64,000 nucleotides of DNA from Alteromonadales bacterium alter-6D02 (GTDB taxonomy: Bacteria > Pseudomonadota > Gammaproteobacteria > Enterobacterales > Psychrobiaceae), in the NCBI GenBank assembly GCA_002835545.1, contig PIZK01000014.1:186001-250000 (forward strand). The letters run 5' to 3'. Within the stretch, counting starts at the first letter, position 1. The number at the start of each line of letters is the position of its first letter. The notes beneath the pieces are model-generated. The model saw nothing but the letters and a program-made list of their open reading frames with translations. It made no database searches and was not told the DNA's origin. Shown in pieces: positions 1 to 64,000 of this stretch. The position numbers and the translations under genes are program-made.

Positions 1-603
1 TTAGGTCGCTTGATGGCACAACAGTTAACCGACCCGAGCTTTTTAACCGGAGTGACTGACGCCGCTGCGGCCGCTGCCGTTGCTTTAGATTGGCATGACT
101 ATTACTGGGTTTACTTATTCGCTTTTTTAATTGGTTTTGCCACGACAATCGCTGAGCCGTCTTTAATTGCCGTGGCAATAAAAGCCAATGAAGTTTCTGG
201 TGGTGCTATTGGTATCTGGGGGTTACGACTATCAGTTGCGCTAGGTGTTGCTATCGGTATTTCTCTAGGCTGTTACCGGATTGTGGTCGGCGACCCAATT
301 CATTGGTACATCATGGCAGGCTATGTTGTTGTCGTGTTGCAAACCTTAGTCGCCCCAAAACTCATTATTCCACTGGCGTATGACTCCGGTGGTGTTACAA
401 CCTCAACAGTCACTGTACCACTAGTTGCGGCGCTCGGCCTTGGTCTAGCAGAAACAGTGCCCGGGCGTAATCCATTAATTGATGGGTTTGGATTAATCGC
501 ATTTGCCAGCTTATTTCCAATTATGTCTGTAATGGCTTATGCACAATTAACACAGTGGCGCAGCCGTAAAGCTGCACCAGATGCTGAATTAAATGAAGAA
601 TAG
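1..603 (+). CDS. DUF1538 family membrane protein, C-terminal part (cut by left edge)
   Basis: The reading frame is open to base 1, so the gene almost certainly starts upstream; the in-frame TTG/ATG near base 10 is probably internal. The visible roughly 200 residues contain about five hydrophobic helices and a conserved-looking AEPSLIA segment near the start, which fits DUF1538, a family of predicted inner-membrane transport-like proteins of unknown substrate. The tail is short, charged and cytoplasm-like (RSRKAAPDAELNEE). It is followed after 8 bases by a PII-like gene and then a CBS-domain gene, an arrangement suggesting a membrane protein gated by nucleotide-sensing partners. The transport function is inference; family membership is a judgement from sequence pattern. 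Confidence 0.75.
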   Translation, partial: LGRLMAQQLTDPSFLTGVTDAAAAAAVALDWHDYYWVYLFAFLIGFATTIAEPSLIAVAIKANEVSGGAIGIWGLRLSVALGVAIGISLGCYRIVVGDPIHWYIMAGYVVVVLQTLVAPKLIIPLAYDSGGVTTSTVTVPLVAALGLGLAETVPGRNPLIDGFGLIAFASLFPIMSVMAYAQLTQWRSRKAAPDAELNEE

Positions 604-611
604 GACAGATT

Positions 612-962
612 ATGCACTTTAAGTTAATCATCGCATTTAGCGAAGACAGCCGCACCGATAAGATCATGGATGCCGCACGAAAGGCTGGCGCCACCGGTGC
701 AACAATCATCAATAATGCTCGAGGGGAAGGCCTCAACCAATCAAAGACATTCTTTGGTTTAACTTTAGATACGCAACGTGATGTGTTGCTATTCATTGTT
801 GAGGAGCACTTAAGTCGGCATATTCTTGAACATATCAACGAGGTGGGAAAGTTCGACAAAAAGCCAGGCTCGGGCATGGCATTTCAAATCGATGTCGAAG
901 ACGCTGTTGGCGTTAGCCATCAAATAAATCAATTAAAATCTGCGGTGGAGGATGAATTGTGA
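612..962 (+). CDS. PII-like signalling protein (nitrogen regulatory protein P-II family)
   Basis: 116 residues, the usual size of a PII monomer. The N-terminal strand (MHFKLIIAFSED), the following helix and strand, and a GxGxxF-type loop near the end (KPGSGMAFQIDV) follow the ferredoxin-like PII fold. The segment where GlnB has its T-loop is short and carries no tyrosine equivalent to the uridylylated Tyr51, so it is probably not a GlnB/GlnK orthologue but a PII-like sensor dedicated to the upstream DUF1538 protein. Its stop codon overlaps the start of the downstream CBS gene (GTGA), indicating translational coupling. The ligand is unknown. Confidence 0.8.
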   Translation: MHFKLIIAFSEDSRTDKIMDAARKAGATGATIINNARGEGLNQSKTFFGLTLDTQRDVLLFIVEEHLSRHILEHINEVGKFDKKPGSGMAFQIDVEDAVGVSHQINQLKSAVEDEL

Positions 963-1360
963 ACAAGACAACTCACATAAAAGCTCAAGATGTAATGTCT
1001 GATCAGTATATCTCTCTCGATGGTATGAAAACCGTCAGGGATGCGATCGAAGCGATGAAAAAGCATAATACTGACATTATTATCGTTAATAAGCGCAATG
1101 AACACGATGCTCATGGCATTCTTTTGCTCTCCGATATTGCAAAGAAGGTTTTAGCCAAAGATCGCTCACCGGACCGAGTCAATATTTATGAAATCATGAC
1201 CAAGCCTGTAGTATCAGTGCCGCCATTAATGGATGTACGCTACTGTGCACGTTTATTTGAACGCTTTGGACTAGCTTACGCGCCTGTTATTGGCAATGAA
1301 GAGGTACTTGGTATCGTCGGTTATCGAGAGCTGGTTCTGCATGAATTAGAAACACTCTAA
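959..1360 (+). CDS. CBS-domain pair protein
   Basis: 133 residues made of two CBS motifs with almost nothing else: the first at about residues 8-62 (AQDVMSDQYISLDGMKTVRDAIEAM.. begins it), the second at about 75-130 (IYEIMTKPVVSVPPLMDVR). CBS pairs bind adenine nucleotides and regulate channels, transporters and enzymes. It starts with GTG inside the stop codon of the PII-like gene and closes the three-gene operon, followed by a clear terminator. The inferred role is nucleotide sensing for the DUF1538 membrane protein; no partner enzyme domain is present in the protein itself. Confidence 0.85.
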   Translation: MNKTTHIKAQDVMSDQYISLDGMKTVRDAIEAMKKHNTDIIIVNKRNEHDAHGILLLSDIAKKVLAKDRSPDRVNIYEIMTKPVVSVPPLMDVRYCARLFERFGLAYAPVIGNEEVLGIVGYRELVLHELETL

Positions 1361-1368
1361 GTCAAAAT

Positions 1369-1404
1369 AAGGTGACGATGGTCAATTTATTGTCACCTTT
1401 TTTT
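1369..1404 (+). terminator. Rho-independent terminator of the DUF1538-PII-CBS operon
   Basis: Stem AAGGTGAC (1369-1376) pairs with GTCACCTT (1392-1399), followed by a run of T to 1404. It lies 9 bases past the CBS stop codon. Confidence 0.85.
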
Positions 1405-1606
1405 GCTTATATTATCCACACCGTAAGCAATACACCTTCATAAACTACCACCACAACTCCACTTCAAAAATAACAGTAACAAGCTGATTTTAAATTATTT
1501 AAACCATTCCTCCGCTCTCAAGCACGATACTTTAGAATGAGTCACCTACACCTTTAGTATAACATTTGATTTATTCATATAACTAAAAAGTAACAGCCAT
1601 AGTGTA

Positions 1607-1637
1607 ACAAAAACGTTAGAGTACCCATCGTTTTTGT
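1607..1637. promoter_or_regulatory. Perfect 9-bp dyad upstream of the M6 protease gene
   Basis: ACAAAAACG (1607-1615) and CGTTTTTGT (1629-1637) form a perfect inverted repeat around a 13-base centre, 64 bases before the protease start. A wider TGTAACA/TGTTACA pair (about 1603 and 1646) flanks it. It could be an operator or a 5' UTR hairpin; no known regulator is recognised. The rest of the 340-base gap (1361-1700) is AT-rich with no gene; it also holds one TTATCCACA DnaA-box match at 1412-1420. Confidence 0.4.
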
Positions 1638-1700
1638 ATATAAAATGTTACAAAAAACCATCTAATAATAATATTAAGTATTAATAGTCGAGACAATCAT

Positions 1701-3968
1701 ATGTTGAAAAAAATTGTAACAGGAGTTTCTTTAGCTCTTGCAACAGGAAGCGTCGCTGCTCAGGCCGAGCTTAATGTCGTCAATAATGACAGCGCTATTC
1801 AGAACCTAAAACCTGAAATTAAAACAGGTCACACGGGTCACATTCAAGCAAATGGCGAATATAAAGGCGGTAGCGAAGAAGTTGCTCGTAAGCTTCACGT
1901 AGGTAACTTATTAAATGTTGCACGTGGCGCAGAAAGTGGTTCAGGCGAAGACTCTTCAGCGCCTGGCGTTGCTACAGGTCGTGAATGGACAGGCCCTGTA
2001 ACAACCGATCGCATCTTAGCAATCCTCATTGATTTCCCAGACTACCCTGTTAATGCTGTTACGCCTAACCTTACGCGTAACTACTACCCTGACTATTCTG
2101 TTGAACATTATGAAAACATGCTGTTCTCTGAACATGGCTACACGGGTCCTAACGGTCAAAACCTTATTAGTATGCAGCAATACTTTGCTGACCAATCAGG
2201 CGGTTCATATAACGTTGTAGGTCAAGTTGCTGGCTGGTACCGTGCACAATTTAATGCAGCACATTACGGTGCACCAACAGCGAATGGCCGTAAAGATAGC
2301 CGTGTTGGTGACTTAGTGTTAGAAGCGATTACTCAAGCAGCCCAAGATCCAAATATCGACCTTAGCTACTTCGACCAAGAAGATCGTTATGACTACGATA
2401 ACGATGGTGACTTCCGTGAACCAGATGGCATTATCGATCACATCATGGTTTACCACTCATCAATTGACCAAGCTGCTGGTGGTGGTGCGTTAGGTGCAGA
2501 TGCAATCTGGTCTCACCGCTCTTCTGTTGGCTTTAAAGAGATTGGCGACACAGGCTACCGTATTCACGATTACACCGTTCAACCTGTCGATGGCGCAGCG
2601 GGTGTTTCAGCTCACGAATACGGCCATGACTTAGGCTTACCTGATGAGTACGATACAAAATATTCAGTGGATGGTTTAAGCACATTACAGCCAGCACCGG
2701 GTTCTCTAGTGGGTCATTGGTCAGCAATGTCTAGTGGTTCATACGCGGGTGAGATCTCAGGCACAGCACCAACAGGTTTAAGCCCTTTTGCTAAGCAGTA
2801 CTTACAAGCTTCATTAGGTGGTAACTGGTTCGTTGGTACTAACCTACACGCTGATGATTTATCTCCAGCTGGCGCAGTATACAAATTAGATGCTGCATCA
2901 GTACGTGGTAATAACAATGACTTCATTCGTATTGATTTAGATGATAAGCCTGTTCAACGCCTAGCGCCAAATGATGGCCAAGGCTTCATTAGCTCAGCAA
3001 TTCCAGATTCAAACCTATCGATTCAGACCATCGACTTTGCACTGGATTTAACAACTGAAACAGCTGCTAATCTAACATTTACCGCTGACTACGACACTGA
3101 TAGCAACAACTCTCTAGCTCAAGTACGTGTTATCCATTCGTCTGGTGCTTACGTAATGAGAGGCAACATCACTGATACTAACGCTCGTTTCTCACAATTT
3201 ATTGGTCATGGTTTCCATGGTAAATCTGACGGCCGTGTTAATGCAGAGTTTGATTTAAGTGCTTTTGCTGGTGAGCAAATAACTGTTTCTCTTCAATATT
3301 GGGCATTTGAAAGTGGTTACATCGGTACAATGTTTGATGACATCGAAGTAACTTCAAACAATGGCACATTAGCAAGCTTTGATGCAGATAATGCTAATAA
3401 CGATGGCTTAGTAATTAACGGCTTCGAACCTTCTAACGGCGTATTTGATTACCCACATTACTACCTAGTAGAGTGGCGTCAGCATAAAGGTGTTGATGCA
3501 GGTCTAGCACGTGGTGACTTTGGCGCAAGCTACACACCTGGTATGTTAGTATGGTATGTAGATACTTCTTACCGTCCAGAAAATGGTGGCAACAAAAACA
3601 CTGTAACTCAAGGTGATAACTCTGTTGCAAACCACCCTGGTGAAGGTTGGTTAGGTTTAGTTGATGCTGACCGTAACCCTATCTTATTTAGCAATGGCGA
3701 AATGGCTAACTCTAACTTACAAATTAGTGATGCAGCATTTAGCTTAGACTTACAAAAGCCATTTAGCTGGGTAAGCCGCTTAGGTACACTATCTGTAAAT
3801 GATTGGTTCATTAACAACAACCCACGCTTTATCGATTGGGACGACTACTCAAACTACCTACGCCCAGCAACAGGCCGTAAGTTGCCTTCGCAAGGTATTA
3901 TCATTGAAGTACTAGAGCAAGGCGCAGATAAAACTGTTGGTTCTATTCGAATTTCTAAGCACTGGTAA
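1701..3968 (+). CDS. Secreted M6 family metalloprotease (immune inhibitor A type)
   Basis: 755 residues with a classic signal peptide (MLKKIVTGVSLALATGSVAA, cut near AQA). The zinc site is HEYGH at residues 305-309 with the third ligand D315 in LGLPDEYD, the extended HExxHxxGxxD pattern of M6 peptidases; a methionine-turn-like WSAMSSGSY follows. After the catalytic domain come MAM/VEG-like beta regions (about residues 440-560) as in immune inhibitor A. Family members are exported and degrade proteins outside the cell. It is monocistronic, flanked by terminators on both sides, and its codon use is visibly more biased than that of neighbours, consistent with high expression. Substrate unknown. 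Confidence 0.9.
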   Translation: MLKKIVTGVSLALATGSVAAQAELNVVNNDSAIQNLKPEIKTGHTGHIQANGEYKGGSEEVARKLHVGNLLNVARGAESGSGEDSSAPGVATGREWTGPVTTDRILAILIDFPDYPVNAVTPNLTRNYYPDYSVEHYENMLFSEHGYTGPNGQNLISMQQYFADQSGGSYNVVGQVAGWYRAQFNAAHYGAPTANGRKDSRVGDLVLEAITQAAQDPNIDLSYFDQEDRYDYDNDGDFREPDGIIDHIMVYHSSIDQAAGGGALGADAIWSHRSSVGFKEIGDTGYRIHDYTVQPVDGAAGVSAHEYGHDLGLPDEYDTKYSVDGLSTLQPAPGSLVGHWSAMSSGSYAGEISGTAPTGLSPFAKQYLQASLGGNWFVGTNLHADDLSPAGAVYKLDAASVRGNNNDFIRIDLDDKPVQRLAPNDGQGFISSAIPDSNLSIQTIDFALDLTTETAANLTFTADYDTDSNNSLAQVRVIHSSGAYVMRGNITDTNARFSQFIGHGFHGKSDGRVNAEFDLSAFAGEQITVSLQYWAFESGYIGTMFDDIEVTSNNGTLASFDADNANNDGLVINGFEPSNGVFDYPHYYLVEWRQHKGVDAGLARGDFGASYTPGMLVWYVDTSYRPENGGNKNTVTQGDNSVANHPGEGWLGLVDADRNPILFSNGEMANSNLQISDAAFSLDLQKPFSWVSRLGTLSVNDWFINNNPRFIDWDDYSNYLRPATGRKLPSQGIIIEVLEQGADKTVGSIRISKHW

Positions 3969-4019
3969 TCATTCGCCTTTAGCTTACATAATCATCTCTA
4001 GCCATGAATAATGGCGTTC

Positions 4020-4050
4020 AAAAAACCTAATGTAATGTTAGGTTTTTTTT
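4020..4050 (+). terminator. Terminator of the M6 protease gene
   Basis: AAAAAACCTAA (4020-4030) pairs with TTAGGTTTTTT (4038-4048), loop TGTAATG, with T continuing to 4050. Confidence 0.85.
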
Positions 4051-4164
4051 CGTCTTGAGTTTACTCACTTCAGTCGTTGGGGGGTCTTTTTCTACAAGAA
4101 TTCTCATTAGACAAAAAACGATGTTTTGGTTAAAACACGGCGGAACAACGGATATTTCTCAAGC

Positions 4165-4196
4165 ATAAAAAAAGCAGTAACCTCAGTTACTGCTTT
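4165..4196 (-). terminator. Terminator of hemE
   Basis: Stem AAAGCAGTAAC (4171-4181) / GTTACTGCTTT (4186-4196) with a 4-base loop; on the minus strand the stem is followed by a run of seven T. Lies 22 bases past the hemE stop. Confidence 0.85.
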
Positions 4197-4218
4197 CTTA
4201 TTCTAAAGCGTTTGGTTA

Positions 4219-5286
4219 TCACTTATGGAACGGGCGAGATAGCTCATTCACCGCTTTAATAAACGCACCAGCATTTTCAGGATCAACATCCAAATGGATA
4301 CCATGACCTAAGTTAAATACGTGGCCGGTATTGTCTTGGCCGTATCCTTCAAGAATGGTTTGCACTTCTTGGCGGATACGCTCTGGTGAAGCGTAAAGCA
4401 TTGAAGGGTCCATGTTACCTTGCAATGCCACTTTATCCCCAACACGCGCTTTAGCTTCTTTAATGTCAATGGTCCAATCTAGACCGATACCATCACAACC
4501 CGTTGCAGCAATCTCTTCAATCCACTGGCCACCATTTTTGGTGAATAATGTCACAGGAACGCGGCGACCATCGTTTTCACGCACTAAACCGTCAACGATT
4601 TTAGCCATGTAACGCAGTGAGAACTCACGGTAATCACGTGGTGATAAGATGCCACCCCACGTATCAAATATCATCACAGATTGTGCACCTGCAGCGATTT
4701 GAGCGTTTAAGTATAAGATAACTGAATCAGCTAGCTTATCTAGTAATAAGTGCATTGTTTGTGGTTCAGCAAACATCATACGCTTAATCTTAGTGAAGGC
4801 TTTAGAAGTGCCGCCTTCAACCATGTAAGTCGCTAATGTCCACGGGCTACCAGAGAAGCCAATTAATGGTACATCGCCATTTAAGCCTTTACGAATAGTA
4901 CGAACCGCATTCATTACGTAACCTAGTTCGTCTTCAGGATCTGGAATACCAATCTTTTCAACATCACGAGCACAGGTAATTGGACGGTCAAATACCGGAC
5001 CTTCACCTGTTTCAAAACGTAAGCCTAAACCCATTGCATCTGGTACAGTTAAGATATCAGAGAATAAAATAGCTGCGTCTAAGTCATAACGACGTAAGGG
5101 CTGTAATGTCACTTCACAAGCAAAGTCAGCATCACGACAAAGCGACATAAAGTCACCTGCATGTGCACGAAGTTCGCGATATTCTGGTAAATAACGACCG
5201 GCTTGACGCATCATCCATACGGGTGTTTGGTCAACGGGTTGCTTTAAAAGCGCACGAAGATAGCGGTCATTCTTTAACTCTGCCAT
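4219..5286 (-). CDS. hemE: Uroporphyrinogen decarboxylase
   Basis: 355 residues, normal for HemE. It removes the four acetate carboxyl groups of uroporphyrinogen III to give coproporphyrinogen III in heme synthesis, in the cytoplasm. Signature sequences are visible: the substrate-binding [16 protein letters not shown] near the N-terminus, ILFSDIL near residue 84, and [13 protein letters not shown] in the middle. The ATG at 5284-5286 has an AGGA Shine-Dalgarno nearby. Gene order with nudC and the divergent rsd matches the enterobacterial rsd-nudC-hemE cluster, supporting orthology. Confidence 0.97.
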
Positions 5287-5418
5287 GAAATTGTCCTAGA
5301 TATGTAAGATAAAATTGGCGACATTGTACCATTGACCTAAGCCAAAAAACTATCTTAGATCAAATAGCAGCCTAAAGTATCAGATCATACGCTGAAAAAA
5401 CTTGCTATCTCGACTATT

Positions 5419-6231
5419 CTAGCGCTTGATGTCTGGTTCTAATGATAAAACATGATCAATCATTTCTCTGGCGATCGTGTGACTGCCAGGGATATCTGGA
5501 AGGTTACTGGCATCAAACCAATCACCTGCAATTAACTCATGTGGGTCAAGCTTTATCTCCCCTCCCGCATAATCAGCTAGATAAGCAATCATCATATTAT
5601 GTGGAAACGGCCATGGTTGAGAGCCAAAATAACGAATGTTTGTGACCTCTAAACCAACCTCCTCTTTCACCTCACGCGCGACTGTTTGCTCTAACGACTC
5701 CCCTACTTCAACAAATCCCGCTAAGACTGAATAGATATCGCCTCGATGACGCTTATTTTGCGCTAACAATACTTTTCCATCTTTGATTACAGCCATAATA
5801 ACCGCAGGAGATATGCGAGGATAAGCTCGGTGGCCACAGCTACGACACTGCTGTGCGACCTCCCATGTAATAGCAGTCATCCGTTGGCCACATTGCCCAC
5901 AAAATTGATGAGTACGAAGAAAGTGTGCAACTTGAACGGCTCGCCCCGCCAATAACGAGAGTTCGTGTGGCTGGTTAAGTAACACTGAACGTAAATCAAC
6001 CCACAGCACTTGTTCATCAGCAATATGCTGATGTTGCAGATCAACCAAAATACACGGTGTATGCTGGTAATAACCTAGCAAATAACTCGGTGATTGTTGG
6101 TCAAACTGAATAGATAACTGTGCCAGTGTGCATTTCGGTAATTTAGTCTCATCAATGAGCATTAATTTATCATCACGACAAATAAACCAATATGCGAGGC
6201 GTTGTAGCTGAAGCTTTTTTATTTTTTTCAT
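5419..6231 (-). CDS. nudC: NAD+ diphosphatase / RNA decapping Nudix hydrolase
   Basis: 270 residues. The middle contains a four-cysteine zinc ribbon (CGQCGQRM ... CRSCGH), followed by the SQPWPFPHNMM motif found in NADH pyrophosphatases and the Nudix box GFVEVGESLEQ..REVKEEVGL. Known members hydrolyse NADH/NAD+ and remove NAD caps from RNA 5' ends. It lies upstream of hemE in the same direction, 132 bases away, and divergent from rsd. The start is the ATG after an AAAGG-like site; the N-terminus is somewhat variable in the family, so the exact start is less certain. Confidence 0.95.
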   Translation of the reverse strand: MKKIKKLQLQRLAYWFICRDDKLMLIDETKLPKCTLAQLSIQFDQQSPSYLLGYYQHTPCILVDLQHQHIADEQVLWVDLRSVLLNQPHELSLLAGRAVQVAHFLRTHQFCGQCGQRMTAITWEVAQQCRSCGHRAYPRISPAVIMAVIKDGKVLLAQNKRHRGDIYSVLAGFVEVGESLEQTVAREVKEEVGLEVTNIRYFGSQPWPFPHNMMIAYLADYAGGEIKLDPHELIAGDWFDASNLPDIPGSHTIAREMIDHVLSLEPDIKR

Positions 6232-6422
6232 TGAGCAGCCTTTATTCCAACACTAACAAAAAACAAACAATATCAATTAATTAAGGAGCATCAAACCCAT
6301 TATCAGCACTCCTTTAATACACTCAATCTAGATCTGAATCAATGTCACTGCGAATAATGATTGATTTAACGTGCTGCATATCTTAACTTAAGACTAAGCA
6401 AACATATAAGGAGATTCTTCTC

Positions 6423-6899
6423 ATGCTAAAAAAAATAGAACAAGCACAGCAGCAATGGGGAGGTTCGAACCAGCTAATTGATACCTGGTTGAATAAACGT
6501 CAGGAGCTTATCGTCAATTATTGTCAAATTGCTGGTATCCCACCTTTTGAAGAAAATGCTCAGCAGTTACCTCAAGTCCAAGATATTACAGAGTTTTGTA
6601 ATCGCTTAGTTGACTATGTCTCAACGGGACACTTTGAGGTTTATCGTGAAGTGGTTTCACAATGTGAAGTTCATGGTAAACAAAGTTTACATCATGCTGA
6701 ACAGTTACTCCCTCAAATTACTGATTCTACTCAACTAACACTAGAGTTCACTGATAAATACGCAGAATCAAACCAAGAGGGTTGGGCGCATTTAGATGAT
6801 CATTTATCTAAACTGATCCAAAGTCTTGAACAGCGTTTTGAGTTAGAAGATCAATTATTGTCTAACTTACATGAGAAACATAGCCAACCTGTGGAATAA
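6423..6899 (+). CDS. rsd: Anti-sigma-70 factor, Rsd/AlgQ family
   Basis: 158 residues, all-helical, matching Rsd in length and pattern (WLNKRQELIVNYCQIAG near residue 22; FCNRLVDYVSTGHFEVY near residue 60). Rsd binds the housekeeping sigma factor in stationary phase and shifts RNA polymerase toward alternative sigmas; AlgQ is the Pseudomonas member. A strong AAGGAG site precedes the ATG. It is divergent from nudC-hemE, the same linkage as in Escherichia coli, which supports the call. Confidence 0.92.
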   Translation: MLKKIEQAQQQWGGSNQLIDTWLNKRQELIVNYCQIAGIPPFEENAQQLPQVQDITEFCNRLVDYVSTGHFEVYREVVSQCEVHGKQSLHHAEQLLPQITDSTQLTLEFTDKYAESNQEGWAHLDDHLSKLIQSLEQRFELEDQLLSNLHEKHSQPVE

Positions 6900-6903
6900 A
6901 TAG

Positions 6904-6960
6904 GCGCTAAAACCATGCAATTAAATGCCTTACAAAATCAGCAAGGCATTTAATGAGCGC
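6904..6960. terminator. Convergent hairpin between rsd and the exported protein gene
   Basis: ATTAAATGCCTT (6920-6931) pairs with AAGGCATTTAAT (6943-6954); an outer GCGCT/AGCGC pair (6904-6908, 6956-6960) extends the stem. T-runs are short, so termination strength is uncertain. Confidence 0.55.
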
Positions 6961-7401
6961 TTAAAAGCTATAACCTAAGTTAAAGCTAATACCGACGCCC
7001 GTTTCTTCTTCGTCGACAATGTGACTAAATAAACGCTTATGTTCTTTTTCTCGGTAATAAAAAGCAACAAGCCCAAGCTCCCAGCCATCATTTTCAAACC
7101 CATCAAAATGATAGTTATACGTTACCCCAGCAAATTGAGTATCACTACTAAAAATACCATCTATCACACCAGCATTTAGCCCCCATGAGTGATGCTGATG
7201 GTCTGATATCACTGATTTCATACCTATCGAATATCCAGGAATGCCTAACGCGATAAAATACTTAGTCTGTTGCTGATCAATAATAAGCTGCCCACCGACG
7301 CCACCATATTGAGTGCCTAAGCCAAGGCCGAAATCAACTTCAGTACTCCAGCAAGACAATGACGTAAAACCACATAAACAAAACATTAAATTCTTAAACA
7401 C
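6961..7401 (-). CDS. Small exported protein, probably outer-membrane beta barrel
   Basis: About 146 residues. I chose the GTG at 7401 because AGGA lies 7 bases before it and it gives a signal-peptide-like start (FKNLMFCLCGFTSLSCWS); an ATG six codons upstream (7419) is the alternative. The mature part is rich in glycine and aromatics in alternating strands (FGLGLGTQYGG, WGLNAGVIDG, WELGLVAFYY) and ends in aromatic F (VGISFNLGYSF), the usual C-terminal signal for BAM-assembled barrels. No family is recognised. Monocistronic, convergent with rsd. Confidence 0.6.
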   Translation of the reverse strand: MFKNLMFCLCGFTSLSCWSTEVDFGLGLGTQYGGVGGQLIIDQQQTKYFIALGIPGYSIGMKSVISDHQHHSWGLNAGVIDGIFSSDTQFAGVTYNYHFDGFENDGWELGLVAFYYREKEHKRLFSHIVDEEETGVGISFNLGYSF

Positions 7402-7498
7402 TAATTCATCCTGATACATTTAATAACGCATCCAATGTAATAGTAATAACAATCATTTACAACAGCGACTCATCTTAAAATATAGTGTTTAAATAAAC

Positions 7499-9355
7499 TC
7501 ACAAGCTTTGCTCTGCCACACGTATACAATTGCGACCGTCCCGTTTCGCTTGGTATAGAGCGTTGTCGGCCTGATCCATCCAATGCTCTGGACCTTTTAA
7601 TTCGTCAGAAAATGCAGCAATCCCCATACTAACGGTGAAATTGATTGCTTGCCCTAGCTCAACCACACAGGTTGCTTCTACATCACTTTTTATGCGCTGG
7701 GCAATACTTATCGCTTGCTGCAAATCAGTATCAGGTAATAAAATCGCAAACTCTTCACCACCATATCGACCGACTACATCAACCTGACGCATGCTTTTAG
7801 ATAACAGCTGTGCTAAATGCTGAATGACCTTATCTCCAGCAATGTGGCCATAAGTGTCATTCACTTTTTTGAAGTGATCGATGTCAAGCATGATATGACA
7901 TGCGCGGTTCGTTGAGCTGCGTGAGAGTCTAATAAACTCACGCTCAAATAATTCTTGCCAATATCGGCGGTTATTAAGTTGGGTTAACCCATCTTTTCGA
8001 GCCAAATGCTTTAACGCATCCCCTTTGACCTTTAACTGTAAAGACTTCTTACGGTGCGTATAAGCTAGTCGCATCGCAAGTAGTGTCATTATCGCCAAAC
8101 CAATAGCGGCACCTTTAAAGTACAACAACCGAGTTTCAGCAAGTAACACCGCCTCTTTCTCTCGTTCTGCTATTTTAGCCAGCTCAGTTAAGTAGTTATA
8201 ATTGTTATGAACTCTCGAATTACGCATTAAAGCAGATGCTTGCTCTAACTTCGCAATTCCTTGACTAATACGCCCTTGTTGAATATCAAAATAAGCTTCT
8301 ATTCTCATTGAGTAGTGATTATTTTCAATCCTATTCGCTTGCTCATAACTAAGGTACTTTTCAAACGACGCTCGCGCTTTCTTAAAGTCACCTAACACAA
8401 TATAAGTCATCGCTTTTTGCCGACCCATTTGTGCCAGCCATTCAGAAGAACCGCTCTTGGCATAATTTGTCGCTGCCAGATATGCTTCTCTAGCCTTTTC
8501 ATAACTAGCAAACGACAAATTAAGCTCTGCCATCGATTTATAAATATCACCCAATTTATTGTAAGCAAAAAACAGTTCTGTTTTATCTTGCAACTTTTCC
8601 GCTTGCTCAAGGTATTCTAGCGCCAGCTCTAAGGCGAGTTCATTTTCTTGCATAAAGTCACTGAGGTAGCGAATAATATTGAACATTTCAGCATACTTTA
8701 AATAGGGGAATTTATGCGCTAAGACTAACTCAAGCTCTTGTTCAAAGTACGAAATTAATACCGTATTATTTTTTTCTGATTCACGAACGTTATGCAATAC
8801 ATAATATTTTTCAATCACCAACTCAGGACGCTTTTCTAATGCTAATAAATACTTAAATATTTGTGCCTGCTCTCCTTTAATTAAATCGAAATGTAATTGC
8901 ACTAAAAAATCATCACCTAGATTACGGCGAGTTAAATACGCCTCAAGAGATTGCACCCGTGCTTCACGGTCACGCTGATGCATAGCCACAATAAGATACA
9001 AATCAGCGATCGTGCCTAAGGTTTTATCTTGATTAATAGCGCTAAGCTCTTTTAATGACAGTGCGTATTTTTTAAGGTTAGCAAAGTCAAAATAAGCCCT
9101 AGAGAATAAGATGAGCTGATAAGTTAGCTGTTGCTTTTTTTCAAGCGAGCGAGTGTTGGTAAGTTTTTTTTCAATGGCCAAAAAGCGTTGATTATAATCT
9201 GGAATATCGGTGCTACTAATTTTTTTAAATAACGCTTTAAACGCAATTCGCTCATCAGCAGTTAAAACGCCGTATTTCGAATCTAGAGCCCCCGATGAAA
9301 AGCACCATAACGTCAATAGCACCAAAACAGCTAATTTCTTCATAACCCTCGCCAT
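7499..9355 (-). CDS. Exported-sensor diguanylate cyclase with TPR repeats and GGDEF domain
   Basis: 618 residues: signal peptide (KKLAVLVLLTLWCFSSGA), a long periplasmic helical region with tetratricopeptide-like repeats (about 60-400; for example FFAYNKLGDIYKSMAELNLSFASYEKAREAY starts one), a transmembrane helix near 415-432, then a GGDEF domain to the end. The active-site loop is GGEEF at 532-536. RQVD at 523-526, five residues before it, is the inhibitory I-site. The protein therefore should make cyclic-di-GMP from two GTP and be product-inhibited. The input signal is unknown. Monocistronic. Confidence 0.92.
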   Translation of the reverse strand: MARVMKKLAVLVLLTLWCFSSGALDSKYGVLTADERIAFKALFKKISSTDIPDYNQRFLAIEKKLTNTRSLEKKQQLTYQLILFSRAYFDFANLKKYALSLKELSAINQDKTLGTIADLYLIVAMHQRDREARVQSLEAYLTRRNLGDDFLVQLHFDLIKGEQAQIFKYLLALEKRPELVIEKYYVLHNVRESEKNNTVLISYFEQELELVLAHKFPYLKYAEMFNIIRYLSDFMQENELALELALEYLEQAEKLQDKTELFFAYNKLGDIYKSMAELNLSFASYEKAREAYLAATNYAKSGSSEWLAQMGRQKAMTYIVLGDFKKARASFEKYLSYEQANRIENNHYSMRIEAYFDIQQGRISQGIAKLEQASALMRNSRVHNNYNYLTELAKIAEREKEAVLLAETRLLYFKGAAIGLAIMTLLAMRLAYTHRKKSLQLKVKGDALKHLARKDGLTQLNNRRYWQELFEREFIRLSRSSTNRACHIMLDIDHFKKVNDTYGHIAGDKVIQHLAQLLSKSMRQVDVVGRYGGEEFAILLPDTDLQQAISIAQRIKSDVEATCVVELGQAINFTVSMGIAAFSDELKGPEHWMDQADNALYQAKRDGRNCIRVAEQSL

Positions 9356-9577
9356 ATCACCGCCTCAACCGAGAACAGCTCTTTGCCTTTATACGTATTC
9401 GTACTCCTTCATTCTAGTATAGTCATTGTTACTAGCGAGACAGAATCAGACTCACTTTATACCAACTCTTTGTAGTTAAATGGCTCACTTAGTTATAAAG
9501 AAAACGCCGCCATCATTCGTATGAGACCGTAAAAGTAATCAGTTGTTAATGACAATTGGGATAACGACAATAAACAC

Positions 9578-9614
9578 AAAAAAGCCTCGAATAGAGACTA
9601 TTCAAGGCTTTTTT
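9578..9614 (-). terminator. Bidirectional terminator after fkpA
   Basis: AAAAAAGCCT (9578-9587) with GAATAG (9589-9594) pairs with CTATTC (9598-9603) and AGGCTTTTTT (9605-9614). T-runs on both strands. The remaining 309-base gap (9356-9664) between the diguanylate cyclase and fkpA shows no gene. Confidence 0.85.
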
Positions 9615-9664
9615 CATCACATTTTTAGGCTCGATAAACTTAAAATTTACAGCCTTAATGAATA

Positions 9665-10450
9665 TTAGTGCGCGTGTCCGGCATGAGCGTCTGCTTTAGC
9701 TTCTACTGCATCGGCTGCTGCAACTTCGATTAATTCCACTTCAAACACAAGCGTTGAGTGAGCAGGAATACCGTTTGTGCCACGCTCACCGTACGCTAAC
9801 TCTGAAGGAATTGTAAACTCAAATTTAGCACCAGGACTCATTAGTTGCACACCTTCAGTCCAGCCTGCGATGACGCCGCCTAATGGGAAGGTTGCAGGTT
9901 GGCCACGGTCATATGAGCTATCAAATTTTGTACCGTCAGTTAATGTACCTTTATAGTGAACTGTTACGCTATCAGCAGCGGTAGGTTTAGCACCCTCACC
10001 TGCTTGAATTACTTTATATTGTAATCCTGACTCAGTCACTGTGACGCCTTCTTTTTTAGCGTTTTCAGCTAAGTAAGCAATGCCAGCATCTTTCGCTTTA
10101 GCCGCATCTTCTTCTGCTTTAGCCGCACGAACTTCATTAATTTTCTTATCAAAAGCCATTAACGCTTCACGCGTCTGCTCTTCTGTCAATTGAGCGTTAT
10201 TTGCAATTGCATCGGTGAAACCTTTAACGATTAGTTCTTTATCAGTTTCAACGCCAATTTCTTTTTGCTGCTCAATACTTTTATTAATGTAAGTTGCAAC
10301 AGAAACACCAATCGCGTAAGCCGCTTTTTGATCTTCATTTTTAAACTCAACAACTTTAGGTTCAGCTGGCTTTTCAACTTTCTCAGCGTTACACGCTGTC
10401 ACTGCAAAAAGGGCTGCTGCGACTGTAGAAATCTTTAACATTTTATTCAT
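9665..10450 (-). CDS. fkpA: FKBP-type peptidyl-prolyl isomerase, lipoprotein, FkpA-like
   Basis: 261 residues. A lipoprotein signal ends in AVTAC with Cys20 as the acylation site, unlike soluble periplasmic E. coli FkpA. Residues 35-130 form the helical dimerisation domain (KAAYAIGVSVATYINKS...), followed by the FKBP domain at about 140-248 (VTVHYKGTLTDGTKFDSSYD; FTIPSELAYGERG). It catalyses proline isomerisation and acts as a chaperone in the envelope. The C-terminal tail is histidine-rich (DAHAGHAH), a possible metal-binding extension. Start ATG at 10450 has AAAGG upstream. Gene order with slyX, yheV, yheS supports fkpA orthology. Confidence 0.93.
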   Translation of the reverse strand: MNKMLKISTVAAALFAVTACNAEKVEKPAEPKVVEFKNEDQKAAYAIGVSVATYINKSIEQQKEIGVETDKELIVKGFTDAIANNAQLTEEQTREALMAFDKKINEVRAAKAEEDAAKAKDAGIAYLAENAKKEGVTVTESGLQYKVIQAGEGAKPTAADSVTVHYKGTLTDGTKFDSSYDRGQPATFPLGGVIAGWTEGVQLMSPGAKFEFTIPSELAYGERGTNGIPAHSTLVFEVELIEVAAADAVEAKADAHAGHAH

Positions 10451-10658
10451 GAAACTACCTTTATAATTTTATCCATGCGCTGAATTAAACAGCTGCTATC
10501 GTGGTCAATATGTTTTATCGATGCTGTTTATGCCATACTCACCCTATTGGGTTCAAGCTTTTTACAAAGATAAATGTTGATTGCACTGCTTTTGCGCCAT
10601 ATTATCAATGATATCGACAACTCATCCCCCTATTGATTACAAAGACTGGCAAAAGTTC

Positions 10659-11633
10659 ATGCGTAAACAAATATTATTGGCACTCTCAGCGATCTTAATG
10701 ATTGCCTGCACTCAGCAAGATACTCCAACAAAAATGTGGGAGCATGCGACTGATGGTGCATTAGCTGCTGATATTGCACAAGACGGCTCTTTAGCATTAG
10801 TCTCATCGAGCTTTCACGATATCATCTTGTGGGACTTAGACGATAACAGTCAAAAACATCGTTGGGCACAGGGAGATGAGAACCTCGTTCTTTTTACCTC
10901 ACTTTCGCCAAACAACAAATATGCCGTCACCGCGGAAAAAGACTCCTTTGCAGTCTGGGATGTCGAGTCAGGCAAGTCATTAACCTATACAAAACTACGT
11001 GAATCTAATATCCGTGATATCGTTATTTCAAATGATGGCGATGTACTTTACGGTAAAGTCAATGGTGTCGTCGTACACGTTAACATCTTTAGCGGACGAC
11101 GTATTGAGTTCTTAGGTCATAGCGAAAAAATCAATTCTGTTGCCCTATCGCCAAATGGTCGCTACGCGTTAACTGGCGGCAGTGATTATGTTGCACTCTT
11201 CTGGGATACAAAAACTGCACAAGTCATTCATCGCTTTATTCATCCGTCACGCATCACTAAAGTAGCTTTAGATCCACAAGGACGCTTTGCATTTAGTGCC
11301 GGAAGTCAGCGTCAATCAAGTATTTGGGATTTAAAATCAGGTAAAGAGATTAGCCGTCTGCAGTACCAATCACGCTCGCGAGTATTCAGTGCCGTGCGTT
11401 TTTCAAATGACGGTAGTGAATTATTTACCGGCAGCCCAGGGCGGTTATTAAATCGCTGGGATGTCAGCACTGGCCAGCAGCTCGAACAATGGACAATTAC
11501 CCCGCGTAAAGACTCTCGCCCAGTTAGCTCGGTAATTTTTGCCATTAGTGAATCAAAATCAGGTACAATCATCACCGAAAGTAGCTCAGGCTATGCAGAG
11601 TTTTGGACCCCTACGCCAAGCCAACCCCAGTAA
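10659..11633 (+). CDS. WD40-repeat lipoprotein
   Basis: 324 residues from the chosen ATG at 10659, which creates a clean lipoprotein signal (MRKQILLALSAILMIAC, lipobox ending in Cys17). An upstream in-frame ATG at 10581 would bury the signal and is less likely. The mature part contains about seven WD40-type blades, recognisable by GH..INSVALSPNGRYALTGG near residue 160 and repeated W-D endings (ILWDLDDN, AVWDVESG, LFWDTKTA, SIWDLKSG, NRWDVSTG). It should fold as a beta propeller anchored to a membrane and act in protein binding; partner unknown. It is divergent from fkpA and lies 9 bases before slyX, probably co-transcribed. Confidence 0.88.
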   Translation: MRKQILLALSAILMIACTQQDTPTKMWEHATDGALAADIAQDGSLALVSSSFHDIILWDLDDNSQKHRWAQGDENLVLFTSLSPNNKYAVTAEKDSFAVWDVESGKSLTYTKLRESNIRDIVISNDGDVLYGKVNGVVVHVNIFSGRRIEFLGHSEKINSVALSPNGRYALTGGSDYVALFWDTKTAQVIHRFIHPSRITKVALDPQGRFAFSAGSQRQSSIWDLKSGKEISRLQYQSRSRVFSAVRFSNDGSELFTGSPGRLLNRWDVSTGQQLEQWTITPRKDSRPVSSVIFAISESKSGTIITESSSGYAEFWTPTPSQPQ

Positions 11634-11642
11634 GAGAAGACC

Positions 11643-11855
11643 ATGAACGAAACAACACAAAGGCTTGACGATTTAGAAATGAAAGTCGCCTTTCAAGAAG
11701 ATACTATCAATACACTCAGTGATGAGATTGCACTATTAAATGAGTTAATCGACCGCCAGCGCACTCAACTTGAATATCTGGCGACCCGTTTAGGGGAAAT
11801 GTCACAGCCACCACTTGGCGCGCAAACACCAGAGCCACCACCGCCACACTATTAA
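11643..11855 (+). CDS. slyX: SlyX family protein
   Basis: 70 residues: an N-terminal coiled coil of heptads (RLDDLEMKVAFQEDTINTLSD...) and a proline-rich, PPHY-ending tail, both diagnostic for SlyX. The function is not established in any species. It follows the WD40 lipoprotein with a short gap and precedes the oppositely oriented yheV, matching fkpA-slyX-yheV linkage in enterobacteria. Confidence 0.93.
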   Translation: MNETTQRLDDLEMKVAFQEDTINTLSDEIALLNELIDRQRTQLEYLATRLGEMSQPPLGAQTPEPPPPHY

Positions 11856-11866
11856 GCCCAACCCGT

Positions 11867-12070
11867 TTAAGGTTTAAATACCCCAATCACTTGTTGTGGT
11901 TGGGTTGTTGCTTGAGCCACTGACTCTTCCACTTGCGATTGCTTATGGCCACACTCAACACATTCAATCTTTTCTACGTCATTCTCTTTATATAACATTA
12001 AGCTATCTAACTCATGACACTTTGGGCACTTGGCTCCAGCAATAAAGCGTTTTTTGCGTTGCAGCGACAT
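11867..12070 (-). CDS. yheV: YheV family zinc-ribbon protein
   Basis: About 67 residues from the ATG at 12070, which has GGAG 7 bases upstream; a longer frame starting at 12109 lacks a ribosome site. Two CxxC pairs (CPKCHE and CVECGH) form a zinc ribbon. The N-terminus KKRFIAGAKCPKC is the family hallmark (DUF2387/YheV). Function unknown. Convergent with slyX, as its E. coli counterpart lies in the same cluster. Confidence 0.9.
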   Translation of the reverse strand: MSLQRKKRFIAGAKCPKCHELDSLMLYKENDVEKIECVECGHKQSQVEESVAQATTQPQQVIGVFKP

Positions 12071-12251
12071 TATCTTTCTCCGACTAAATTTATAGCCCCA
12101 TGGTAACATAAGTGCTTAGTGATGCGAGGGCGTGATGGCCTGACGAGGTTGAGTTTTGTCCAATTGACAAGTTTAAAAGGGCAACACACTCTAGGTTAAC
12201 AGCCCCATTTGCGGTATCATCTTCGCTAATTTCCCCTATAGATTTTTCGTG

Positions 12252-14201
12252 ATGATAGTTTTAAAAGATTTACAATTACTGCGCGGCGGCAAAGAGTTAC
12301 TAAAAGAAGCCAATGCCACCATTTATCCGGGTAGCAAAGCTGGTTTAGTGGGTGCTAATGGCTGTGGTAAATCGAGCTTATTTGCGTTAATTCGTGGTGA
12401 ACTTCATCAAGATTTGGGCGACTTTACCATGCCATCTCAATGGCAAATTGCCTGGGTGAAACAAGAAACCCCATCCATGGAAACCAGCGCCCTTGATTAT
12501 TGTATCGATGGCGATAGCCAGTATCGCGAATTTGAGCGCCGTTTAAAAATCGCAGAGCAGCAGGATGATGGTCACGAGATTGCAGAAATGCATGCCGCCA
12601 TTGATAACATCAACGGCTATAGCATTGCTGCGCGTGCAGGCGAGTTACTTCACGGCTTAGGTTTTAGTGACGCCCAACTATCTTTACCCGTCTCTAGTTT
12701 TTCCGGTGGATGGCGCATGCGTTTAAATTTAGCGCAAGCATTACTTTGTCGCTCAGACTTACTATTACTCGATGAACCAACCAACCACCTTGATTTAGAT
12801 ACAGTGCTATGGCTTGAGAAATGGCTGCAAAGTTATCCGGGCACCTTAATTTTGATATCTCATGACCGCGACTTTCTTGATAACGTGGTTGATCAGATTA
12901 TTCATGTCGAACAACAAACAACCTTTAGTTACAGCGGTAACTACAGTGCGTTCGAAAAACTGCGTAGTGAAAAGCTCGCTCTGCAACAAAGTATGTTTGA
13001 GAAACAGCAAAAAGAACGTGCGCACATGCAAAGCTTTGTGGACCGCTTCCGCTATAAAGCCAGTAAAGCCAAGCAAGCACAAAGTCGCTTAAAAGCTTTG
13101 GAAAAGTTAGAACAAATTGGTCCAGCCCACGTTGATAGCCAATTTAGCTTTAAGTTTTTTCAACCAGACCAGTTACCAACCCCATTAATCCAAATGGAAA
13201 AGTTATCTGCTGGCTATGGCGACATAGAAATCCTTAAATCTATTAAGCTTAATTTAGTACCCGGTTCGCGGATCGGTTTACTTGGACGTAATGGCGCTGG
13301 TAAATCAACGCTCATAAAACTGCTAGCCGGAGAATTAGAGCAACAATCAGGGAAACTCGTGCGTGCAGGCGACTTGACCATTGGTTATTTTGCTCAGCAC
13401 CAGTTAGACTCCTTACGCAAACAAGATACAGCCCTAGAGCATATGGTGCGATTAGCGCCTGACAAAACCGAACAGGAATTACGAAACTACCTTGGTAGCT
13501 TTGGTTTTACTGGTGACATGGCCACTGCGGTTATCGCGCCATTTTCTGGTGGCGAAAAGGCTCGCCTAGCTTTAGCCATCCTAACTTGGCAGCGCCCTAA
13601 CCTATTGTTACTCGATGAGCCAACCAATCATCTTGATTTAGAAATGCGCTTGGCCTTAACCATGTCTTTACAAAACTTCACCGGGGCGATGGTAATTGTA
13701 TCGCATGACCGTCACTTATTGCGGGCAACGACAGATGATTTCTACCTTGTCGATAACAAACAGGTAGAGCCTTTCAATGGGGATCTGGATGACTATCATC
13801 AATGGCTAAGTGAACAGCAAAAAGAACAACGCAATGCCGATAAACTTGCTATTGCCAGTGAAAAACCAACTCAACCCACGACCAATAAGAAGATAAACCG
13901 CCAAGATCAAAAGCGTAAGCAGGCTGAGTTTAGAGCCAGCATTCAGCCACTGAAAAAGCAATTTGATAAAGTTGATAAGCAGATGGAAAAGCAACAACAA
14001 CAGCTAGCTAGCATCGAAGAACAATTGGCTGATGTATCATTGTATCAAGCTGAGAATAAAAGCAAGCTTGCCCCGTTGCTACAACAGCAAGGTGAATTAA
14101 AATCGTCCCTTGAAGAGCTTGAAATGGATTGGCTAGAATTACAAGAACAAATCGAAGAGAAGCAAGCAGCTTTCGATAAGGAAATGAGCAATGAAGCTTA
14201 G
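12252..14201 (+). CDS. yheS: ABC-F family ATPase YheS
   Basis: 649 residues from the ATG at 12252 (a GTG one codon earlier is possible). Two ABC cassettes: Walker A GANGCGKSS near residue 35 with signature FSGGWRMRLNLAQAL, and second Walker A GRNGAGKST near 346 with FSGGEKARLALA; both have LLLDEPTNHLDL Walker B. No transmembrane region. A charged coiled-coil tail occupies about 530-650. ABC-F proteins act on ribosomes. Its stop overlaps the next gene by 11 bases. Confidence 0.96.
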   Translation: MIVLKDLQLLRGGKELLKEANATIYPGSKAGLVGANGCGKSSLFALIRGELHQDLGDFTMPSQWQIAWVKQETPSMETSALDYCIDGDSQYREFERRLKIAEQQDDGHEIAEMHAAIDNINGYSIAARAGELLHGLGFSDAQLSLPVSSFSGGWRMRLNLAQALLCRSDLLLLDEPTNHLDLDTVLWLEKWLQSYPGTLILISHDRDFLDNVVDQIIHVEQQTTFSYSGNYSAFEKLRSEKLALQQSMFEKQQKERAHMQSFVDRFRYKASKAKQAQSRLKALEKLEQIGPAHVDSQFSFKFFQPDQLPTPLIQMEKLSAGYGDIEILKSIKLNLVPGSRIGLLGRNGAGKSTLIKLLAGELEQQSGKLVRAGDLTIGYFAQHQLDSLRKQDTALEHMVRLAPDKTEQELRNYLGSFGFTGDMATAVIAPFSGGEKARLALAILTWQRPNLLLLDEPTNHLDLEMRLALTMSLQNFTGAMVIVSHDRHLLRATTDDFYLVDNKQVEPFNGDLDDYHQWLSEQQKEQRNADKLAIASEKPTQPTTNKKINRQDQKRKQAEFRASIQPLKKQFDKVDKQMEKQQQQLASIEEQLADVSLYQAENKSKLAPLLQQQGELKSSLEELEMDWLELQEQIEEKQAAFDKEMSNEA

Positions 14202-14664
14202 TAGCGATGAGTTGTGGCAATATAGCCTTACCCACTACCCTAATGTCGAAAAGCTATTAATTGAACTGCAAGATACTTACCAGCTCAATGTTAACCTATT
14301 GCTGCTATGTGGCTATGCGCAATCTCTTGGTTGTGCTATTGATGAATTTCAGCTTCAAGAGTTAGTTAGCGAATCACACAGCTGGAATAAACGCCTCACG
14401 TCACCGTTTCGGGCGCTGAGGCGTTCATTAAAAGTTGAGCTTTCAGCCGAGCAATATCAAGATATGTTGACCATGGAATTAGCGCTTGAGCAAGAAGAAC
14501 AATGGCGTTTAATTAATAGCCTACCGGAATTACCTAATAACAACCCGGAAGCGCAAGCGAATATTCTAGGCTGTTTAATCGCTAGTGGTGTCGCTCTTGA
14601 GAACTTATCATCAGACCACTTGAATCAGCTATTTGCCATCGGGCAGCCACCAGCCCGACATTAA
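14191..14664 (+). CDS. TIGR02444 / DUF2390 family protein
   Basis: 157 residues, helical, beginning MKLSSDELWQYSLTHYPN. The pattern LWxYSLxxYPxxE...LLLLCGYAQ and W....SPFRALRR fits the uncharacterised TIGR02444 family that sits beside yheS in many gammaproteobacteria. It overlaps the end of yheS by 11 bases, so translation is likely coupled. Function unknown. Confidence 0.8.
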   Translation: MKLSSDELWQYSLTHYPNVEKLLIELQDTYQLNVNLLLLCGYAQSLGCAIDEFQLQELVSESHSWNKRLTSPFRALRRSLKVELSAEQYQDMLTMELALEQEEQWRLINSLPELPNNNPEAQANILGCLIASGVALENLSSDHLNQLFAIGQPPARH

Positions 14665-14761
14665 GTCTTAAGCGTCGCTATGGATGCCAATAGGCTTAGC
14701 TGACAAAATTTGCTATATTATAACTTCGTTTTAAGATTTATTGATGTTGTACTGATCCGTT

Positions 14762-15754
14762 ATGCACAAGCCAAGTAAGTTTAAGCCAGCATGGTGGGCG
14801 CGCAATCCGCACGTTCAAACTATTTTTGCCGATCTATTAACCAGCCGTAATAAGCCTCTAGGAACCAATCAACGTCTCGAATTAGATGATGGTGACTTTG
14901 TCGACTTGGTCTGGACCGATGAAATCAACCAAGATTATCAAGGTCCCTTAGTTGTCCTTTTTCATGGTTTAGAAGGCTCATTAAAGTCTCATTACGCCTA
15001 CCGCTTGCTCAAATCACTCAAGCAACATCAGTGGCCCGGTGTGATGATGCATTTTCGCGGATGCTCCGGTGAACCCAATCGTTTACCACGAGCTTATCAT
15101 TCTGGTGAAACCGACGACCCTCGTTTTTTTATTGAATACTTAACTAAGCGCTTCCCAAAAGCCCGACTTTACGCTGTAGGCTATAGCTTAGGGGGCAACA
15201 TGCTATTAAAGTATTTAGGTAAATATCAGGATGACTCACTGATTACTGCAGCTGTTTCTATCTCCCCACCATTGGATTTATCCGCCTGTGAAAAGCGCTT
15301 AAAGACTGGCTTTTCGCGAGTTTATCAAACTCACTTACTCAAGCGCATGAAACGTAATTTAAAGAAGAAGTTGCAACAAATGCCCGAGCTAAGCCAGCAT
15401 ATTTTATGTGGTCACAACTTAAATTTAATCACTAACTTTAAATCCTTTGATCAACTCGTGACTGCCCCATTGCATGGCTTTGATAATGCTGACGATTACT
15501 ATCAAAAGTCCAGTGCGATGCAATACTTAAAGACTATATCCGTACCGAGTTTAATCCTGCATGCTGCTGATGATCCATTTATGACACATGCGGTGATCCC
15601 AGAACACTCACAACTATCCAATAACATTGAGTATGAGCTATGTGCCAAAGGTGGTCACGTAGGCTTTATTGAAGGTAAATACCCATGGCGTCCTAAGTTT
15701 TATATTGAGCAGCGTATTGCTGAGTTTTTCAAGCAATTAGATGCTGCTTTTTAA
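14762..15754 (+). CDS. yheT: Alpha/beta hydrolase YheT (AB-hydrolase 4 family)
   Basis: 330 residues with the strings typical of YheT: VVLFHGLEGSLKSHYA, MMHFRGCSGEPNRL, YHSGETDD. The nucleophile is Ser142 in GYSLGG; the acid is in HAADDPFM and the histidine in KGGHVGF near the end, giving a full catalytic triad. The physiological substrate is not known; family members are esterase-like. It lies between the TIGR02444 gene and DUF3187, preserving the E. coli yheS-yheT-yheU order. Confidence 0.95.
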   Translation: MHKPSKFKPAWWARNPHVQTIFADLLTSRNKPLGTNQRLELDDGDFVDLVWTDEINQDYQGPLVVLFHGLEGSLKSHYAYRLLKSLKQHQWPGVMMHFRGCSGEPNRLPRAYHSGETDDPRFFIEYLTKRFPKARLYAVGYSLGGNMLLKYLGKYQDDSLITAAVSISPPLDLSACEKRLKTGFSRVYQTHLLKRMKRNLKKKLQQMPELSQHILCGHNLNLITNFKSFDQLVTAPLHGFDNADDYYQKSSAMQYLKTISVPSLILHAADDPFMTHAVIPEHSQLSNNIEYELCAKGGHVGFIEGKYPWRPKFYIEQRIAEFFKQLDAAF

Positions 15755-15780
15755 ACATCATGACTACCAAGGACCCCTTC

Positions 15781-16755
15781 ATGAGGTTAATACTTTTAAT
15801 TGTTGCATTACTTTACTTTCAAACAGCATCTGCCGACGTAGCTCCAAGAACGACAGCCACTCCCCTTCCCGGCGCGGGGCCTTTTGAAATAAGAACACAA
15901 TCGCCAATTCAAAGCTTGCGCTATTCAGTTAAAATCAGAGACCCTAGACGCGAGAATGTTCCTCATAATAGCTATTGGGCCTATATCAATTCAGCGAGTA
16001 TCTGGACTCATTCCGATGAGTATTCAATGGATTACTATACCTCTGACTATCAACTGGGGTGGCAGCGTGAATGGCAATACGGCTTAAAAACGGAGCTGGC
16101 CTTTACCCAACGTAATACCAACTTGGTCAAGTTAGACCAGCTAACCTTAAGTTTTCATAAAGCATTCGGCCTATCGCAAAACGGCCGTGACCGTGTGCCT
16201 AAGCATCAATATACTTACTGGTTTCGCGACTATGACATCAACGAAACAGGCTTCAAAAACAATATATTCTCACGAGCGGTAGAGTTTTATATTTCTAAAA
16301 ATCTCTATCAAGATAAAACACAATCGCTATCAATTGGCCACATTAGCCATTATGAAGAACAGTCAGGACATCGTGGGTGGGACTTTGCCGGCCAGATTGA
16401 TTATTACTACTCGTTTAATGAGTATCACCAGCTCTATGCCTCGTTGGCTCATAGCCGCTTTCATTCAGAAAACTTTTTTAAGCTCCCCCTTAAAGATGAA
16501 CTTAGCACGCTGGGGCTCAGTTATGAATATCAACCCACCAGCGACCGCTCTTGGGTGGTTCAATATCTACTTAACGAAGGCGCAACGAAAAAGCTTGGTC
16601 AGCTAGGCCAGCTTAGCCATGAACTTCTCCTTGGTCATCGCTGGATTATAGATAATCATCAGCTTGAAGTGGCCATGATAGAAAACCTAATTAACCCTGA
16701 TAATAGTGCTGATATCGCCTTTTCTATTGTCTATCGTTATAAGCCAAATTTATGA
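15781..16755 (+). CDS. DUF3187 family exported protein, probable outer-membrane barrel
   Basis: 324 residues from the ATG at 15781, which has AAGGA 7 bases upstream and starts a signal peptide ([17 protein letters not shown]). An ATG at 15760 is the longer option. The sequence [19 protein letters not shown] is the DUF3187 start as I recall the family. The mature part is rich in Y, W and alternating strands and ends in VYRYKPNL, consistent with a beta barrel. Function unknown. It is inserted between yheT and yheU, with its stop overlapping the yheU start by four bases. Confidence 0.75.
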
Positions 16756-16988
16756 TAATTCCGTTTCAACAACTTGACCCTGACACCCTAGATAATCTAT
16801 TAAGCGAACATGTATTACGTGAAGGCACTGATTATGGAGAATCCGAAGTGCCTCTGGCGAGTAAAATCGCGCAGCTCAAGCAGCAGCTAATCAACCAAGA
16901 GATCGTTTTGGTTTATTCTGAACTTCATGAGTCAGTTAATTTAATCCCTGCCGCCCAGTTTAATCAAGCTCAAGAAAATCAGGAGTAA
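16752..16988 (+). CDS. yheU: YheU family protein (UPF0270)
   Basis: 78 residues with near-identity to the family core: [27 protein letters not shown] and [14 protein letters not shown]. Function unknown. The ATGA overlap with the DUF3187 stop indicates coupling. It has a short charged C-terminal extension over E. coli YheU. Confidence 0.95.
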
Positions 16989-16993
16989 TAACC

Positions 16994-17863
16994 ATGCCCA
17001 CTTCATCCATGATTCAGGGATATTGGCGTTTAGCGCAATGGAAACTTTCACCAACTCAATGTCTAGACTTTGTAAAACAGCACCTTGATTTAGGTATTTC
17101 AACGGTCGACCATGCTCCTGTTTATGGTCAATCAAGCTGTGAGCGCCTATTTGGCCAAGCATTAGCTCTTGAACCAAGCGTGCGTCAGCAATTACAAATT
17201 ATCACTAAATGCGGTATTCAGGGCGGTAATACCGACCAAGGAACGGTCGCCCATTATTTTAGTCAGCTACCACAAATCATTCAGTCAGCCGAAGACTCAT
17301 TAACTCGGTTAGGCATTGAACAAATCGATATCTTTTTGCTCCATCGTCCTGACTTATTAATGGATGCTGATGAAACGGCTCATGTACTTGAATCATTACA
17401 AAAAAGTGGAAAGATTAAACATATTGGCGTATCAAACTTTAGTAACAGCCAATTTTCATTATTACAATCTCGTTTATCTGCACCGCTGATCACTAACCAA
17501 ATTGAAATAAACCCAATTAATTTACAAGCCACAGAAGACGGCAGTTTAGATTTCTTACAGCAACATAATGTTCGCCCGATGGCGTGGTCGTGCCTTGCTG
17601 GCGGGGATATTTTTAATAGTCAGCAACCCAGTGTCATTCGCTTGCGAGAGACACTAAGTCAAGTACAACAAGAGATTGGCGCTGATAATATCGAACAAGT
17701 GGTTTACGCTTGGGTGTTAAAACTACCAGCGAAACCGATCCCTATTCTAGGCAGCGGTGATATAGCGCGGGTGAAGTCAGCCGTCGCCGCACAACAACTC
17801 AGTTTAACCACCGAGCAGTGGTATCGTATCTGGGGTGCATCCAAAGGTCACGGTGTCGCATAA
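16994..17863 (+). CDS. Aldo/keto reductase, YdhF-like
   Basis: 289 residues, TIM-barrel aldo/keto reductase. Visible motifs are GIxTVDHAPVYG (catalytic Asp and Tyr, near residues 38-44), the lysine in IITKCGI, FLLHRPD (catalytic His), and IGVSNFSNSQF. The overall pattern is close to YdhF-type oxidoreductases, which use NADPH; the carbonyl substrate is unknown. GGAG lies before the ATG. It follows yheU by 5 bases and is probably in the same operon. Confidence 0.9.
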   Translation: MPTSSMIQGYWRLAQWKLSPTQCLDFVKQHLDLGISTVDHAPVYGQSSCERLFGQALALEPSVRQQLQIITKCGIQGGNTDQGTVAHYFSQLPQIIQSAEDSLTRLGIEQIDIFLLHRPDLLMDADETAHVLESLQKSGKIKHIGVSNFSNSQFSLLQSRLSAPLITNQIEINPINLQATEDGSLDFLQQHNVRPMAWSCLAGGDIFNSQQPSVIRLRETLSQVQQEIGADNIEQVVYAWVLKLPAKPIPILGSGDIARVKSAVAAQQLSLTTEQWYRIWGASKGHGVA

Positions 17864-17947
17864 GAATCTCAATAAAGTGGGGTTAAGGTTGACCTTCCCC
17901 CTAATAATTTGTTTATATAGCTGCTTGTTTAACATTTAGGTAACATT

Positions 17948-18844
17948 ATGTCTGAACTTCACCCAATTATTGCCATTACAGGTTCTTCAGGTGCAGGTAC
18001 GTCCACCTCCACCACGGCGTTTAAGCATATCTTTAGAAAGCTTGGGGTGAATGTCGCTTATACCGAAGGCGATAGCTTTCATCGTTATACGCGTCCAGAA
18101 ATGGATTTAGCCATTCGACGCTGTAAGGAAGAGAACAAAAGTCTGTCGTATTTTGGCCCCGAAGCCAATGACTTTGAGTTATTAGAGAACCTGTTTGCTA
18201 CCTATGCCGAAACAGGTACCGGACAAATCAGGCGCTATCTCCACACCTTTGATGAAGCGGTGCCTTACAATCAAATGCCGGGGACTTTTACCCCTTTTCA
18301 AGACTTACCTGAAGACAGTGATATCTTATTCTATGAAGGCCTACACGGCGGTGCGGTCACCGAAGAGAATGATGTGGCGCAGCACGTTGATTTACTCATC
18401 GGCATGGTGCCCATTGTTAATCTAGAATGGATCCAAAAAATTATTCGTGATACCCATGATCGTGGTCACAGCCGTGAAAAAGTGATGGACTCGATTGTGC
18501 GTAGTATGGACGATTACATCAATCATATTACACCGCAATTCTCGCGGACCCATATTAACTTTCAGCGTGTGCCAACCGTTGATACATCAAACCCATTTAG
18601 CGCTAAAGATATTCCAAGCCTTGATGAAAGCTTTGTGGTGATCCGCTTTCGCGGCGTCGAATCAACGGACTTTCCATACTACTTACAAATGATTGAAGGT
18701 TCGTTTATGTCACGCATCAACACCTTGGTCGTACCAGGTGGTAAAATGAAATTAGCGATGGAGCTTATTCTTACTCCAGTGATTCGCCGTATTGTTGAGC
18801 GTAAGCGCTTGGCAGCAGCGGCAGAGGCGAGTAATGGGAAGTAA
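17948..18844 (+). CDS. prkB: Phosphoribulokinase-like protein PrkB
   Basis: 298 residues. P-loop GSSGAGTSTST at residues 12-22, then YTEGDSFHRY and the acid motif YEGLHGG. It matches the PrkB/uridine-kinase-like group that many gammaproteobacteria carry without RuBisCO. ATP-dependent kinase activity is expected; the true substrate in non-autotrophs is not settled. It ends the fkpA-prkB block. The ATG follows a short TAGGTAAC leader. Confidence 0.92.
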   Translation: MSELHPIIAITGSSGAGTSTSTTAFKHIFRKLGVNVAYTEGDSFHRYTRPEMDLAIRRCKEENKSLSYFGPEANDFELLENLFATYAETGTGQIRRYLHTFDEAVPYNQMPGTFTPFQDLPEDSDILFYEGLHGGAVTEENDVAQHVDLLIGMVPIVNLEWIQKIIRDTHDRGHSREKVMDSIVRSMDDYINHITPQFSRTHINFQRVPTVDTSNPFSAKDIPSLDESFVVIRFRGVESTDFPYYLQMIEGSFMSRINTLVVPGGKMKLAMELILTPVIRRIVERKRLAAAAEASNGK

Positions 18845-18906
18845 TCGCTAGTAGGTTAAGCAGATGCACTCTTACTTAACTTCAGTTGAACTAACATCAG
18901 ATAAGG

Positions 18907-18978
18907 CAGTGTCGTCCTGAATGGGTTTTGTGCAGCACGACACTGTTTAAAAGATCCCGGCTAAAACACTGCCGGAAT
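18907..18978. repeat. Two adjacent hairpins downstream of prkB
   Basis: First hairpin: CAGTGTCGT (18907-18915) with ACGACACTG (18937-18945). Second: CCGGC (18957-18961) with GCCGG (18971-18975), extended by AT/AT, in a GATCCCGGC...GCCGGAATGACG context that resembles small palindromic repeats scattered in many proteobacterial genomes. Neither has a good T-run. Lies in the convergent gap between prkB and the DUF1338 gene. Confidence 0.5.
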
Positions 18979-18991
18979 GACGCGAGGTCAG

Positions 18992-19789
18992 CTATTTAGT
19001 ATTAGTACTCTCAAAAATTTTGTCAGCAGAAGCGGCGACAAAGCCAGTGTACTCTTGACCATTAGGTAAGTTATAACGCTGAGCAAACTCATAGAAACAT
19101 GACGGGATGTCTAAATCACCATCACTAAAGCTCGCAACAGCCGTATCAGCCATGGTTGAAGATTGCTTTAATAACACCTCTTCAGAGCCTTTGATTTCAC
19201 CGCCAGACGTATTTAAGCGATAGCCCGCTTGTTTTAGTGTGTCATTAACGGCTTCAAGATCTTGATAACCTTTTAGCTTATTAACATGTACTGTGAAGTG
19301 ATTGGCACGATAGCCCCATGCTGCAGTCCATGCTGCATATTCACTTTCAGCTAACAACGTTTGGTATTGCTGCTGTGATACTTGCCACGGTGCGCCATTG
19401 TAAACAAAGTTAGCCGCTGTCGTTACCGATGCGTCCACTTGCTCGACAAGCTCTGTGATAATCGTTTGTAGCGCTGGAGAGAACTCTTCTACGCGTAACT
19501 CACTAATAAATACTTTAGGTTGGTCAGGGTCACTGTGCTCAAAATGTTTCGCGGTTAATTTTTTGGCCGCAAAGTCATATTGACCTTTCTCTTCATAGCC
19601 AACCGCTTTGAAATGCGCAGCTAACACTTCTAAGTTAACTTTCGCTAAATTAAACGTACGTAAAGCAATGTGGTCATTCACGATCGCTTCACCTTGACTC
19701 AATAACTGATGAATTTTTTGCGCTGATGGCGTTACTTGTAGATATTGTTGCCACAGATTGTCAAATAATTCATTAACATTGTTATGCAT
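18992..19789 (-). CDS. DUF1338 family metalloenzyme (2-oxoadipate dioxygenase/decarboxylase type)
   Basis: 265 residues from the ATG at 19789, which has GAAGGA upstream; a longer frame to 19846 runs through the astD terminator and is rejected. Candidate metal ligands: His in VNDHIALRTF (His40), His in YRANHFTVHVN, and Glu in CFYEFAQR. Members with known activity (HglS) convert 2-oxoadipate to D-2-hydroxyglutarate with O2 and Fe(II) in lysine breakdown. It follows the argD-astA-astD genes but behind a terminator, so it may also have its own promoter. Confidence 0.85.
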   Translation of the reverse strand: MHNNVNELFDNLWQQYLQVTPSAQKIHQLLSQGEAIVNDHIALRTFNLAKVNLEVLAAHFKAVGYEEKGQYDFAAKKLTAKHFEHSDPDQPKVFISELRVEEFSPALQTIITELVEQVDASVTTAANFVYNGAPWQVSQQQYQTLLAESEYAAWTAAWGYRANHFTVHVNKLKGYQDLEAVNDTLKQAGYRLNTSGGEIKGSEEVLLKQSSTMADTAVASFSDGDLDIPSCFYEFAQRYNLPNGQEYTGFVAASADKIFESTNTK

Positions 19790-19831
19790 TTTAAATCCTT
19801 CACCATAATCAATATGGCTGTATTTATACAA

Positions 19832-19865
19832 AAAAATAAACCCCAATGCTCAGCACATTGGGGTT
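19832..19865 (-). terminator. Terminator between astD and the DUF1338 gene
   Basis: AACCCCAATG (19839-19848) pairs with CATTGGGGTT (19856-19865); on the minus strand it is followed by TATTTTTTT. It should end most astD transcripts before DUF1338. Confidence 0.88.
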
Positions 19866-19870
19866 CACTA

Positions 19871-21340
19871 TTAGAACGTTAACCCTGGGGTTAAGTTCTC
19901 AGGCAATACCACTTCATCAGCTTCCATTGAAGCGACCGGGTATGCACAATAATCTGCTGCATAATAAGCACTTGCACGGTGGTTACCGCTGCCACCAATA
20001 CCGCCAAACGGCGCTGCGCCACTCGCGCCAGTAATTTGTTTATTCCAGTTAACGATACCCGCACGAATACGATCGAAGAAGTATTCATAGTCATCACGGT
20101 TATCTGCTAATAAACCGGCTGATAAGCCAAAGCTGGTGTTATTGGCTAATTCAATCGCTTCATCAAAATCAGTGTAACGAATGATTTGCAATAATGGGCC
20201 AAAGTGCTCTTCATCAGGTAATTCACGAGCAAAGCTTGTGACATCTAATAGACCCGGTGTAACAAAACCTGTGCCCGCAGTATGCTCTAACTTAATAAGA
20301 ACATCAGCACCTTGCTCAATTAGCATGTCTTGCGCTTTAACCATTGAGAGAGCGGCTTTTTCAGAAATCATCGAGCCCATAAACGGCTGTTCTTCATCGT
20401 TGTAATGACCGACTTTAATCGCTTTAGTCACTTCGATTAAACGTGCAATTAGCGCATCACCGGCCTCGCCTTTAGCAACAAACAATTTACGCGCACAAAC
20501 GCAACGTTGACCAGTAGTCACATAAGCTGATTGAATAATGTCATGAACAGCACCATCAACATTAGCCACATCTTTAACGATTAATGGGTTATTACCACCC
20601 ATTTCTAACGCTAGAATTTTACCTGGCTGACCCGCAAATTGTTTATGCAACAAGTGACCGGTGTTAGAGCTACCAGTAAAGAACAGACCATCAATTTCTT
20701 GATGGTTTGCAATGGCTTTACCGGTCTCAACTTCACCTTGCAGTAAGTTAAGCACGCCTGCAGGTAGGCCTGCTTGCTCCCATAACTGTACCGTGATCTC
20801 ACCAACGCGAGGGGTTAACTCACTTGGTTTAAACACAATGGTGTTACCTGCTAATAATGCCGGAACAATATGTCCGTTAGGTAAGTGACCAGGAAAGTTA
20901 TAAGGACCAAAAACCGCAACTACGCCATGTGGCTTATGACGAATAAAGGCTTTCGCACCCGGCGCTGGGTTTTCAACCGTGCCAGTACGCTCATTATGGG
21001 CTTTTATAGAAATGGCAATTTTACCTGCCATGCCCGCCGCCTCAGTACGAGTTTCCCATAATGGTTTACCCGTTTCTAAAGCAATAGCCTCAGCAATAAC
21101 TTCTTTGTTATCAACAACCAAGGCAGCAAACTTTTCAACAATCGCTTGGCGCTTTTCAAAACCTAATTGCGCCCAAGAAAAACTGGCAGCACGAGCTGCA
21201 GTTAACGCCTCATCGACTTGTGCTGGCGTTGCGGTTTCACCCTGCCAAATTACATCATTGGTTGCTGGGTTAACCGACTCTAGCGAGTTACCTTGACCTG
21301 CAACCCACTGTCCATTTATAAATTGTATTTTGTTAGACAT
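19871..21340 (-). CDS. astD: N-succinylglutamate 5-semialdehyde dehydrogenase
   Basis: 489 residues from the ATG at 21340 (AGGAG 8 bases upstream); the longer frame to 21370 begins before that ribosome site. An aldehyde dehydrogenase with [12 protein letters not shown], the catalytic glutamate in LEMGGNNPL and the catalytic cysteine in [10 protein letters not shown]. It opens with the ING.W..GQG motif of AstD. It oxidises succinylglutamate semialdehyde with NAD+ in the AST pathway of arginine breakdown. Downstream of astA by 83 bases. Confidence 0.95.
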
Positions 21341-21423
21341 TGCATATTCTCCTGACAAACTGTGAAACAATTTTTAACTTCAATTAAGTGTAGTTACTCA
21401 ATTGGCTCATTGTGTGAATTTAG

Positions 21424-22440
21424 CTATAGTGCTAAAACTCGAATAAACTCACCTTCTTTCACCTGTAATGCATGAGCATGCTCAGGAGTGATCACGGCAA
21501 ACTTTTCATTATGATCGACTTCAATATGTACTTCAGTAGCACGGAAGTTCTTTAAATCAGTGTTACATGCGACATAAGCGCCGCCTTGCTCGACATCAGC
21601 AATTTTTACTACAACCTTACGGCTATCTTTCACTGCTTTAATCTGGTTTAACTCACACTCAACTGTTGGCCCACCATCGAAGATATCAACATAGCCACGA
21701 TGCACAAAACCTTCACGTTCTAATAATTTTAACGCTGCTGTGGTTTTTTCATGAACCAGTCCTATCACCGCCTGTGCTTCTTTACTCAGTAAGTTGACGT
21801 AGATTGGGTATCGTGGCATCAGCTCCGCGATAAAGACTTTATTGCCAATGCCCGATAAGTAATCTGCCGTTGGAAAGTCCATGCTAAAGAAATGCTCTTC
21901 CAGCCATTGCCAAAATGGTGACTGACCATTTTCATCAGATACACCACGCATTTCTGCAATAACTGTATGACCAAAACGCTCGCTAAACTCAGCAAGAAAT
22001 AAGAAGCGAAAACGCGATAAGACACGACCATTATTGCCACCGCGCGCTTGCTCTTTTAAGAATAAGGTACAAAGCTCAGCAGCACCCGTGTAATCATTAC
22101 ACAGGGTTAGGGTTTCAATGGTGTTATGTAGCTTTAACTCTTGTGAGCTGTGTACAACTTTACCAAGGTGGTAGTGATAAAAAGCGTTCTCTAAGCCAAC
22201 AGCTGATTCTAAGCCACTTGTGCCGACCACTTCACCTGTATCCGTATCTTCCATCACCAATAAATAGCCTTCATTACCCGGCTGATTGGTCTCTGTCGCA
22301 AACGATTGCTCGGAATGGGCAATGCGTGAGCGTAACAGGGTTTCATTGGTTGGTAGCGAAGTAAAACCAACGCCAGAATCATGAGCGATTTGCATCAGCG
22401 CAGGATAGTCAGCCTCGGTAATAGGACGAATGATCAACAT
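21424..22440 (-). CDS. astA: Arginine N-succinyltransferase
   Basis: 338 residues from the ATG at 22440, preceded by GGAGG; the 22485 start is not supported. Begins LIIRPITEADYPALMQIA, contains SGVGFTSLP, and has the long AstA C-terminus ending GEFIRVLAL. It transfers succinate from succinyl-CoA to arginine, the first AST step. Sits between argD and astD as in Shewanella. The 140-base gap to argD carries a palindromic repeat (22474-22520). Confidence 0.96.
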   Translation of the reverse strand: MLIIRPITEADYPALMQIAHDSGVGFTSLPTNETLLRSRIAHSEQSFATETNQPGNEGYLLVMEDTDTGEVVGTSGLESAVGLENAFYHYHLGKVVHSSQELKLHNTIETLTLCNDYTGAAELCTLFLKEQARGGNNGRVLSRFRFLFLAEFSERFGHTVIAEMRGVSDENGQSPFWQWLEEHFFSMDFPTADYLSGIGNKVFIAELMPRYPIYVNLLSKEAQAVIGLVHEKTTAALKLLEREGFVHRGYVDIFDGGPTVECELNQIKAVKDSRKVVVKIADVEQGGAYVACNTDLKNFRATEVHIEVDHNEKFAVITPEHAHALQVKEGEFIRVLAL

Positions 22441-22473
22441 AAGTGATCCTCCAAATTGAGCAAAAGAGATAGA

Positions 22474-22520
22474 TACCAATAGCATTACAGAAATAGGTCA
22501 TTAATTTAATGCTATTGGTA
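22474..22520. repeat. Palindromic repeat element, copy 1 (argD-astA gap)
   Basis: TACCAATAGCATTA (22474-22487) and TAATGCTATTGGTA (22507-22520) are perfect 14-bp terminal inverted repeats around 19 bases. Related copies occur at 55725-55774 and 57791-57836. Confidence 0.75.
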
Positions 22521-22580
22521 CAAAAACGAATCAGCTAGCAAGGTTACTAACATGATTCGTCTTTTTAAAGATAGAAGATT

Positions 22581-23828
<1,248 letters not shown>

Positions 23829-24028
23829 TTAGGCACTATTATTCATTTATAGAGGTGCTACAGCGTCATAAAAATCGCTTTTTTTTAGCGATATCTAAAG
23901 CCCGACTGTGCACTTGTTATCGCTCGATTATCACAGATTTTATCTATACTGTCTCCCTTGTAAGATAAGAAAGAATATGGGTTAGCGAGAATATATGGCA
24001 AAAAATAATTACATTTGAATATATGATA

Positions 24029-24073
24029 TGCATAAAAATACATGCCCTTTTCCTATCTGCGAATAATTACTCG
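24029..24073. promoter_or_regulatory. Candidate ArgR boxes upstream of argD
   Basis: TGCATAAAAATACA (24029-24042) matches the ARG-box half-site pattern TGAAT-N4-ATTCA at 12 of 14 positions, with the two mismatches symmetric. CGAATAATTACTCG (24060-24073) matches at 11 of 14. Their centres are 31 bp apart. They lie 230-275 bases before the argD start in an otherwise empty 363-base gap (23799-24161). Confidence 0.45.
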
Positions 24074-24108
24074 AAATTATGCTTAACCAGTCAGTGCGAA
24101 AAAAGGAA

Positions 24109-24138
24109 AAAAAAATTCGCTCAACGGCGAATTTTTTT
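24109..24138 (-). terminator. Terminator after the HDOD gene
   Basis: AAAAATTCGC (24111-24120) pairs with GCGAATTTTT (24127-24136); long A and T runs on either side make it work on either strand. It ends the S9 peptidase-HDOD transcript. Confidence 0.85.
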
Positions 24139-24161
24139 AACTTTTATCAAAAACAGTGACC

Positions 24162-25388
24162 TTAGTCGTCCATTATTGGCACTTTTAAGTATTTTTGTTT
24201 ATTCAAATACTTAATTTTTTCGGTGTCTAATTGGTAATAATTAAGTAAACCTGCGGCCTGAGTTTTATCGATTAAGCTTTCTTTATACATTTGTTTAAAT
24301 ACCGAGTAAGCTCGCCCTTGAGCAATAATCCTAGCCATCGGACTAAAGTCATCAAAAGCCATCGTTCGTGAAAGCTCTTCGAGGTTATTAGCAAGCATAA
24401 AGAAATTCAGCTTGTAGCGCTTTGCAATCTCCGCACTTAATAAAGGGGCCTTCAACCCTAATAACTTATCTAATACCGGAACCGCTGACTTGATATCTGA
24501 TAGTTGGTGACTCACTTCCGCAGCCCCTTGCTCCATCGCCAGTGCACTCACTTCATTGCGAGATTCCTTAAAGCACTCATCAACCAAATGCAGCATAAAG
24601 ATTGCGCCGAGTTCATGCAGCATTGCCATCATATAAGCTTCACTTTCATTAACCGCAGGATCTTGTGCGGCTAAAGCTTTTGACGCTTCAGCTGTAATTT
24701 GTACATGAAGCCATAACTTACGTGATGTTTGATTGAACTTCATCCCTGTGTCTTTAAGTAACTCGTTAACAATTAGGTAAGGTAAAAAGATTCTTAACTT
24801 TTCAACACCTAATGAGCTAAGACACAATTCCGCATCTTTTAACTCAAGGGCTTTATCTGAATGCTTTTTTCCCATCCCTAAACGGTTAAGCGTGGTAATT
24901 AAGTTTTTAAGTAATGAAGTGTGCTTAAGTAACAGGGGCTTAATCCGTGCTACTGAAGCCGCTTTGGTATTTAGTATATTGACCGCATCCATCAAACTCA
25001 CAGCAGGAGTAAAGCGATCCAATGTTGTTGGGTCAAGGTTGGCTAAGCGCGTTTCTACTTTGTGCTCAACATTTTTAAATAACTGCTCTTGCAGTGCGTT
25101 AAATAAGTCTTTTGCTTGCTGCTTTTCAGCTTGCCGAGCCAGCGCGGGCGCTAACTCGATATCAAGTAAAATACGGTCATCAGGTAATTCACTATCATTT
25201 TCTTCTTCTGGTTGCAGTAATAAGGCTTTACTGACCAAATAACGATAGTAATCAACTTCGACCGCTTTAATCACACTGGCTTTGAGTCCACTTTTTTTTC
25301 TATCCACAGCTTGAGCTTTCACAGGAGCCTTAACCACTGGCACCTTTGGTGACTCCTCTTTCCCTAACCATTTTTTTAAGCGACTCAC
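24162..25388 (-). CDS. HDOD domain protein
   Basis: 408 residues starting at GTG (AGGA 8 bases upstream). The N-terminal 60 residues are charged and low-complexity (KVPVVKAPVKAQAVDRKK); the HDOD domain covers about 150-340 with degenerate HD features (EAYMMAMLHELGAIFMLH). HDOD proteins are HD-like signalling proteins that often lack catalysis. It is 9 bases downstream of the S9 peptidase gene, so co-transcribed; a functional link is unclear. Confidence 0.85.
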   Translation of the reverse strand: MSRLKKWLGKEESPKVPVVKAPVKAQAVDRKKSGLKASVIKAVEVDYYRYLVSKALLLQPEEENDSELPDDRILLDIELAPALARQAEKQQAKDLFNALQEQLFKNVEHKVETRLANLDPTTLDRFTPAVSLMDAVNILNTKAASVARIKPLLLKHTSLLKNLITTLNRLGMGKKHSDKALELKDAELCLSSLGVEKLRIFLPYLIVNELLKDTGMKFNQTSRKLWLHVQITAEASKALAAQDPAVNESEAYMMAMLHELGAIFMLHLVDECFKESRNEVSALAMEQGAAEVSHQLSDIKSAVPVLDKLLGLKAPLLSAEIAKRYKLNFFMLANNLEELSRTMAFDDFSPMARIIAQGRAYSVFKQMYKESLIDKTQAAGLLNYYQLDTEKIKYLNKQKYLKVPIMDD

Positions 25389-25397
25389 AGCAACTTC

Positions 25398-27872
25398 CTA
25401 TTTTTTTAAGTTTTGCTCAAACAATTTATAAATACGGCTATATTCATCTAACCAGCTCGATGGCTGTCTAAAACCATGCGGCTCAACAGGGTAGATTGCC
25501 ATTTCGAACATTGGCTTTTCTAATTCAATTAACCGCTGGACTAAACGCACACTGTCTTGGAAGAACACATTATCATCAAGCACACCTGCCATAATTAATA
25601 GTGGCTTGGTTAAGTGCTGCGCATGCTCAATTGGTGAGCTACGACGGTAAGCAATATCATCATCATTTGGCGTATTCAAGATATTAGATGTATAGCCAAA
25701 GTTATAATGCGACCAATCAGTCACAGGACGAAGTGCCGCACCAGCTTGGAATAAGTCTGGCTGAGTAAATAGCGCCATAAATGTCATAAAACCACCGTAT
25801 GAACCACCATACGTACCAACACGATCTTTATCTACCTGCAGGTGTTGTGCCATATAGTTCACGCCATCTTGTAAATCTTGTACTTCAGGCGTGCCCATCT
25901 GGCGATAAATAGCCGTTCGCCAATCACGACCATAACCTTTAGAAGCGCGGAAATCCATATCCATGACCACATAGCCTTGTTGAGCCAACAAGTTATGGAA
26001 CATGAATTCGCGGAAATACCCCGACCAACCAAAATGAGAATTTTGTAAATAACCTGCACCATGGTTAAAGATAACAGCAGGGTATTGCTCAGCTTTAGAC
26101 TGATCAAACCCTTGTGGTAAATAAACCTTAGCATACACTGGCGCTTCGCCATGACTTGATGGCACTTCAACAATGCGTGGAGCCTGCCAATCGTAGTTAG
26201 CAAACTCTTCACTAACCGTGTTGGTTAAGCGTTTAGCCGCGCCACTTCCATCACTGTTTTTAACAAAAAGTTCAGTATGTTGTAATAACGTTGAATGACT
26301 TAATAAGAGTTTAGTTTCATCAGGGCTTAACTGATAATCAGTCATCCCTTCAAGCTTAGTTAACTGCTCACTAACCGACGATTGAGTGTTAACACGATAG
26401 ATTTCATATTTACCCGGGTGAGCTTTATTTGCTTTGTAATAAATGTGTTGCCCATCTTTCGATAACGTTAAGCTGCTCACTTCAAATTGACCACGAGTAA
26501 TCGCTTTGGCTTTACCGTTTAATGGCTGAATGTATAGCTGTGAATAGCCCGTTTCCTCTGATAAGAAGTACAAGCTGTTATCATCATTTAACCAGCCAAA
26601 CTCATTAAATGTGTAATTCACCCAAGCATCATCATGCAAACGGTGTAGTGTATTTAATTTGCCTTGGGTAAAGTTGTAACGCGTTAACCAACGATCTTTG
26701 TTATCAACAGACTCGAACATGATCGCTAGCTCAGAACCGCTATCATTCCAAGCAATGGCACTTTGGCTCCAAGTCCAATCGCGCATTAAAGTAATTTTAC
26801 GAGGAGCTTTCTTCGACTGATATTTTTTGCCTAATTTAGCAGCATTTTCTGCTTTCTCTACGGCAAGTACATCTTCGTCATAGCCAGGAAGTACCGACAG
26901 GTCGATGTCACTTTGCGTTGTATTAGCAATGTCAATTAACACGAATTCATGTGCTGGCGGCTTGTCTTCAGCAACTCGAGCACGTGCAGGTACGGCATCT
27001 ACATAACCTTCTTGACCTAAGTAATTCGGCATAATGTCATGCTTAGCACGCCATTGATAATTCTTATCTCGGCTGACAACTAACACCTTATCACCAGCAG
27101 GACTTAATTGTGCTTCAACGAAGCTCTGCTCAGGGTCTAAATAATACGGTTTCGATGCAATTGTTTCGTTTTGAGCCTGCAATTGTTCAGCGCGTTGATG
27201 GCGCGCTTCTTTATTGTGCTGCTGTAATGCAACATATTTAATTAAGCGATGCTGTTGTGCGCCAATATAGCTAGTTGGTGCTTTAGGAGCTTTAGGAGCT
27301 TTTGCGAATTTAAATTCAACCAGTAATTGTGTCACACCAGAATTAAGGTCTAACGCATAAAATGCATGACCTTGACGGAAAGAAAGGCGTCCGTCGTTTA
27401 AAAATAAAGGCTGTGCGCGTTGAGAATTATCTCGTGTTAATTGTTTGATTTCGCCAGTAGGTAATGCCTTAACAAACAGGTTACCTTTATAAATAAACGC
27501 TTTTTGGCTGCCATCTTGGCTAACTACACCACGGCTTTGCGCCAATTGATGGTGCTCACTTAATGGTAGTTTTATCGCGTTGCCATTTAAAGGTAAAAAA
27601 TAGGCGTCTGATAATGCAGCGCTAACTGGTTTGATTTGATAAAAAATTGACGCGCTATCATCTTGCCACATTGGGCGCGATGGAGCCGTGCCCATCCAAG
27701 CAGGATCAGCCATGATTTGTTTCATGGTTAACGCCTCGCCGGCCAGTACAGGCTGACTCGCGTTTAGGATTTCAACAGATGGTGTAACAGAAGTGGGCAC
27801 TTGGGTTGTTGGTGTAGTTACACTACAACCACCTAGCCCAAGAATAGCTGATGCAATAAGCCAGTTTTTCAT
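25398..27872 (-). CDS. S9 family prolyl oligopeptidase-type peptidase, lipoprotein
   Basis: 824 residues from the ATG at 27872 (AGGAA upstream). Lipoprotein signal ILGLGGC. Residues about 60-590 form the N-terminal beta-propeller-like region with WD/TolB-type repeats; the catalytic alpha/beta hydrolase domain follows. Nucleophile Ser691 in GGSYGG; acid in GVLDDNVF; histidine in EPHGF. These are DPP IV/acylaminoacyl-peptidase features. Likely anchored to a membrane facing the periplasm, cleaving small peptides. First gene of a two-gene operon with the HDOD protein. Confidence 0.93.
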   Translation of the reverse strand: MKNWLIASAILGLGGCSVTTPTTQVPTSVTPSVEILNASQPVLAGEALTMKQIMADPAWMGTAPSRPMWQDDSASIFYQIKPVSAALSDAYFLPLNGNAIKLPLSEHHQLAQSRGVVSQDGSQKAFIYKGNLFVKALPTGEIKQLTRDNSQRAQPLFLNDGRLSFRQGHAFYALDLNSGVTQLLVEFKFAKAPKAPKAPTSYIGAQQHRLIKYVALQQHNKEARHQRAEQLQAQNETIASKPYYLDPEQSFVEAQLSPAGDKVLVVSRDKNYQWRAKHDIMPNYLGQEGYVDAVPARARVAEDKPPAHEFVLIDIANTTQSDIDLSVLPGYDEDVLAVEKAENAAKLGKKYQSKKAPRKITLMRDWTWSQSAIAWNDSGSELAIMFESVDNKDRWLTRYNFTQGKLNTLHRLHDDAWVNYTFNEFGWLNDDNSLYFLSEETGYSQLYIQPLNGKAKAITRGQFEVSSLTLSKDGQHIYYKANKAHPGKYEIYRVNTQSSVSEQLTKLEGMTDYQLSPDETKLLLSHSTLLQHTELFVKNSDGSGAAKRLTNTVSEEFANYDWQAPRIVEVPSSHGEAPVYAKVYLPQGFDQSKAEQYPAVIFNHGAGYLQNSHFGWSGYFREFMFHNLLAQQGYVVMDMDFRASKGYGRDWRTAIYRQMGTPEVQDLQDGVNYMAQHLQVDKDRVGTYGGSYGGFMTFMALFTQPDLFQAGAALRPVTDWSHYNFGYTSNILNTPNDDDIAYRRSSPIEHAQHLTKPLLIMAGVLDDNVFFQDSVRLVQRLIELEKPMFEMAIYPVEPHGFRQPSSWLDEYSRIYKLFEQNLKK

Positions 27873-28009
27873 CAAATTTCCTACGGATCGTTTTTATAAT
27901 AGATTAGTAGAGAATTGTATGTAGGTTAGTTCAAAAATACCAGCAATAGCGCCCGCGAGATACAAAAAGTTACGCTTTACTCACCTTTCTCCTATCGGCA
28001 TGAACTCTA

Positions 28010-28588
28010 TCACTCATATTGTTCAATAAAGTTGGCTAATATCCCTAAACCCTGCTCCGTTAAAATCGATTCAGGATGAAATTGTACACTTTCAATCGGT
28101 AATGTTTGATGGCGCATTGCCATTATTTCAATACCAGCTTTCCCTTCGATGGTGGCAGTTACTTCAAAGCATTCAGGTAGTGTTTCTGGCTCCACCACTA
28201 ACGAATGGTAGCGTGTTACTCGCAGCGGGTTAGGTAATTGCTTAAACACCCCGTTATTACGATGCTCAATTAACGATGTCTTACCGTGCATTACTTCGTG
28301 CGCTAATACCACATTCCCACCAAACGCTTGTGCAATCGCTTGATGGCCTAAACACACCCCAAATATTGGTAGTTGACCAGCAAAGTGCTTGATCGCAGCG
28401 AGTGAAATACCCGCAGCACCTGGGTCACATGGTCCCGGTGAAATCACCAAATATTTTGGTGCTAGCTCGCTAATTTGAGCTAACGTAATTTGATCATTTC
28501 TGACAACCTTCACCTCTTGCCCTAGTTGCTGGTAATACTGCACTAAGTTATAGGTAAACGAATCATAGTTATCAATAATCAGTAACAC
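28010..28588 (-). CDS. pabA: Aminodeoxychorismate/anthranilate synthase component II (glutamine amidotransferase)
   Basis: 192 residues, GTG start. Class I glutamine amidotransferase: [13 protein letters not shown] near the N-terminus, oxyanion region SPGPCDP, catalytic cysteine in [10 protein letters not shown], and the His-Glu pair in [11 protein letters not shown]. It supplies ammonia to PabB for p-aminobenzoate (folate), and in some species to TrpE. No trp genes are nearby, and gene order in related bacteria favours pabA. It starts 11 bases after the MFS pump gene, so co-transcribed. Confidence 0.9.
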
Positions 28589-28599
28589 TTAAACTATTC

Positions 28600-29817
28600 C
28601 TATTGCGACTCGAGTGTTCGGCGCTTTTCTATAAACCACACAATTATACCAGCTAATACACTAGTTAATGCAAATGCCCCTGTTAACGGTAACACGGTAG
28701 CGTTATACCAACCTGACACAATAAAAGCGCCCGCAACGGCAACCAGCGTAGATACCGCTCCCACGATTGCAGCACCTGTCCCAGCTAAATGACCCAGAGG
28801 CTCCATTGCTAGCGAATTTAAGTTACCAAATAGTACCCCGATATAGGCAAAAGCCACGACAAAATAAACCGTTGTCATCATCAGTGATGGTAACCCCTGA
28901 AACCACAAGCCAATGGCATAAAAACATACAGAAGAAATAACCAGCCCACATAACGCATTTTTCACCATATATTGCATTCCCTTAGCGACCACCATCTTGC
29001 CATTAACATAAGAGGCGACGCCAAAGACAAAAGCTAAACCTGAAAAGTACAACGCAAAATATTCGCCTAGCTGGTAAGCGTCTTGAAATAGAGCTTGGGC
29101 ACTCGATAAGTAAGCAACAAATGCCGCAGAGACGATACCTGAAGCCATAGTGTAAGCCATCGCAACAGGGGTAGTACAAACCTCTTTGCAGGTTTTCAGT
29201 AACACTGAAAGCTGAAATGGCTTCACATACTGCGGTTGTAATGTTTCAGGTTGGCGTAAGCCAAACCAAATCAACGCAACAGTGCCCATCACTAACATCG
29301 AGATAAAAATAGCCTGCCAAGGTGCAAACCATAAAATCCCCTGCCCAACTAATGGCGCAAGCATCGGTACTAGAATAAAAAACATCATAATAAATGACAT
29401 GACTCGTGCCATATATGCCCCAGCATATTGATCACGGATAATCGCCATACTTAACACTCGAGGAGCCGCTAAACCAACGCCTTGAATGAAGCGACCGATT
29501 AACATCCATTCATAGGAGGTGGCAACAGCGCAAATTGCCGTCGCAATTAAGAATATTGTAATACCCAAATACACTAACGGCTTACGGCCAAGGCTATCTG
29601 ATAACGGTCCGATAAATAATTGGCCTACGCCCATTCCCATTAACAGTACCGGGACGATCAATTTAACGTCTTGAGTCGGCGCTAAATTTAATCCAGCTTC
29701 AATCAACCCCATCGCCGGTAAGATCACATCAATTGAAAATGCAACTAATGACATCATGAGAGCCATTAGTGCAATAAACTCTATTTTTGGGGACGGTAGT
29801 GCAACAGATGTGCTCAC
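28600..29817 (-). CDS. Bcr/CflA family MFS drug efflux transporter
   Basis: About 405 residues with twelve predicted transmembrane helices. The GTG at 29817 is chosen because AGG lies 6 bases before it; an in-frame TTG two codons earlier is possible. Motif A-type DSLGRKPLVY follows helix 2 (GQLFIGPLSDSLGRKP), and the family motif DVILPAM lies in helix 1. Members export bicyclomycin, chloramphenicol or related compounds by proton antiport; the substrate cannot be read here. Divergent from the LysR-type regulator gene. Confidence 0.88.
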   Translation of the reverse strand: MSTSVALPSPKIEFIALMALMMSLVAFSIDVILPAMGLIEAGLNLAPTQDVKLIVPVLLMGMGVGQLFIGPLSDSLGRKPLVYLGITIFLIATAICAVATSYEWMLIGRFIQGVGLAAPRVLSMAIIRDQYAGAYMARVMSFIMMFFILVPMLAPLVGQGILWFAPWQAIFISMLVMGTVALIWFGLRQPETLQPQYVKPFQLSVLLKTCKEVCTTPVAMAYTMASGIVSAAFVAYLSSAQALFQDAYQLGEYFALYFSGLAFVFGVASYVNGKMVVAKGMQYMVKNALCGLVISSVCFYAIGLWFQGLPSLMMTTVYFVVAFAYIGVLFGNLNSLAMEPLGHLAGTGAAIVGAVSTLVAVAGAFIVSGWYNATVLPLTGAFALTSVLAGIIVWFIEKRRTLESQ

Positions 29818-30039
29818 AGGCAACCTATAACAACGATTAAAAATAAGGGCGCAATCATATCAACATAGCGACTTTTGTATAGCTGTTTTGTTGTTAATTA
29901 CGGTTATGCATATTTTGTATATGACAAGCGTTCTATATTAGTTGTTCACAAACTAAAATGATGAAAGATAATAGTTCAAATGAAGAGTTCGATGAACTAT
30001 ATTCATACTTTTAACACTCACACTAAATTTAGGCAATTC

Positions 30040-30975
30040 ATGATTGAACGGATTCACTTAGCCATCATTCAACAGGTTGATCAACTTGGCACATTAACTC
30101 AAGCTGCTAATGCTCTGTTTTTAACTCAGTCTGCACTAAGTCATGCAATAAAAAAATTAGAGGGACAGCTCAACGTTAAGATATGGAGTAAAGATGGTCG
30201 CCGCTTACGCTTAACCGCTGAAGGTAAATCAATACTCGCACTCGCCAATCGCGTGTTACCTCAGCTTGAGCATACAGAGCAGCTCATGGCTCAGTTTGCC
30301 AAAGGTGAGCGGGGAAATTTACGTATCGGTATGGAATGCCACCCCTGTTATCAATGGCTGCTCAAAGTCGTTTCGCCTTACCTTAATCAATGGCCCAATG
30401 TTGATGTCGACGTCAAACAAAAATTTCAATTTGGTGGCCTAGGTGCGTTGTTCAACCATGAAATTGATGCACTCGTTACACCAGACCCATTATTTAAACG
30501 AGGGTTAACCTACGCGTCCGTATTCGATTATGAATTAGTCCTTGTGGTTAGTGAAGATCATCCTCTTGCCTCAGTCGAAGATGTAACACCACAACAACTG
30601 AGTCATGAAACTCTTATCACCTACCCTGTAGAACTCGAGCGATTAGACATTTTCAGTCAGTTTATGCTGCCGGCCAATTGTCACCCTAAAAAGCATAAGA
30701 CTATTGAAACTACCGATATCATTGTACAAATGGTTGCCAATAATCGAGGAATCAGTGCATTACCAGCGTGGTTAGTGGAGCAATATCAGCAGCAGTTTGA
30801 CATTAAGTCACTGCGCTTGGGCAAGCAAGGGGTTCATAAACATATCTATATTGGCTTTCGCGATAGCGATGCCGACACCGAATACATCAGCAGTTTCATT
30901 GATATTGCGAAATCGGTCACTCAGCGACCTTTATCCCACACTAAGGAATGGCACAAAACTCATCCCTTAGGATGA
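30040..30975 (+). CDS. LysR-type regulator, MetR-like
   Basis: 311 residues from the ATG at 30040 (AGG 6 bases upstream), giving the standard LysR start MIERIHLAIIQQVDQLG. Winged helix: TQAANALFLTQSALSHAIKKLE. The effector domain strongly recalls MetR: GMECHPCYQWL, FDYELVLVVSEDHPLAS, ITYPVELERLDIF and IVQMVANNRGISALP. MetR activates methionine genes with homocysteine as co-regulator. No met gene is in the window, so it may be a paralogue acting on the divergent MFS gene or the downstream alcohol dehydrogenase; this is inference. Confidence 0.85.
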   Translation: MIERIHLAIIQQVDQLGTLTQAANALFLTQSALSHAIKKLEGQLNVKIWSKDGRRLRLTAEGKSILALANRVLPQLEHTEQLMAQFAKGERGNLRIGMECHPCYQWLLKVVSPYLNQWPNVDVDVKQKFQFGGLGALFNHEIDALVTPDPLFKRGLTYASVFDYELVLVVSEDHPLASVEDVTPQQLSHETLITYPVELERLDIFSQFMLPANCHPKKHKTIETTDIIVQMVANNRGISALPAWLVEQYQQQFDIKSLRLGKQGVHKHIYIGFRDSDADTEYISSFIDIAKSVTQRPLSHTKEWHKTHPLG

Positions 30976-31078
30976 GACGGGTTGATTGCGGTGTGACTGT
31001 TGCGCCAGATCAAATTCCCCATCCAATAGTAGTGTTACTTTATACGCAAAATAATTACTACTATTGAAGGAACATACT

Positions 31079-32227
31079 ATGAGCACGACTTTTTTCATGC
31101 CATCTCTTAATCTAATGGGTGAAGGTTGTATCCAAGAAGCCGTAAACTACATTCAATCTCAGGGCTTTAAACAGGGCTTGATCGTTAGTGATGCAGTATT
31201 AAACCAAATTGGCGTAGTAAAGAATTTTACCGATTTACTAGACACAGCAAACATTGCTAGTGTCGTATTTGACAAAGCGCAGCCAAACCCTACGGTTAGC
31301 AATGTTAATGATGGATTAGCATTATTACAGCAAAATAGCTGTGATTTTGTTGTCTCCTTAGGCGGTGGTTCACCACATGATTGTGCGAAAGGTATCGCAC
31401 TGGTTGCCAGCAACGGTGGTGAAATTGCGGATTACGAAGGCGTTGACCAATCTGCCAAACCACAATTACCGCTTATTGCAGTTAACACTACTGCTGGTAC
31501 GGCTTCTGAAATGACCCGCTTCGCCATTATTACTGATGAAAAACGCCACGTAAAAATGGCTATCGTTGATAAGCACACAACACCCGTACTTTCAGTAAAC
31601 GACCCTTCGTTAATGATTGGCATGCCAAAGTCTTTAACAGCAGCAACAGGTATGGATGCATTAACTCATGCCGTTGAAGCGTATGTTTCAACAGCAGCAA
31701 CCCCAATTACCGATGCCGTTGCGATTAAAGCGATTGAACTCATTCAAGCTTACTTACCAACAGCAGTCAGTGATGGTGAAAACATTGAAGCTCGTGAAAA
31801 AATGGCTTACGCTCAATTCATGGCGGGTATGGCCTTTAATAACGCGTCATTAGGTTATGTCCACGCGATGGCTCATCAACTAGGCGGTTTCTATGACTTA
31901 CCACATGGCGTGTGTAATGCCGTATTATTACCACATGTTCAGCGCTATAACGCACAGGTTGCACCAGAGCGTTTAAGCCATATTGCTGCGGCAATGGGTG
32001 TTGATACCTTAGGCCTTTCAGCTCAAGAAGGCGCTAATGCGGCCATCGTTGCTATCGAAAAATTATCACAAACGGTCGGTATCCCTGCTGGTTTAACCGA
32101 ATTAAACGTTAACGTTGAAGATATTCCCGTATTAGCTGATAACGCATTAAAAGATGTCTGTGGTTTAACTAACCCGAAACAAGCCAGCCACGAAGAAATC
32201 TGTCAAATCTTCCAAGCTGCAATGTAA
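31079..32227 (+). CDS. yiaY: Iron-containing alcohol dehydrogenase, YiaY/AdhB type
   Basis: 382 residues from the ATG at 31079 (GAAGGA upstream). Group III alcohol dehydrogenase: NAD-binding [15 protein letters not shown], the signature [13 protein letters not shown], metal ligands in [10 protein letters not shown] and the histidines of [18 protein letters not shown]. Very close to E. coli YiaY in pattern along the whole length. It interconverts alcohols and aldehydes with NAD(H). Monocistronic, 103 bases after the MetR-like gene and ended by a strong terminator. Confidence 0.95.
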
Positions 32228-32273
32228 TCAGTCGAACGCTAATAGGCTTAGTTACTGCCTAAGCTCTCATGAT

Positions 32274-32309
32274 AAAAAAAGAAGTTTGCCCACCAGCAAA
32301 CTTCTTTTT
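32274..32309 (+). terminator. Terminator of the alcohol dehydrogenase gene
   Basis: GAAGTTTGC (32281-32289) pairs with GCAAACTTC (32296-32304), with A-run before and T-run after. Confidence 0.9.
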
Positions 32310-32365
32310 ATTTTTAATGCCGACAGGCTTTAGCTAAAGCACCTCGTTTTAAATAGAGTGAGGAA

Positions 32366-33355
32366 CTAATCAATACTCTCATGGCAATGAGGACACCGTT
32401 GATGGACCTTAGGCGCGTGAATCGCTTTATTTCCGTCTTGTGAATGTTGATGCTGGCGATGAGCAAACAGCAAAAGCTCCGCTTCATGTTCATTAATACC
32501 TAATTCACGGCGCAATAATTCCAAATCCCCTTTCTCTTGTTCAGTTAGCACACCGTCGCTATAAGATTGAATCAGCTTAGAACGGTAGATCGTGCGATTT
32601 TGCTTTAATTGCGCAGAAAACCCTGAGGCTAAGATACCCGCTGGTAGTGCGACCATCCCCATCCCAATAACAGTGATTAAACCACCAAACAATCGGCCCA
32701 TTGGAGTTATTGGCGTCACATCACCATAGCCAACGGTAGTTAACGTTGAAGTGGCCCACCACATCGCAGCAGGAATGCTACCAAACGCTTCGGGCTGAAT
32801 ATCATGCTCTAATAGATAGATCCCACTGGCAGTTAAAATCAATACAATCGTTAAGATTGAAAAAGCGGCAAAAAAAGCACTCGACTCTTCCTTTAACACT
32901 TTTAATAACATATTCATGGCGCTGGAATAACGAGTCAGCTTAAACACTCGTAAGATTCTAAATACACGTAAGAAACGTAAGTCGATAGAAATAAAAAAGG
33001 TTAAATAAAACGGTAAAATAGCTGCAAGATCCACCAACGCAGGGAAAGACAAGATATATTTCAAGCGCCCCTTAAAATCATCGCTATAGCCTTTATTCTT
33101 TATCTCTGGACATGACCACACCCTGATAAAATACTCAAGGGTAAAAATCACAATCGAAAAAATCTCAAACCAATAAAACTCGTTACCATACTTTTCAGCT
33201 AAAGAAGCAACAGACTCAAGCATAATCGCTAAAACATTAGCAATAATTAGCACAATCATAGTGATATCAAAAATACGACTCACTGTAGTCGCCTGTTCAC
33301 TGCCCTCCATTAATTGCGATGCTTTATAGCGATATCGCGCACCCAAGACTCTCAT
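32366..33355 (-). CDS. Voltage-gated-type potassium channel
   Basis: 329 residues with six transmembrane helices. S4-like helix with spaced arginines (LRFLRVFRILRVFKLTRY), pore helix and filter TTVGYGDVTP, then S6. It resembles bacterial Kv-type channels (ion transport protein family). The C-terminal cytoplasmic tail has a CPHCHE motif, a possible half zinc-binding site. Conducts K+ across the inner membrane; gating input unknown. Divergent from the PilZ gene. Confidence 0.92.
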   Translation of the reverse strand: MRVLGARYRYKASQLMEGSEQATTVSRIFDITMIVLIIANVLAIMLESVASLAEKYGNEFYWFEIFSIVIFTLEYFIRVWSCPEIKNKGYSDDFKGRLKYILSFPALVDLAAILPFYLTFFISIDLRFLRVFRILRVFKLTRYSSAMNMLLKVLKEESSAFFAAFSILTIVLILTASGIYLLEHDIQPEAFGSIPAAMWWATSTLTTVGYGDVTPITPMGRLFGGLITVIGMGMVALPAGILASGFSAQLKQNRTIYRSKLIQSYSDGVLTEQEKGDLELLRRELGINEHEAELLLFAHRQHQHSQDGNKAIHAPKVHQRCPHCHESID

Positions 33356-33481
33356 TTAAACTACCCTCAACCACATCAATTACATAACCCATTGATATTA
33401 AAACAATCACCCAATCAAAATTCGCATAAGCTAGTTTTGTTTCATATACTTACCTTTACCCACCAAACAGGTGAGCATTCA

Positions 33482-33841
33482 ATGTACCAAGCGGAGCAAG
33501 CAATGCAAGTAGAACGGCGCTTTCATCCTCGATATCCTTATCGTGTGCAAGTCGAAGTTAACATCGATGAACACCCCTTTAGCACTACCAGTGTGAATTT
33601 ATCAGAAGGAGGCATTCAGCTGGAAGCAGATAACTCGATGGTTAAAGCTTTTGAACAATTGCCACACCCTCCACAATGCATCATTAGAATTCCACAACCA
33701 GCACCGTTATCATTAGCGTGCCGCTTAGTGGTTAAACGTCGCTTAGCGCAAACCCATTACTTGTTAGGGTTTAAGTTTCTCTTTAATAACGATAATGAAA
33801 GTGAGCAATTGAGCCACTTTATATCTACTCTTACCAATTAA
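33482..33841 (+). CDS. PilZ domain protein (cyclic-di-GMP binding)
   Basis: About 119 residues from the ATG at 33482, which has AGGTGAG upstream; an ATG at 33503 with GGAG is an alternative. Both c-di-GMP binding motifs are present: RRFHPR near the N-terminus (RxxxR) and NLSEGG (D/NxSxxG). A single stand-alone PilZ domain, probably an effector that passes a c-di-GMP signal to a partner. A GGDEF protein is encoded at 7.5-9.4 kb, but a direct link is not shown. Confidence 0.88.
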   Translation: MYQAEQAMQVERRFHPRYPYRVQVEVNIDEHPFSTTSVNLSEGGIQLEADNSMVKAFEQLPHPPQCIIRIPQPAPLSLACRLVVKRRLAQTHYLLGFKFLFNNDNESEQLSHFISTLTN

Positions 33842-33892
33842 AAGGATCTGCGTTAACATACCCGTTATCTCAGATCTCTTATAAAAACTGCC

Positions 33893-35284
33893 ATGCTGCT
33901 TTCCTCTGAACAACTACTCACCTTGCTCCCTTACTTTATCGCTAGCTTCCTCTTGGGTGCAGGATTAATGTATTTATGGCGAATGCGCTCACAGCAAGAG
34001 CGCTTACGCCAACAGCAGCAATTATTTACTATCGAGAAGAAACAACTTGAGCAGCAACTCAATCAATGTGATGACCAACTCGACAAACTTCACTTACAAC
34101 TGCAACAAACACAAGACACAGCCAATACACTACAGCAAGAAAAGCTAGAGCTTTACGCCGAAGTCCGCGAGTTAAGCGCCACAAAAGCACAATTAATCGA
34201 AGCGCATCAACAACAGCTTGATTTGATCAATACAAATCATGACGCAGTAAAAAATCAGTTCAGTCACCTTGCACAGCAGACCCTTGAACAAAAAAGCGAT
34301 CTATTTGCCAAGCAAAATCAAGCTAATATCGATTCGATTATTGCACCATTAAAAGCCCAGTTGGGCGATTTTAAACAACAGGTGCAACACAGTCATGACA
34401 GCGAAACCAAGCAACGCCATCAGCTACAACACGAGATTCATAGTTTAAAACAGCTCAATCAACAAATGACTCAAGATGCAATTAACCTCACACGCGCCCT
34501 CAAGGGGGATAACAAACAACAAGGTAATTGGGGGGAGTTAATCCTAGAACGCGTATTGCAGGAATCAGGTTTACGCCAAGGACATGAGTATCACACTCAA
34601 AGTCAGCATAAAAACGAGCAAGGAAAGACTTTCCGTCCCGATGTCATCGTGCACCTACCCGATGCAAAAGACATTGTGATCGACTCCAAAGTATCATTAA
34701 CCAGCTATGAGCGTTACTTTAATAGTGAATCAGAGCAGCAACAGCAGCTCGCCTTACGTGAACATATCGCTTCGATAAGACAACATATCAAAGATCTCAG
34801 TAATAAAGATTATCATCAGCTGCAAGGCATCCGTAGTTTAGATTATGTACTATTATTTATCCCTATTGAGCCTGCCTTTTTGTTAGCTATTGAACATCAG
34901 CCAGACTTAATCAGTGAAGCGATGAATCATAATATTATGCTGGTTAGTCCAACCAACTTGTTAGTGGCCTTACGCACTATTCACAACTTGTGGCGTTACG
35001 ATCAACAAAATAAAAACGCTCAACTCATTGCCGATAAAGCCAGTAAACTTTATGACAAACTCCGTCTATTTAGTGACGACCTTCTCAATGTCGGTCATTG
35101 TATCAATCGTGCCAACCAGAGTTATGAGCAAGCCTTTAAAAAACTCAGCCAAGGTAAAGGTAATTTAGTCAGCCAAGTGGAGGCCTTTCGAGAGCTTGGC
35201 GTTACAGTAAAAAAACCGTTGTCTCAGCAATTAACCGACTCGACCGATTCACCACTTGCCGTACCACTCAATCAACAAGAGTAA
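33893..35284 (+). CDS. rmuC: DNA recombination protein RmuC
   Basis: 463 residues: an N-terminal transmembrane helix (LPYFIASFLLGAGLMYLW), a long glutamine-rich coiled coil (about 35-190), then the RmuC domain with NWGELILERVLQESGLRQG, FRPDVIVHLPDAKDIVIDSKVSL and FIPIEPAF, all family hallmarks. The domain is nuclease-like; E. coli RmuC limits inversions at short inverted repeats. It precedes the HD phosphohydrolase by 9 bases. Confidence 0.94.
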   Translation: MLLSSEQLLTLLPYFIASFLLGAGLMYLWRMRSQQERLRQQQQLFTIEKKQLEQQLNQCDDQLDKLHLQLQQTQDTANTLQQEKLELYAEVRELSATKAQLIEAHQQQLDLINTNHDAVKNQFSHLAQQTLEQKSDLFAKQNQANIDSIIAPLKAQLGDFKQQVQHSHDSETKQRHQLQHEIHSLKQLNQQMTQDAINLTRALKGDNKQQGNWGELILERVLQESGLRQGHEYHTQSQHKNEQGKTFRPDVIVHLPDAKDIVIDSKVSLTSYERYFNSESEQQQQLALREHIASIRQHIKDLSNKDYHQLQGIRSLDYVLLFIPIEPAFLLAIEHQPDLISEAMNHNIMLVSPTNLLVALRTIHNLWRYDQQNKNAQLIADKASKLYDKLRLFSDDLLNVGHCINRANQSYEQAFKKLSQGKGNLVSQVEAFRELGVTVKKPLSQQLTDSTDSPLAVPLNQQE

Positions 35285-35293
35285 ATAATAAAA

Positions 35294-35944
35294 ATGATCC
35301 ACTCTCTTTTTAACCCCCTTGCTTGGCAAGGGCAATTTCAACAATTTGTAGAGCAACAAATGGAGTCTGATCCTGCGCACGACATTGCTCATATTCAACG
35401 TGTTGTGACAACAGGTCTCGCCTTAACGACGCAAGAACAAGCTGACCTAGCCATTACACTTCCCGCGTGCTGGCTCCATGATTGTGTCAATGTTGATAAG
35501 AAATCACCGCTGCGTGACCAAGGCTCTCGCTTAAGTGCTGACCGAGCAATTAGCTTTTTACAAAGCATTAACTACCCGAGCGAGTATTACGACGCTATTC
35601 ATCATGCCATTTGTGCCCATAGCTACTCTGCGAATATAGCAACAGAAACGATTGAGGCAGAAGTCGTACAAGACGCTGATCGTCTTGACGCATTAGGGGC
35701 AATTGGCTTATCGCGTTGTTTAATGTTGGGCGCAACTTGGGGCAGTCAACTGTACAACCCGCAAGATCCTTTTGCCCAGCAACGAACTCTGGATGATCAA
35801 AATTATTGTATCGACCATTTTTATGTCAAATTAAAAGGACTGGTCAGCACAATGAAAACCGACGCTGGAAAAAATGAAGCCCAAAAACGTTGGCAATTTA
35901 TGCAGCATTACCTCGACCAACTACAAGCAGAAACAGGTGCTTAG
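35294..35944 (+). CDS. HD domain phosphohydrolase, YedJ-like
   Basis: 216 residues. Metal-dependent HD domain: His33 in HDIAHIQRV, His62-Asp63 in WLHDCVN, and the later Asp in VQDADRLDALGAIGL. Close in pattern to E. coli YedJ, a predicted nucleotide or phosphate-ester hydrolase of unknown substrate. Follows rmuC by 9 bases, probably co-transcribed; the start has only a weak ribosome site. Confidence 0.87.
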   Translation: MIHSLFNPLAWQGQFQQFVEQQMESDPAHDIAHIQRVVTTGLALTTQEQADLAITLPACWLHDCVNVDKKSPLRDQGSRLSADRAISFLQSINYPSEYYDAIHHAICAHSYSANIATETIEAEVVQDADRLDALGAIGLSRCLMLGATWGSQLYNPQDPFAQQRTLDDQNYCIDHFYVKLKGLVSTMKTDAGKNEAQKRWQFMQHYLDQLQAETGA

Positions 35945-36128
35945 CTATAACGTATCTTTAACCAATAAAATTAAATAATTATTGGCTAAATTGACGATTA
36001 TTAATTGTCATAATCACCAGCCCCAAAAACAAAAAACCTAACACACTGAAATAAAACAAAATAAAAGTTGGTACGCAAGTTGCCTTTAATTAGCTAAATG
36101 ATGAGTTATAACAACAATGGAATTTAAA

Positions 36129-36995
36129 ATGAAAAAGTTATCGTTAGTTACCGCCCTTTCTGCTCTATTTATCAGTGGTTGTAGTATTTCTGTCGGCGCA
36201 CAGCCAAACTTAAAACACACTCAAGAAAGCTTAGTGCTAAACAACGCCAAGGCGCTGAGCGGCTTTAACATTCATGCAGGTAGTGGCAGTCTGACGGTTG
36301 TCGGTGAAGAAGGTTTAACCGCGATACATGTCGACGCAGCTATCACCACCAGTGAAGATAACGAATACAAGCTGACTTTAGCGAATCACAACGGCAGTGC
36401 TCGATTAGTAGCAAAGACTGATAATAGTCAATGGAGCCAAAGCCACAACTCAATTGACTTAACTGTACGTATGCCAAAAGGCATGATGTTAGACATCAAT
36501 GATGGCAGCGGAAAAATCACCGTCTCTGACTTAAACAATAACCTAAAAATCAATGATGGCAGTGGCCATATCGACCTAACAAACATTAATGGTGCAGTTA
36601 ATATTAACGACGGTAGCGGTGGTATTAAACTAGACCATAGCAACGGCTCTGTGGATATTAACGATGGTTCAGGATCAATTGACCTTCACGAGATTGGTGG
36701 CGCTGTAACTATCAACGATGGCAGTGGTCAAATTGAAATCAATCATGTCACGGGTAATGTTGGTATAAATGACGGTTCTGGCTCTGTATTAGTTAATGAC
36801 ATTAGTGGTAATGTTCGTGTTGACGATGGCAGTGGTGATATTGACGTATCAAAAGTTAAAGGCAATGTAACTATTTCTGACGGTTCTGGCGATATTGATG
36901 TATCAGATGCAAACAGCCTAATCATTCGCAATGACGGTAGTGGCGGTATCTCAAGCCGGAATATTAAAGGGACTGTGAAGATTCCAAGTAAGTAA
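36129..36995 (+). CDS. Lipoprotein of nine 18-residue NDGSG repeats (DUF4097-like)
   Basis: 288 residues from the ATG at 36129 (a further ATG at 36117 lacks a ribosome site). Lipoprotein signal ending LFISGC. Residues about 30-120 are a beta-rich entry region resembling DUF4097. Residues 123-284 are nine consecutive 18-residue units of the form INDGSGxIxLxxIxGxV, which should stack as a right-handed beta solenoid, with DGSG at one turn. The function is unknown; the exposed Asp/Asn/Ser ladder could bind ions or a surface, but that is inference. Own promoter region and terminator. Confidence 0.85.
   Translation: MKKLSLVTALSALFISGCSISVGAQPNLKHTQESLVLNNAKALSGFNIHAGSGSLTVVGEEGLTAIHVDAAITTSEDNEYKLTLANHNGSARLVAKTDNSQWSQSHNSIDLTVRMPKGMMLDINDGSGKITVSDLNNNLKINDGSGHIDLTNINGAVNINDGSGGIKLDHSNGSVDINDGSGSIDLHEIGGAVTINDGSGQIEINHVTGNVGINDGSGSVLVNDISGNVRVDDGSGDIDVSKVKGNVTISDGSGDIDVSDANSLIIRNDGSGGISSRNIKGTVKIPSK
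36495..36980 (+). repeat. Nine in-frame 54-bp repeats inside the NDGSG lipoprotein gene
   Basis: Each 54-base unit encodes 18 residues starting I/V/R-N/D/S-DGSG. The GAT-GGC-AGT-GGC core varies in synonymous positions (GGT/GGC, AGC/TCT/TCA), so the units are old and are kept by protein-level selection rather than recent slippage. Confidence 0.9.
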
Positions 36996-37016
36996 TACGT
37001 TTATAATGACTCGAAA

Positions 37017-37050
37017 GAAAATGCCATTCAAATATGAATGGCATTTTTTA
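37017..37050. terminator. Bidirectional terminator between the NDGSG lipoprotein and M16 peptidase genes
   Basis: ATGCCATTC (37021-37029) pairs with GAATGGCAT (37036-37044), flanked by A and T runs. Confidence 0.88.
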
Positions 37051-37068
37051 TGGTTCTAATACAGTTGC

Positions 37069-39930
37069 CTACTTAACTGGGTTGCCACGTTTATCTAAAA
37101 CAATCGGCTCACCTAGCCCTAATTCCTTCATTCGTGGCAACTGAGTTTTCGCATCACCCACCACTAAATAAATCATTTCATCAGGGTTCATGTACGTATT
37201 AATGATTTGTTGCGCTTGCTCCAAAGTTAAATCTCGCAACGTTTGCTGTTGGGCTGCTACATAATCGTTCGCTAAACCAAAGGTAGTGACGTTTTCTAAC
37301 ACCCCCATCAGACTACCTGTCGTTTCAAACGCACGAGCATCTTGCTTAGCCAAAATTGATTGAGTACTTGCTAAAGCCTCTTGATCAAACTCTTGCCCAT
37401 ACTTTGTTAAAATTTCACGAAACGTTTGTAACGATTCAAGCGTTACATTCGAACGTACACTTGAGCTAGCAGTAAACGCACCACCAACATTACTACGACT
37501 AAAACCAGAATAAGCGCCGTAGGTATAGCCCTTCTCCAACCTTAAGATTTGGAATAACTGACCAGAGAAGCTACCACCTAAATTATGGTTAACAGCAACC
37601 GCAGGGTAGTAATCTACAGAATCGGCAGTCATGGCACGGCTGCCAATACGGATGAATGATTGCTTAGCGCCCGGTACATCAACAAAATAAAGCTGTGCCT
37701 GAGACAGCGTTGGACGCTCTTTGGCTGATACTATATTCACAGCTTGGGTAGATAATTGCGTTGCCAGTGGCGTTAAGCTTGCTGCCACCTGTTGCTGAGT
37801 CACCTTGCCCGCGACATGAACACTTGTCACCTGAGCACTCACATTGTGCTGATAAAATGCTTTAACATCCTCCAAGGTAATTGCTTCAACTTCAGCAGCT
37901 GTTCCCACTTCTGGCGTACCAAAGTTACTATTCCCATAAAGTAACTTACCATAAACATTCGCGGCAATTGCCCCTGGGTTAGCATCAGCTTGTTGAATAC
38001 TTGCTAAGGTTTTTTGCTTAACGCGTGCCCATTCGGATTCATCCCAACGTGGTTCCAAGATAATTTCTTGTGCCAAAGCAATAGCTTCACCGTAGTTCTT
38101 ACTTAACACATTGCCTTGCAAAGAAATGTACTCATCATGAACATAAAAATTTAACTCAGCCCCCAACTCACCCAATCGGTCTTCTAACTGTTGTGGGGTT
38201 TTATTACGTGTACCTTCCATCATGATATCAGTCAACAAGTTAGCCGTACCATGCTTACCAGTACTATCGAGTGAATGCCCCCCCTTGATGCGAATAGAAA
38301 ACGACACTAGAGGGAGTTCATTATGCGCGATACCGAGCACGTTCACACCGTTATCCAACTCACTTTGCCATACCTTAGGTAAAGTAACGACAGGTGTTTC
38401 ACCATAACTAGGTACAATAGAACGATCAAATGATGGCTTAGGCTGAGCGACAGGAGTTAGTGGTGCTGACGACGTTTGTTGCGCTAGCGTTTTCTCTGCC
38501 CCCTGCACGATCTTTTCTTCAACAACATTGGCTTTAACAGCCCCTTCTAGTGCTAAATCTAACTGACCTTTGGGAACAAAGCTTGTTGCTACATAGTTTT
38601 TATTTAAAATATATTCTTTAAACACACGAGAAATATCAGCGGCTGTTACTTGCTGATATTTAGCAATTTGTTTAGTGATATAGCTTGGATCGCCATGAAA
38701 CTCGTTTGCAGTCGCTAACGATGATGCTTTAGAAAAGACACTCGTTAAGCCATTATAAAAGTCTGTTTCTTTAGCCGTTAATATTCGAGCGATTTGTGCT
38801 TCACTCGCACCCGCTTTAACAAACTTAGCAAACGCTTTATCAAGACTCACTTTAGCTCGATCTAAATCAACGCCATCAAAGGTTCGCACGCTAAAACTAA
38901 ATGTACCCGCTAGCTCACCGTGGCTAACATAGGCATTAGCCCCTGGAGCAATTTTATCCTCTTCAACCACTGACTGATATAACACACTATCTTTACCATC
39001 ACTGAGCACCTTGGCTAACATTTCAAGAGCGTATTTATCTGGGTGATTATGATCAACCGTTGGCAACGTCATCGTTAACTGTGGCAACTTAGCAAAGTTA
39101 TCTTCATGATAAAGCGATTTGTTCTCGGTCAAAGTCACAGGCATTGGCGGTAATGGCGTCACATTACCGCGTGGTTTAAACTCTGAAAAATACTTTTCAA
39201 TCCACGCTTTTGCTTGCGCCTTATCGAAATCACCGGCTAGCACTAATGTCGCATTATTAACGCCATACCATTGCTGATAAAAATCACGAACATCTTGTAA
39301 AGTAGCGTTTTGCAAGTCTTCTAAACTCCCGATAACAGACCAGCTATACGGGTGCCCTTCAGGGTATAACGCTTCAAGAGTCACCCCATAAGCATGCCCG
39401 TAAGGTCGATTATCCACACTTTGACGCTTTTCGTTTTTTACCACTTGTTTTTCATTCTCAAGCCCCGCTTGAGTCACGGTGTTAATGAAGTAGCCCATAC
39501 GGTCAGACTCCATCCATAATACTTTTTCTAAGCCATCATTAGGAACAACTTCATAATAAATAGTACCGTCTTGCCATGTACCGCCATTTAAGCTGCCGCC
39601 CATTGCTCCAATATTTTTAATAAACTGTCCAGCACCTACATGTTCAGAATTTTGGAATAGCATATGTTCGAAAAAGTGAGCAAAGCCGGTACGCCCGAGC
39701 TTTTCACGATTCGATCCAACATGGTATTGAATCGCGACAGCAACCACAGGGTCGGATTTATCTTGATGTAGTACCACTTCAAGACCGTTATCCAGAGTAA
39801 ACTTTTCTATATCAAGGGTCACCGCTCCCTGAGCGGCGGGAGCAGGTTCAGGTAACGAGTTAGTGAGATTACAACCAGCAATTGCCAGCGCTAATGCACT
39901 CAAGGCAAATGCTTTTTTATAATTTTTCAT
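37069..39930 (-). CDS. M16 family zinc peptidase, lipoprotein (two-domain pitrilysin type)
   Basis: 953 residues. Lipoprotein signal LALAIAGC with Cys20. The inverted zinc motif HFFEH is at residues 85-89, with the downstream glutamate in ENEKQVVKNEKRQ. The second half (about 520-950) is an inactive M16 repeat (NGVNVLGIAHNELPLVSFSIRIKGG), as usual for one-chain M16 peptidases. Probably degrades peptides in the periplasm. Monocistronic and flanked by a bidirectional terminator. Confidence 0.93.
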   Translation of the reverse strand: MKNYKKAFALSALALAIAGCNLTNSLPEPAPAAQGAVTLDIEKFTLDNGLEVVLHQDKSDPVVAVAIQYHVGSNREKLGRTGFAHFFEHMLFQNSEHVGAGQFIKNIGAMGGSLNGGTWQDGTIYYEVVPNDGLEKVLWMESDRMGYFINTVTQAGLENEKQVVKNEKRQSVDNRPYGHAYGVTLEALYPEGHPYSWSVIGSLEDLQNATLQDVRDFYQQWYGVNNATLVLAGDFDKAQAKAWIEKYFSEFKPRGNVTPLPPMPVTLTENKSLYHEDNFAKLPQLTMTLPTVDHNHPDKYALEMLAKVLSDGKDSVLYQSVVEEDKIAPGANAYVSHGELAGTFSFSVRTFDGVDLDRAKVSLDKAFAKFVKAGASEAQIARILTAKETDFYNGLTSVFSKASSLATANEFHGDPSYITKQIAKYQQVTAADISRVFKEYILNKNYVATSFVPKGQLDLALEGAVKANVVEEKIVQGAEKTLAQQTSSAPLTPVAQPKPSFDRSIVPSYGETPVVTLPKVWQSELDNGVNVLGIAHNELPLVSFSIRIKGGHSLDSTGKHGTANLLTDIMMEGTRNKTPQQLEDRLGELGAELNFYVHDEYISLQGNVLSKNYGEAIALAQEIILEPRWDESEWARVKQKTLASIQQADANPGAIAANVYGKLLYGNSNFGTPEVGTAAEVEAITLEDVKAFYQHNVSAQVTSVHVAGKVTQQQVAASLTPLATQLSTQAVNIVSAKERPTLSQAQLYFVDVPGAKQSFIRIGSRAMTADSVDYYPAVAVNHNLGGSFSGQLFQILRLEKGYTYGAYSGFSRSNVGGAFTASSSVRSNVTLESLQTFREILTKYGQEFDQEALASTQSILAKQDARAFETTGSLMGVLENVTTFGLANDYVAAQQQTLRDLTLEQAQQIINTYMNPDEMIYLVVGDAKTQLPRMKELGLGEPIVLDKRGNPVK

Positions 39931-40037
39931 TTGTCATCCATTCATTATGATTAAATCGACCACTACTTTAAGTGGAGACTTAATGAATAACAAGTGTTTA
40001 ACAATGCAAGCGTAATAACGTTAATGATATGGCAGGA

Positions 40038-40325
40038 TTATTTATAAATTGCCTCTTTTGCACTCCCGAGTTGAGCACTAGGGATGAACTGATCAGATAT
40101 TGTCATGATTGAATATAGGTTGTTTCGTAACTTATCTAGAGCTATTTCATTTGGGTCTAATGCAGTTTGTAATAGGTGAAGCGCCATGTCAGCCAAAAGT
40201 ACTCGTTGCTTTTCTTGCCACAGTTCATCACCTTGTTTTGCTGAAACATCGAGATAAGCCTGCTCCACAAGCTGATGCATTTGCCAGCTTTGTGCAATTA
40301 ACTGGCGCTTAAGTTCAGAGTCCAT
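40038..40325 (-). CDS. Small protein of unknown function, possibly Fur-controlled
   Basis: About 95 residues from the ATG at 40325, which has GAGG upstream; the longer frame to 40379 would run into the Fur box/promoter and is unlikely. Helical, no signal peptide (MDSELKRQLIAQSWQMHQLVEQA), with a conserved-looking LLADMALHLLQTALDP. No family recognised. The Fur box of the RyhB promoter (40384-40402) lies 59 bases upstream, so both divergent transcripts may be repressed by Fur with iron. Confidence 0.65.
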   Translation of the reverse strand: MDSELKRQLIAQSWQMHQLVEQAYLDVSAKQGDELWQEKQRVLLADMALHLLQTALDPNEIALDKLRNNLYSIMTISDQFIPSAQLGSAKEAIYK

Positions 40326-40368
40326 TTCGACCTCAGATAAAATAAATTGAAAATAATTGAAATAAGGA

Positions 40369-40402
40369 TTGACAAACACTAATGAGAATGATTATTATTA
40401 CC
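40369..40402 (+). promoter_or_regulatory. Promoter with Fur box for the RyhB-type RNA
   Basis: A -35 TTGACA (40369-40374) and a -10 TATTAT (40393-40398) are 18 bases apart. The Fur box at 40384-40402 (GAGAATGATTATTATTACC) matches 15 of 19 positions of the consensus GATAATGATAATCATTATC and covers the -10, so Fur-Fe(II) should block transcription. Confidence 0.85.
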
Positions 40403-40404
40403 AC

Positions 40405-40657
40405 ACGTTTTACGGAACGTATCTCCTGACAATGTATGACTTAATAATTTGCTATTTTATTAATACTCATTGTTTGAACAAAGGCTTACATAGATTTGTT
40501 CTTGTTTAGCTCGTAAAAGAATTGATGTTACAAACAGGCAATTATTATTAGCAACAATAATAATTAAACGCTTGCAGCAACAATGCTTTAACGGACTGAA
40601 TACACGACTATTGCTCACATTGCTATTTTACGGCCGCCTTGTGCGGCCGCTTTTTTT
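40405..40657 (+). ncRNA. ryhB: RyhB-type iron-responsive small RNA
   Basis: The 3' part carries the conserved RyhB pairing core: CACGACTATTGCTCACATTG (40603-40622), then CT, identical to the E. coli core except for one inserted T. A GC-rich terminator follows immediately (40631-40657), as in RyhB. With the start predicted from the promoter at 40393, the RNA is about 250 nt, longer than the 90-nt E. coli form but within the range known for Vibrio and Shewanella. RyhB works with Hfq to down-regulate mRNAs of iron-using proteins when iron is scarce. The 5' end is an estimate. Confidence 0.88.
40631..40657 (+). terminator. Terminator of the RyhB-type RNA
   Basis: CGGCCGC (40631-40637) pairs with GCGGCCG (40643-40649), loop CTTGT, then a T-run at 40651-40657. 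The T-rich tail also fits Hfq binding. Confidence 0.92.
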
Positions 40658-40738
40658 ATAGTGTCAATTCGGTTAACTATACTCACCTCAAACAAGGCCC
40701 TGAAGAAACACCGTCAGGAAGATAGATTAATGCACCGC

Positions 40739-41395
40739 TTATTCACACAGCCCCACTAACTCATTAATGGTTGCCTCAATTCCCACCGCGATTTCCGCTA
40801 TATTTTGTCCTAGCATATACGCAGGTGTCGTTAATACTCGATGATGTTGGTCATAAACAAAACTATCAACAGCACAATTAATATGCTTGCCACCCATTTG
40901 CATAATAGCATCGGCTGTTTCTTTATCATTACCGATAGTAAATTCAATATCCGCACCATAGATTTGCGGTAATAGTGCAGGTGCAATACAAAGATAAGCA
41001 GCAGGTTTTTTTAAATCTGCAAATTGCTTTGCGGCGACTAAGACATTTGCTTCAACGGCACAACCGCTTCCATTAACAGCAAAATCTGATAAGTTTTTGG
41101 CAGCACCAAAGCCGCCAGGAACCACTAAAGCCGAGAAGTTTTTAGCGTCCAACTGTGCAAGATCCTGAATGTCACCACGAGCAATTCGGGCAGCTTCGAC
41201 CAAGACATTACGCTGCTCTCCTTCGCTCACTTCACCTGTTAAGTGATTCACTACATGTAATTGATTAATATTGGGAGCAAAACACTGATAACTCACCCCA
41301 GCTTTTGCTAAAGCAAGTAAAGTTAAAACACTTTCATGTAACTCAGCACCATCGAACACCCCTGAGCCAGATAAGATAACCGCAATATTTTTCAT
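40739..41395 (-). CDS. elbB: ElbB, DJ-1/PfpI-like glyoxalase-type protein
   Basis: 218 residues from the ATG at 41395, preceded by AAAGGA; an ATG five codons earlier (41410) overlaps that site. ElbB pattern: AVILSGSGVFDGAELHE, ALVVPGGFGAAKNL, and LCIAPALLP with the nucleophile-elbow Cys. E. coli ElbB has glyoxalase activity and was historically linked to isoprenoid synthesis; the physiological role is unsettled. Divergent from polA across a 522-base gap. Confidence 0.93.
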   Translation of the reverse strand: MKNIAVILSGSGVFDGAELHESVLTLLALAKAGVSYQCFAPNINQLHVVNHLTGEVSEGEQRNVLVEAARIARGDIQDLAQLDAKNFSALVVPGGFGAAKNLSDFAVNGSGCAVEANVLVAAKQFADLKKPAAYLCIAPALLPQIYGADIEFTIGNDKETADAIMQMGGKHINCAVDSFVYDQHHRVLTTPAYMLGQNIAEIAVGIEATINELVGLCE

Positions 41396-41621
41396 TATTC
41401 CTTTACCCATTTTTGTTAAGTAATGCTAGTTTGCGATATATTGTTCATGATTAAAAGAAAATAATCATAATTAAAACTGGTAAAAATAATCCAATCTGGT
41501 AAATTAACGCTCCGGTCTGAAAGATGCCTTTAGTAAAGGTGAATAAAGACTAAAAAATAAGCATATTTTTACAATGTCTCATTGTAAAGTACCTCGGCAA
41601 AGCTCATGCCAGCTTATTTGA

Positions 41622-41764
41622 TTATCCACAAAACTGAGTCATATGGATGAATTTCAATCACTTCCATAATAAACAATTAAAAACAATCACTTACGAAGTC
41701 AAGTCGTAGCTTAAGTGATCTTGATTTAAATCAATTACTCATTTGCTACACAGAGTTATCCACA
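41622..41764. promoter_or_regulatory. Two DnaA boxes flanking an FNR-type site upstream of polA
   Basis: TTATCCACA occurs at 41622-41630 and 41756-41764, both perfect consensus and in the same orientation. Between them, TTGATTTAAATCAA (41721-41734) is a perfect FNR/EtrA palindrome. A plausible polA -10 (TATAAA, 41870-41875) lies nearer the gene. The rest of the elbB-polA gap shows no gene. Confidence 0.5.
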
Positions 41765-41917
41765 GAAATTTTATCATTTTAACCACCAAGTTAACCATTT
41801 TCCTTACTAAAATCCCGAAAGTTACTACAGAGTTAACTGACAAGGTTAAATCCCTCGTGCTAGCATGCGTATAAATTGGCTTGCTTTAGCCTCAACTAAC
41901 ACAATGACACAATCAAT

Positions 41918-44716
41918 ATGGCTACAATAAAAGAAAATCCTTTCGTTCTAGTAGATGGTTCATCTTACTTATTTCGCGCATTTTACGCGCCGCCACACTT
42001 AACCAACTCAAAAGGTGAAGCAACAGGTGCTGTTTATGGTGTGATCAATATGCTTCGCAGCCTGATTAATCAATATCAACCAAGCAATATGGTTGTTGTG
42101 TTTGATGCTAAAGGCCCAACATTCCGTAATGATATGTACAGTGAATATAAGGCAAATCGACCGCCGATGCCGGATGACTTACGCGGACAAATCGAACCTC
42201 TGCATAAGTTAATCAAAGCAATGGGCATTCCGCTTATTTCGGTTCCAGGCGTTGAAGCTGATGATGTCATAGGCACTCTAGCAACACAGGCAAGTAAGCA
42301 AGGCATCCACACCCTCATTAGTACGGGTGACAAGGATATGGCGCAATTAGTTGATGACAATGTCACCTTAATTAATACCATGACCAATACAGTGCTCGAT
42401 CGCGAAGGCGTTATTGAAAAATTTGGGGTGCCGCCAGAGCTTATAATCGATTTTCTTGGCTTAATGGGCGATAGCTCAGATAACATCCCTGGCGTACCTA
42501 AAGTTGGTGAAAAGACTGCATTAGGTATGCTCCAAGGCATAGGCAGTATCAATGAGATTTACCAAAACATTGATAAACTAGCCACACTTAGTTTCCGTGG
42601 AGCAAAAAGCATTGGCAAGCGGATGCTTGAACATGAAGAAATGGCAAGATTATCTTATCAACTCGCAACCATTAAGCTCGATGTCGAGTTGGAGGAAAGC
42701 TATAGCGATTTCACTATGGCTCCAGCAAACCAAGATCAATTAATTGAGTTGTTTGGCCAATTAGAGTTTAAGCGATGGCTATCTGAAGCACTTGATGGTG
42801 GTAATCCACTTGAAGTTAAAGCAAGTTCAGAATCGGGCAATAGCGAAACGACAGCCCCATCATCAGGTATTAACACCAAAGATTACCCGGTTATTTATAC
42901 ACTAGGTCAGCTGATTCAGTGGGTTAGAAAGTTAGAAAATGCTTCTCTATTTGCCTTTGACCTAGAAACCACCAGCCTTAACTATATGGAGGCTGAAATC
43001 GTCGGTATGTCATTTGCGATTAAAGAGCAAAATAGTGACGGTGATGATGAGTACCAAGCAGCTTACTTACCATTAGCCCATGATTATGAAGAAGCGCCAA
43101 AACAAATCGCGCTATCATTAGCTCTTGAGAAGTTAACACCGTTATTAGAAGATGCTTCGCAGCTTAAAGTGGGTCAAAACTTGAAGTATGACCGTAATGT
43201 ACTGGCTAATTACGATATTACCCTCAATGGTATTAGCCATGACACCATGTTGGAGTCTTATGTTTTAAATTCAACAGCGGTTAAACACAATATGGATGCA
43301 CTAGCGCTTAAATATTTAGGCCATAAGACTATCCATTTTGAAGACATTGCTGGCAAAGGTGCCAAACAGCTTACATTTAACCAAATAAAGATTGCTCAAG
43401 CGGCGCCTTACGCGGCTGAAGACGCTGATGTGACACTACGCCTACATGATAACTTAATGGCGAAACTTGAGGACGAAGGCAGCTTATTACCGTTATTTAA
43501 CGACATTGAAATGCCATTACTGCCTGTACTATCAGACATCGAACGCACTGGTGTATTGATCGATGATACTCAACTTTTTGAGCAAAGCGCTCAACTTGCT
43601 AAGCGTATTGAAGAGTTACAACAACAGGCTTGGTCAGTTGCTGGTGAAGAGTTTAATCTTGGTTCAACCAAACAATTACAAGACATCTTATTTAGTGATG
43701 AAAAGATGGCTCTGCCTGTGCTGAAGAAAACCCCCAAAGGCGCCCCTTCAACCAACGAAGAAGTGTTACACGAACTGGCTAATGATTATGAACTGCCACA
43801 GATCATCTTAGAATACCGTAGCCTGACTAAGCTAAAAACAACTTACACAGATAAGCTACCTTTAATGATAAACAAAGACACGGGCCGCGTTCATACCAGT
43901 TACCACCAAGCTGTGACCGCAACGGGGCGTTTATCATCAACCGATCCAAATCTACAGAATATTCCTATTAGAACCGACGAAGGTAAACGTATTCGTCAAG
44001 CATTTGTCGCTCCTGCGGGCTACAAAATAGTAGCTATCGATTATAGTCAAATTGAGCTGCGCATTATGGCTCATCTATCACAAGATAGCGGCCTATTAAC
44101 TGCTTTTGCCAATAACTTGGACATTCACAAAGCAACCGCATCTGAAGTGTTTAATACGCCATTTGAGGAAGTCACCGTTGATCAGCGTCGCAGCGCTAAA
44201 GCAGTCAACTTCGGCTTAATCTACGGCATGTCAGCGTTTGGACTAGCTAAACAACTAGATATTCCTCGAGGTCTGGCTCAGCAATATATTGATAGCTATT
44301 TCGACAAATATCCGGGTGTTTTACAATACATGGAAGATACCCGTGCTGTTGCAGCCGATAAGGGTTACGTTGAAACGCTAGATGGTCGTCGCCTTTATTT
44401 AGCTGATATCAATGCACGTAACGGTGCTCGACGCAAAGCGGCTGAACGTGCAGCGATTAATGCGCCAATGCAAGGTACTGCTGCTGACATCATTAAAAAG
44501 GCAATGCTCAAAGTGAGCCAATGGCTTAACGAACAGCCCGATGATTTAGCTAAAATGATCATGCAAGTTCACGATGAATTGGTCTTTGAAGTTAAAGAAG
44601 ATTGTGTTGAACAATTCTGTTTAGATGTTCAAGAAATTATGGCTCAAGCAGCCGATCTTGATGTTCCACTCATTGCTGAAGCTGGCGCTGGTGACAACTG
44701 GCAGCAAGCACATTAG
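41918..44716 (+). CDS. polA: DNA polymerase I
   Basis: 932 residues, full three-domain enzyme. The 5' nuclease (1 to about 290) shows [16 protein letters not shown] and [20 protein letters not shown]. The 3'-5' exonuclease begins near 330 with FDLETTSL, keeping the DxE metal site. The polymerase domain has Asp708 in DYSQIELR and Asp886 in [10 protein letters not shown], the two catalytic aspartates (705 and 882 in E. coli). Removes RNA primers and fills gaps in lagging-strand synthesis and repair. Monocistronic. Confidence 0.98.
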
Positions 44717-44771
44717 TAAGGTAAAAATAAAAAAGATCTTTTTTCGATCTTTGATTGAACTATTGATGATT

Positions 44772-44854
44772 AGTAATGACTAACTATATGTAAGTTAGTT
44801 ATCTCTCTATCATTACTTTCCTTGTACCGAGCTTTATTAAGCTCGGTTTTTTTT
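44772..44854 (+). terminator. Structured region and terminator downstream of polA
   Basis: A terminator ACCGAGCTT (44826-44834) / AAGCTCGGT (44839-44847) with T to 44854 ends polA. Just before it, AGTAATGA (44772-44779) pairs with TCATTACT (44810-44817), enclosing ACTAACT (44779-44785) / AGTTAGT (44793-44799). The folded 80-base segment could be a stable mRNA end or a small RNA. Confidence 0.75.
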
Positions 44855-44949
44855 GTCTAAAATTCTCACTTTTCAGCACAAAAGTACGCCACAGGCCACT
44901 TTCAAGGATATTTTTCACAATTTTATTGTCTATACTAAGTGATGATAGC

Positions 44950-44990
44950 AATCTAAATTTTCAATCATGATAAAAAAATATCATCAGATT
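44950..44990 (+). promoter_or_regulatory. Leader hairpin upstream of the DUF3545 gene
   Basis: ATGATA (44967-44972) / TATCAT (44979-44984) nested in AATCT (44950-44954) / AGATT (44986-44990). A -10-like TATACT lies at 44931-44936, so the hairpin would be in a roughly 100-base 5' leader. The rest of the 327-base polA-DUF3545 gap holds only the polA terminator region. Confidence 0.4.
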
Positions 44991-45043
44991 AACATGGGTT
45001 GATATATAACAACGCTTGGCTGCGGCTAAGAAGAGAGGGTGAG

Positions 45044-45229
45044 ATGAGTAATTTGAACTACGACGGTGAGGATCTTGAACCATTCCTAAATTTAGACAAT
45101 GATGCATCAACTGAGAAAAAAAAAGCCACTCGCAATGCAAAACGGCGTGAAGTACGCCAACGAATTGATGAACTAGAAGCAGAACGCGAATTAAGAAGGG
45201 AGCTCAGTGACGAATGGGATGACATCTAA
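45044..45229 (+). CDS. DUF3545 family small protein
   Basis: 61 residues from the ATG at 45044, preceded by GAGAGGGTGAG, an excellent ribosome site; the longer frame from a TTG at 44999 is rejected. Highly charged: an acidic start (YDGEDLEPFLNLDND) then a basic helix (KKKATRNAKRREVRQRIDELEAE). It matches the short uncharacterised DUF3545 proteins of Shewanella and relatives. Function unknown. Confidence 0.8.
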   Translation: MSNLNYDGEDLEPFLNLDNDASTEKKKATRNAKRREVRQRIDELEAERELRRELSDEWDDI

Positions 45230-45267
45230 GCACAAAAGCACTTTCCCATAATAGATAATTAGCAGCA

Positions 45268-45306
45268 AAGTAAGTCGCTTTTTCTTCTACCTAAAACGAC
45301 TTACTT
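45268..45306. repeat. Convergent hairpin between DUF3545 and epmA
   Basis: AAGTAAGTCG (45268-45277) and CGACTTACTT (45297-45306) form a perfect 10-bp inverted repeat with a 19-base loop. No T-run, so termination is uncertain. Confidence 0.5.
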
Positions 45307-45336
45307 GCTCTGAGCATTACACTATCAACAATACCC

Positions 45337-46302
45337 TTAGCATCTCGTCACATCAAAGCTGAGCACTTCATTGATGTGAGCTTTATTCAATGCAAGCATC
45401 ACAAGTCGATCAACCCCTAAGGCCACACCAGCACAATCCGGTAATCCAGCACTAAGTGCGTTAATTAAGTGATGATCAATAGGCTGTTCTATTAAACCTT
45501 GCTGTTGACGCTGTAAGTTATCGGCCTCAAATCGGGCTAATTGCTCTGTCGGATCTTGGAGTTCATGAAAACCATTAGCTAACTCAATACCTCGATAATA
45601 AAATTCGAAACGACGGGCAACACGTAAGTCTTTTGGCTCAAGTCGCGCTAGTGCAGCTTGTGATGCAGGGAAATGGTAAATCGCCATTGGACGCGTTAAG
45701 CCAATCTTCGGCTCAATCACGAAACAAAACAATACTTGCAGTAAAGTATCTTTATCTTGTTCTGTTGCAACAAAGTCACCTAAATCATGAGCTAAAGCCA
45801 GCGCGCGTAATTGTTCTATATCAGCAGTTAGCGGGTCGACGTTAAGGTACTGCAAAAAAACCTGCTGATAGGACATAACTTCACAAGGCACTGTTTCTAA
45901 AATAGATTGTAATAGCTGATCAACCTCATCAATAAGTGCCAAATGATCATAGTCCGGCTGATACCATTCAAGCATCGTAAACTCAGGATTGTGATAACGG
46001 CCTGACTCTTCGTTTCTAAACGACTTATTGATTTGATATATCGCACCACTGCCAGCGCAAAGTAAGCGTTTCATATGGAATTCTGGCGATGTTTGAAGAT
46101 AAAGCTTTTGCCCATTCGCAAACCCGGGGCCAACAAAGGTTGTATCAAAGGTGTGTAGGTGCACATCAGTCACTGTCGCTTGTGACATCGCTGGCGTATC
46201 GACCTCGAGCACGTCCCTTTGTACGAAGAATTGCCTAATCTTTGCTAATACCTTTGCTCTTTGTCGTAATGCTTCGATAGACGCACTGGGTTGCCAGCTC
46301 AT
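45337..46302 (-). CDS. epmA: EF-P beta-lysine ligase EpmA (GenX/PoxA/YjeA)
   Basis: 321 residues from the ATG at 46302 (TAGGAG upstream). A class II lysyl-tRNA synthetase-like catalytic core without the anticodon-binding domain: motif 2 [20 protein letters not shown] and motif 3 [12 protein letters not shown]. It attaches (R)-beta-lysine to Lys34 of EF-P. The neighbouring efp and epmB genes complete the pathway. A terminator for efp stands just before its ribosome site. Confidence 0.97.
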
Positions 46303-46321
46303 TAATTTACTCCTAGAAAAC

Positions 46322-46352
46322 AAAAATCCGCTATCAAAGATAACGGATTTTA
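46322..46352 (-). terminator. Terminator of efp, immediately upstream of epmA
   Basis: AAAATCCG (46323-46330) pairs with CGGATTTT (46344-46351), extended by TATC/GATA inside. On the minus strand T-rich sequence follows, ending only about 20 bases before the epmA start. Confidence 0.75.
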
Positions 46353-46394
46353 ACAGTGTTTAATTTCACCTACAGGTTAAAGTATATTGGTCAA

Positions 46395-46964
46395 TTACTT
46401 GCTTACGCGAGAAACGTATTCACCTGTGCGCGTATCAACTTTAATGACTTCACCAATTTGAATAAATAGTGGAACACGAACAACAGCACCTGTTGAAAGC
46501 GTCGCAGGTTTACCGCCCGTACCAGCAGTATCACCTTTTAGACCAGGATCGGTTTCAGTGACTTCTAATTCAACAAAGTTTGGTGGCGTTACCGTAATTG
46601 GGTTGCCGTTCCATAAAGTGATAATACAAACATCTTGCTCTACTAGCCACTTAACAGCATCAGCAACAGCCGCTTCTTCTGCGGCAATTTGCTCAAAGGT
46701 ATCGTTGTTCATGAAATGCCAAAACTCACCATCAGCATATAAATAAGCTAAATCACATTCCATAACATCAGCAACTTCAAAAGTTTCACCTGACTTAATC
46801 GTCTTTTCTAGCACTTTACCAGAAATCAATTTACGAATTTTTACGCGGTTAAATGCTTGACCTTTACCCGGTTTAACCGTTTCATTTTCAATGATGTTAC
46901 TTGGCTCACCATCAAACATTAATTTTAAACCATTCTTAAATTCATTCGTGCTAACTGTAGCCAT
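46395..46964 (-). CDS. efp: Elongation factor P
   Basis: 189 residues, three-domain EF-P. The modified residue is Lys34 in the KPGKGQAF loop, as in E. coli, which is the EpmA/EpmB type rather than the rhamnosyl-arginine type. C-terminus GEYVSRVSK. It enters stalled ribosomes and promotes peptide-bond formation at polyproline stretches. Divergent from epmB and upstream of epmA. Confidence 0.98.
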
Positions 46965-47132
46965 GACTTCCTCGTTTTATTATCAGAGCCACAGGCTCTA
47001 TCTATATTTTAAAATTAAATCATTGTAAAAGTGTGTTCTAGCCTTACAGCCATAGCGATAAATTGCTATAGTCTCACTCATTACAAATTCTATTAGTCGA
47101 TTCTACCTGATTAATCGCCAATCTAAAAATAA

Positions 47133-48164
47133 ATGCCGCAGATAGTCACTCAAAATATAATCCCACATCAAATATCTTGGCAAAAAGAACTTGCTCAGGC
47201 ATTCAATGATCCTATAAAACTGCTCGATTACTTAAACATCGATAAAGAAAAGTATAGTGACTCTTTTGCTGCGCGTAAGTTATTTCCGTTGCGAGTGCCT
47301 GTACCATTTGTCCACCGCATGGAACGTGGCAATGCTGATGATCCCTTATTAAAACAAGTGATGACCGCGCGCGAAGAATTTTTCGAGCAGCAAGGTTTTA
47401 GTGACGACCCGTTAAAAGAGCAACAGCCACCACTTCCTGGTTTATTGCACAAGTACGATAATCGTGTGCTATTAATGCTACGCACCGCTTGTGCAATTAA
47501 TTGTCGCTATTGTTTTCGTCGACATTTTCCATATCAAGACAATAGCTTAAGTAAAGCACGTATCGTTGAAATTGTTGACTATATCGAGCAACGACCACAG
47601 ATTAATGAAGTGATCCTTTCAGGTGGAGATCCTCTGATGGCCAATGATCAACATATCACTGAGCTTTTTAATCATTTAGAACCGATAAAGCATGTAACGC
47701 GCATTCGCATTCATACACGCTTACCCATCGTTATTCCATCTCGTATCACAAATGAATTGTTATCACTGTTTAAGCAAACACGATTTAATGTGGTAATGGT
47801 AATGCATATCAACCATGCCAACGAAATTGATCTCGATATTAAAGATATAGCAAATAGGCTTAAGAGCCATCATGTTACGCTGCTTAATCAAGCCGTTTTA
47901 CTACACAAGATTAATGATAATTTAACTGCTCAAGTTAATTTAAGTGAGTCATTATTTGATGCTGGGATTATGCCTTACTACCTTCATTTATTAGATAAGG
48001 TAACGGGAGCGAGTCACTTTGATACGGACGAACAAGCAGCAATAAAGCTGATGCACCAACTCTATCAGCAACTACCAGGTTTTCTAGTACCGAAGTTAGT
48101 TCGTGAAATAGGTGGAGAAGCGCACAAAACCCCTATCGATCTTGGGCTCATGCCTGATCTATAA
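47133..48164 (+). CDS. epmB: EF-P lysine 2,3-aminomutase EpmB
   Basis: 343 residues. Radical SAM cluster CAINCRYC with Cys120, Cys124 and Cys127. Other features are SGGDPLMANDQHI and the late PKLVREIGGE segment holding PLP-related residues. It converts (S)-alpha-lysine to (R)-beta-lysine for EF-P modification. Divergent from efp with a 168-base shared promoter region, the standard arrangement. Confidence 0.97.
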   Translation: MPQIVTQNIIPHQISWQKELAQAFNDPIKLLDYLNIDKEKYSDSFAARKLFPLRVPVPFVHRMERGNADDPLLKQVMTAREEFFEQQGFSDDPLKEQQPPLPGLLHKYDNRVLLMLRTACAINCRYCFRRHFPYQDNSLSKARIVEIVDYIEQRPQINEVILSGGDPLMANDQHITELFNHLEPIKHVTRIRIHTRLPIVIPSRITNELLSLFKQTRFNVVMVMHINHANEIDLDIKDIANRLKSHHVTLLNQAVLLHKINDNLTAQVNLSESLFDAGIMPYYLHLLDKVTGASHFDTDEQAAIKLMHQLYQQLPGFLVPKLVREIGGEAHKTPIDLGLMPDL

Positions 48165-48204
48165 TAGTCTTAAAATTTAATTAACCAAATATTTAGAGAG
48201 TCGC

Positions 48205-48534
48205 ATGTCACATAGCCCACTTTTTGCCGCTTTAACGGAAAATATTCGCCTAATCTATCGTCAGTCAATCGACGCAGATAAAGCAATTGATGAGTTACGC
48301 CAACAGGATATGGCCAAATTTAGTGCCATTTTTGATGAGCAGCAAGGTTTTAAAACAAAAGCTAACCGTTTTACCCCTTATGCAGAAGAGTTAGGTAATG
48401 ACTTAGTTGCTTTGCAACAAGCAGAAAGTGATGATGTCCCGACACTAGTGCAGCCGCTAGTTGCAAAAATTGAAATACAATTGCAGCTGCTCCAAGTGTT
48501 TAAAAGCAATTTAAAAAGCAAACCAAAGAAATAA
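48205..48534 (+). CDS. Small helical protein, possibly PriC-like
   Basis: 109 residues, no signal peptide, mostly helix. The segment FDEQQGFKTKANRFTPYAEELGNDLVALQ loosely resembles the N-terminal part of primosomal protein PriC (FDR.LF.T...), but it is far shorter and the similarity is weak, so no name is given. It follows epmB by 40 bases and ends inside the first unit of a 20-bp tandem repeat, the stop codon being part of the repeat. Confidence 0.65.
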   Translation: MSHSPLFAALTENIRLIYRQSIDADKAIDELRQQDMAKFSAIFDEQQGFKTKANRFTPYAEELGNDLVALQQAESDDVPTLVQPLVAKIEIQLQLLQVFKSNLKSKPKK

Positions 48535-48590
48535 GGGACTTATTCTCTCAATAAGGGACTTATTCTCACAATAAGGGACTTATTCTCACA
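48531..48590 (+). repeat. Three tandem 20-bp palindromic repeats
   Basis: Units at 48531-48550, 48551-48570 and 48571-48590, core ATAAGGGACTTATTCTC; units 2 and 3 are identical and unit 1 differs at one base. Each contains the dyad AATAAG-GGA-CTTATT. The first overlaps the stop codon of the preceding gene. Confidence 0.95.
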
Positions 48591-48613
48591 ATAATTCGTT
48601 ATTTATTGGTTAG

Positions 48614-48639
48614 CTTGCGGCATTATGCCGCAAGTTTTT
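48614..48639 (+). terminator. Terminator overlapping the stop codon of the convergent gene
   Basis: CTTGCGGCAT (48614-48623) pairs with ATGCCGCAAG (48625-48634), then TTTTT to 48639 on the plus strand. It probably ends epmB and the following small gene. The hairpin spans the end of the opposite gene. Confidence 0.8.
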
Positions 48640-49039
48640 GCCCTTTACGCATCGAAAATGCTTTCATAATTTGTTGCTGACGTTCAACTAAATTACTGCT
48701 GATAAAGCATAAACGGCTACCGGTTTTTTGCTGCTCTAAAATACCAGGAATTTGTTGCGCCATGATCTCGTCATCATCGCTCAAGGCATATAATTGCACT
48801 TCGTCGCCAGGAATAGAGCATAGAGCTTCATAAGCACCAGTACCAACAGGTGTTAAGTTGATATCGTTTTCTACGATCTCGCCACCAGCTAGCGCACAGT
48901 AAATTTCTTCACCAGAAAACTCACTTTTAATTACCATATACTGCACTTCTTCTTGGTAATCTAAACCTAAGCTATTTAGAACAAGACGGTTTGTTTCTGC
49001 ACTTGCGTGCGCATTCGTTGCCATTTCACTTTTAAACAT
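48623..49039 (-). CDS. Conserved-looking cytoplasmic protein of unknown function
   Basis: 138 residues from the ATG at 49039, with AAGGA 10 bases upstream. A frame extending to 49192 has a hydrophobic, AT-rich N-terminus without a ribosome site and is judged non-coding there. The body is acidic (LDYQEEVQYMVIKSEFSGEEIY; YALSDDDEIMAQQ) and the C-terminus basic (MRKGQKLAA). No family is recognised. Confidence 0.7.
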   Translation of the reverse strand: MFKSEMATNAHASAETNRLVLNSLGLDYQEEVQYMVIKSEFSGEEIYCALAGGEIVENDINLTPVGTGAYEALCSIPGDEVQLYALSDDDEIMAQQIPGILEQQKTGSRLCFISSNLVERQQQIMKAFSMRKGQKLAA

Positions 49040-49238
49040 AACGTTATTCCTTATTACTAGTGCCAGAAAGCTGTTATAAACACTGGCAATACTTAATGAA
49101 TTTATAATCATTAAATATAAAGCAATATCAATGCCAAAAGTTAGACTTATAGTATCTTCATGATAATTATATATATTAATAATCAGAAGCAATGGTCAAA
49201 TATCCGCAACGATCCTATAGCGGCAAAAAGATCCTTTT

Positions 49239-49261
49239 AGGAGGACAAACTAATGCCTCCT
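49239..49261 (+). terminator. Possible terminator hairpin downstream of the DUF3016 gene
   Basis: AGGAGG (49239-49244) pairs with CCTCCT (49256-49261), followed on the plus strand by CTTTTT. Support on the minus strand, where the gene lies, is weaker. Confidence 0.4.
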
Positions 49262-49274
49262 CTTTTTATCATGA

Positions 49275-49802
49275 CTATTTACCGGCCAGTGATTCACGTA
49301 ACCAACGCTTTAACATACGCTTTTCATAGGCTAACGCTTCAGTAGAGCCTGCAAGTTTCGCATTCATATTAAAGCCAATGTCTCTAACGCGTTTACGCTG
49401 TTTCGCAACAACCTGATCTTTAGGACCCTTTATTACATACTCAATATCAATCATTGGCGGATAAATATCTTGGATGATTCGAATATTCCCTCCCTGCCCA
49501 ATCACCGGACGTACATCACCTGCTAAGTCGAGGTTATAGACAGTGACTGACGCTTGTTGACCGCGCTTAAGGTATTTAGATAGTTCTTGCTTGAGATACT
49601 CATCTAAGTTATTCATAACTCGTTTTTCAAAGCGCTTTTGAATTCCACTAGCCGCATCAATATCACGAAACTTATCAACATTTTTCCACTGCACTTTCAC
49701 AGCACTCACATCAACCTTGTTTGCAGTAGTCGCTTGCGCGTATGTACCAAATATTAACCAACTACAACTTACCGCAATCACCATTAATTTTTTAATCGAC
49801 AT
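49275..49802 (-). CDS. DUF3016 family exported protein
   Basis: 175 residues with a signal peptide (KLMVIAVSCSWLIFGTYAQA). The mature part has the features I associate with DUF3016: VKVQWKNVDKFRDID, YNLDLAGDVRP and IRIIQDIYPPMIDIEY. Periplasmic, function unknown. Monocistronic; 189-base gap to the glutaminyl cyclase operon. Confidence 0.8.
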   Translation of the reverse strand: MSIKKLMVIAVSCSWLIFGTYAQATTANKVDVSAVKVQWKNVDKFRDIDAASGIQKRFEKRVMNNLDEYLKQELSKYLKRGQQASVTVYNLDLAGDVRPVIGQGGNIRIIQDIYPPMIDIEYVIKGPKDQVVAKQRKRVRDIGFNMNAKLAGSTEALAYEKRMLKRWLRESLAGK

Positions 49803-49990
49803 TATGTTCTCCTCTTTCTGACAATCGCGTCTCTAGTTCGAGCTTCTTCTTCAACTTCAAAAAAAGCTAAGATTATTTTTTCATTATCTAATAATTAAGA
49901 GTGCATAGAAATAGATTAGTTTCAATGGATTACATTTGATAACAAAATTAATTAGCTAGCTTTGTAAAGTTTAACTAAAGGTGGGGAGTG

Positions 49991-50737
49991 CTAAAAAGTC
50001 ACCACAAATAATTGTGACCAGCGCTTACCTGTAATGATGAATTGCTGTTGTTGTTGGTTAAAAGCAATACCATTTAAAACATCTTCGTTACCGCTAGGCT
50101 GTTCAATAGCGACTATGTAACTGCAGTCAATGATACGTTCTACTTGACCAGATAATGGACTGACTTGATAAATAAAATGATCGCTGAGCCGATTAATATA
50201 CAAGGAGCCATTAGCGAAGATTAGATCGTTTAGCCAGCGTAATGGTTTACCTTTGATCATAACTCGAACGTCACTAACGACTTCAAAATGATGATTCAAG
50301 AACTGTAAACGCTCACTGCCATCCGTCATGACAAAGCCATCATCAATGCTCGCTAGACCCCAGCCTTCACCTTGGTAAGGTAGCTCTGTAATCGGCTGTA
50401 AATCTGTCAGGCGGTAGACCATTGCTATTTGTGATTGCCATGTTAATTGAATAAGTTGCTCACGATTACAGGCAATACCTTCACCCCAATGGTCTTCAAG
50501 TGGGTGGGATAGCTCAGGTATTGCATGTTCAAAAGATAGACGCCGCACCGTAGACTCACCAATTAATCCGGTGCTTTCATATAAGCACCCTTGTTCAAAG
50601 ACAAGACCTTGAGTAAATGCTCGCGGATCATGAGGGTAAACAGCTATTATCTGAGGTGTAACAATTGGAATATTGAAGTACCACAATTGTTGGTAAGTTT
50701 GCCTAGCCGCTTGTTTGATACGAGCGAGTGAGCTCAC
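49991..50737 (-). CDS. Glutaminyl-peptide cyclotransferase (bacterial/plant beta-propeller type)
   Basis: 248 residues, GTG start inside the stop of the previous gene. Family features: VYPHDPRAFTQGLVFEQGCLYESTGLIGESTVR, GEGWGLASIDDGFVMTDGSERL and VLNGIAFN near the end. Such enzymes convert N-terminal glutamine to pyroglutamate. Most relatives are exported; this one shows no signal peptide, so a cytoplasmic location is likely. Last gene of a four-gene operon with a deacetylase and two acyltransferases. Confidence 0.88.
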   Translation of the reverse strand: MSSLARIKQAARQTYQQLWYFNIPIVTPQIIAVYPHDPRAFTQGLVFEQGCLYESTGLIGESTVRRLSFEHAIPELSHPLEDHWGEGIACNREQLIQLTWQSQIAMVYRLTDLQPITELPYQGEGWGLASIDDGFVMTDGSERLQFLNHHFEVVSDVRVMIKGKPLRWLNDLIFANGSLYINRLSDHFIYQVSPLSGQVERIIDCSYIVAIEQPSGNEDVLNGIAFNQQQQQFIITGKRWSQLFVVTF

Positions 50738-51873
50738 GACTGTTGTTCCTGTTTGATAACAGCCTTAATCCTATCCTTCGCTGTTGCCTTGATACGGTTA
50801 ATCATGTCAATCAAATGATAAAAACGACCCAACCCCGTCGCTCGATTAAAACTGACCAAGCCATAACGTTCGCGCCGTTGAGTCACCCAAGTTTGCTTAT
50901 ATCGATCATCATCTGTACCAAAATCGAGTTCAGTGACACCATCTTGCTCAATCACATGCTCAACCATCAACATAATGGCAATAGCACCTACAGAGTCATG
51001 TTGGTAGGCTTGTATATAAGCGGTGCGCATCATCACACACTGCGTGCCTGTGACAATTGCAAATTCAAAGGCCACGGGGTTTCCATCAAGATAAATACAT
51101 AAAAATCGTAAACGTCCCTGCGCTGCCGCCCTCCGTATTAGTTGTGGGTAGAATTGCTCAAATAAATCCGGCTCCTTCCAACTCTGTTGGTAAATCTCCA
51201 GATAAATCCCTACAGCTAATTCGGCTTCATCAGCTTGAGAAAATAGTTTAATCGTCATACGCTGCTGGCGTTGTAGTTTTCGACACTTTCGCTGATAGTT
51301 TTTTATCGCTTTTTTATTTGATTTGCTCCGACTACTGACGTATTGCTCAAAGTCGGCAAAAGCAAAACGTTCATACCAGTTCCCCTTGTAAAGGTAAGGC
51401 TGACAGTAAAAGTTACTTTGATTTAACGTTTGATGAATCACCTTATAAGCCATCGTTTGCGGGGCCATTAGATTAAGATCAATTAAATGCCATCGCGGTT
51501 TTGACTTTACTAAGTAGCCAATTAGTTTGACTAACGCCGTTTGGCTATCACTATCTTCATCATCAACCAAAACAGAGAAAAAACTGGATTGAAAATTAGT
51601 TAAACCTGCAAGAGAGTGGCGACTGAGCACCCAATGGGCAAACTTAGAACCATTTTGTCCAGCAGGGGTTCGTAAGAACGCTAGTGCAAGGCATTGCTGC
51701 TGATCATTTTCCACCACATAGATAGACACTTGAGCATCCGCTTCTAATCCCGCATTCATCATTGTGCTAAACCATAACTCACTTAAATAAAGATTGTTAG
51801 CTGCTTGCCGCCGCATTAGTAAGTGAGCCGACTCAGGCAAATCATGTAAAGATTTATAGTCATTAACGTTCAC
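50734..51873 (-). CDS. GNAT/CelD-like acyltransferase (BioF2 family), second of two
   Basis: 379 residues, GTG start with AGGAG upstream. The C-terminal half has the acyltransferase pattern of the CelD/BcsL and FemAB-like group (SKSNKKAIKNYQRKCRKL; GRLRFLCIYLDGNPVAFEF; DFGTDDDRYKQTWVTQRRERYG). Family members transfer acyl or aminoacyl groups, often to amino sugars in surface polymers. The donor and acceptor are unknown. Follows the other acyltransferase by 14 bases and overlaps the cyclase by four. Confidence 0.8.
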   Translation of the reverse strand: MNVNDYKSLHDLPESAHLLMRRQAANNLYLSELWFSTMMNAGLEADAQVSIYVVENDQQQCLALAFLRTPAGQNGSKFAHWVLSRHSLAGLTNFQSSFFSVLVDDEDSDSQTALVKLIGYLVKSKPRWHLIDLNLMAPQTMAYKVIHQTLNQSNFYCQPYLYKGNWYERFAFADFEQYVSSRSKSNKKAIKNYQRKCRKLQRQQRMTIKLFSQADEAELAVGIYLEIYQQSWKEPDLFEQFYPQLIRRAAAQGRLRFLCIYLDGNPVAFEFAIVTGTQCVMMRTAYIQAYQHDSVGAIAIMLMVEHVIEQDGVTELDFGTDDDRYKQTWVTQRRERYGLVSFNRATGLGRFYHLIDMINRIKATAKDRIKAVIKQEQQS

Positions 51874-51887
51874 TGGTAACGCTCCTA

Positions 51888-53537
51888 TTAATTGTGGCTA
51901 AGCAGTTGAGATAACTCAGTGCTAGCACTATCAACATAGGAAAATGCTGAATGGTGGAATTGTTTGCTTTTCAAGTATTCATCACTAACCAATAGAGTCA
52001 ACTGTCCCGATTTTTCACGTCTAATAACCTCCCGTTGTACTATCCCGATGAGATAAGATTGGCGCTCATTTTCAGCGAGACTTTCAGCACAATAAATATC
52101 CGCGAGTAAACAAAAATTCTCACTGTTCGCAGGATGATCTTCAGCGGCCTCTCTATGCTTAGAAGGGGGAACTACCCAGCCGCAACTCTTTACTACGCCC
52201 AACTCTTTAACACTATAGCCCGTCGCACCCGCTTCAAGCCTTGCTAAGCAATGGCTTAGAAAGTGACTCTGCTGCTCCATGCTCAACTGACAACTAAACT
52301 CCACAAAGTCGACTAATTGGTTTTCCCTGATAACGAAACTCACCTCGACAGCTAACAAGCTGCAAATGTTAATCTGATAATTATCATAAGCCTCTACAAT
52401 ACTTACTGGCTGTGTCTGCAGTCCCAACCGTTGACGTAAGCATTGAGCTTTATCACGCGCTTGTTGAGGAGTCATGTCGCAATGCCGTAATAAACGCTTG
52501 CAGCTTGTTAATAATAGCTCACTCAAACAAGCTCGATAGTATGCAATTGGCTCAATAAAAAGGCGCAACACACTCACGTTTGCATAGGCGTTAGCATAAC
52601 GAGCTTTCCAAGTCCCCCCGGGGGTTAAATCGATCGCTTTGAGTTGACGTTCAGCAAGTAATTGAGCCCCCATCAACATCAGTAACTTTCCTGGCGAATG
52701 CCGAGAGTAAGTCGGATCATAACTAAAAACAGCAACACTGAATTCGCCTTGGTTGATCACACCAACCACAGCAGCAATAATAGTATTATTGAGTGTCATT
52801 TTTAATATTTTCACATCCTGATGGTGGCTTATTAGCGCATGTGTAAAGGCCAATTTATGACTGTCCTGCCTAAAGGGTAAGCAATGATTAACCGCCCCTT
52901 GGCGTAAGTCATAGCAGGTCGCTATACGTTGTAGATCATCGTCAAAGCCACTTGCTCCCTCGGAGACTAACTCGATACTGACATCTCCTAGTTTTCGTAA
53001 GCGAGACAGCTTACTTTTATTACTTTTTTTACGTAACGAAGCCCATGGGGCCTGCTTGGCGTCAAAACGTATTAAAGGTTGTTGCTCATTACGCATGATA
53101 TGACGCGCTGTTAATTGATCGGTTGTTGCAATGATATGGCTAAGTATTGGCGGTAAAAATTTTAGTGTAAGTTCGGGGAAATATGTCTGCCCTTTAAGCA
53201 GCACTAGTCCTCGCTTTAGAAATGAGTCAAAACGATCATTACATGATAGCCAACACTGATATTCAGCTTGATGAGCGCCTGCATGGACAATCATCGAAGT
53301 TGATTGGTCTTGTGCTAACAGCCAGAGGTTTTGCACGCCTTGTTCATTTTCTTCTAGAACAACCAATGGAAGATAAGCGTGGTTATAATGTTCAAACCAA
53401 CACAAGATAAACTCCACTGATTGAAAAGGCGTTGCCCATCGACATGCTTGGTAGAGCTCAAACCATTGCTGCTGAAACACTTTACAGTTAAGTTTACTGA
53501 GTGCCTGCTCTCCAGCTAATAACTGTACCTTTTGCAT
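51888..53537 (-). CDS. GNAT/CelD-like acyltransferase with C-terminal extension, first of two
   Basis: About 549 residues. The first 330 residues are a CelD-like GNAT fold (SLRKKSNKSKLSRLRKLG; KILKMTLNNTIIAAVVGVI; AIDLTPGGTWKARYANAY). The remaining roughly 200 residues are an extra domain with no recognised family. ATG at 53537 overlaps the TGA of the deacetylase gene; a GTG just before is possible. Same operon as the deacetylase, the second acyltransferase and glutaminyl cyclase. Confidence 0.75.
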   Translation of the reverse strand: MQKVQLLAGEQALSKLNCKVFQQQWFELYQACRWATPFQSVEFILCWFEHYNHAYLPLVVLEENEQGVQNLWLLAQDQSTSMIVHAGAHQAEYQCWLSCNDRFDSFLKRGLVLLKGQTYFPELTLKFLPPILSHIIATTDQLTARHIMRNEQQPLIRFDAKQAPWASLRKKSNKSKLSRLRKLGDVSIELVSEGASGFDDDLQRIATCYDLRQGAVNHCLPFRQDSHKLAFTHALISHHQDVKILKMTLNNTIIAAVVGVINQGEFSVAVFSYDPTYSRHSPGKLLMLMGAQLLAERQLKAIDLTPGGTWKARYANAYANVSVLRLFIEPIAYYRACLSELLLTSCKRLLRHCDMTPQQARDKAQCLRQRLGLQTQPVSIVEAYDNYQINICSLLAVEVSFVIRENQLVDFVEFSCQLSMEQQSHFLSHCLARLEAGATGYSVKELGVVKSCGWVVPPSKHREAAEDHPANSENFCLLADIYCAESLAENERQSYLIGIVQREVIRREKSGQLTLLVSDEYLKSKQFHHSAFSYVDSASTELSQLLSHN

Positions 53538-54568
53538 CACCCCTGCCCTCTAAGCTGCCTAATGAGCTGGTTAAAGCCGCATACTTCGGCTTCAAACTCG
53601 ATTTGACTGACTCGTGAGCTATCTAGGATCCGATCTAAGCTATAATGTGGCGTATCATAGTCAACTAATCGAGGGGTACATGTTGTTGCCGTAAGTACTT
53701 GTTGCTGTTGTAAGATAGGCCAATGTGCGGGTTTCCAATCACCACTAGGGTAACAAAAATGCACCATAGGCGTGGCTAATAACGGATTAACCTTTTGTTT
53801 ATTTCTAACGAGAGCATCACGAGCAAGCTCACTATCAACAGGCAGTTCATGGCGATGAGTATGCAACTGAATATCAACTCCTAATGCAATGAGCTGCTTT
53901 AATTCCTGCTGATTAATCAGCCCCAAGATACGGCTACTTTTTAGCTGCCCATAATCAACGTTTAAACACTCACCTAAGCGCTGTAACAATAATTCTCGGC
54001 ACTCAGCATCGGGAAGGCTTTGTCCATGTTGTTTTAACTGTTCTCTCAACTTAAGTTTATTATCATCGGTTAACGGTACTTTTTCAGTTGGTAGAGATAC
54101 GATATGCAATTCGTCTAAGGACACCTGCTTGCATTGCGTTTTCCAGAACATATAGTCAACGGTTAAGGTAAAAATAGGCTCCAGCCGATCAAAATAATAA
54201 GAGGTAAGGTAAAGCGTTGCAGGATAATTGTATTGATGTAACAGCGGTGCAGCGAGCTTATAAACACTGTAAAAGCCATCATCGATAGTTAATACGACGG
54301 CATCGTCGGGGAAACTTTGTTGTTTATAATCACAATAGGCTTGGTCTAAAGTTATCACTTGATAATTATGCTGCTTTAAATACTCTAATCGGCGTTCAAA
54401 TTCCGCTAATCGAATAAACAACCCCGGAACAAACAGCTCTTCATCTTGCAAGCTAAAGCCGTGATAGCACAAGATTCTCAACTTCTTCTTCATCAACAAA
54501 CGTGACAAGATAAATAAGCCACAATACTTGCAACAGTAATAAAAAAATCGCTTGAGCGGTTCGCGCAT
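53537..54568 (-). CDS. Polysaccharide deacetylase (NodB/CE4 family)
   Basis: 343 residues. NodB domain: LRILCYHGF, then the catalytic metal-binding TIDDGF and HTHRHELP (the H-x3-H-type motif). A short hydrophobic N-terminus (FFYYCCKYCGLFILSRLL) may be a membrane anchor. Removes N-acetyl groups from a polysaccharide, leaving free amines. First gene of the operon, start overlap of its stop with the next gene. Substrate unknown. Confidence 0.88.
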   Translation of the reverse strand: MREPLKRFFYYCCKYCGLFILSRLLMKKKLRILCYHGFSLQDEELFVPGLFIRLAEFERRLEYLKQHNYQVITLDQAYCDYKQQSFPDDAVVLTIDDGFYSVYKLAAPLLHQYNYPATLYLTSYYFDRLEPIFTLTVDYMFWKTQCKQVSLDELHIVSLPTEKVPLTDDNKLKLREQLKQHGQSLPDAECRELLLQRLGECLNVDYGQLKSSRILGLINQQELKQLIALGVDIQLHTHRHELPVDSELARDALVRNKQKVNPLLATPMVHFCYPSGDWKPAHWPILQQQQVLTATTCTPRLVDYDTPHYSLDRILDSSRVSQIEFEAEVCGFNQLIRQLRGQG

Positions 54569-54636
54569 TCATCGACTCCATTCATTGAATGATTCAGTTA
54601 TAAATGTGAAAGGGCCACGCCTAGACTCTCCTCTAC

Positions 54637-54726
54637 TCATAACTAACAAGGAACTATGTCTATGAGATAAGTATAGATAGGATTTAACATTCTTCCATTA
54701 TCTATAGATAGGTTCCTTAGTTATGA
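54637..54726. repeat. Large imperfect inverted repeat upstream of the deacetylase operon
   Basis: TCATAACTAA (54637-54646) with TTAGTTATGA (54717-54726), then GGAAC (54650-54654) with GTTCC (54712-54716). Inside, the direct repeat TATAGATAGG occurs at 54672-54681 and 54703-54712. Confidence 0.65.
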
Positions 54727-55226
54727 TTAAAAACAAGCAACAACTTAGTAGGCAATAAAGCTACTGCATGGAGAATCCCGAAGTTAAACAGCTTTTCCTT
54801 TAAGTGTGATGGGAAGAAATCTTGACTAATTTAGAGTCATCACATTTCAGTGACGATAGCTTGAAAAAATCGTTCGATTAACTAACTGCAGGATATTGAG
54901 GTGAAGCGCACGAGGTTGAATTTATTTTAATCCCAATTCCGTTAATCAAGTAAGCAATTTTGTAACGTGAATAAACCGATTAGTGCATTGATTCCATGTT
55001 CCAAATAGGCGCTAAGTAGTGACCTTAATGACGACAAGCAATTAATTATATATACAGTTTTCTGCATAGTCGTAACTAACACTGCTGTCATTCACTTAGT
55101 CCGTGCAAAGTAACCAAGCTAATAATGGAATTGATTTAACTGGCCTAAGTGGACAAACATTTAGTTCAGTGGGTATAGCATTACTCCAAAAGCAATAACT
55201 TCAGAAACTTGATGTAAACCCCTCTC

Positions 55227-55252
55227 AAAAAAAAAGCGCCATACAGCGCTTA
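55227..55252 (-). terminator. Terminator of the DUF3718 gene
   Basis: AAGCGC (55234-55239) pairs with GCGCTT (55246-55251); nine T follow on the minus strand. Confidence 0.85.
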
Positions 55253-55281
55253 ATGTTTACTTATTTTTAGTGATTTTAAGG

Positions 55282-55668
55282 TTAAAGCTTGGCACGATCT
55301 TTAATTGCACCCGCAGTTGCTGAAGCCCCTTTACCATTAGCTTGAGCCCAATCATAAATCGTTGTTCCATCAGCTTCTGGCGTCGTAAGCATTTTAGCGC
55401 TTAAGCGCTTAGCAATAAAACTACCAACACTATCAGCATCCTTTACCATTGCATAACGCAGTAAACTCTGCCCATCACAAGAGATACGGTTGTAAACTTT
55501 TTTTAGCTTGATTTTATTACTACGTAATTGATCACGTAAGCGTGATTTATGGTCAGACTCAACATAACCGCAAATTGCAGTAGTCACTTGATCAGAAGCT
55601 TGAGCTGGTGTTGAATAAGCACCAACAACGAGTAAAGACGCGATGGTCAGGGTTGAAATTTTTTTCAT
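55282..55668 (-). CDS. DUF3718 family exported protein
   Basis: 128 residues with a signal peptide (KKISTLTIASLLVVGAYSTPAQA). Mature part begins ICGYVESDHKSRLRDQLR and contains VYNRISCDGQSLLRYA; the two cysteines could form a disulfide. The pattern fits the DUF3718 domain of Shewanella and relatives, function unknown. A copy of the palindromic repeat lies 57 bases upstream of its start. Confidence 0.75.
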   Translation of the reverse strand: MKKISTLTIASLLVVGAYSTPAQASDQVTTAICGYVESDHKSRLRDQLRSNKIKLKKVYNRISCDGQSLLRYAMVKDADSVGSFIAKRLSAKMLTTPEADGTTIYDWAQANGKGASATAGAIKDRAKL

Positions 55669-55724
55669 TATCTTTTCCTACTATACAACATGTGTACAGC
55701 TGTATTTCGCCTAGCAATCCTAAT

Positions 55725-55774
55725 TACCAATTCGATTAATTTAAGTTTACATAAATAACTTAATAGAATTGATA
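55725..55774. repeat. Palindromic repeat element, copy 2 (upstream of DUF3718)
   Basis: TACCAATTCGATTAA (55725-55739) and TTAATAGAATTGATA (55760-55774) are imperfect inverted repeats around 20 bases, related to the elements at 22474 and 57791. Confidence 0.6.
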
Positions 55775-55923
55775 ATGAGTATCCAATTAGTCAAAATGCC
55801 AGCTGTCATACTACTTAGCTACAGCAAAACTTTAGTCTCAAAACCTAAGTCGTAATACTTTAGTTTAAACTAAGTGGCAATAATCGTTAAAAATTATGAT
55901 TTAGTCAACCTTTTTGTAAAAAT

Positions 55924-56403
55924 TTATGCTCGCTGTAATGTGTAAGTAGAAAAATTAACACCTGACTTAGATTTGTGATTTAACTTATCACTTTGTTTCC
56001 ATTGATATATATTGTAGTCAGGGAAAAAAGCATCTCCAGCAACATCAAGTTCAATATCTGTTAAATATAAGTTATCAACCTGTTCAAGCATTTGTTCGTA
56101 TAAGCGTGCTCCGCCAATAATCATTAATTCATCGCAGTGATCGCCAGCAGCGATTGCTTGTTCGATTGAGTTAACAACGGTAACGCCATCTATCTTCAAT
56201 GAGGTATTTGAAGACAAAACAATATTTTTACGTCCAGGTAATGGTCGCCCAATTGACTCAAAAGTATTGCGCCCCATGACAATAGGCTTACCCATAGTAA
56301 CCTGCTTAAAGTAGCTTAGCTCTTCAGGTAAGTGCCACGGCATTTTATTATCTTTTCCAATCACTCGGTTTGCAGCCATTGCTGCGATCATTGAAATTTT
56401 CAT
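55924..56403 (-). CDS. folA: Dihydrofolate reductase
   Basis: 159 residues from the ATG at 56403. DHFR motifs: SMIAAMAANRVIGKDNKMPWHLPEE (catalytic acid in WHLPEEL), GRNTFESIGRPLPGRKNIVLS for NADPH, and MIIGGARLYEQ. Reduces dihydrofolate to tetrahydrofolate with NADPH; the target of trimethoprim. Monocistronic between obgE and a DUF3718 gene. The ribosome site is weak. Confidence 0.97.
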   Translation of the reverse strand: MKISMIAAMAANRVIGKDNKMPWHLPEELSYFKQVTMGKPIVMGRNTFESIGRPLPGRKNIVLSSNTSLKIDGVTVVNSIEQAIAAGDHCDELMIIGGARLYEQMLEQVDNLYLTDIELDVAGDAFFPDYNIYQWKQSDKLNHKSKSGVNFSTYTLQRA

Positions 56404-56436
56404 GCATAAACTCAATTTTAATCAATTTACAAACAA

Positions 56437-56462
56437 AAACGGCTGGCCTAAGCCAACCGTTT
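56437..56462 (-). terminator. Terminator of obgE
   Basis: AAACGG (56437-56442) with CCGTTT (56457-56462) and inner TGGC/GCCA; T-rich on the minus strand. Confidence 0.8.
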
Positions 56463-56480
56463 AATCATTACCATTATGAA

Positions 56481-57680
<1,200 letters not shown>

Positions 57681-57790
57681 CTAAGTATACTCTCAATCAT
57701 CTGAAGATAAAGGTCACACTTAAATCTTGGCTACCAGGTGCTTTAATTATATAAATTACTTGATACCAAACGTACAAAACGTCGGTACTA

Positions 57791-57836
57791 TACCAATTAC
57801 ATTAAAAAATTATTCTACTGATTAATGGAGTTGGTA
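57791..57836. repeat. Palindromic repeat element, copy 3 (obgE-rpmA gap)
   Basis: TACCAATTACATTAA (57791-57805) and TTAATGGAGTTGGTA (57822-57836) are inverted repeats (12 of 15 paired) around 16 bases. Related to the copies at 22474 and 55725. Confidence 0.7.
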
Positions 57837-57894
57837 CCCGGATCAACAATGATCCTTAAACAGATCCTTTTTTATCAAGCCAATGCTTTTAGAG

Positions 57895-57925
57895 ATAAAA
57901 AAAAACCCCGCTAGTGCGGGGTTTT
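57895..57925 (-). terminator. Terminator of rplU-rpmA
   Basis: AAAACCCCGC (57902-57911) pairs with GCGGGGTTTT (57916-57925), followed by T on the minus strand. Confidence 0.92.
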
Positions 57926-57944
57926 CGAATCCGTATTAAATCTA

Positions 57945-58202
57945 TTACTCAGCAACGATGCTGATGTATTTACGATTTAATGAACCTTTTTGCTCAAATT
58001 GAACTTTACCTTCAACTTTTGCGAAAAGGGTGTGGTCTTTACCCATACCTACGTTAGTACCAGCGTGGAATTTAGTACCACGTTGACGAACTAGGATGTT
58101 ACCAGCAAGAACTGATTCACCGCCAAAACGTTTAACGCCAAGACGTTTACTTTCTGAATCACGACCGTTACGGGTACTACCAGCAGCTTTCTTATGTGCC
58201 AT
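57945..58202 (-). CDS. rpmA: 50S ribosomal protein L27
   Basis: 85 residues. Starts [24 protein letters not shown], the invariant L27 N-terminus that reaches toward the peptidyl-transferase centre, and contains [15 protein letters not shown]. Directly after rplU (13-base gap), same operon, ended by a strong terminator. Confidence 0.99.
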
Positions 58203-58215
58203 TTCAGATTACCTC

Positions 58216-58527
58216 TTAAGCGTTAATTGCAGTGATCTTCACTTCAGTGAACCACTGACGATGACCTTGTGATTTACGTGAGTGCTTACGACGACGGAAC
58301 TTAACGATTTTAATTTTATCGCCACGGCCGTGAGTAAGAATCTCAGCAGTTACTTTACCACCTTCAACATAAGGGGCACCAACGTTAATGTTTTCGCCAT
58401 CGGCGATCATTAGAACCTTGTCAAAATCGATGCTAGCACCGGCTTCAAGGTCAATTTTTTCCAGGCGCAACGTTTGGCCTTCAGCCACACGGTGTTGTTT
58501 ACCGCCACTTTGGAAAACAGCGTACAT
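58216..58527 (-). CDS. rplU: 50S ribosomal protein L21
   Basis: 103 residues from the ATG at 58527, preceded by GGAG at the right distance; an ATG two codons earlier touches that site. [14 protein letters not shown] and [16 protein letters not shown] are L21 hallmarks. The promoter at 58605-58633 gives a roughly 70-base leader. Confidence 0.99.
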
Positions 58528-58604
58528 GTTCATCTCCGCTATGACATAAGTTGCTTTATTTGTGTTGCAAGTTATGCCTAATCTAGTTTCTCAATAGGGC
58601 GCAG

Positions 58605-58633
58605 ATTCTACGCAACTGTCATATTTTAAGCAA
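58605..58633 (-). promoter_or_regulatory. Sigma-70 promoter of rplU-rpmA
   Basis: On the minus strand TTGCTT (-35, 58628-58633) and TAGAAT (-10, 58605-58610) are exactly 17 bases apart, with a GC-rich discriminator (CTGCGCCC) typical of stringently controlled ribosomal promoters. The rest of the 313-base rplU-ispB gap (58528-58840) shows no gene. Confidence 0.8.
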
Positions 58634-58840
58634 GCCCTAATTGAAAAAAAGTATAAAAAAACTATGATTATTTTTATGTCCATAATAATTCTATCTTGTT
58701 AGACCAAATCCCTTAGCTTAAGTAATGTTAAAAAGTGTTTTTTATTGTACAATCCCTCGCAAAATAGTCGTCAAAATATTATCGGTGATAAATAATTCAC
58801 CACGATATTATGTACCGTAAATTAAGTCATTGAGAGAATT

Positions 58841-59812
58841 ATGGATTTTAAAGCGATTAGCGCCTTATCAGAAACAGATATGGACTCAGTCAATCAGCTT
58901 ATTCAGCAGCAACTATCGTCCGACGTCGCTTTAATTAATCAATTAGGGTTTTATATCATTAACAGCGGCGGCAAACGAATGCGTCCATTGTTAACGGTGT
59001 TAGCTGCTCGTGCTTTAGGTTATGAAGGAAAGGATCATATTTCGATCGCAGCGATCATCGAATTTATTCACACATCCACGTTACTTCATGATGATGTCGT
59101 CGATGAATCAACCATGCGCCGTGGTAAAGAAACTGCCAATGCTCTATTTGGTAATCAAGCCAGTGTGTTAGTGGGTGACTTTTTATACTCGCGTTCATTT
59201 CAAATGATGACGGATATCAACAACCTAACAGTAATGAAGGTATTAGCCGATGCGACTAATATCATTGCTGAAGGTGAGGTATTACAGTTAATCAATGTCA
59301 ACGATCCTGATACCACCGAAGAAAGTTACATGCGAGTCATTTACTGTAAAACAGCCAAACTGTTTGAAGCAGCCACACATTTAGCCGCAGTGATCAACGG
59401 CAACGATCAAAATACGATCGAAGCAATGAAGCTTTACGGTATGCATTTAGGTACTGCCTTCCAGTTAGTTGATGATCATTTAGATTACACAGCAGACGCT
59501 GAAAAGCTTGGTAAAAATATCGGAGATGACTTAGCGGAAGGTAAACCAACATTACCATTAATCTACGCAATGGCTCACGGTTCAACAGAGCAAGCTGAGA
59601 TGATTAGAGACGCTATTGTTAACGGCAATGGTTTAGCGCAGTTAAAACCGATTTTAGCGGCGTTAGATGAGACAGGGGCACTTGATTATACTCTTGCTCA
59701 AGCGCAGGTTGAAGCGGATAAAGCGATTAGTGCACTAGCAGCTATTCCAGATAGCCCGAGTAAACAAGCGCTTGTGTCGTTAGCGCATATTGCGGCGAAT
59801 AGAAATACTTAA
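58841..59812 (+). CDS. ispB: Octaprenyl diphosphate synthase
   Basis: 323 residues. Trans-prenyltransferase with first aspartate-rich motif LLHDDVVDES and second QLVDDHLDY; GGKRMRPLL near the N-terminus binds the diphosphate. Makes the C40 side chain of ubiquinone and menaquinone from farnesyl and isopentenyl diphosphate. Divergent from rplU, the standard gammaproteobacterial arrangement. Confidence 0.96.
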   Translation: MDFKAISALSETDMDSVNQLIQQQLSSDVALINQLGFYIINSGGKRMRPLLTVLAARALGYEGKDHISIAAIIEFIHTSTLLHDDVVDESTMRRGKETANALFGNQASVLVGDFLYSRSFQMMTDINNLTVMKVLADATNIIAEGEVLQLINVNDPDTTEESYMRVIYCKTAKLFEAATHLAAVINGNDQNTIEAMKLYGMHLGTAFQLVDDHLDYTADAEKLGKNIGDDLAEGKPTLPLIYAMAHGSTEQAEMIRDAIVNGNGLAQLKPILAALDETGALDYTLAQAQVEADKAISALAAIPDSPSKQALVSLAHIAANRNT

Positions 59813-59846
59813 ACTAGATTGAAAATTATTATTCAAATATGAAACT

Positions 59847-59888
59847 AAAAAAAGCTCATAAACATTAATATGTTTATGAGCTTTTTTT
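59847..59888. terminator. Bidirectional terminator between ispB and mshA
   Basis: AAAGCTCATAAACAT (59850-59864) pairs with ATGTTTATGAGCTTT (59870-59884), with A and T runs on both sides. Confidence 0.92.
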
Positions 59889-59901
59889 GCAGTAAGTAAT
59901 A

Positions 59902-60378
59902 TTAACAACTCGTCTCGACTGAAGTTAAAATCGCAGCAGTATCTTCATCTTCAGCAGCCACATATTTAATATAACAACCTGTAAGTTCAATATCAGCTAG
60001 ACTAGTCTTATCTGATACATGAATATGCAGTGAAGCAGGTGCTGAAGTCGTTGCCGCAGTTTCAAGCCATTTAAAATCGGCATCAGAAATGCCAGCTGCA
60101 GTTTGAATAGCAGCTTTTGCTGCAGAAGGGTAACCATATACCGTCGCTACACCGTGACTAGTCGTTTCAGATGCTTCTTTTTGCTCGCCTTCTAACGCTG
60201 ACTTGCCGTAAGTTATCGACATTGCACCAGCAATACTGCCTTTAACGCCTTTTAGGGCTGCTGATTGAGCGTCACTTTGAATATCAATAAACTTAGGTGC
60301 AGCAGTCACAGCTAAAATACCTAAGATGATAATCACGATAATTAATTCGATGAGGGTAAAACCCTGCGCTTTTTTCAT
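59902..60378 (-). CDS. mshA: MSHA major pilin
   Basis: 158 residues from the ATG at 60378 (60390 is an equally plausible start). Type IV prepilin: leader KKAQG cut before FTLIELIIVIIILGILAV, which keeps Phe1 and Glu5. Two C-terminal cysteines (TGCYIKY and VETSC) form the pilin disulfide loop. As the last msh gene here, close to the MshA pattern (AAPKFIDIQSDA). The mannose-sensitive pilus serves surface attachment and extracellular electron-transfer-related roles in Shewanella. Confidence 0.88.
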   Translation of the reverse strand: MKKAQGFTLIELIIVIIILGILAVTAAPKFIDIQSDAQSAALKGVKGSIAGAMSITYGKSALEGEQKEASETTSHGVATVYGYPSAAKAAIQTAAGISDADFKWLETAATTSAPASLHIHVSDKTSLADIELTGCYIKYVAAEDEDTAAILTSVETSC

Positions 60379-60510
60379 TGATGTTCTCATGTTGCACTCT
60401 CTAAAAGATTTAAAAATAAATATAAAAAACTAATATAACTATCTTAATTGATTAAGTGTTGGCTTTACAACCGTTAAAAACCAATTTATTGATTTAAATA
60501 ATAAAGTAGC

Positions 60511-61104
60511 CTAAGTGTTATTACTATACACTTGAATCTGTCCGGTGGCCGGATTATAACTAAAGCTATTACCGACACTAAAATCAACGGTGCCTGTAGG
60601 TAAACCCGTTGACGAGTTTAACTTTAATGTGGCAACCAAGTGATATGAACATAATAAGTAATCAACACCGCTGTCAGTTGTTCCACCAGATTGCACACCG
60701 ATATAATAGCGCACGTCTGTGGCATCAGTCCCAGATACAACACTTCGAACAGGGCTTTGCATTACACCATCAAATACCGCTTTACAGGCACTGGCTGACA
60801 TCGATTCAGGGGCAAGGTTGGTACCAGAAGCACTTGATGTCGGAAAACCAAATTCATTCACTTGAATTTGAGTAGAGTCCATCGTAATTGAAGCGCTGGT
60901 GCCAGATGGGCGCCCTTCTATTTCCCATTGCGCTCGTACAAGGCCAACTGCTGCTGCGAAGCCACCAGCGACCCCTTCAACAGCAGCATCTTCCGCTTGT
61001 TCTGTCACATTTAAAAAACGCGGCAACGCAGTCACGGCGAGTAAACTTAGAATCACCACCACAATAATTAATTCGATTAATGAGAAACCCTGCTGCTTTT
61101 TCAT
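60511..61104 (-). CDS. mshB: MSHA minor pilin MshB
   Basis: 197 residues from the ATG at 61104 (GAGGC upstream). Prepilin leader KKQQG then FSLIELIIVVVILSLLAVTALP. Larger than MshA, with two cysteines (SACKAV, LLCSYH). Position after mshF and before mshA matches the MshB slot. Confidence 0.85.
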   Translation of the reverse strand: MKKQQGFSLIELIIVVVILSLLAVTALPRFLNVTEQAEDAAVEGVAGGFAAAVGLVRAQWEIEGRPSGTSASITMDSTQIQVNEFGFPTSSASGTNLAPESMSASACKAVFDGVMQSPVRSVVSGTDATDVRYYIGVQSGGTTDSGVDYLLCSYHLVATLKLNSSTGLPTGTVDFSVGNSFSYNPATGQIQVYSNNT

Positions 61105-61135
61105 TATTGCCTCTTTCTGACTCATGTTCATATTG

Positions 61136-61639
61136 TTATTCAGTTCCTTTTAGATGAACGCCGTGATTTATCGAATACTCGAAACATTCTTCACTATTCT
61201 CAGCATCACAAAATTGGCACACAATGTCATCTTCTTTTTGCTGTTTTTTTATAACTAGCTGTTTAGATTTATTATCATAGGCATCAGTATTAGTTACCTT
61301 CGCCCATAACTCGCGACAAAACAACGACTCATGCCTCTGGTTAATTGACGCCCAACCTTGCTTGCTCATGTTAAAAGTTGCTGAGTTTAGCACTTCTTGT
61401 TGGGCACCATAAAAAGTAAAATCCAACTGCTTCGGTCGCCCTTCAATAAGCCACTGTGTTTTAATCAGCGATATATTTTGGTTAAAGTTTTGCTTATTCA
61501 TCGCAAAGCTAACCTGATGAATCGTATTTTGTTGACCCAGTTGTAGCGAGACCGTCGACATAATCAACAATAATACCACAATAATTGCGACTAAAAATTC
61601 AAAAAGTCCCAAACTTTCAATAGTTACCTTTTTCATCAT
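61136..61639 (-). CDS. mshF: MSHA biogenesis protein MshF
   Basis: 167 residues. One N-terminal transmembrane segment (LGLFEFLVAIIVVLLLIMSTVSL) resembling a pilin helix but without a clear prepilin peptidase site; the periplasmic part has several cysteines (CRELW, CQFCDAE, CFEYS). Starts directly after mshG. Exact role unknown. Confidence 0.8.
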   Translation of the reverse strand: MMKKVTIESLGLFEFLVAIIVVLLLIMSTVSLQLGQQNTIHQVSFAMNKQNFNQNISLIKTQWLIEGRPKQLDFTFYGAQQEVLNSATFNMSKQGWASINQRHESLFCRELWAKVTNTDAYDNKSKQLVIKKQQKEDDIVCQFCDAENSEECFEYSINHGVHLKGTE

Positions 61640-62857
61640 TTACTTTTTCATTGCCGACATCATGTCCCACATTGGCGTGAATATTCCCAATGCCAAAATA
61701 AGTACCATGCCTGCGACTATGGAAATTAAGATCGGTTCGATTTTCGCTGTTAAGCTTTTTAAATCAAAATCAACTTCACGCTCATAATACTGTGCCATAC
61801 TTGTCATTAGTTGCTCTAAGCGCCCGGTTTCTTCACCAACAGCGATCATTTGTAATACCAGTGGATTAAATAACTCAGAATTACCAGAAACCCGTAATAA
61901 GCTTTCACCGCCACGAATACCACTACCCATCTTAACGATCTTCTTAGCCATATAAGCATTATCAACTGCCTCAGCAACTAAACTAAGGCCTTGTAGTAAC
62001 GGGACTCCAGCGCCCATCATCATTGAAAAACTACGTCCAAAACGTGCCAGTAGTGCACGTTCTATAATACTTCCCACGATTGGAATACGTAATTTTCGTT
62101 GGTCCCAAATTAATTCCCCCTGCTCTGAGGCAAGCCATAACTTTAACCAAACAAAGCCCCCTAAAGATGCAACTAACATCACAGGCCAGTAATTAACAAA
62201 AAATGACGAAGTTGCTAATAACGCTTGTGTTGTCCAAGGTAGCTCAACACCAAACTTATTAAACATCTGAGCAAATACCGGAATAACAAATAAATTTAGT
62301 ACTACCATCGCCGCAACAAGGGCAAAGATAACAAACGTTGGATAACGCATCGCGGCTTTAATTTGTTTACGGGTTTCTTGTTCTTTTTCTAAGTACTGAG
62401 CAAGCTGCAAAAATGCTTCATCCAATTGCCCAGTGTTTTCTCCAACATGCACAAGACTCACAACTATTTTTGTAAAAACTCTTGGCTGCTTTGCTAGTGC
62501 TGATGAAAATGTTCGTCCCGACTCTAAGTCTTGTAGTACCTTAGTCAGGGCTTCAACCATTTTTTTATTATTAGCACTATCACGTAAGCCGGCAATGGCC
62601 CTCATTACCGGGATACCCGCCTGCATCAAGCTATACATCTGGCGGGAAAAAATAACTAACTCATCAAGTGAAACGTTCTGAACTAATAAAGAAGAAAATA
62701 TCGACTCTTGCCCTTCTTCTTCGCCTTGCGTTACATCAATTGGTATTAAGCCACGTCCCATCAAGATATCTGCTACTTGCGTAGCATTATTAGCCTCTAA
62801 CTTTCCTTCAATAATCTGACCTTGGTGATCTCTTGATTTATACTTGAACGTTGGCAT
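61640..62857 (-). CDS. mshG: MSHA biogenesis inner-membrane platform protein MshG (GspF/PilC family)
   Basis: 405 residues with two T2SS-F domains (about 70-195 and 275-400) and transmembrane helices near 168-190, 215-240 and 375-397. Contains IFSRQMYSLMQAGIPVMRAI and MIAVGEETGRLEQLM. It couples the ATPase MshE to pilus assembly in the inner membrane. Three bases after mshE. Confidence 0.94.
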   Translation of the reverse strand: MPTFKYKSRDHQGQIIEGKLEANNATQVADILMGRGLIPIDVTQGEEEGQESIFSSLLVQNVSLDELVIFSRQMYSLMQAGIPVMRAIAGLRDSANNKKMVEALTKVLQDLESGRTFSSALAKQPRVFTKIVVSLVHVGENTGQLDEAFLQLAQYLEKEQETRKQIKAAMRYPTFVIFALVAAMVVLNLFVIPVFAQMFNKFGVELPWTTQALLATSSFFVNYWPVMLVASLGGFVWLKLWLASEQGELIWDQRKLRIPIVGSIIERALLARFGRSFSMMMGAGVPLLQGLSLVAEAVDNAYMAKKIVKMGSGIRGGESLLRVSGNSELFNPLVLQMIAVGEETGRLEQLMTSMAQYYEREVDFDLKSLTAKIEPILISIVAGMVLILALGIFTPMWDMMSAMKK

Positions 62858-62860
62858 AGG

Positions 62861-64000
62861 TTAATCAGCACCTTGTGTGGTCGTACTTTCCCCGTGGGAT
62901 TGCTCTGCTAAACGTAACACTTCACTGACTGGAATAGTTCCTTCAAGAGCAAATGCTAGCGCAGCTTGAGCTAATGGTTTAAAGCCATTACTTGCGGAGG
63001 CTGCTTTTGTAAAAGCATCAGGATCATCTTTACGAAGCGCTTCAGCCATCGGCGCATCAACTTCTAGAAACTCAAACACACCCACTCGACCAGACATACC
63101 AGTTTGTTGGCAACGCTGACAACCACTGCCTTGATAGAACGAGTGGGCGCTTAAATCATGTCCTGCTAAGTGTGATAACCAATTAACTTCATTCTGTGTT
63201 AACTGATGTTCAACTTTACAGTGAACACAGTTTTTACGAACTAAGCGCTGCGCAATGATCGCTCGTAGTGAACTAGCAACCAAGTAGCCTGGTGCGCCCA
63301 TATCAGTTAGTCGTAATGCACTCGAAATTGCATCATTAGTATGTAATGTTGATAAAACTAAGTGACCAGTTAAAGCGCCCCGCAAGCCTATTTCAACTGT
63401 TTCATGGTCACGCATCTCACCAATCATTAAGATATCGGGATCTTGGCGTAACGTCGTGCGTAAAACATTAGAGAAATCTAACCCAATTTTAGTACTTACC
63501 TGAACTTGATTAATACGCGGTAAGCGATACTCAACAGGATCTTCGACAGTAATGATCTTTTTGCCTGGATCATTAAGTTCATTTAAAACTCCATATAAGG
63601 TGGTTGTTTTACCACTACCTGTTGGCCCAGTAACTAAAATCATCCCATGAGGGCGGCTCATTTGATAGCGTAAACGCTGCTGCATCTCTGCTGGCATCCC
63701 CGTTTGCTCCATACCAAGAACACCAGCGGACTGATCAAGCAGACGCATTACGACCGATTCACCAAACTGTACGGGCATAGTCGAAAGACGAACATCAACA
63801 CTATGACGTTTTATTTTAATATTAAAACGCCCATCTTGAGGCAAGCGCTTTTCCGAAATATCGAGGCTAGCCATTAATTTCAAACGCAACACGAGTGCTG
63901 AAGCAATGTTGGCTTCATTTAGGACACTCTCCTGGAGGACACCATCAACACGTTGGCGAATTCGAACCAATTTCTCTTCCGGCTCAATATGAATATCGGA
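62861..64000 (-). CDS. mshE: MSHA pilus assembly ATPase MshE, partial (cut by right edge)
   Basis: The frame is open to base 64000 (SDIHIEPEEKLVRIRQRVDG), so the N-terminus lies beyond the window; the TTG near 63970 is internal. GspE/PilB family: Walker A GPTGSGKTTT, aspartate box ITVEDPVEYRL, Walker B ILMIGEMRDHET, and a tetracysteine zinc site (CVHC ... CQRC). It powers pilus extension. In relatives its N-terminal domain binds c-di-GMP; that part is not visible here. Confidence 0.95.
   Translation of the reverse strand, partial: SDIHIEPEEKLVRIRQRVDGVLQESVLNEANIASALVLRLKLMASLDISEKRLPQDGRFNIKIKRHSVDVRLSTMPVQFGESVVMRLLDQSAGVLGMEQTGMPAEMQQRLRYQMSRPHGMILVTGPTGSGKTTTLYGVLNELNDPGKKIITVEDPVEYRLPRINQVQVSTKIGLDFSNVLRTTLRQDPDILMIGEMRDHETVEIGLRGALTGHLVLSTLHTNDAISSALRLTDMGAPGYLVASSLRAIIAQRLVRKNCVHCKVEHQLTQNEVNWLSHLAGHDLSAHSFYQGSGCQRCQQTGMSGRVGVFEFLEVDAPMAEALRKDDPDAFTKAASASNGFKPLAQAALAFALEGTIPVSEVLRLAEQSHGESTTTQGAD

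Follow-up and report, generated by a model that had tools for sequence, protein, structure and literature searches.

We have found that the link to polysaccharide of a compact four-gene operon of a marine bacterium, located at positions 49991-54568 of the window (i.e. the whole stretch of 64,000 nucleotides of DNA that was analysed), is well supported, and we tentatively propose, at slightly less than even confidence, that this operon is a cytoplasmic, pre-export decoration module and a satellite of the exosortase-A (XrtA/PEP-CTERM) exopolysaccharide system, acting by deacetylation, then aminoacylation, then addition of a pyroglutamyl cap. The genes, read from 5' to 3' on the minus strand, encode a polysaccharide deacetylase (DAC), two transferases (AT1 and AT2) and a glutaminyl cyclase (QC). 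According to our proposal, DAC would strip the N-acetyl group from an amino sugar of a lipid-linked or nucleotide-linked precursor; AT1 and/or AT2 would load an aminoacyl group onto the freed amine, the donor probably being an aminoacyl-tRNA and the outermost residue being Gln; QC would then cyclise the glutaminyl group to a pyroglutamyl group, leaving the sugar with a neutral cap. What we infer here is the acceptor and the compartment, the sequence of the steps, the reliance on tRNA, the choice of Gln among the amino acids, and pyroglutamyl as the product; the complete tRNA-fed route to pyroglutamyl amino sugars, where a cytoplasmic QC would cap the glutaminyl-sugar made by the FemX-like transferases on a deacetylated exopolysaccharide precursor, is rather doubtful. 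As the compact operon would supply an enzyme for every proposed step, the aminoacyl/pyroglutamyl decoration of the exopolysaccharide could be tested directly; if the proposal is true, the operon would be a candidate route by which bacterial surface glycans receive 5-oxoprolyl and aminoacyl groups, the glutaminyl cyclase would gain a concrete non-peptide role, and the XrtA system would be extended by a satellite module. To our knowledge, a non-peptide substrate for such a cyclase would be a first.

The proposed product has chemical precedents: 5-oxoprolyl-type N-acyl groups are described, in the extracts of PMC10609480, on the amino sugars of the O-antigens of V. anguillarum V-123, P. shigelloides O74 and V. 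cholerae O5, and represent the same chemistry as a pyroglutamoyl-type N-acyl amino sugar; unlike the proposed exopolysaccharide product, the groups in these extracts are ring-substituted and occur in lipopolysaccharide. A marine Colwellia polysaccharide decorated with Thr/Ala (review PMC5852497) and a marine Vibrio polysaccharide with Ala/Ser amide-linked to uronic acids (PMC4663550) are likewise described in extracts of the two sources, where the amino-acid decorations are known chemically and the decoration genes are unnamed.

The minus strand carries four open reading frames at exactly these positions, all of them real, and the first-pass annotation was right that their start and stop codons overlap or nearly touch: DAC and AT1 overlap by 4 nt (by 1 nt, if AT1 begins at the ATG directly after the GTG), AT1 and AT2 are separated by a 14-nt gap with an AGGAG ahead of the GTG of AT2, and AT2 and QC overlap by 4 nt. 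Upstream of the operon, a terminator-like hairpin with a T run (55234..55251, minus strand) is located 3' of a DUF3718 gene, so that the operon probably has its own promoter in the intergenic stretch between the hairpin and DAC (54569..55233, minus strand); the hairpin is weighed by its shape and place and not by count, as six terminator-like sites occur in the region and 4.8 are expected. On the minus strand of this intergenic stretch, no sigma-54-type site (2 mismatches; 44 in the window, 42.6 expected) and no sigma-70-type site (11 matches, 16 expected) has been found. The base composition of the operon (0.423) is close to that of the window (0.414) and gives no sign of recent patchwork. 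An anti-phage defence role was also considered for the operon and rejected, PADLOC having given no match.

DAC (53537..54568, minus strand, 343 aa), the product of the first gene, matches Polysacc_deac_1 at 46 bits (cut-off 23.1) and holds the stretches TIDDGF, HTHRH and CYPSG, which we take to be deacetylase motifs. It belongs to the same deacetylase superfamily as the poly-GlcNAc deacetylases PgaB and IcaB, and weakly matches TIGR03938, TIGR03933 and PgaB structures, but lies far under the curated cut-offs (64 bits versus 321.9 for the PgaB N-deacetylase model TIGR03938) and is instead paired or fused with a transferase. Because of this pairing or fusion, DAC is probably cytoplasmic; its N-terminal stretch is moderately hydrophobic, and the hydropathy (1.66) is about as high as in the exported QC with the lowest value (1.63), so DAC might instead be anchored in the membrane or exported.

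Both transferases belong to Acetyltransf_6 by sequence, AT1 (51888..53540, minus strand, 550 aa) at 45 bits and AT2 (50734..51873, minus strand, 379 aa) at 92 bits, both scores exceeding the cut-off; thus, their earlier description as CelD-like holds for the sequence family, while their predicted folds are closest to FemX. For AT1 (pLDDT 81, pTM 0.81), the top PDB match of the model is FemX, with Z of about 20 over 295-299 residues, compared to Z of at most 14.9 for acetyl-CoA tandem GNATs; for AT2 (pLDDT 80, pTM 0.76), the top matches are FemX/FemA, with Z of 17.9-19.5, and the lead of FemX is small, since acyl-CoA tandem GNATs reach Z of up to 16.7. FemX, FemA and aminoacyl-tRNA-dependent synthases top the structure lists of both proteins, and both folds are predicted to be nearest to the FemX-type aminoacyl-tRNA-dependent transferases. 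As in the FemABX family, AT1 (aa 1-341) and AT2 show a predicted tandem-GNAT fold (best Z 17.9-20.3), and K312 of AT1, invariant in 10 AT1 rows, and K326 of AT2, kept in 4/5 AT2 rows, are placed at about the position of Lys305 of FemX, as judged from the end points of the alignments and not residue by residue. They differ from FemABX in that AT2 scores 19 bits against FemAB_like (cut-off 27), with no FemAB profile match listed for AT1, in that the acceptor would here be a sugar amine and not a peptidoglycan peptide, and in that AT1 bears a further GNAT domain; PDB sequence-profile searches gave no FemX match. A predicted FemX-like fold does not establish the use of tRNA, as acyl-CoA enzymes have the same fold. 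One relative of AT2 is fused to an ATP-grasp domain with a D-Ala-D-Ala ligase match (26.4 bits, cut-off 24), which suggests amino-acid chemistry.

The further domain of AT1 (about aa 385-540; 51921..52388, minus strand) had been noted as an extra domain of roughly 200 residues and of no recognised family. The size agrees when the linker is counted (about 155 residues for the domain itself), but the lack of a family does not stand: the corresponding domain exceeds Pfam GNAT cut-offs in four (L095, L081, L096 and L083) of nine AT1 relatives scanned, for example in L095 with Acetyltransf_1 at 34.8 bits (cut-off 20.7). The domain of the window's AT1 gave no GNAT profile score over the cut-off, nor did those of L098 (where the score is below it), L102, L037 and L107, and the relative in L077 is without a C-terminal domain. 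An R-G-x-G stretch that is present in L081, L083 and L095 is missing from the window's copy, which we read, from these alignments, as a decayed second GNAT domain, i.e. a GNAT relic. In other respects (the reading frames, their coupling, the families and the QC without an export signal), the first-pass annotation is borne out.

QC (49991..50737, minus strand, 248 aa) matches the profile of type I glutaminyl cyclases, the five-bladed propeller enzymes that bacteria and plants have (PF05096, Glu_cyclase_2), nearly over its full length (residues 19-247), at 227.5 bits (cut-off 22.3), with up to 40% identity to the compared rows. Its residues E86, N170 and K238 align with E69, N155 and K225 of the papaya enzyme, to which the extracts of PMC5837995 assign a catalytic role, and are identical in 41, 41 and 40, respectively, of 41 other cyclases; QC thus keeps the three named catalytic residues and may be active as a cyclase. 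It departs from its relatives at W84 (F in 38/41), D171 (E in 37/41) and L184 (aromatic in 40/41), in its operon with glycan-type enzymes and in its N-terminus, the hydropathy of which is 0.40, compared to 1.63-3.89 in the 41 other cyclases; these values were taken on stop-to-stop frames, with up to 70 residues ahead of the core, some of which are possibly untranslated. Only two of the 43 cyclases are without a hydrophobic N-terminus, namely the window's QC and that of a Nitrospirales locus (L087), in agreement, by hydropathy against 42 other QCs, with the earlier remark that QC has no signal peptide, unlike most relatives. A tree joins these two cyclases on long branches, with a support of 88/93 that is short of strong. 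Regarding the sampling of the order, six of its 11 other PF05096 matches were taken and five entered the comparison.

The four-gene set has not been found in any other genome searched: AT1 occurs in one of 295 genomes of the order and QC in one of nine genomes of the genus, both being absent from the other eight genus genomes searched, some of which are incomplete; a single-sequence scan of genome contigs for AT1 relatives gave 17 pattern matches, none of which was confirmed. Parts of the set do recur in other phyla. A scan with a two-row deacetylase alignment has defined a DAC subfamily of 51 loci across several phyla, where AT1 adjoins DAC in eight loci (seven head to tail, one divergent) and, by Pfam, is fused to it in one more, a Planctomycetota MAG, i.e. 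in 9/51 loci altogether; this count leaves out L093 and L112, whose AT1 matches are weak, as well as L107, whose AT1 is distant, and counts L078, which lies within L058, once. The pairing of AT1 and DAC is more than chance; the DAC that adjoins AT1 in L058 is 45% identical to that of the window. DAC, QC and AT2 are side by side in one of the 51 loci, L087, where AT2 is 34% identical to the window's. Asparagine-synthase-like genes precede these three genes; after them come a ligase that exceeds the TIGR03098 cut-off (629.7 versus 592.35 bits) and a TIGR03099-like decarboxylase that stays below its own (423 versus 478.45), and an exosortase is found on the same contig about 46 kb away. The three genes sit inside an exosortase-type exopolysaccharide cluster. 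QC is grouped with both DAC and AT2 in two loci only, that of the window and L087, while AT1, AT2 and DAC are absent from the examined flanks of 41 other QC loci (including L181).

It had been proposed before that the operon could modify a surface polymer with aminoacyl or pyroglutamyl groups. This idea gains from the recurrence of subsets, some in exopolysaccharide clusters, from the AT1-DAC fusion, the FemX-like folds and the N-terminus that QC shares with its Nitrospirales homologue, and from the presence of a candidate acceptor system, the XrtA exopolysaccharide locus that this genome carries; it loses from the restriction of the four-gene set, as far as searched, to this genome, and from genome G578, in which AT1 and DAC are paired but the single QC match that reaches 1e-15 or less lies elsewhere and has a hydrophobic N-terminus.

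The XrtA locus is located on contig C19, with an exosortase (TIGR02602, 226 bits) at C19:30964; nine of its ten scanned proteins are over the cut-off for XrtA-associated models (TIGR03007, 03027, 03013, 03006, 03019, 03108, 03087, 04063 and 03097), and the tenth scores 394 bits against TIGR03088 (409 bits). The operon, on contig C6, is outside this locus; hence the earlier statement that no glycosyltransferase or exporter is adjacent is true, such machinery being on another contig. The genome thus holds the XrtA/PEP-CTERM system (TIGR02602, TIGR03006, TIGR03019, TIGR03097, TIGR03108), including a deacetylase (TIGR03006) and a FemAB protein (TIGR03019) side by side, and relatives of DAC, QC and AT2 occur inside the exosortase-type cluster of Nitrospirales; the operon differs in being separate, in its different deacetylase, in its two Acetyltransf_6 proteins and in its QC, and is a proposed satellite of the XrtA system, not a member of the defined system. 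An exosortase over the cut-off is found in 38 of 49 genomes of the DAC subfamily, compared to 110/369 Gammaproteobacteria (Fisher p 2e-10), a rough background of one class whose phyla are unmatched to the DAC genomes; the 49 are the genomes of the 51 loci with L110 and L066 left out. It is present in 7/9 AT1-DAC genomes and missing from 11/49 DAC genomes, two of them with an AT1 neighbour (L078, L098), and, within the genus, the four of nine genomes that have an exosortase are also the four with AT2-like genes (p 0.008). By a hand-picked rule, exopolysaccharide markers are absent from the examined flank in 26/51 DAC loci; three loci (L101, L103, L112) were dropped as generic matches, and marker-bearing loci would number 28/51 with them, while the same rule dropped three generic matches among the control loci (3/30 if kept). 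Some markers were derived from L087 and L064, both among the 51, each of which also bears other markers. Within the open-licence literature searched, we have found no paper that names both exosortase and glutaminyl cyclase, or that joins exosortase, polysaccharide deacetylase and FemAB.

Part of this evidence can be read differently. It has a modest chance of being correct that the operon decorates the XrtA exopolysaccharide while AT1 and AT2 use acyl-CoA, for the N- or O-acylation that generic GNAT/CelD proteins would be expected to perform, and QC acts on something else or is a non-catalytic beta-propeller accessory: this would suit the placement of both transferases in Acetyltransf_6, the Z of up to 16.7 between acyl-CoA tandem GNATs and AT2, the classical GNAT that forms the second domain of AT1 relatives, and L184 of QC at a position that is aromatic in 40/41 relatives, but it does not account for the aminoacyl-tRNA-dependent enzymes at the top of both structure lists, the three catalytic residues that QC retains or the ATP-grasp fusion of an AT2 relative. 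Alternatively, the substrate of QC might be some peptide or small molecule of the cytoplasm that has nothing to do with glycans, and QC would have only the transcript in common with the other three genes, which would be the decoration module; we consider this unlikely. QC is near DAC in just 1/51 DAC loci, and AT1-DAC pairs exist without it, the QC of G578 being one that lies apart, but QC adjoins AT2 and DAC in another phylum, both cases being without the hydrophobic N-terminus, whereas the 41 other QC loci are without such neighbours in the examined flank.

That the genes are unrelated and were joined by chance or transfer, without a shared pathway, is very improbable: the absence of AT1 and QC from the other eight genus genomes searched, some incomplete, would be expected, but the overlapping start and stop codons, the subsets that recur in distant phyla, together with one fusion there, and the composition, so close to that of the window, all argue against it. 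Our preferred reading stays that of a decoration module of the XrtA exopolysaccharide.

In a plasmid collection, AT2 has no match, DAC has one distant record, and the QC queries gave 13 records each, all distant; AT1 has one homologue, from Caballeronia, which adjoins a MurJ-type flippase and a glycosyltransferase.

The region at 49991-54568 is occupied by four minus-strand open reading frames, read in the order deacetylase (DAC, 53537-54568), first transferase (AT1, 51888-53540), second transferase (AT2, 50734-51873) and type I glutaminyl cyclase (QC, 49991-50737), with Pfam matches over cut-off for all four proteins. The compact operon described by the first-pass annotation is borne out by the junctions: DAC and AT1 overlap by 4 bases, AT1 and AT2 are separated by a 14-base gap with AGGAG ahead of the AT2 start, and AT2 and QC again overlap by 4 bases. 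Since a terminator-like hairpin (55251-55234, minus strand) lies 3' of the gene upstream of the operon, the four genes most likely constitute a transcription unit of their own. The base composition of the operon (0.423) is like that of the window (0.414), and a PADLOC scan of the operon gave no match. A 189-aa open reading frame close by, at 48623-49192, has no Pfam or NCBIfam match.

AT1 was found in one of 295 genomes searched in the order and QC in one of nine in the genus, in both cases the window's own; across the class, a two-row AT1 profile matches 7 of 369 genomes at 1e-10, three of which (the window's own, G578 and G338) cover most of the model. The DAC subfamily, obtained from a contig scan with a two-row deacetylase alignment, comprises 51 loci, assigned by record titles to Gamma-, Alpha- and Betaproteobacteria, Nitrospirota, Planctomycetota, Acidobacteria, Desulfo-type and other bacteria. 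An AT1 homologue adjoins DAC in eight of them, head to tail in seven (L077, L078, L081, L083, L091, L095 and L096) and divergently in one (L098), while at a ninth, L102, the two are fused; in the Nitrospirales locus L087, DAC, QC and AT2 are consecutive, its QC and AT2 being 39% and 34% identical to those of the window. As neighbours, the four genes recur in these subsets, but no second instance of the exact set was found in the genomes and contigs searched; the association of QC with the other operon families amounts to two genomes, the window's and that of L087. In G578, the AT1-DAC pair is located at L058 (which contains L078), and the QC, with a hydrophobic N-terminus, lies away from the pair and has no such neighbours. 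AT1 homologues are also seen straight after methanopterin-type cofactor biosynthesis genes, identified by eye (L059:9408-11036, with an exosortase match in the same genome), and, on a Caballeronia plasmid (L037:11980-16692), after a glycosyltransferase that by eye resembles WecA, and a MurJ-type flippase.

The neighbourhoods of these loci suggest that the operon is probably a decoration module of an exopolysaccharide. Exosortases are tied to exopolysaccharide loci, with polysaccharide deacetylases among the co-profiled proteins (Haft et al. 2006, PMC1569441), the portion of that study's text considered here making no mention of a cyclase; a further published link to acylation is that of N-acyl amino acid synthases with PEP-CTERM/exosortase systems (PMC11072679). 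An exosortase scores over cut-off in 38 of 49 DAC-subfamily genomes vs 110 of 369 Gammaproteobacteria (p 2e-10), a rough comparison because the DAC genomes come from several phyla and are mostly MAGs, and in 7 of 9 genomes with the AT1-DAC pair. By a hand-picked rule, with markers taken from the exopolysaccharide locus of the window's own genome, from its hemC cassette and from a few relatives, at least one exopolysaccharide-type neighbour, counting generic glycosyltransferases, accompanies 25 of 51 DAC loci vs 0 of 30 control loci. The L087 cluster includes the exosortase-A-associated acyl-CoA ligase TIGR03098 (over cut-off); its relative of the decarboxylase TIGR03099, likewise exosortase-A-associated, and its asparagine-synthase-like proteins score below their cut-offs, and the contig also carries an exosortase at a distance of ~46 kb. 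On this Nitrospirales contig, two proteins of 1331 and 1701 aa, NRPS-like by eye, are encoded between the exosortase and DAC-QC-AT2 (L130:7523-16651).

The AlphaFold models of AT1 (pLDDT 81, pTM 0.81) and AT2 (pLDDT 80, pTM 0.76) both have FemX-type enzymes as their top structural matches. For AT1 residues 1-341, the top twenty are FemX, FemA, Sbb17/Sba18 and L-PGS/MprF-type aminoacyl-tRNA-dependent enzymes (Z 20.3-15.0), with the sole exception of 2hqy, a protein of unknown function (Z 16.1), and the best tandem acetyl-CoA GNAT follows at Z 14.9; for AT2 the lead is narrower (17.3-19.5 for FemX-type enzymes vs 16.7 for tandem GNATs). The likeness is one of predicted fold, whereas sequence profile searches with AT1 and AT2 did not reach FemX, so that by the tests made the two are not FemAB members and at best work like FemX. 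A lysine invariant across ten AT1 rows (K312), and one kept in four of five AT2 rows (K326), would lie, judging from alignment end points only, at about the position of Lys305, described in a review as the key residue of Weissella FemX (PMC12945691).

The C-terminal extra domain of AT1, previously regarded as belonging to no recognised family, proves to have relatives that do: in four of nine scanned (L095, L081, L096 and L083), the C-terminal part scores over the Pfam cut-off as a classical GNAT, with 34.8 bits for Acetyltransf_1 in L095. In the alignment, L081, L083 and L095 carry the motifs R-G-x-G and ADN-x-x-S, and L098 the latter; both are lost in the window AT1, whose extra domain falls below Pfam detection. 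L077 lacks the domain altogether. The extra domain is thus probably of GNAT descent rather than of unknown family, and it is not needed family-wide.

Most of the window QC can be aligned with four solved type I cyclases, and its E86, N170 and K238 correspond to E69, N155 and K225 of papaya cyclase (positions counted from the printed alignment), described as the proton shuttle and possible oxyanion residues (PMC5837995). It was also said to lack an export signal, unlike most relatives, and the comparison agrees: its maximum 12-residue N-terminal hydropathy is 0.40, and that of the L087 QC 1.19, vs 1.63-3.89 in 41 of 41 others (30 from 312 Gammaproteobacteria, 5 of 11 other matches in the order and 6 from 245 Nitrospirota). 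The two are sisters in the QC tree, on long branches and with moderate support (88/93). Neither the fetched flanks of 40 QC loci besides L087, several of them short at contig ends, nor that of L181, a locus whose QC escaped the ORF filter, contain AT1, AT2 or DAC. At W84, D171 and L184 the window QC departs from the majority of its relatives, in which these positions are F, E and aromatic, so its substrate or activity may have changed.

QC requires a Gln whose alpha-amine is free and whose carboxyl is amide-linked, which is just what FemX-type Gln transfer onto a sugar amine would yield. In the proposed mechanism, an amino sugar would be deacetylated, the freed amine aminoacylated by the FemX-like enzymes and the terminal Gln cyclised to pyroglutamyl, all before export through exopolysaccharide machinery. 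The L102 fusion (L102:6096-9107, a Planctomycetota MAG), a single reading frame of ~1003 aa in which Pfam detects both domains, has no strongly hydrophobic N-terminus (1.18 within the first 100 residues), which argues that deacetylase and transferase share one compartment, the cytoplasm; pointing the other way, an N-terminal stretch of the window DAC reaches a hydropathy of 1.66, and this deacetylase may be exported or attached to the membrane. The full cytoplasmic scheme is, in outline, a tentative reading, and its strong form, with Gln derived from tRNA, seems unlikely. 5-Oxoprolyl derivatives are described as N-acyl groups on amino sugars of O-antigens (PMC10609480), and marine polysaccharides as decorated with amino acids (PMC5852497), attached in one case to uronic acids, not amino sugars (PMC4663550).

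The bacterium from which the window comes may be marine, to judge by its relatives and gene content. In the window's own genome, the exosortase (C19:30964) is located within an XrtA exopolysaccharide locus, where nine of ten proteins scanned are over an XrtA-associated cut-off. Exosortase and AT2-like genes coincide in the same four of nine genomes of the genus, and at least three of these four carry a cassette of glycosyltransferase, asparagine-synthase-like protein and deacetylase next to hemC (L039:10074-14100, L042:7378-11469 and L045:9819-13940), which seems to be a second XrtA satellite. The three exosortase genomes other than the window's own have variable cassettes with Acetyltransf_6, DegT and ATP-grasp next to a tadA-like gene (L041:9798-14276, L043:8934-12066 and L044:1157-3439), the names hemC and tadA being assigned by eye; the two cassette types are consistent with further satellite kinds in the XrtA pattern. 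At L044, the AT2-like protein is fused to an ATP-grasp that matches D-Ala-D-Ala ligase.
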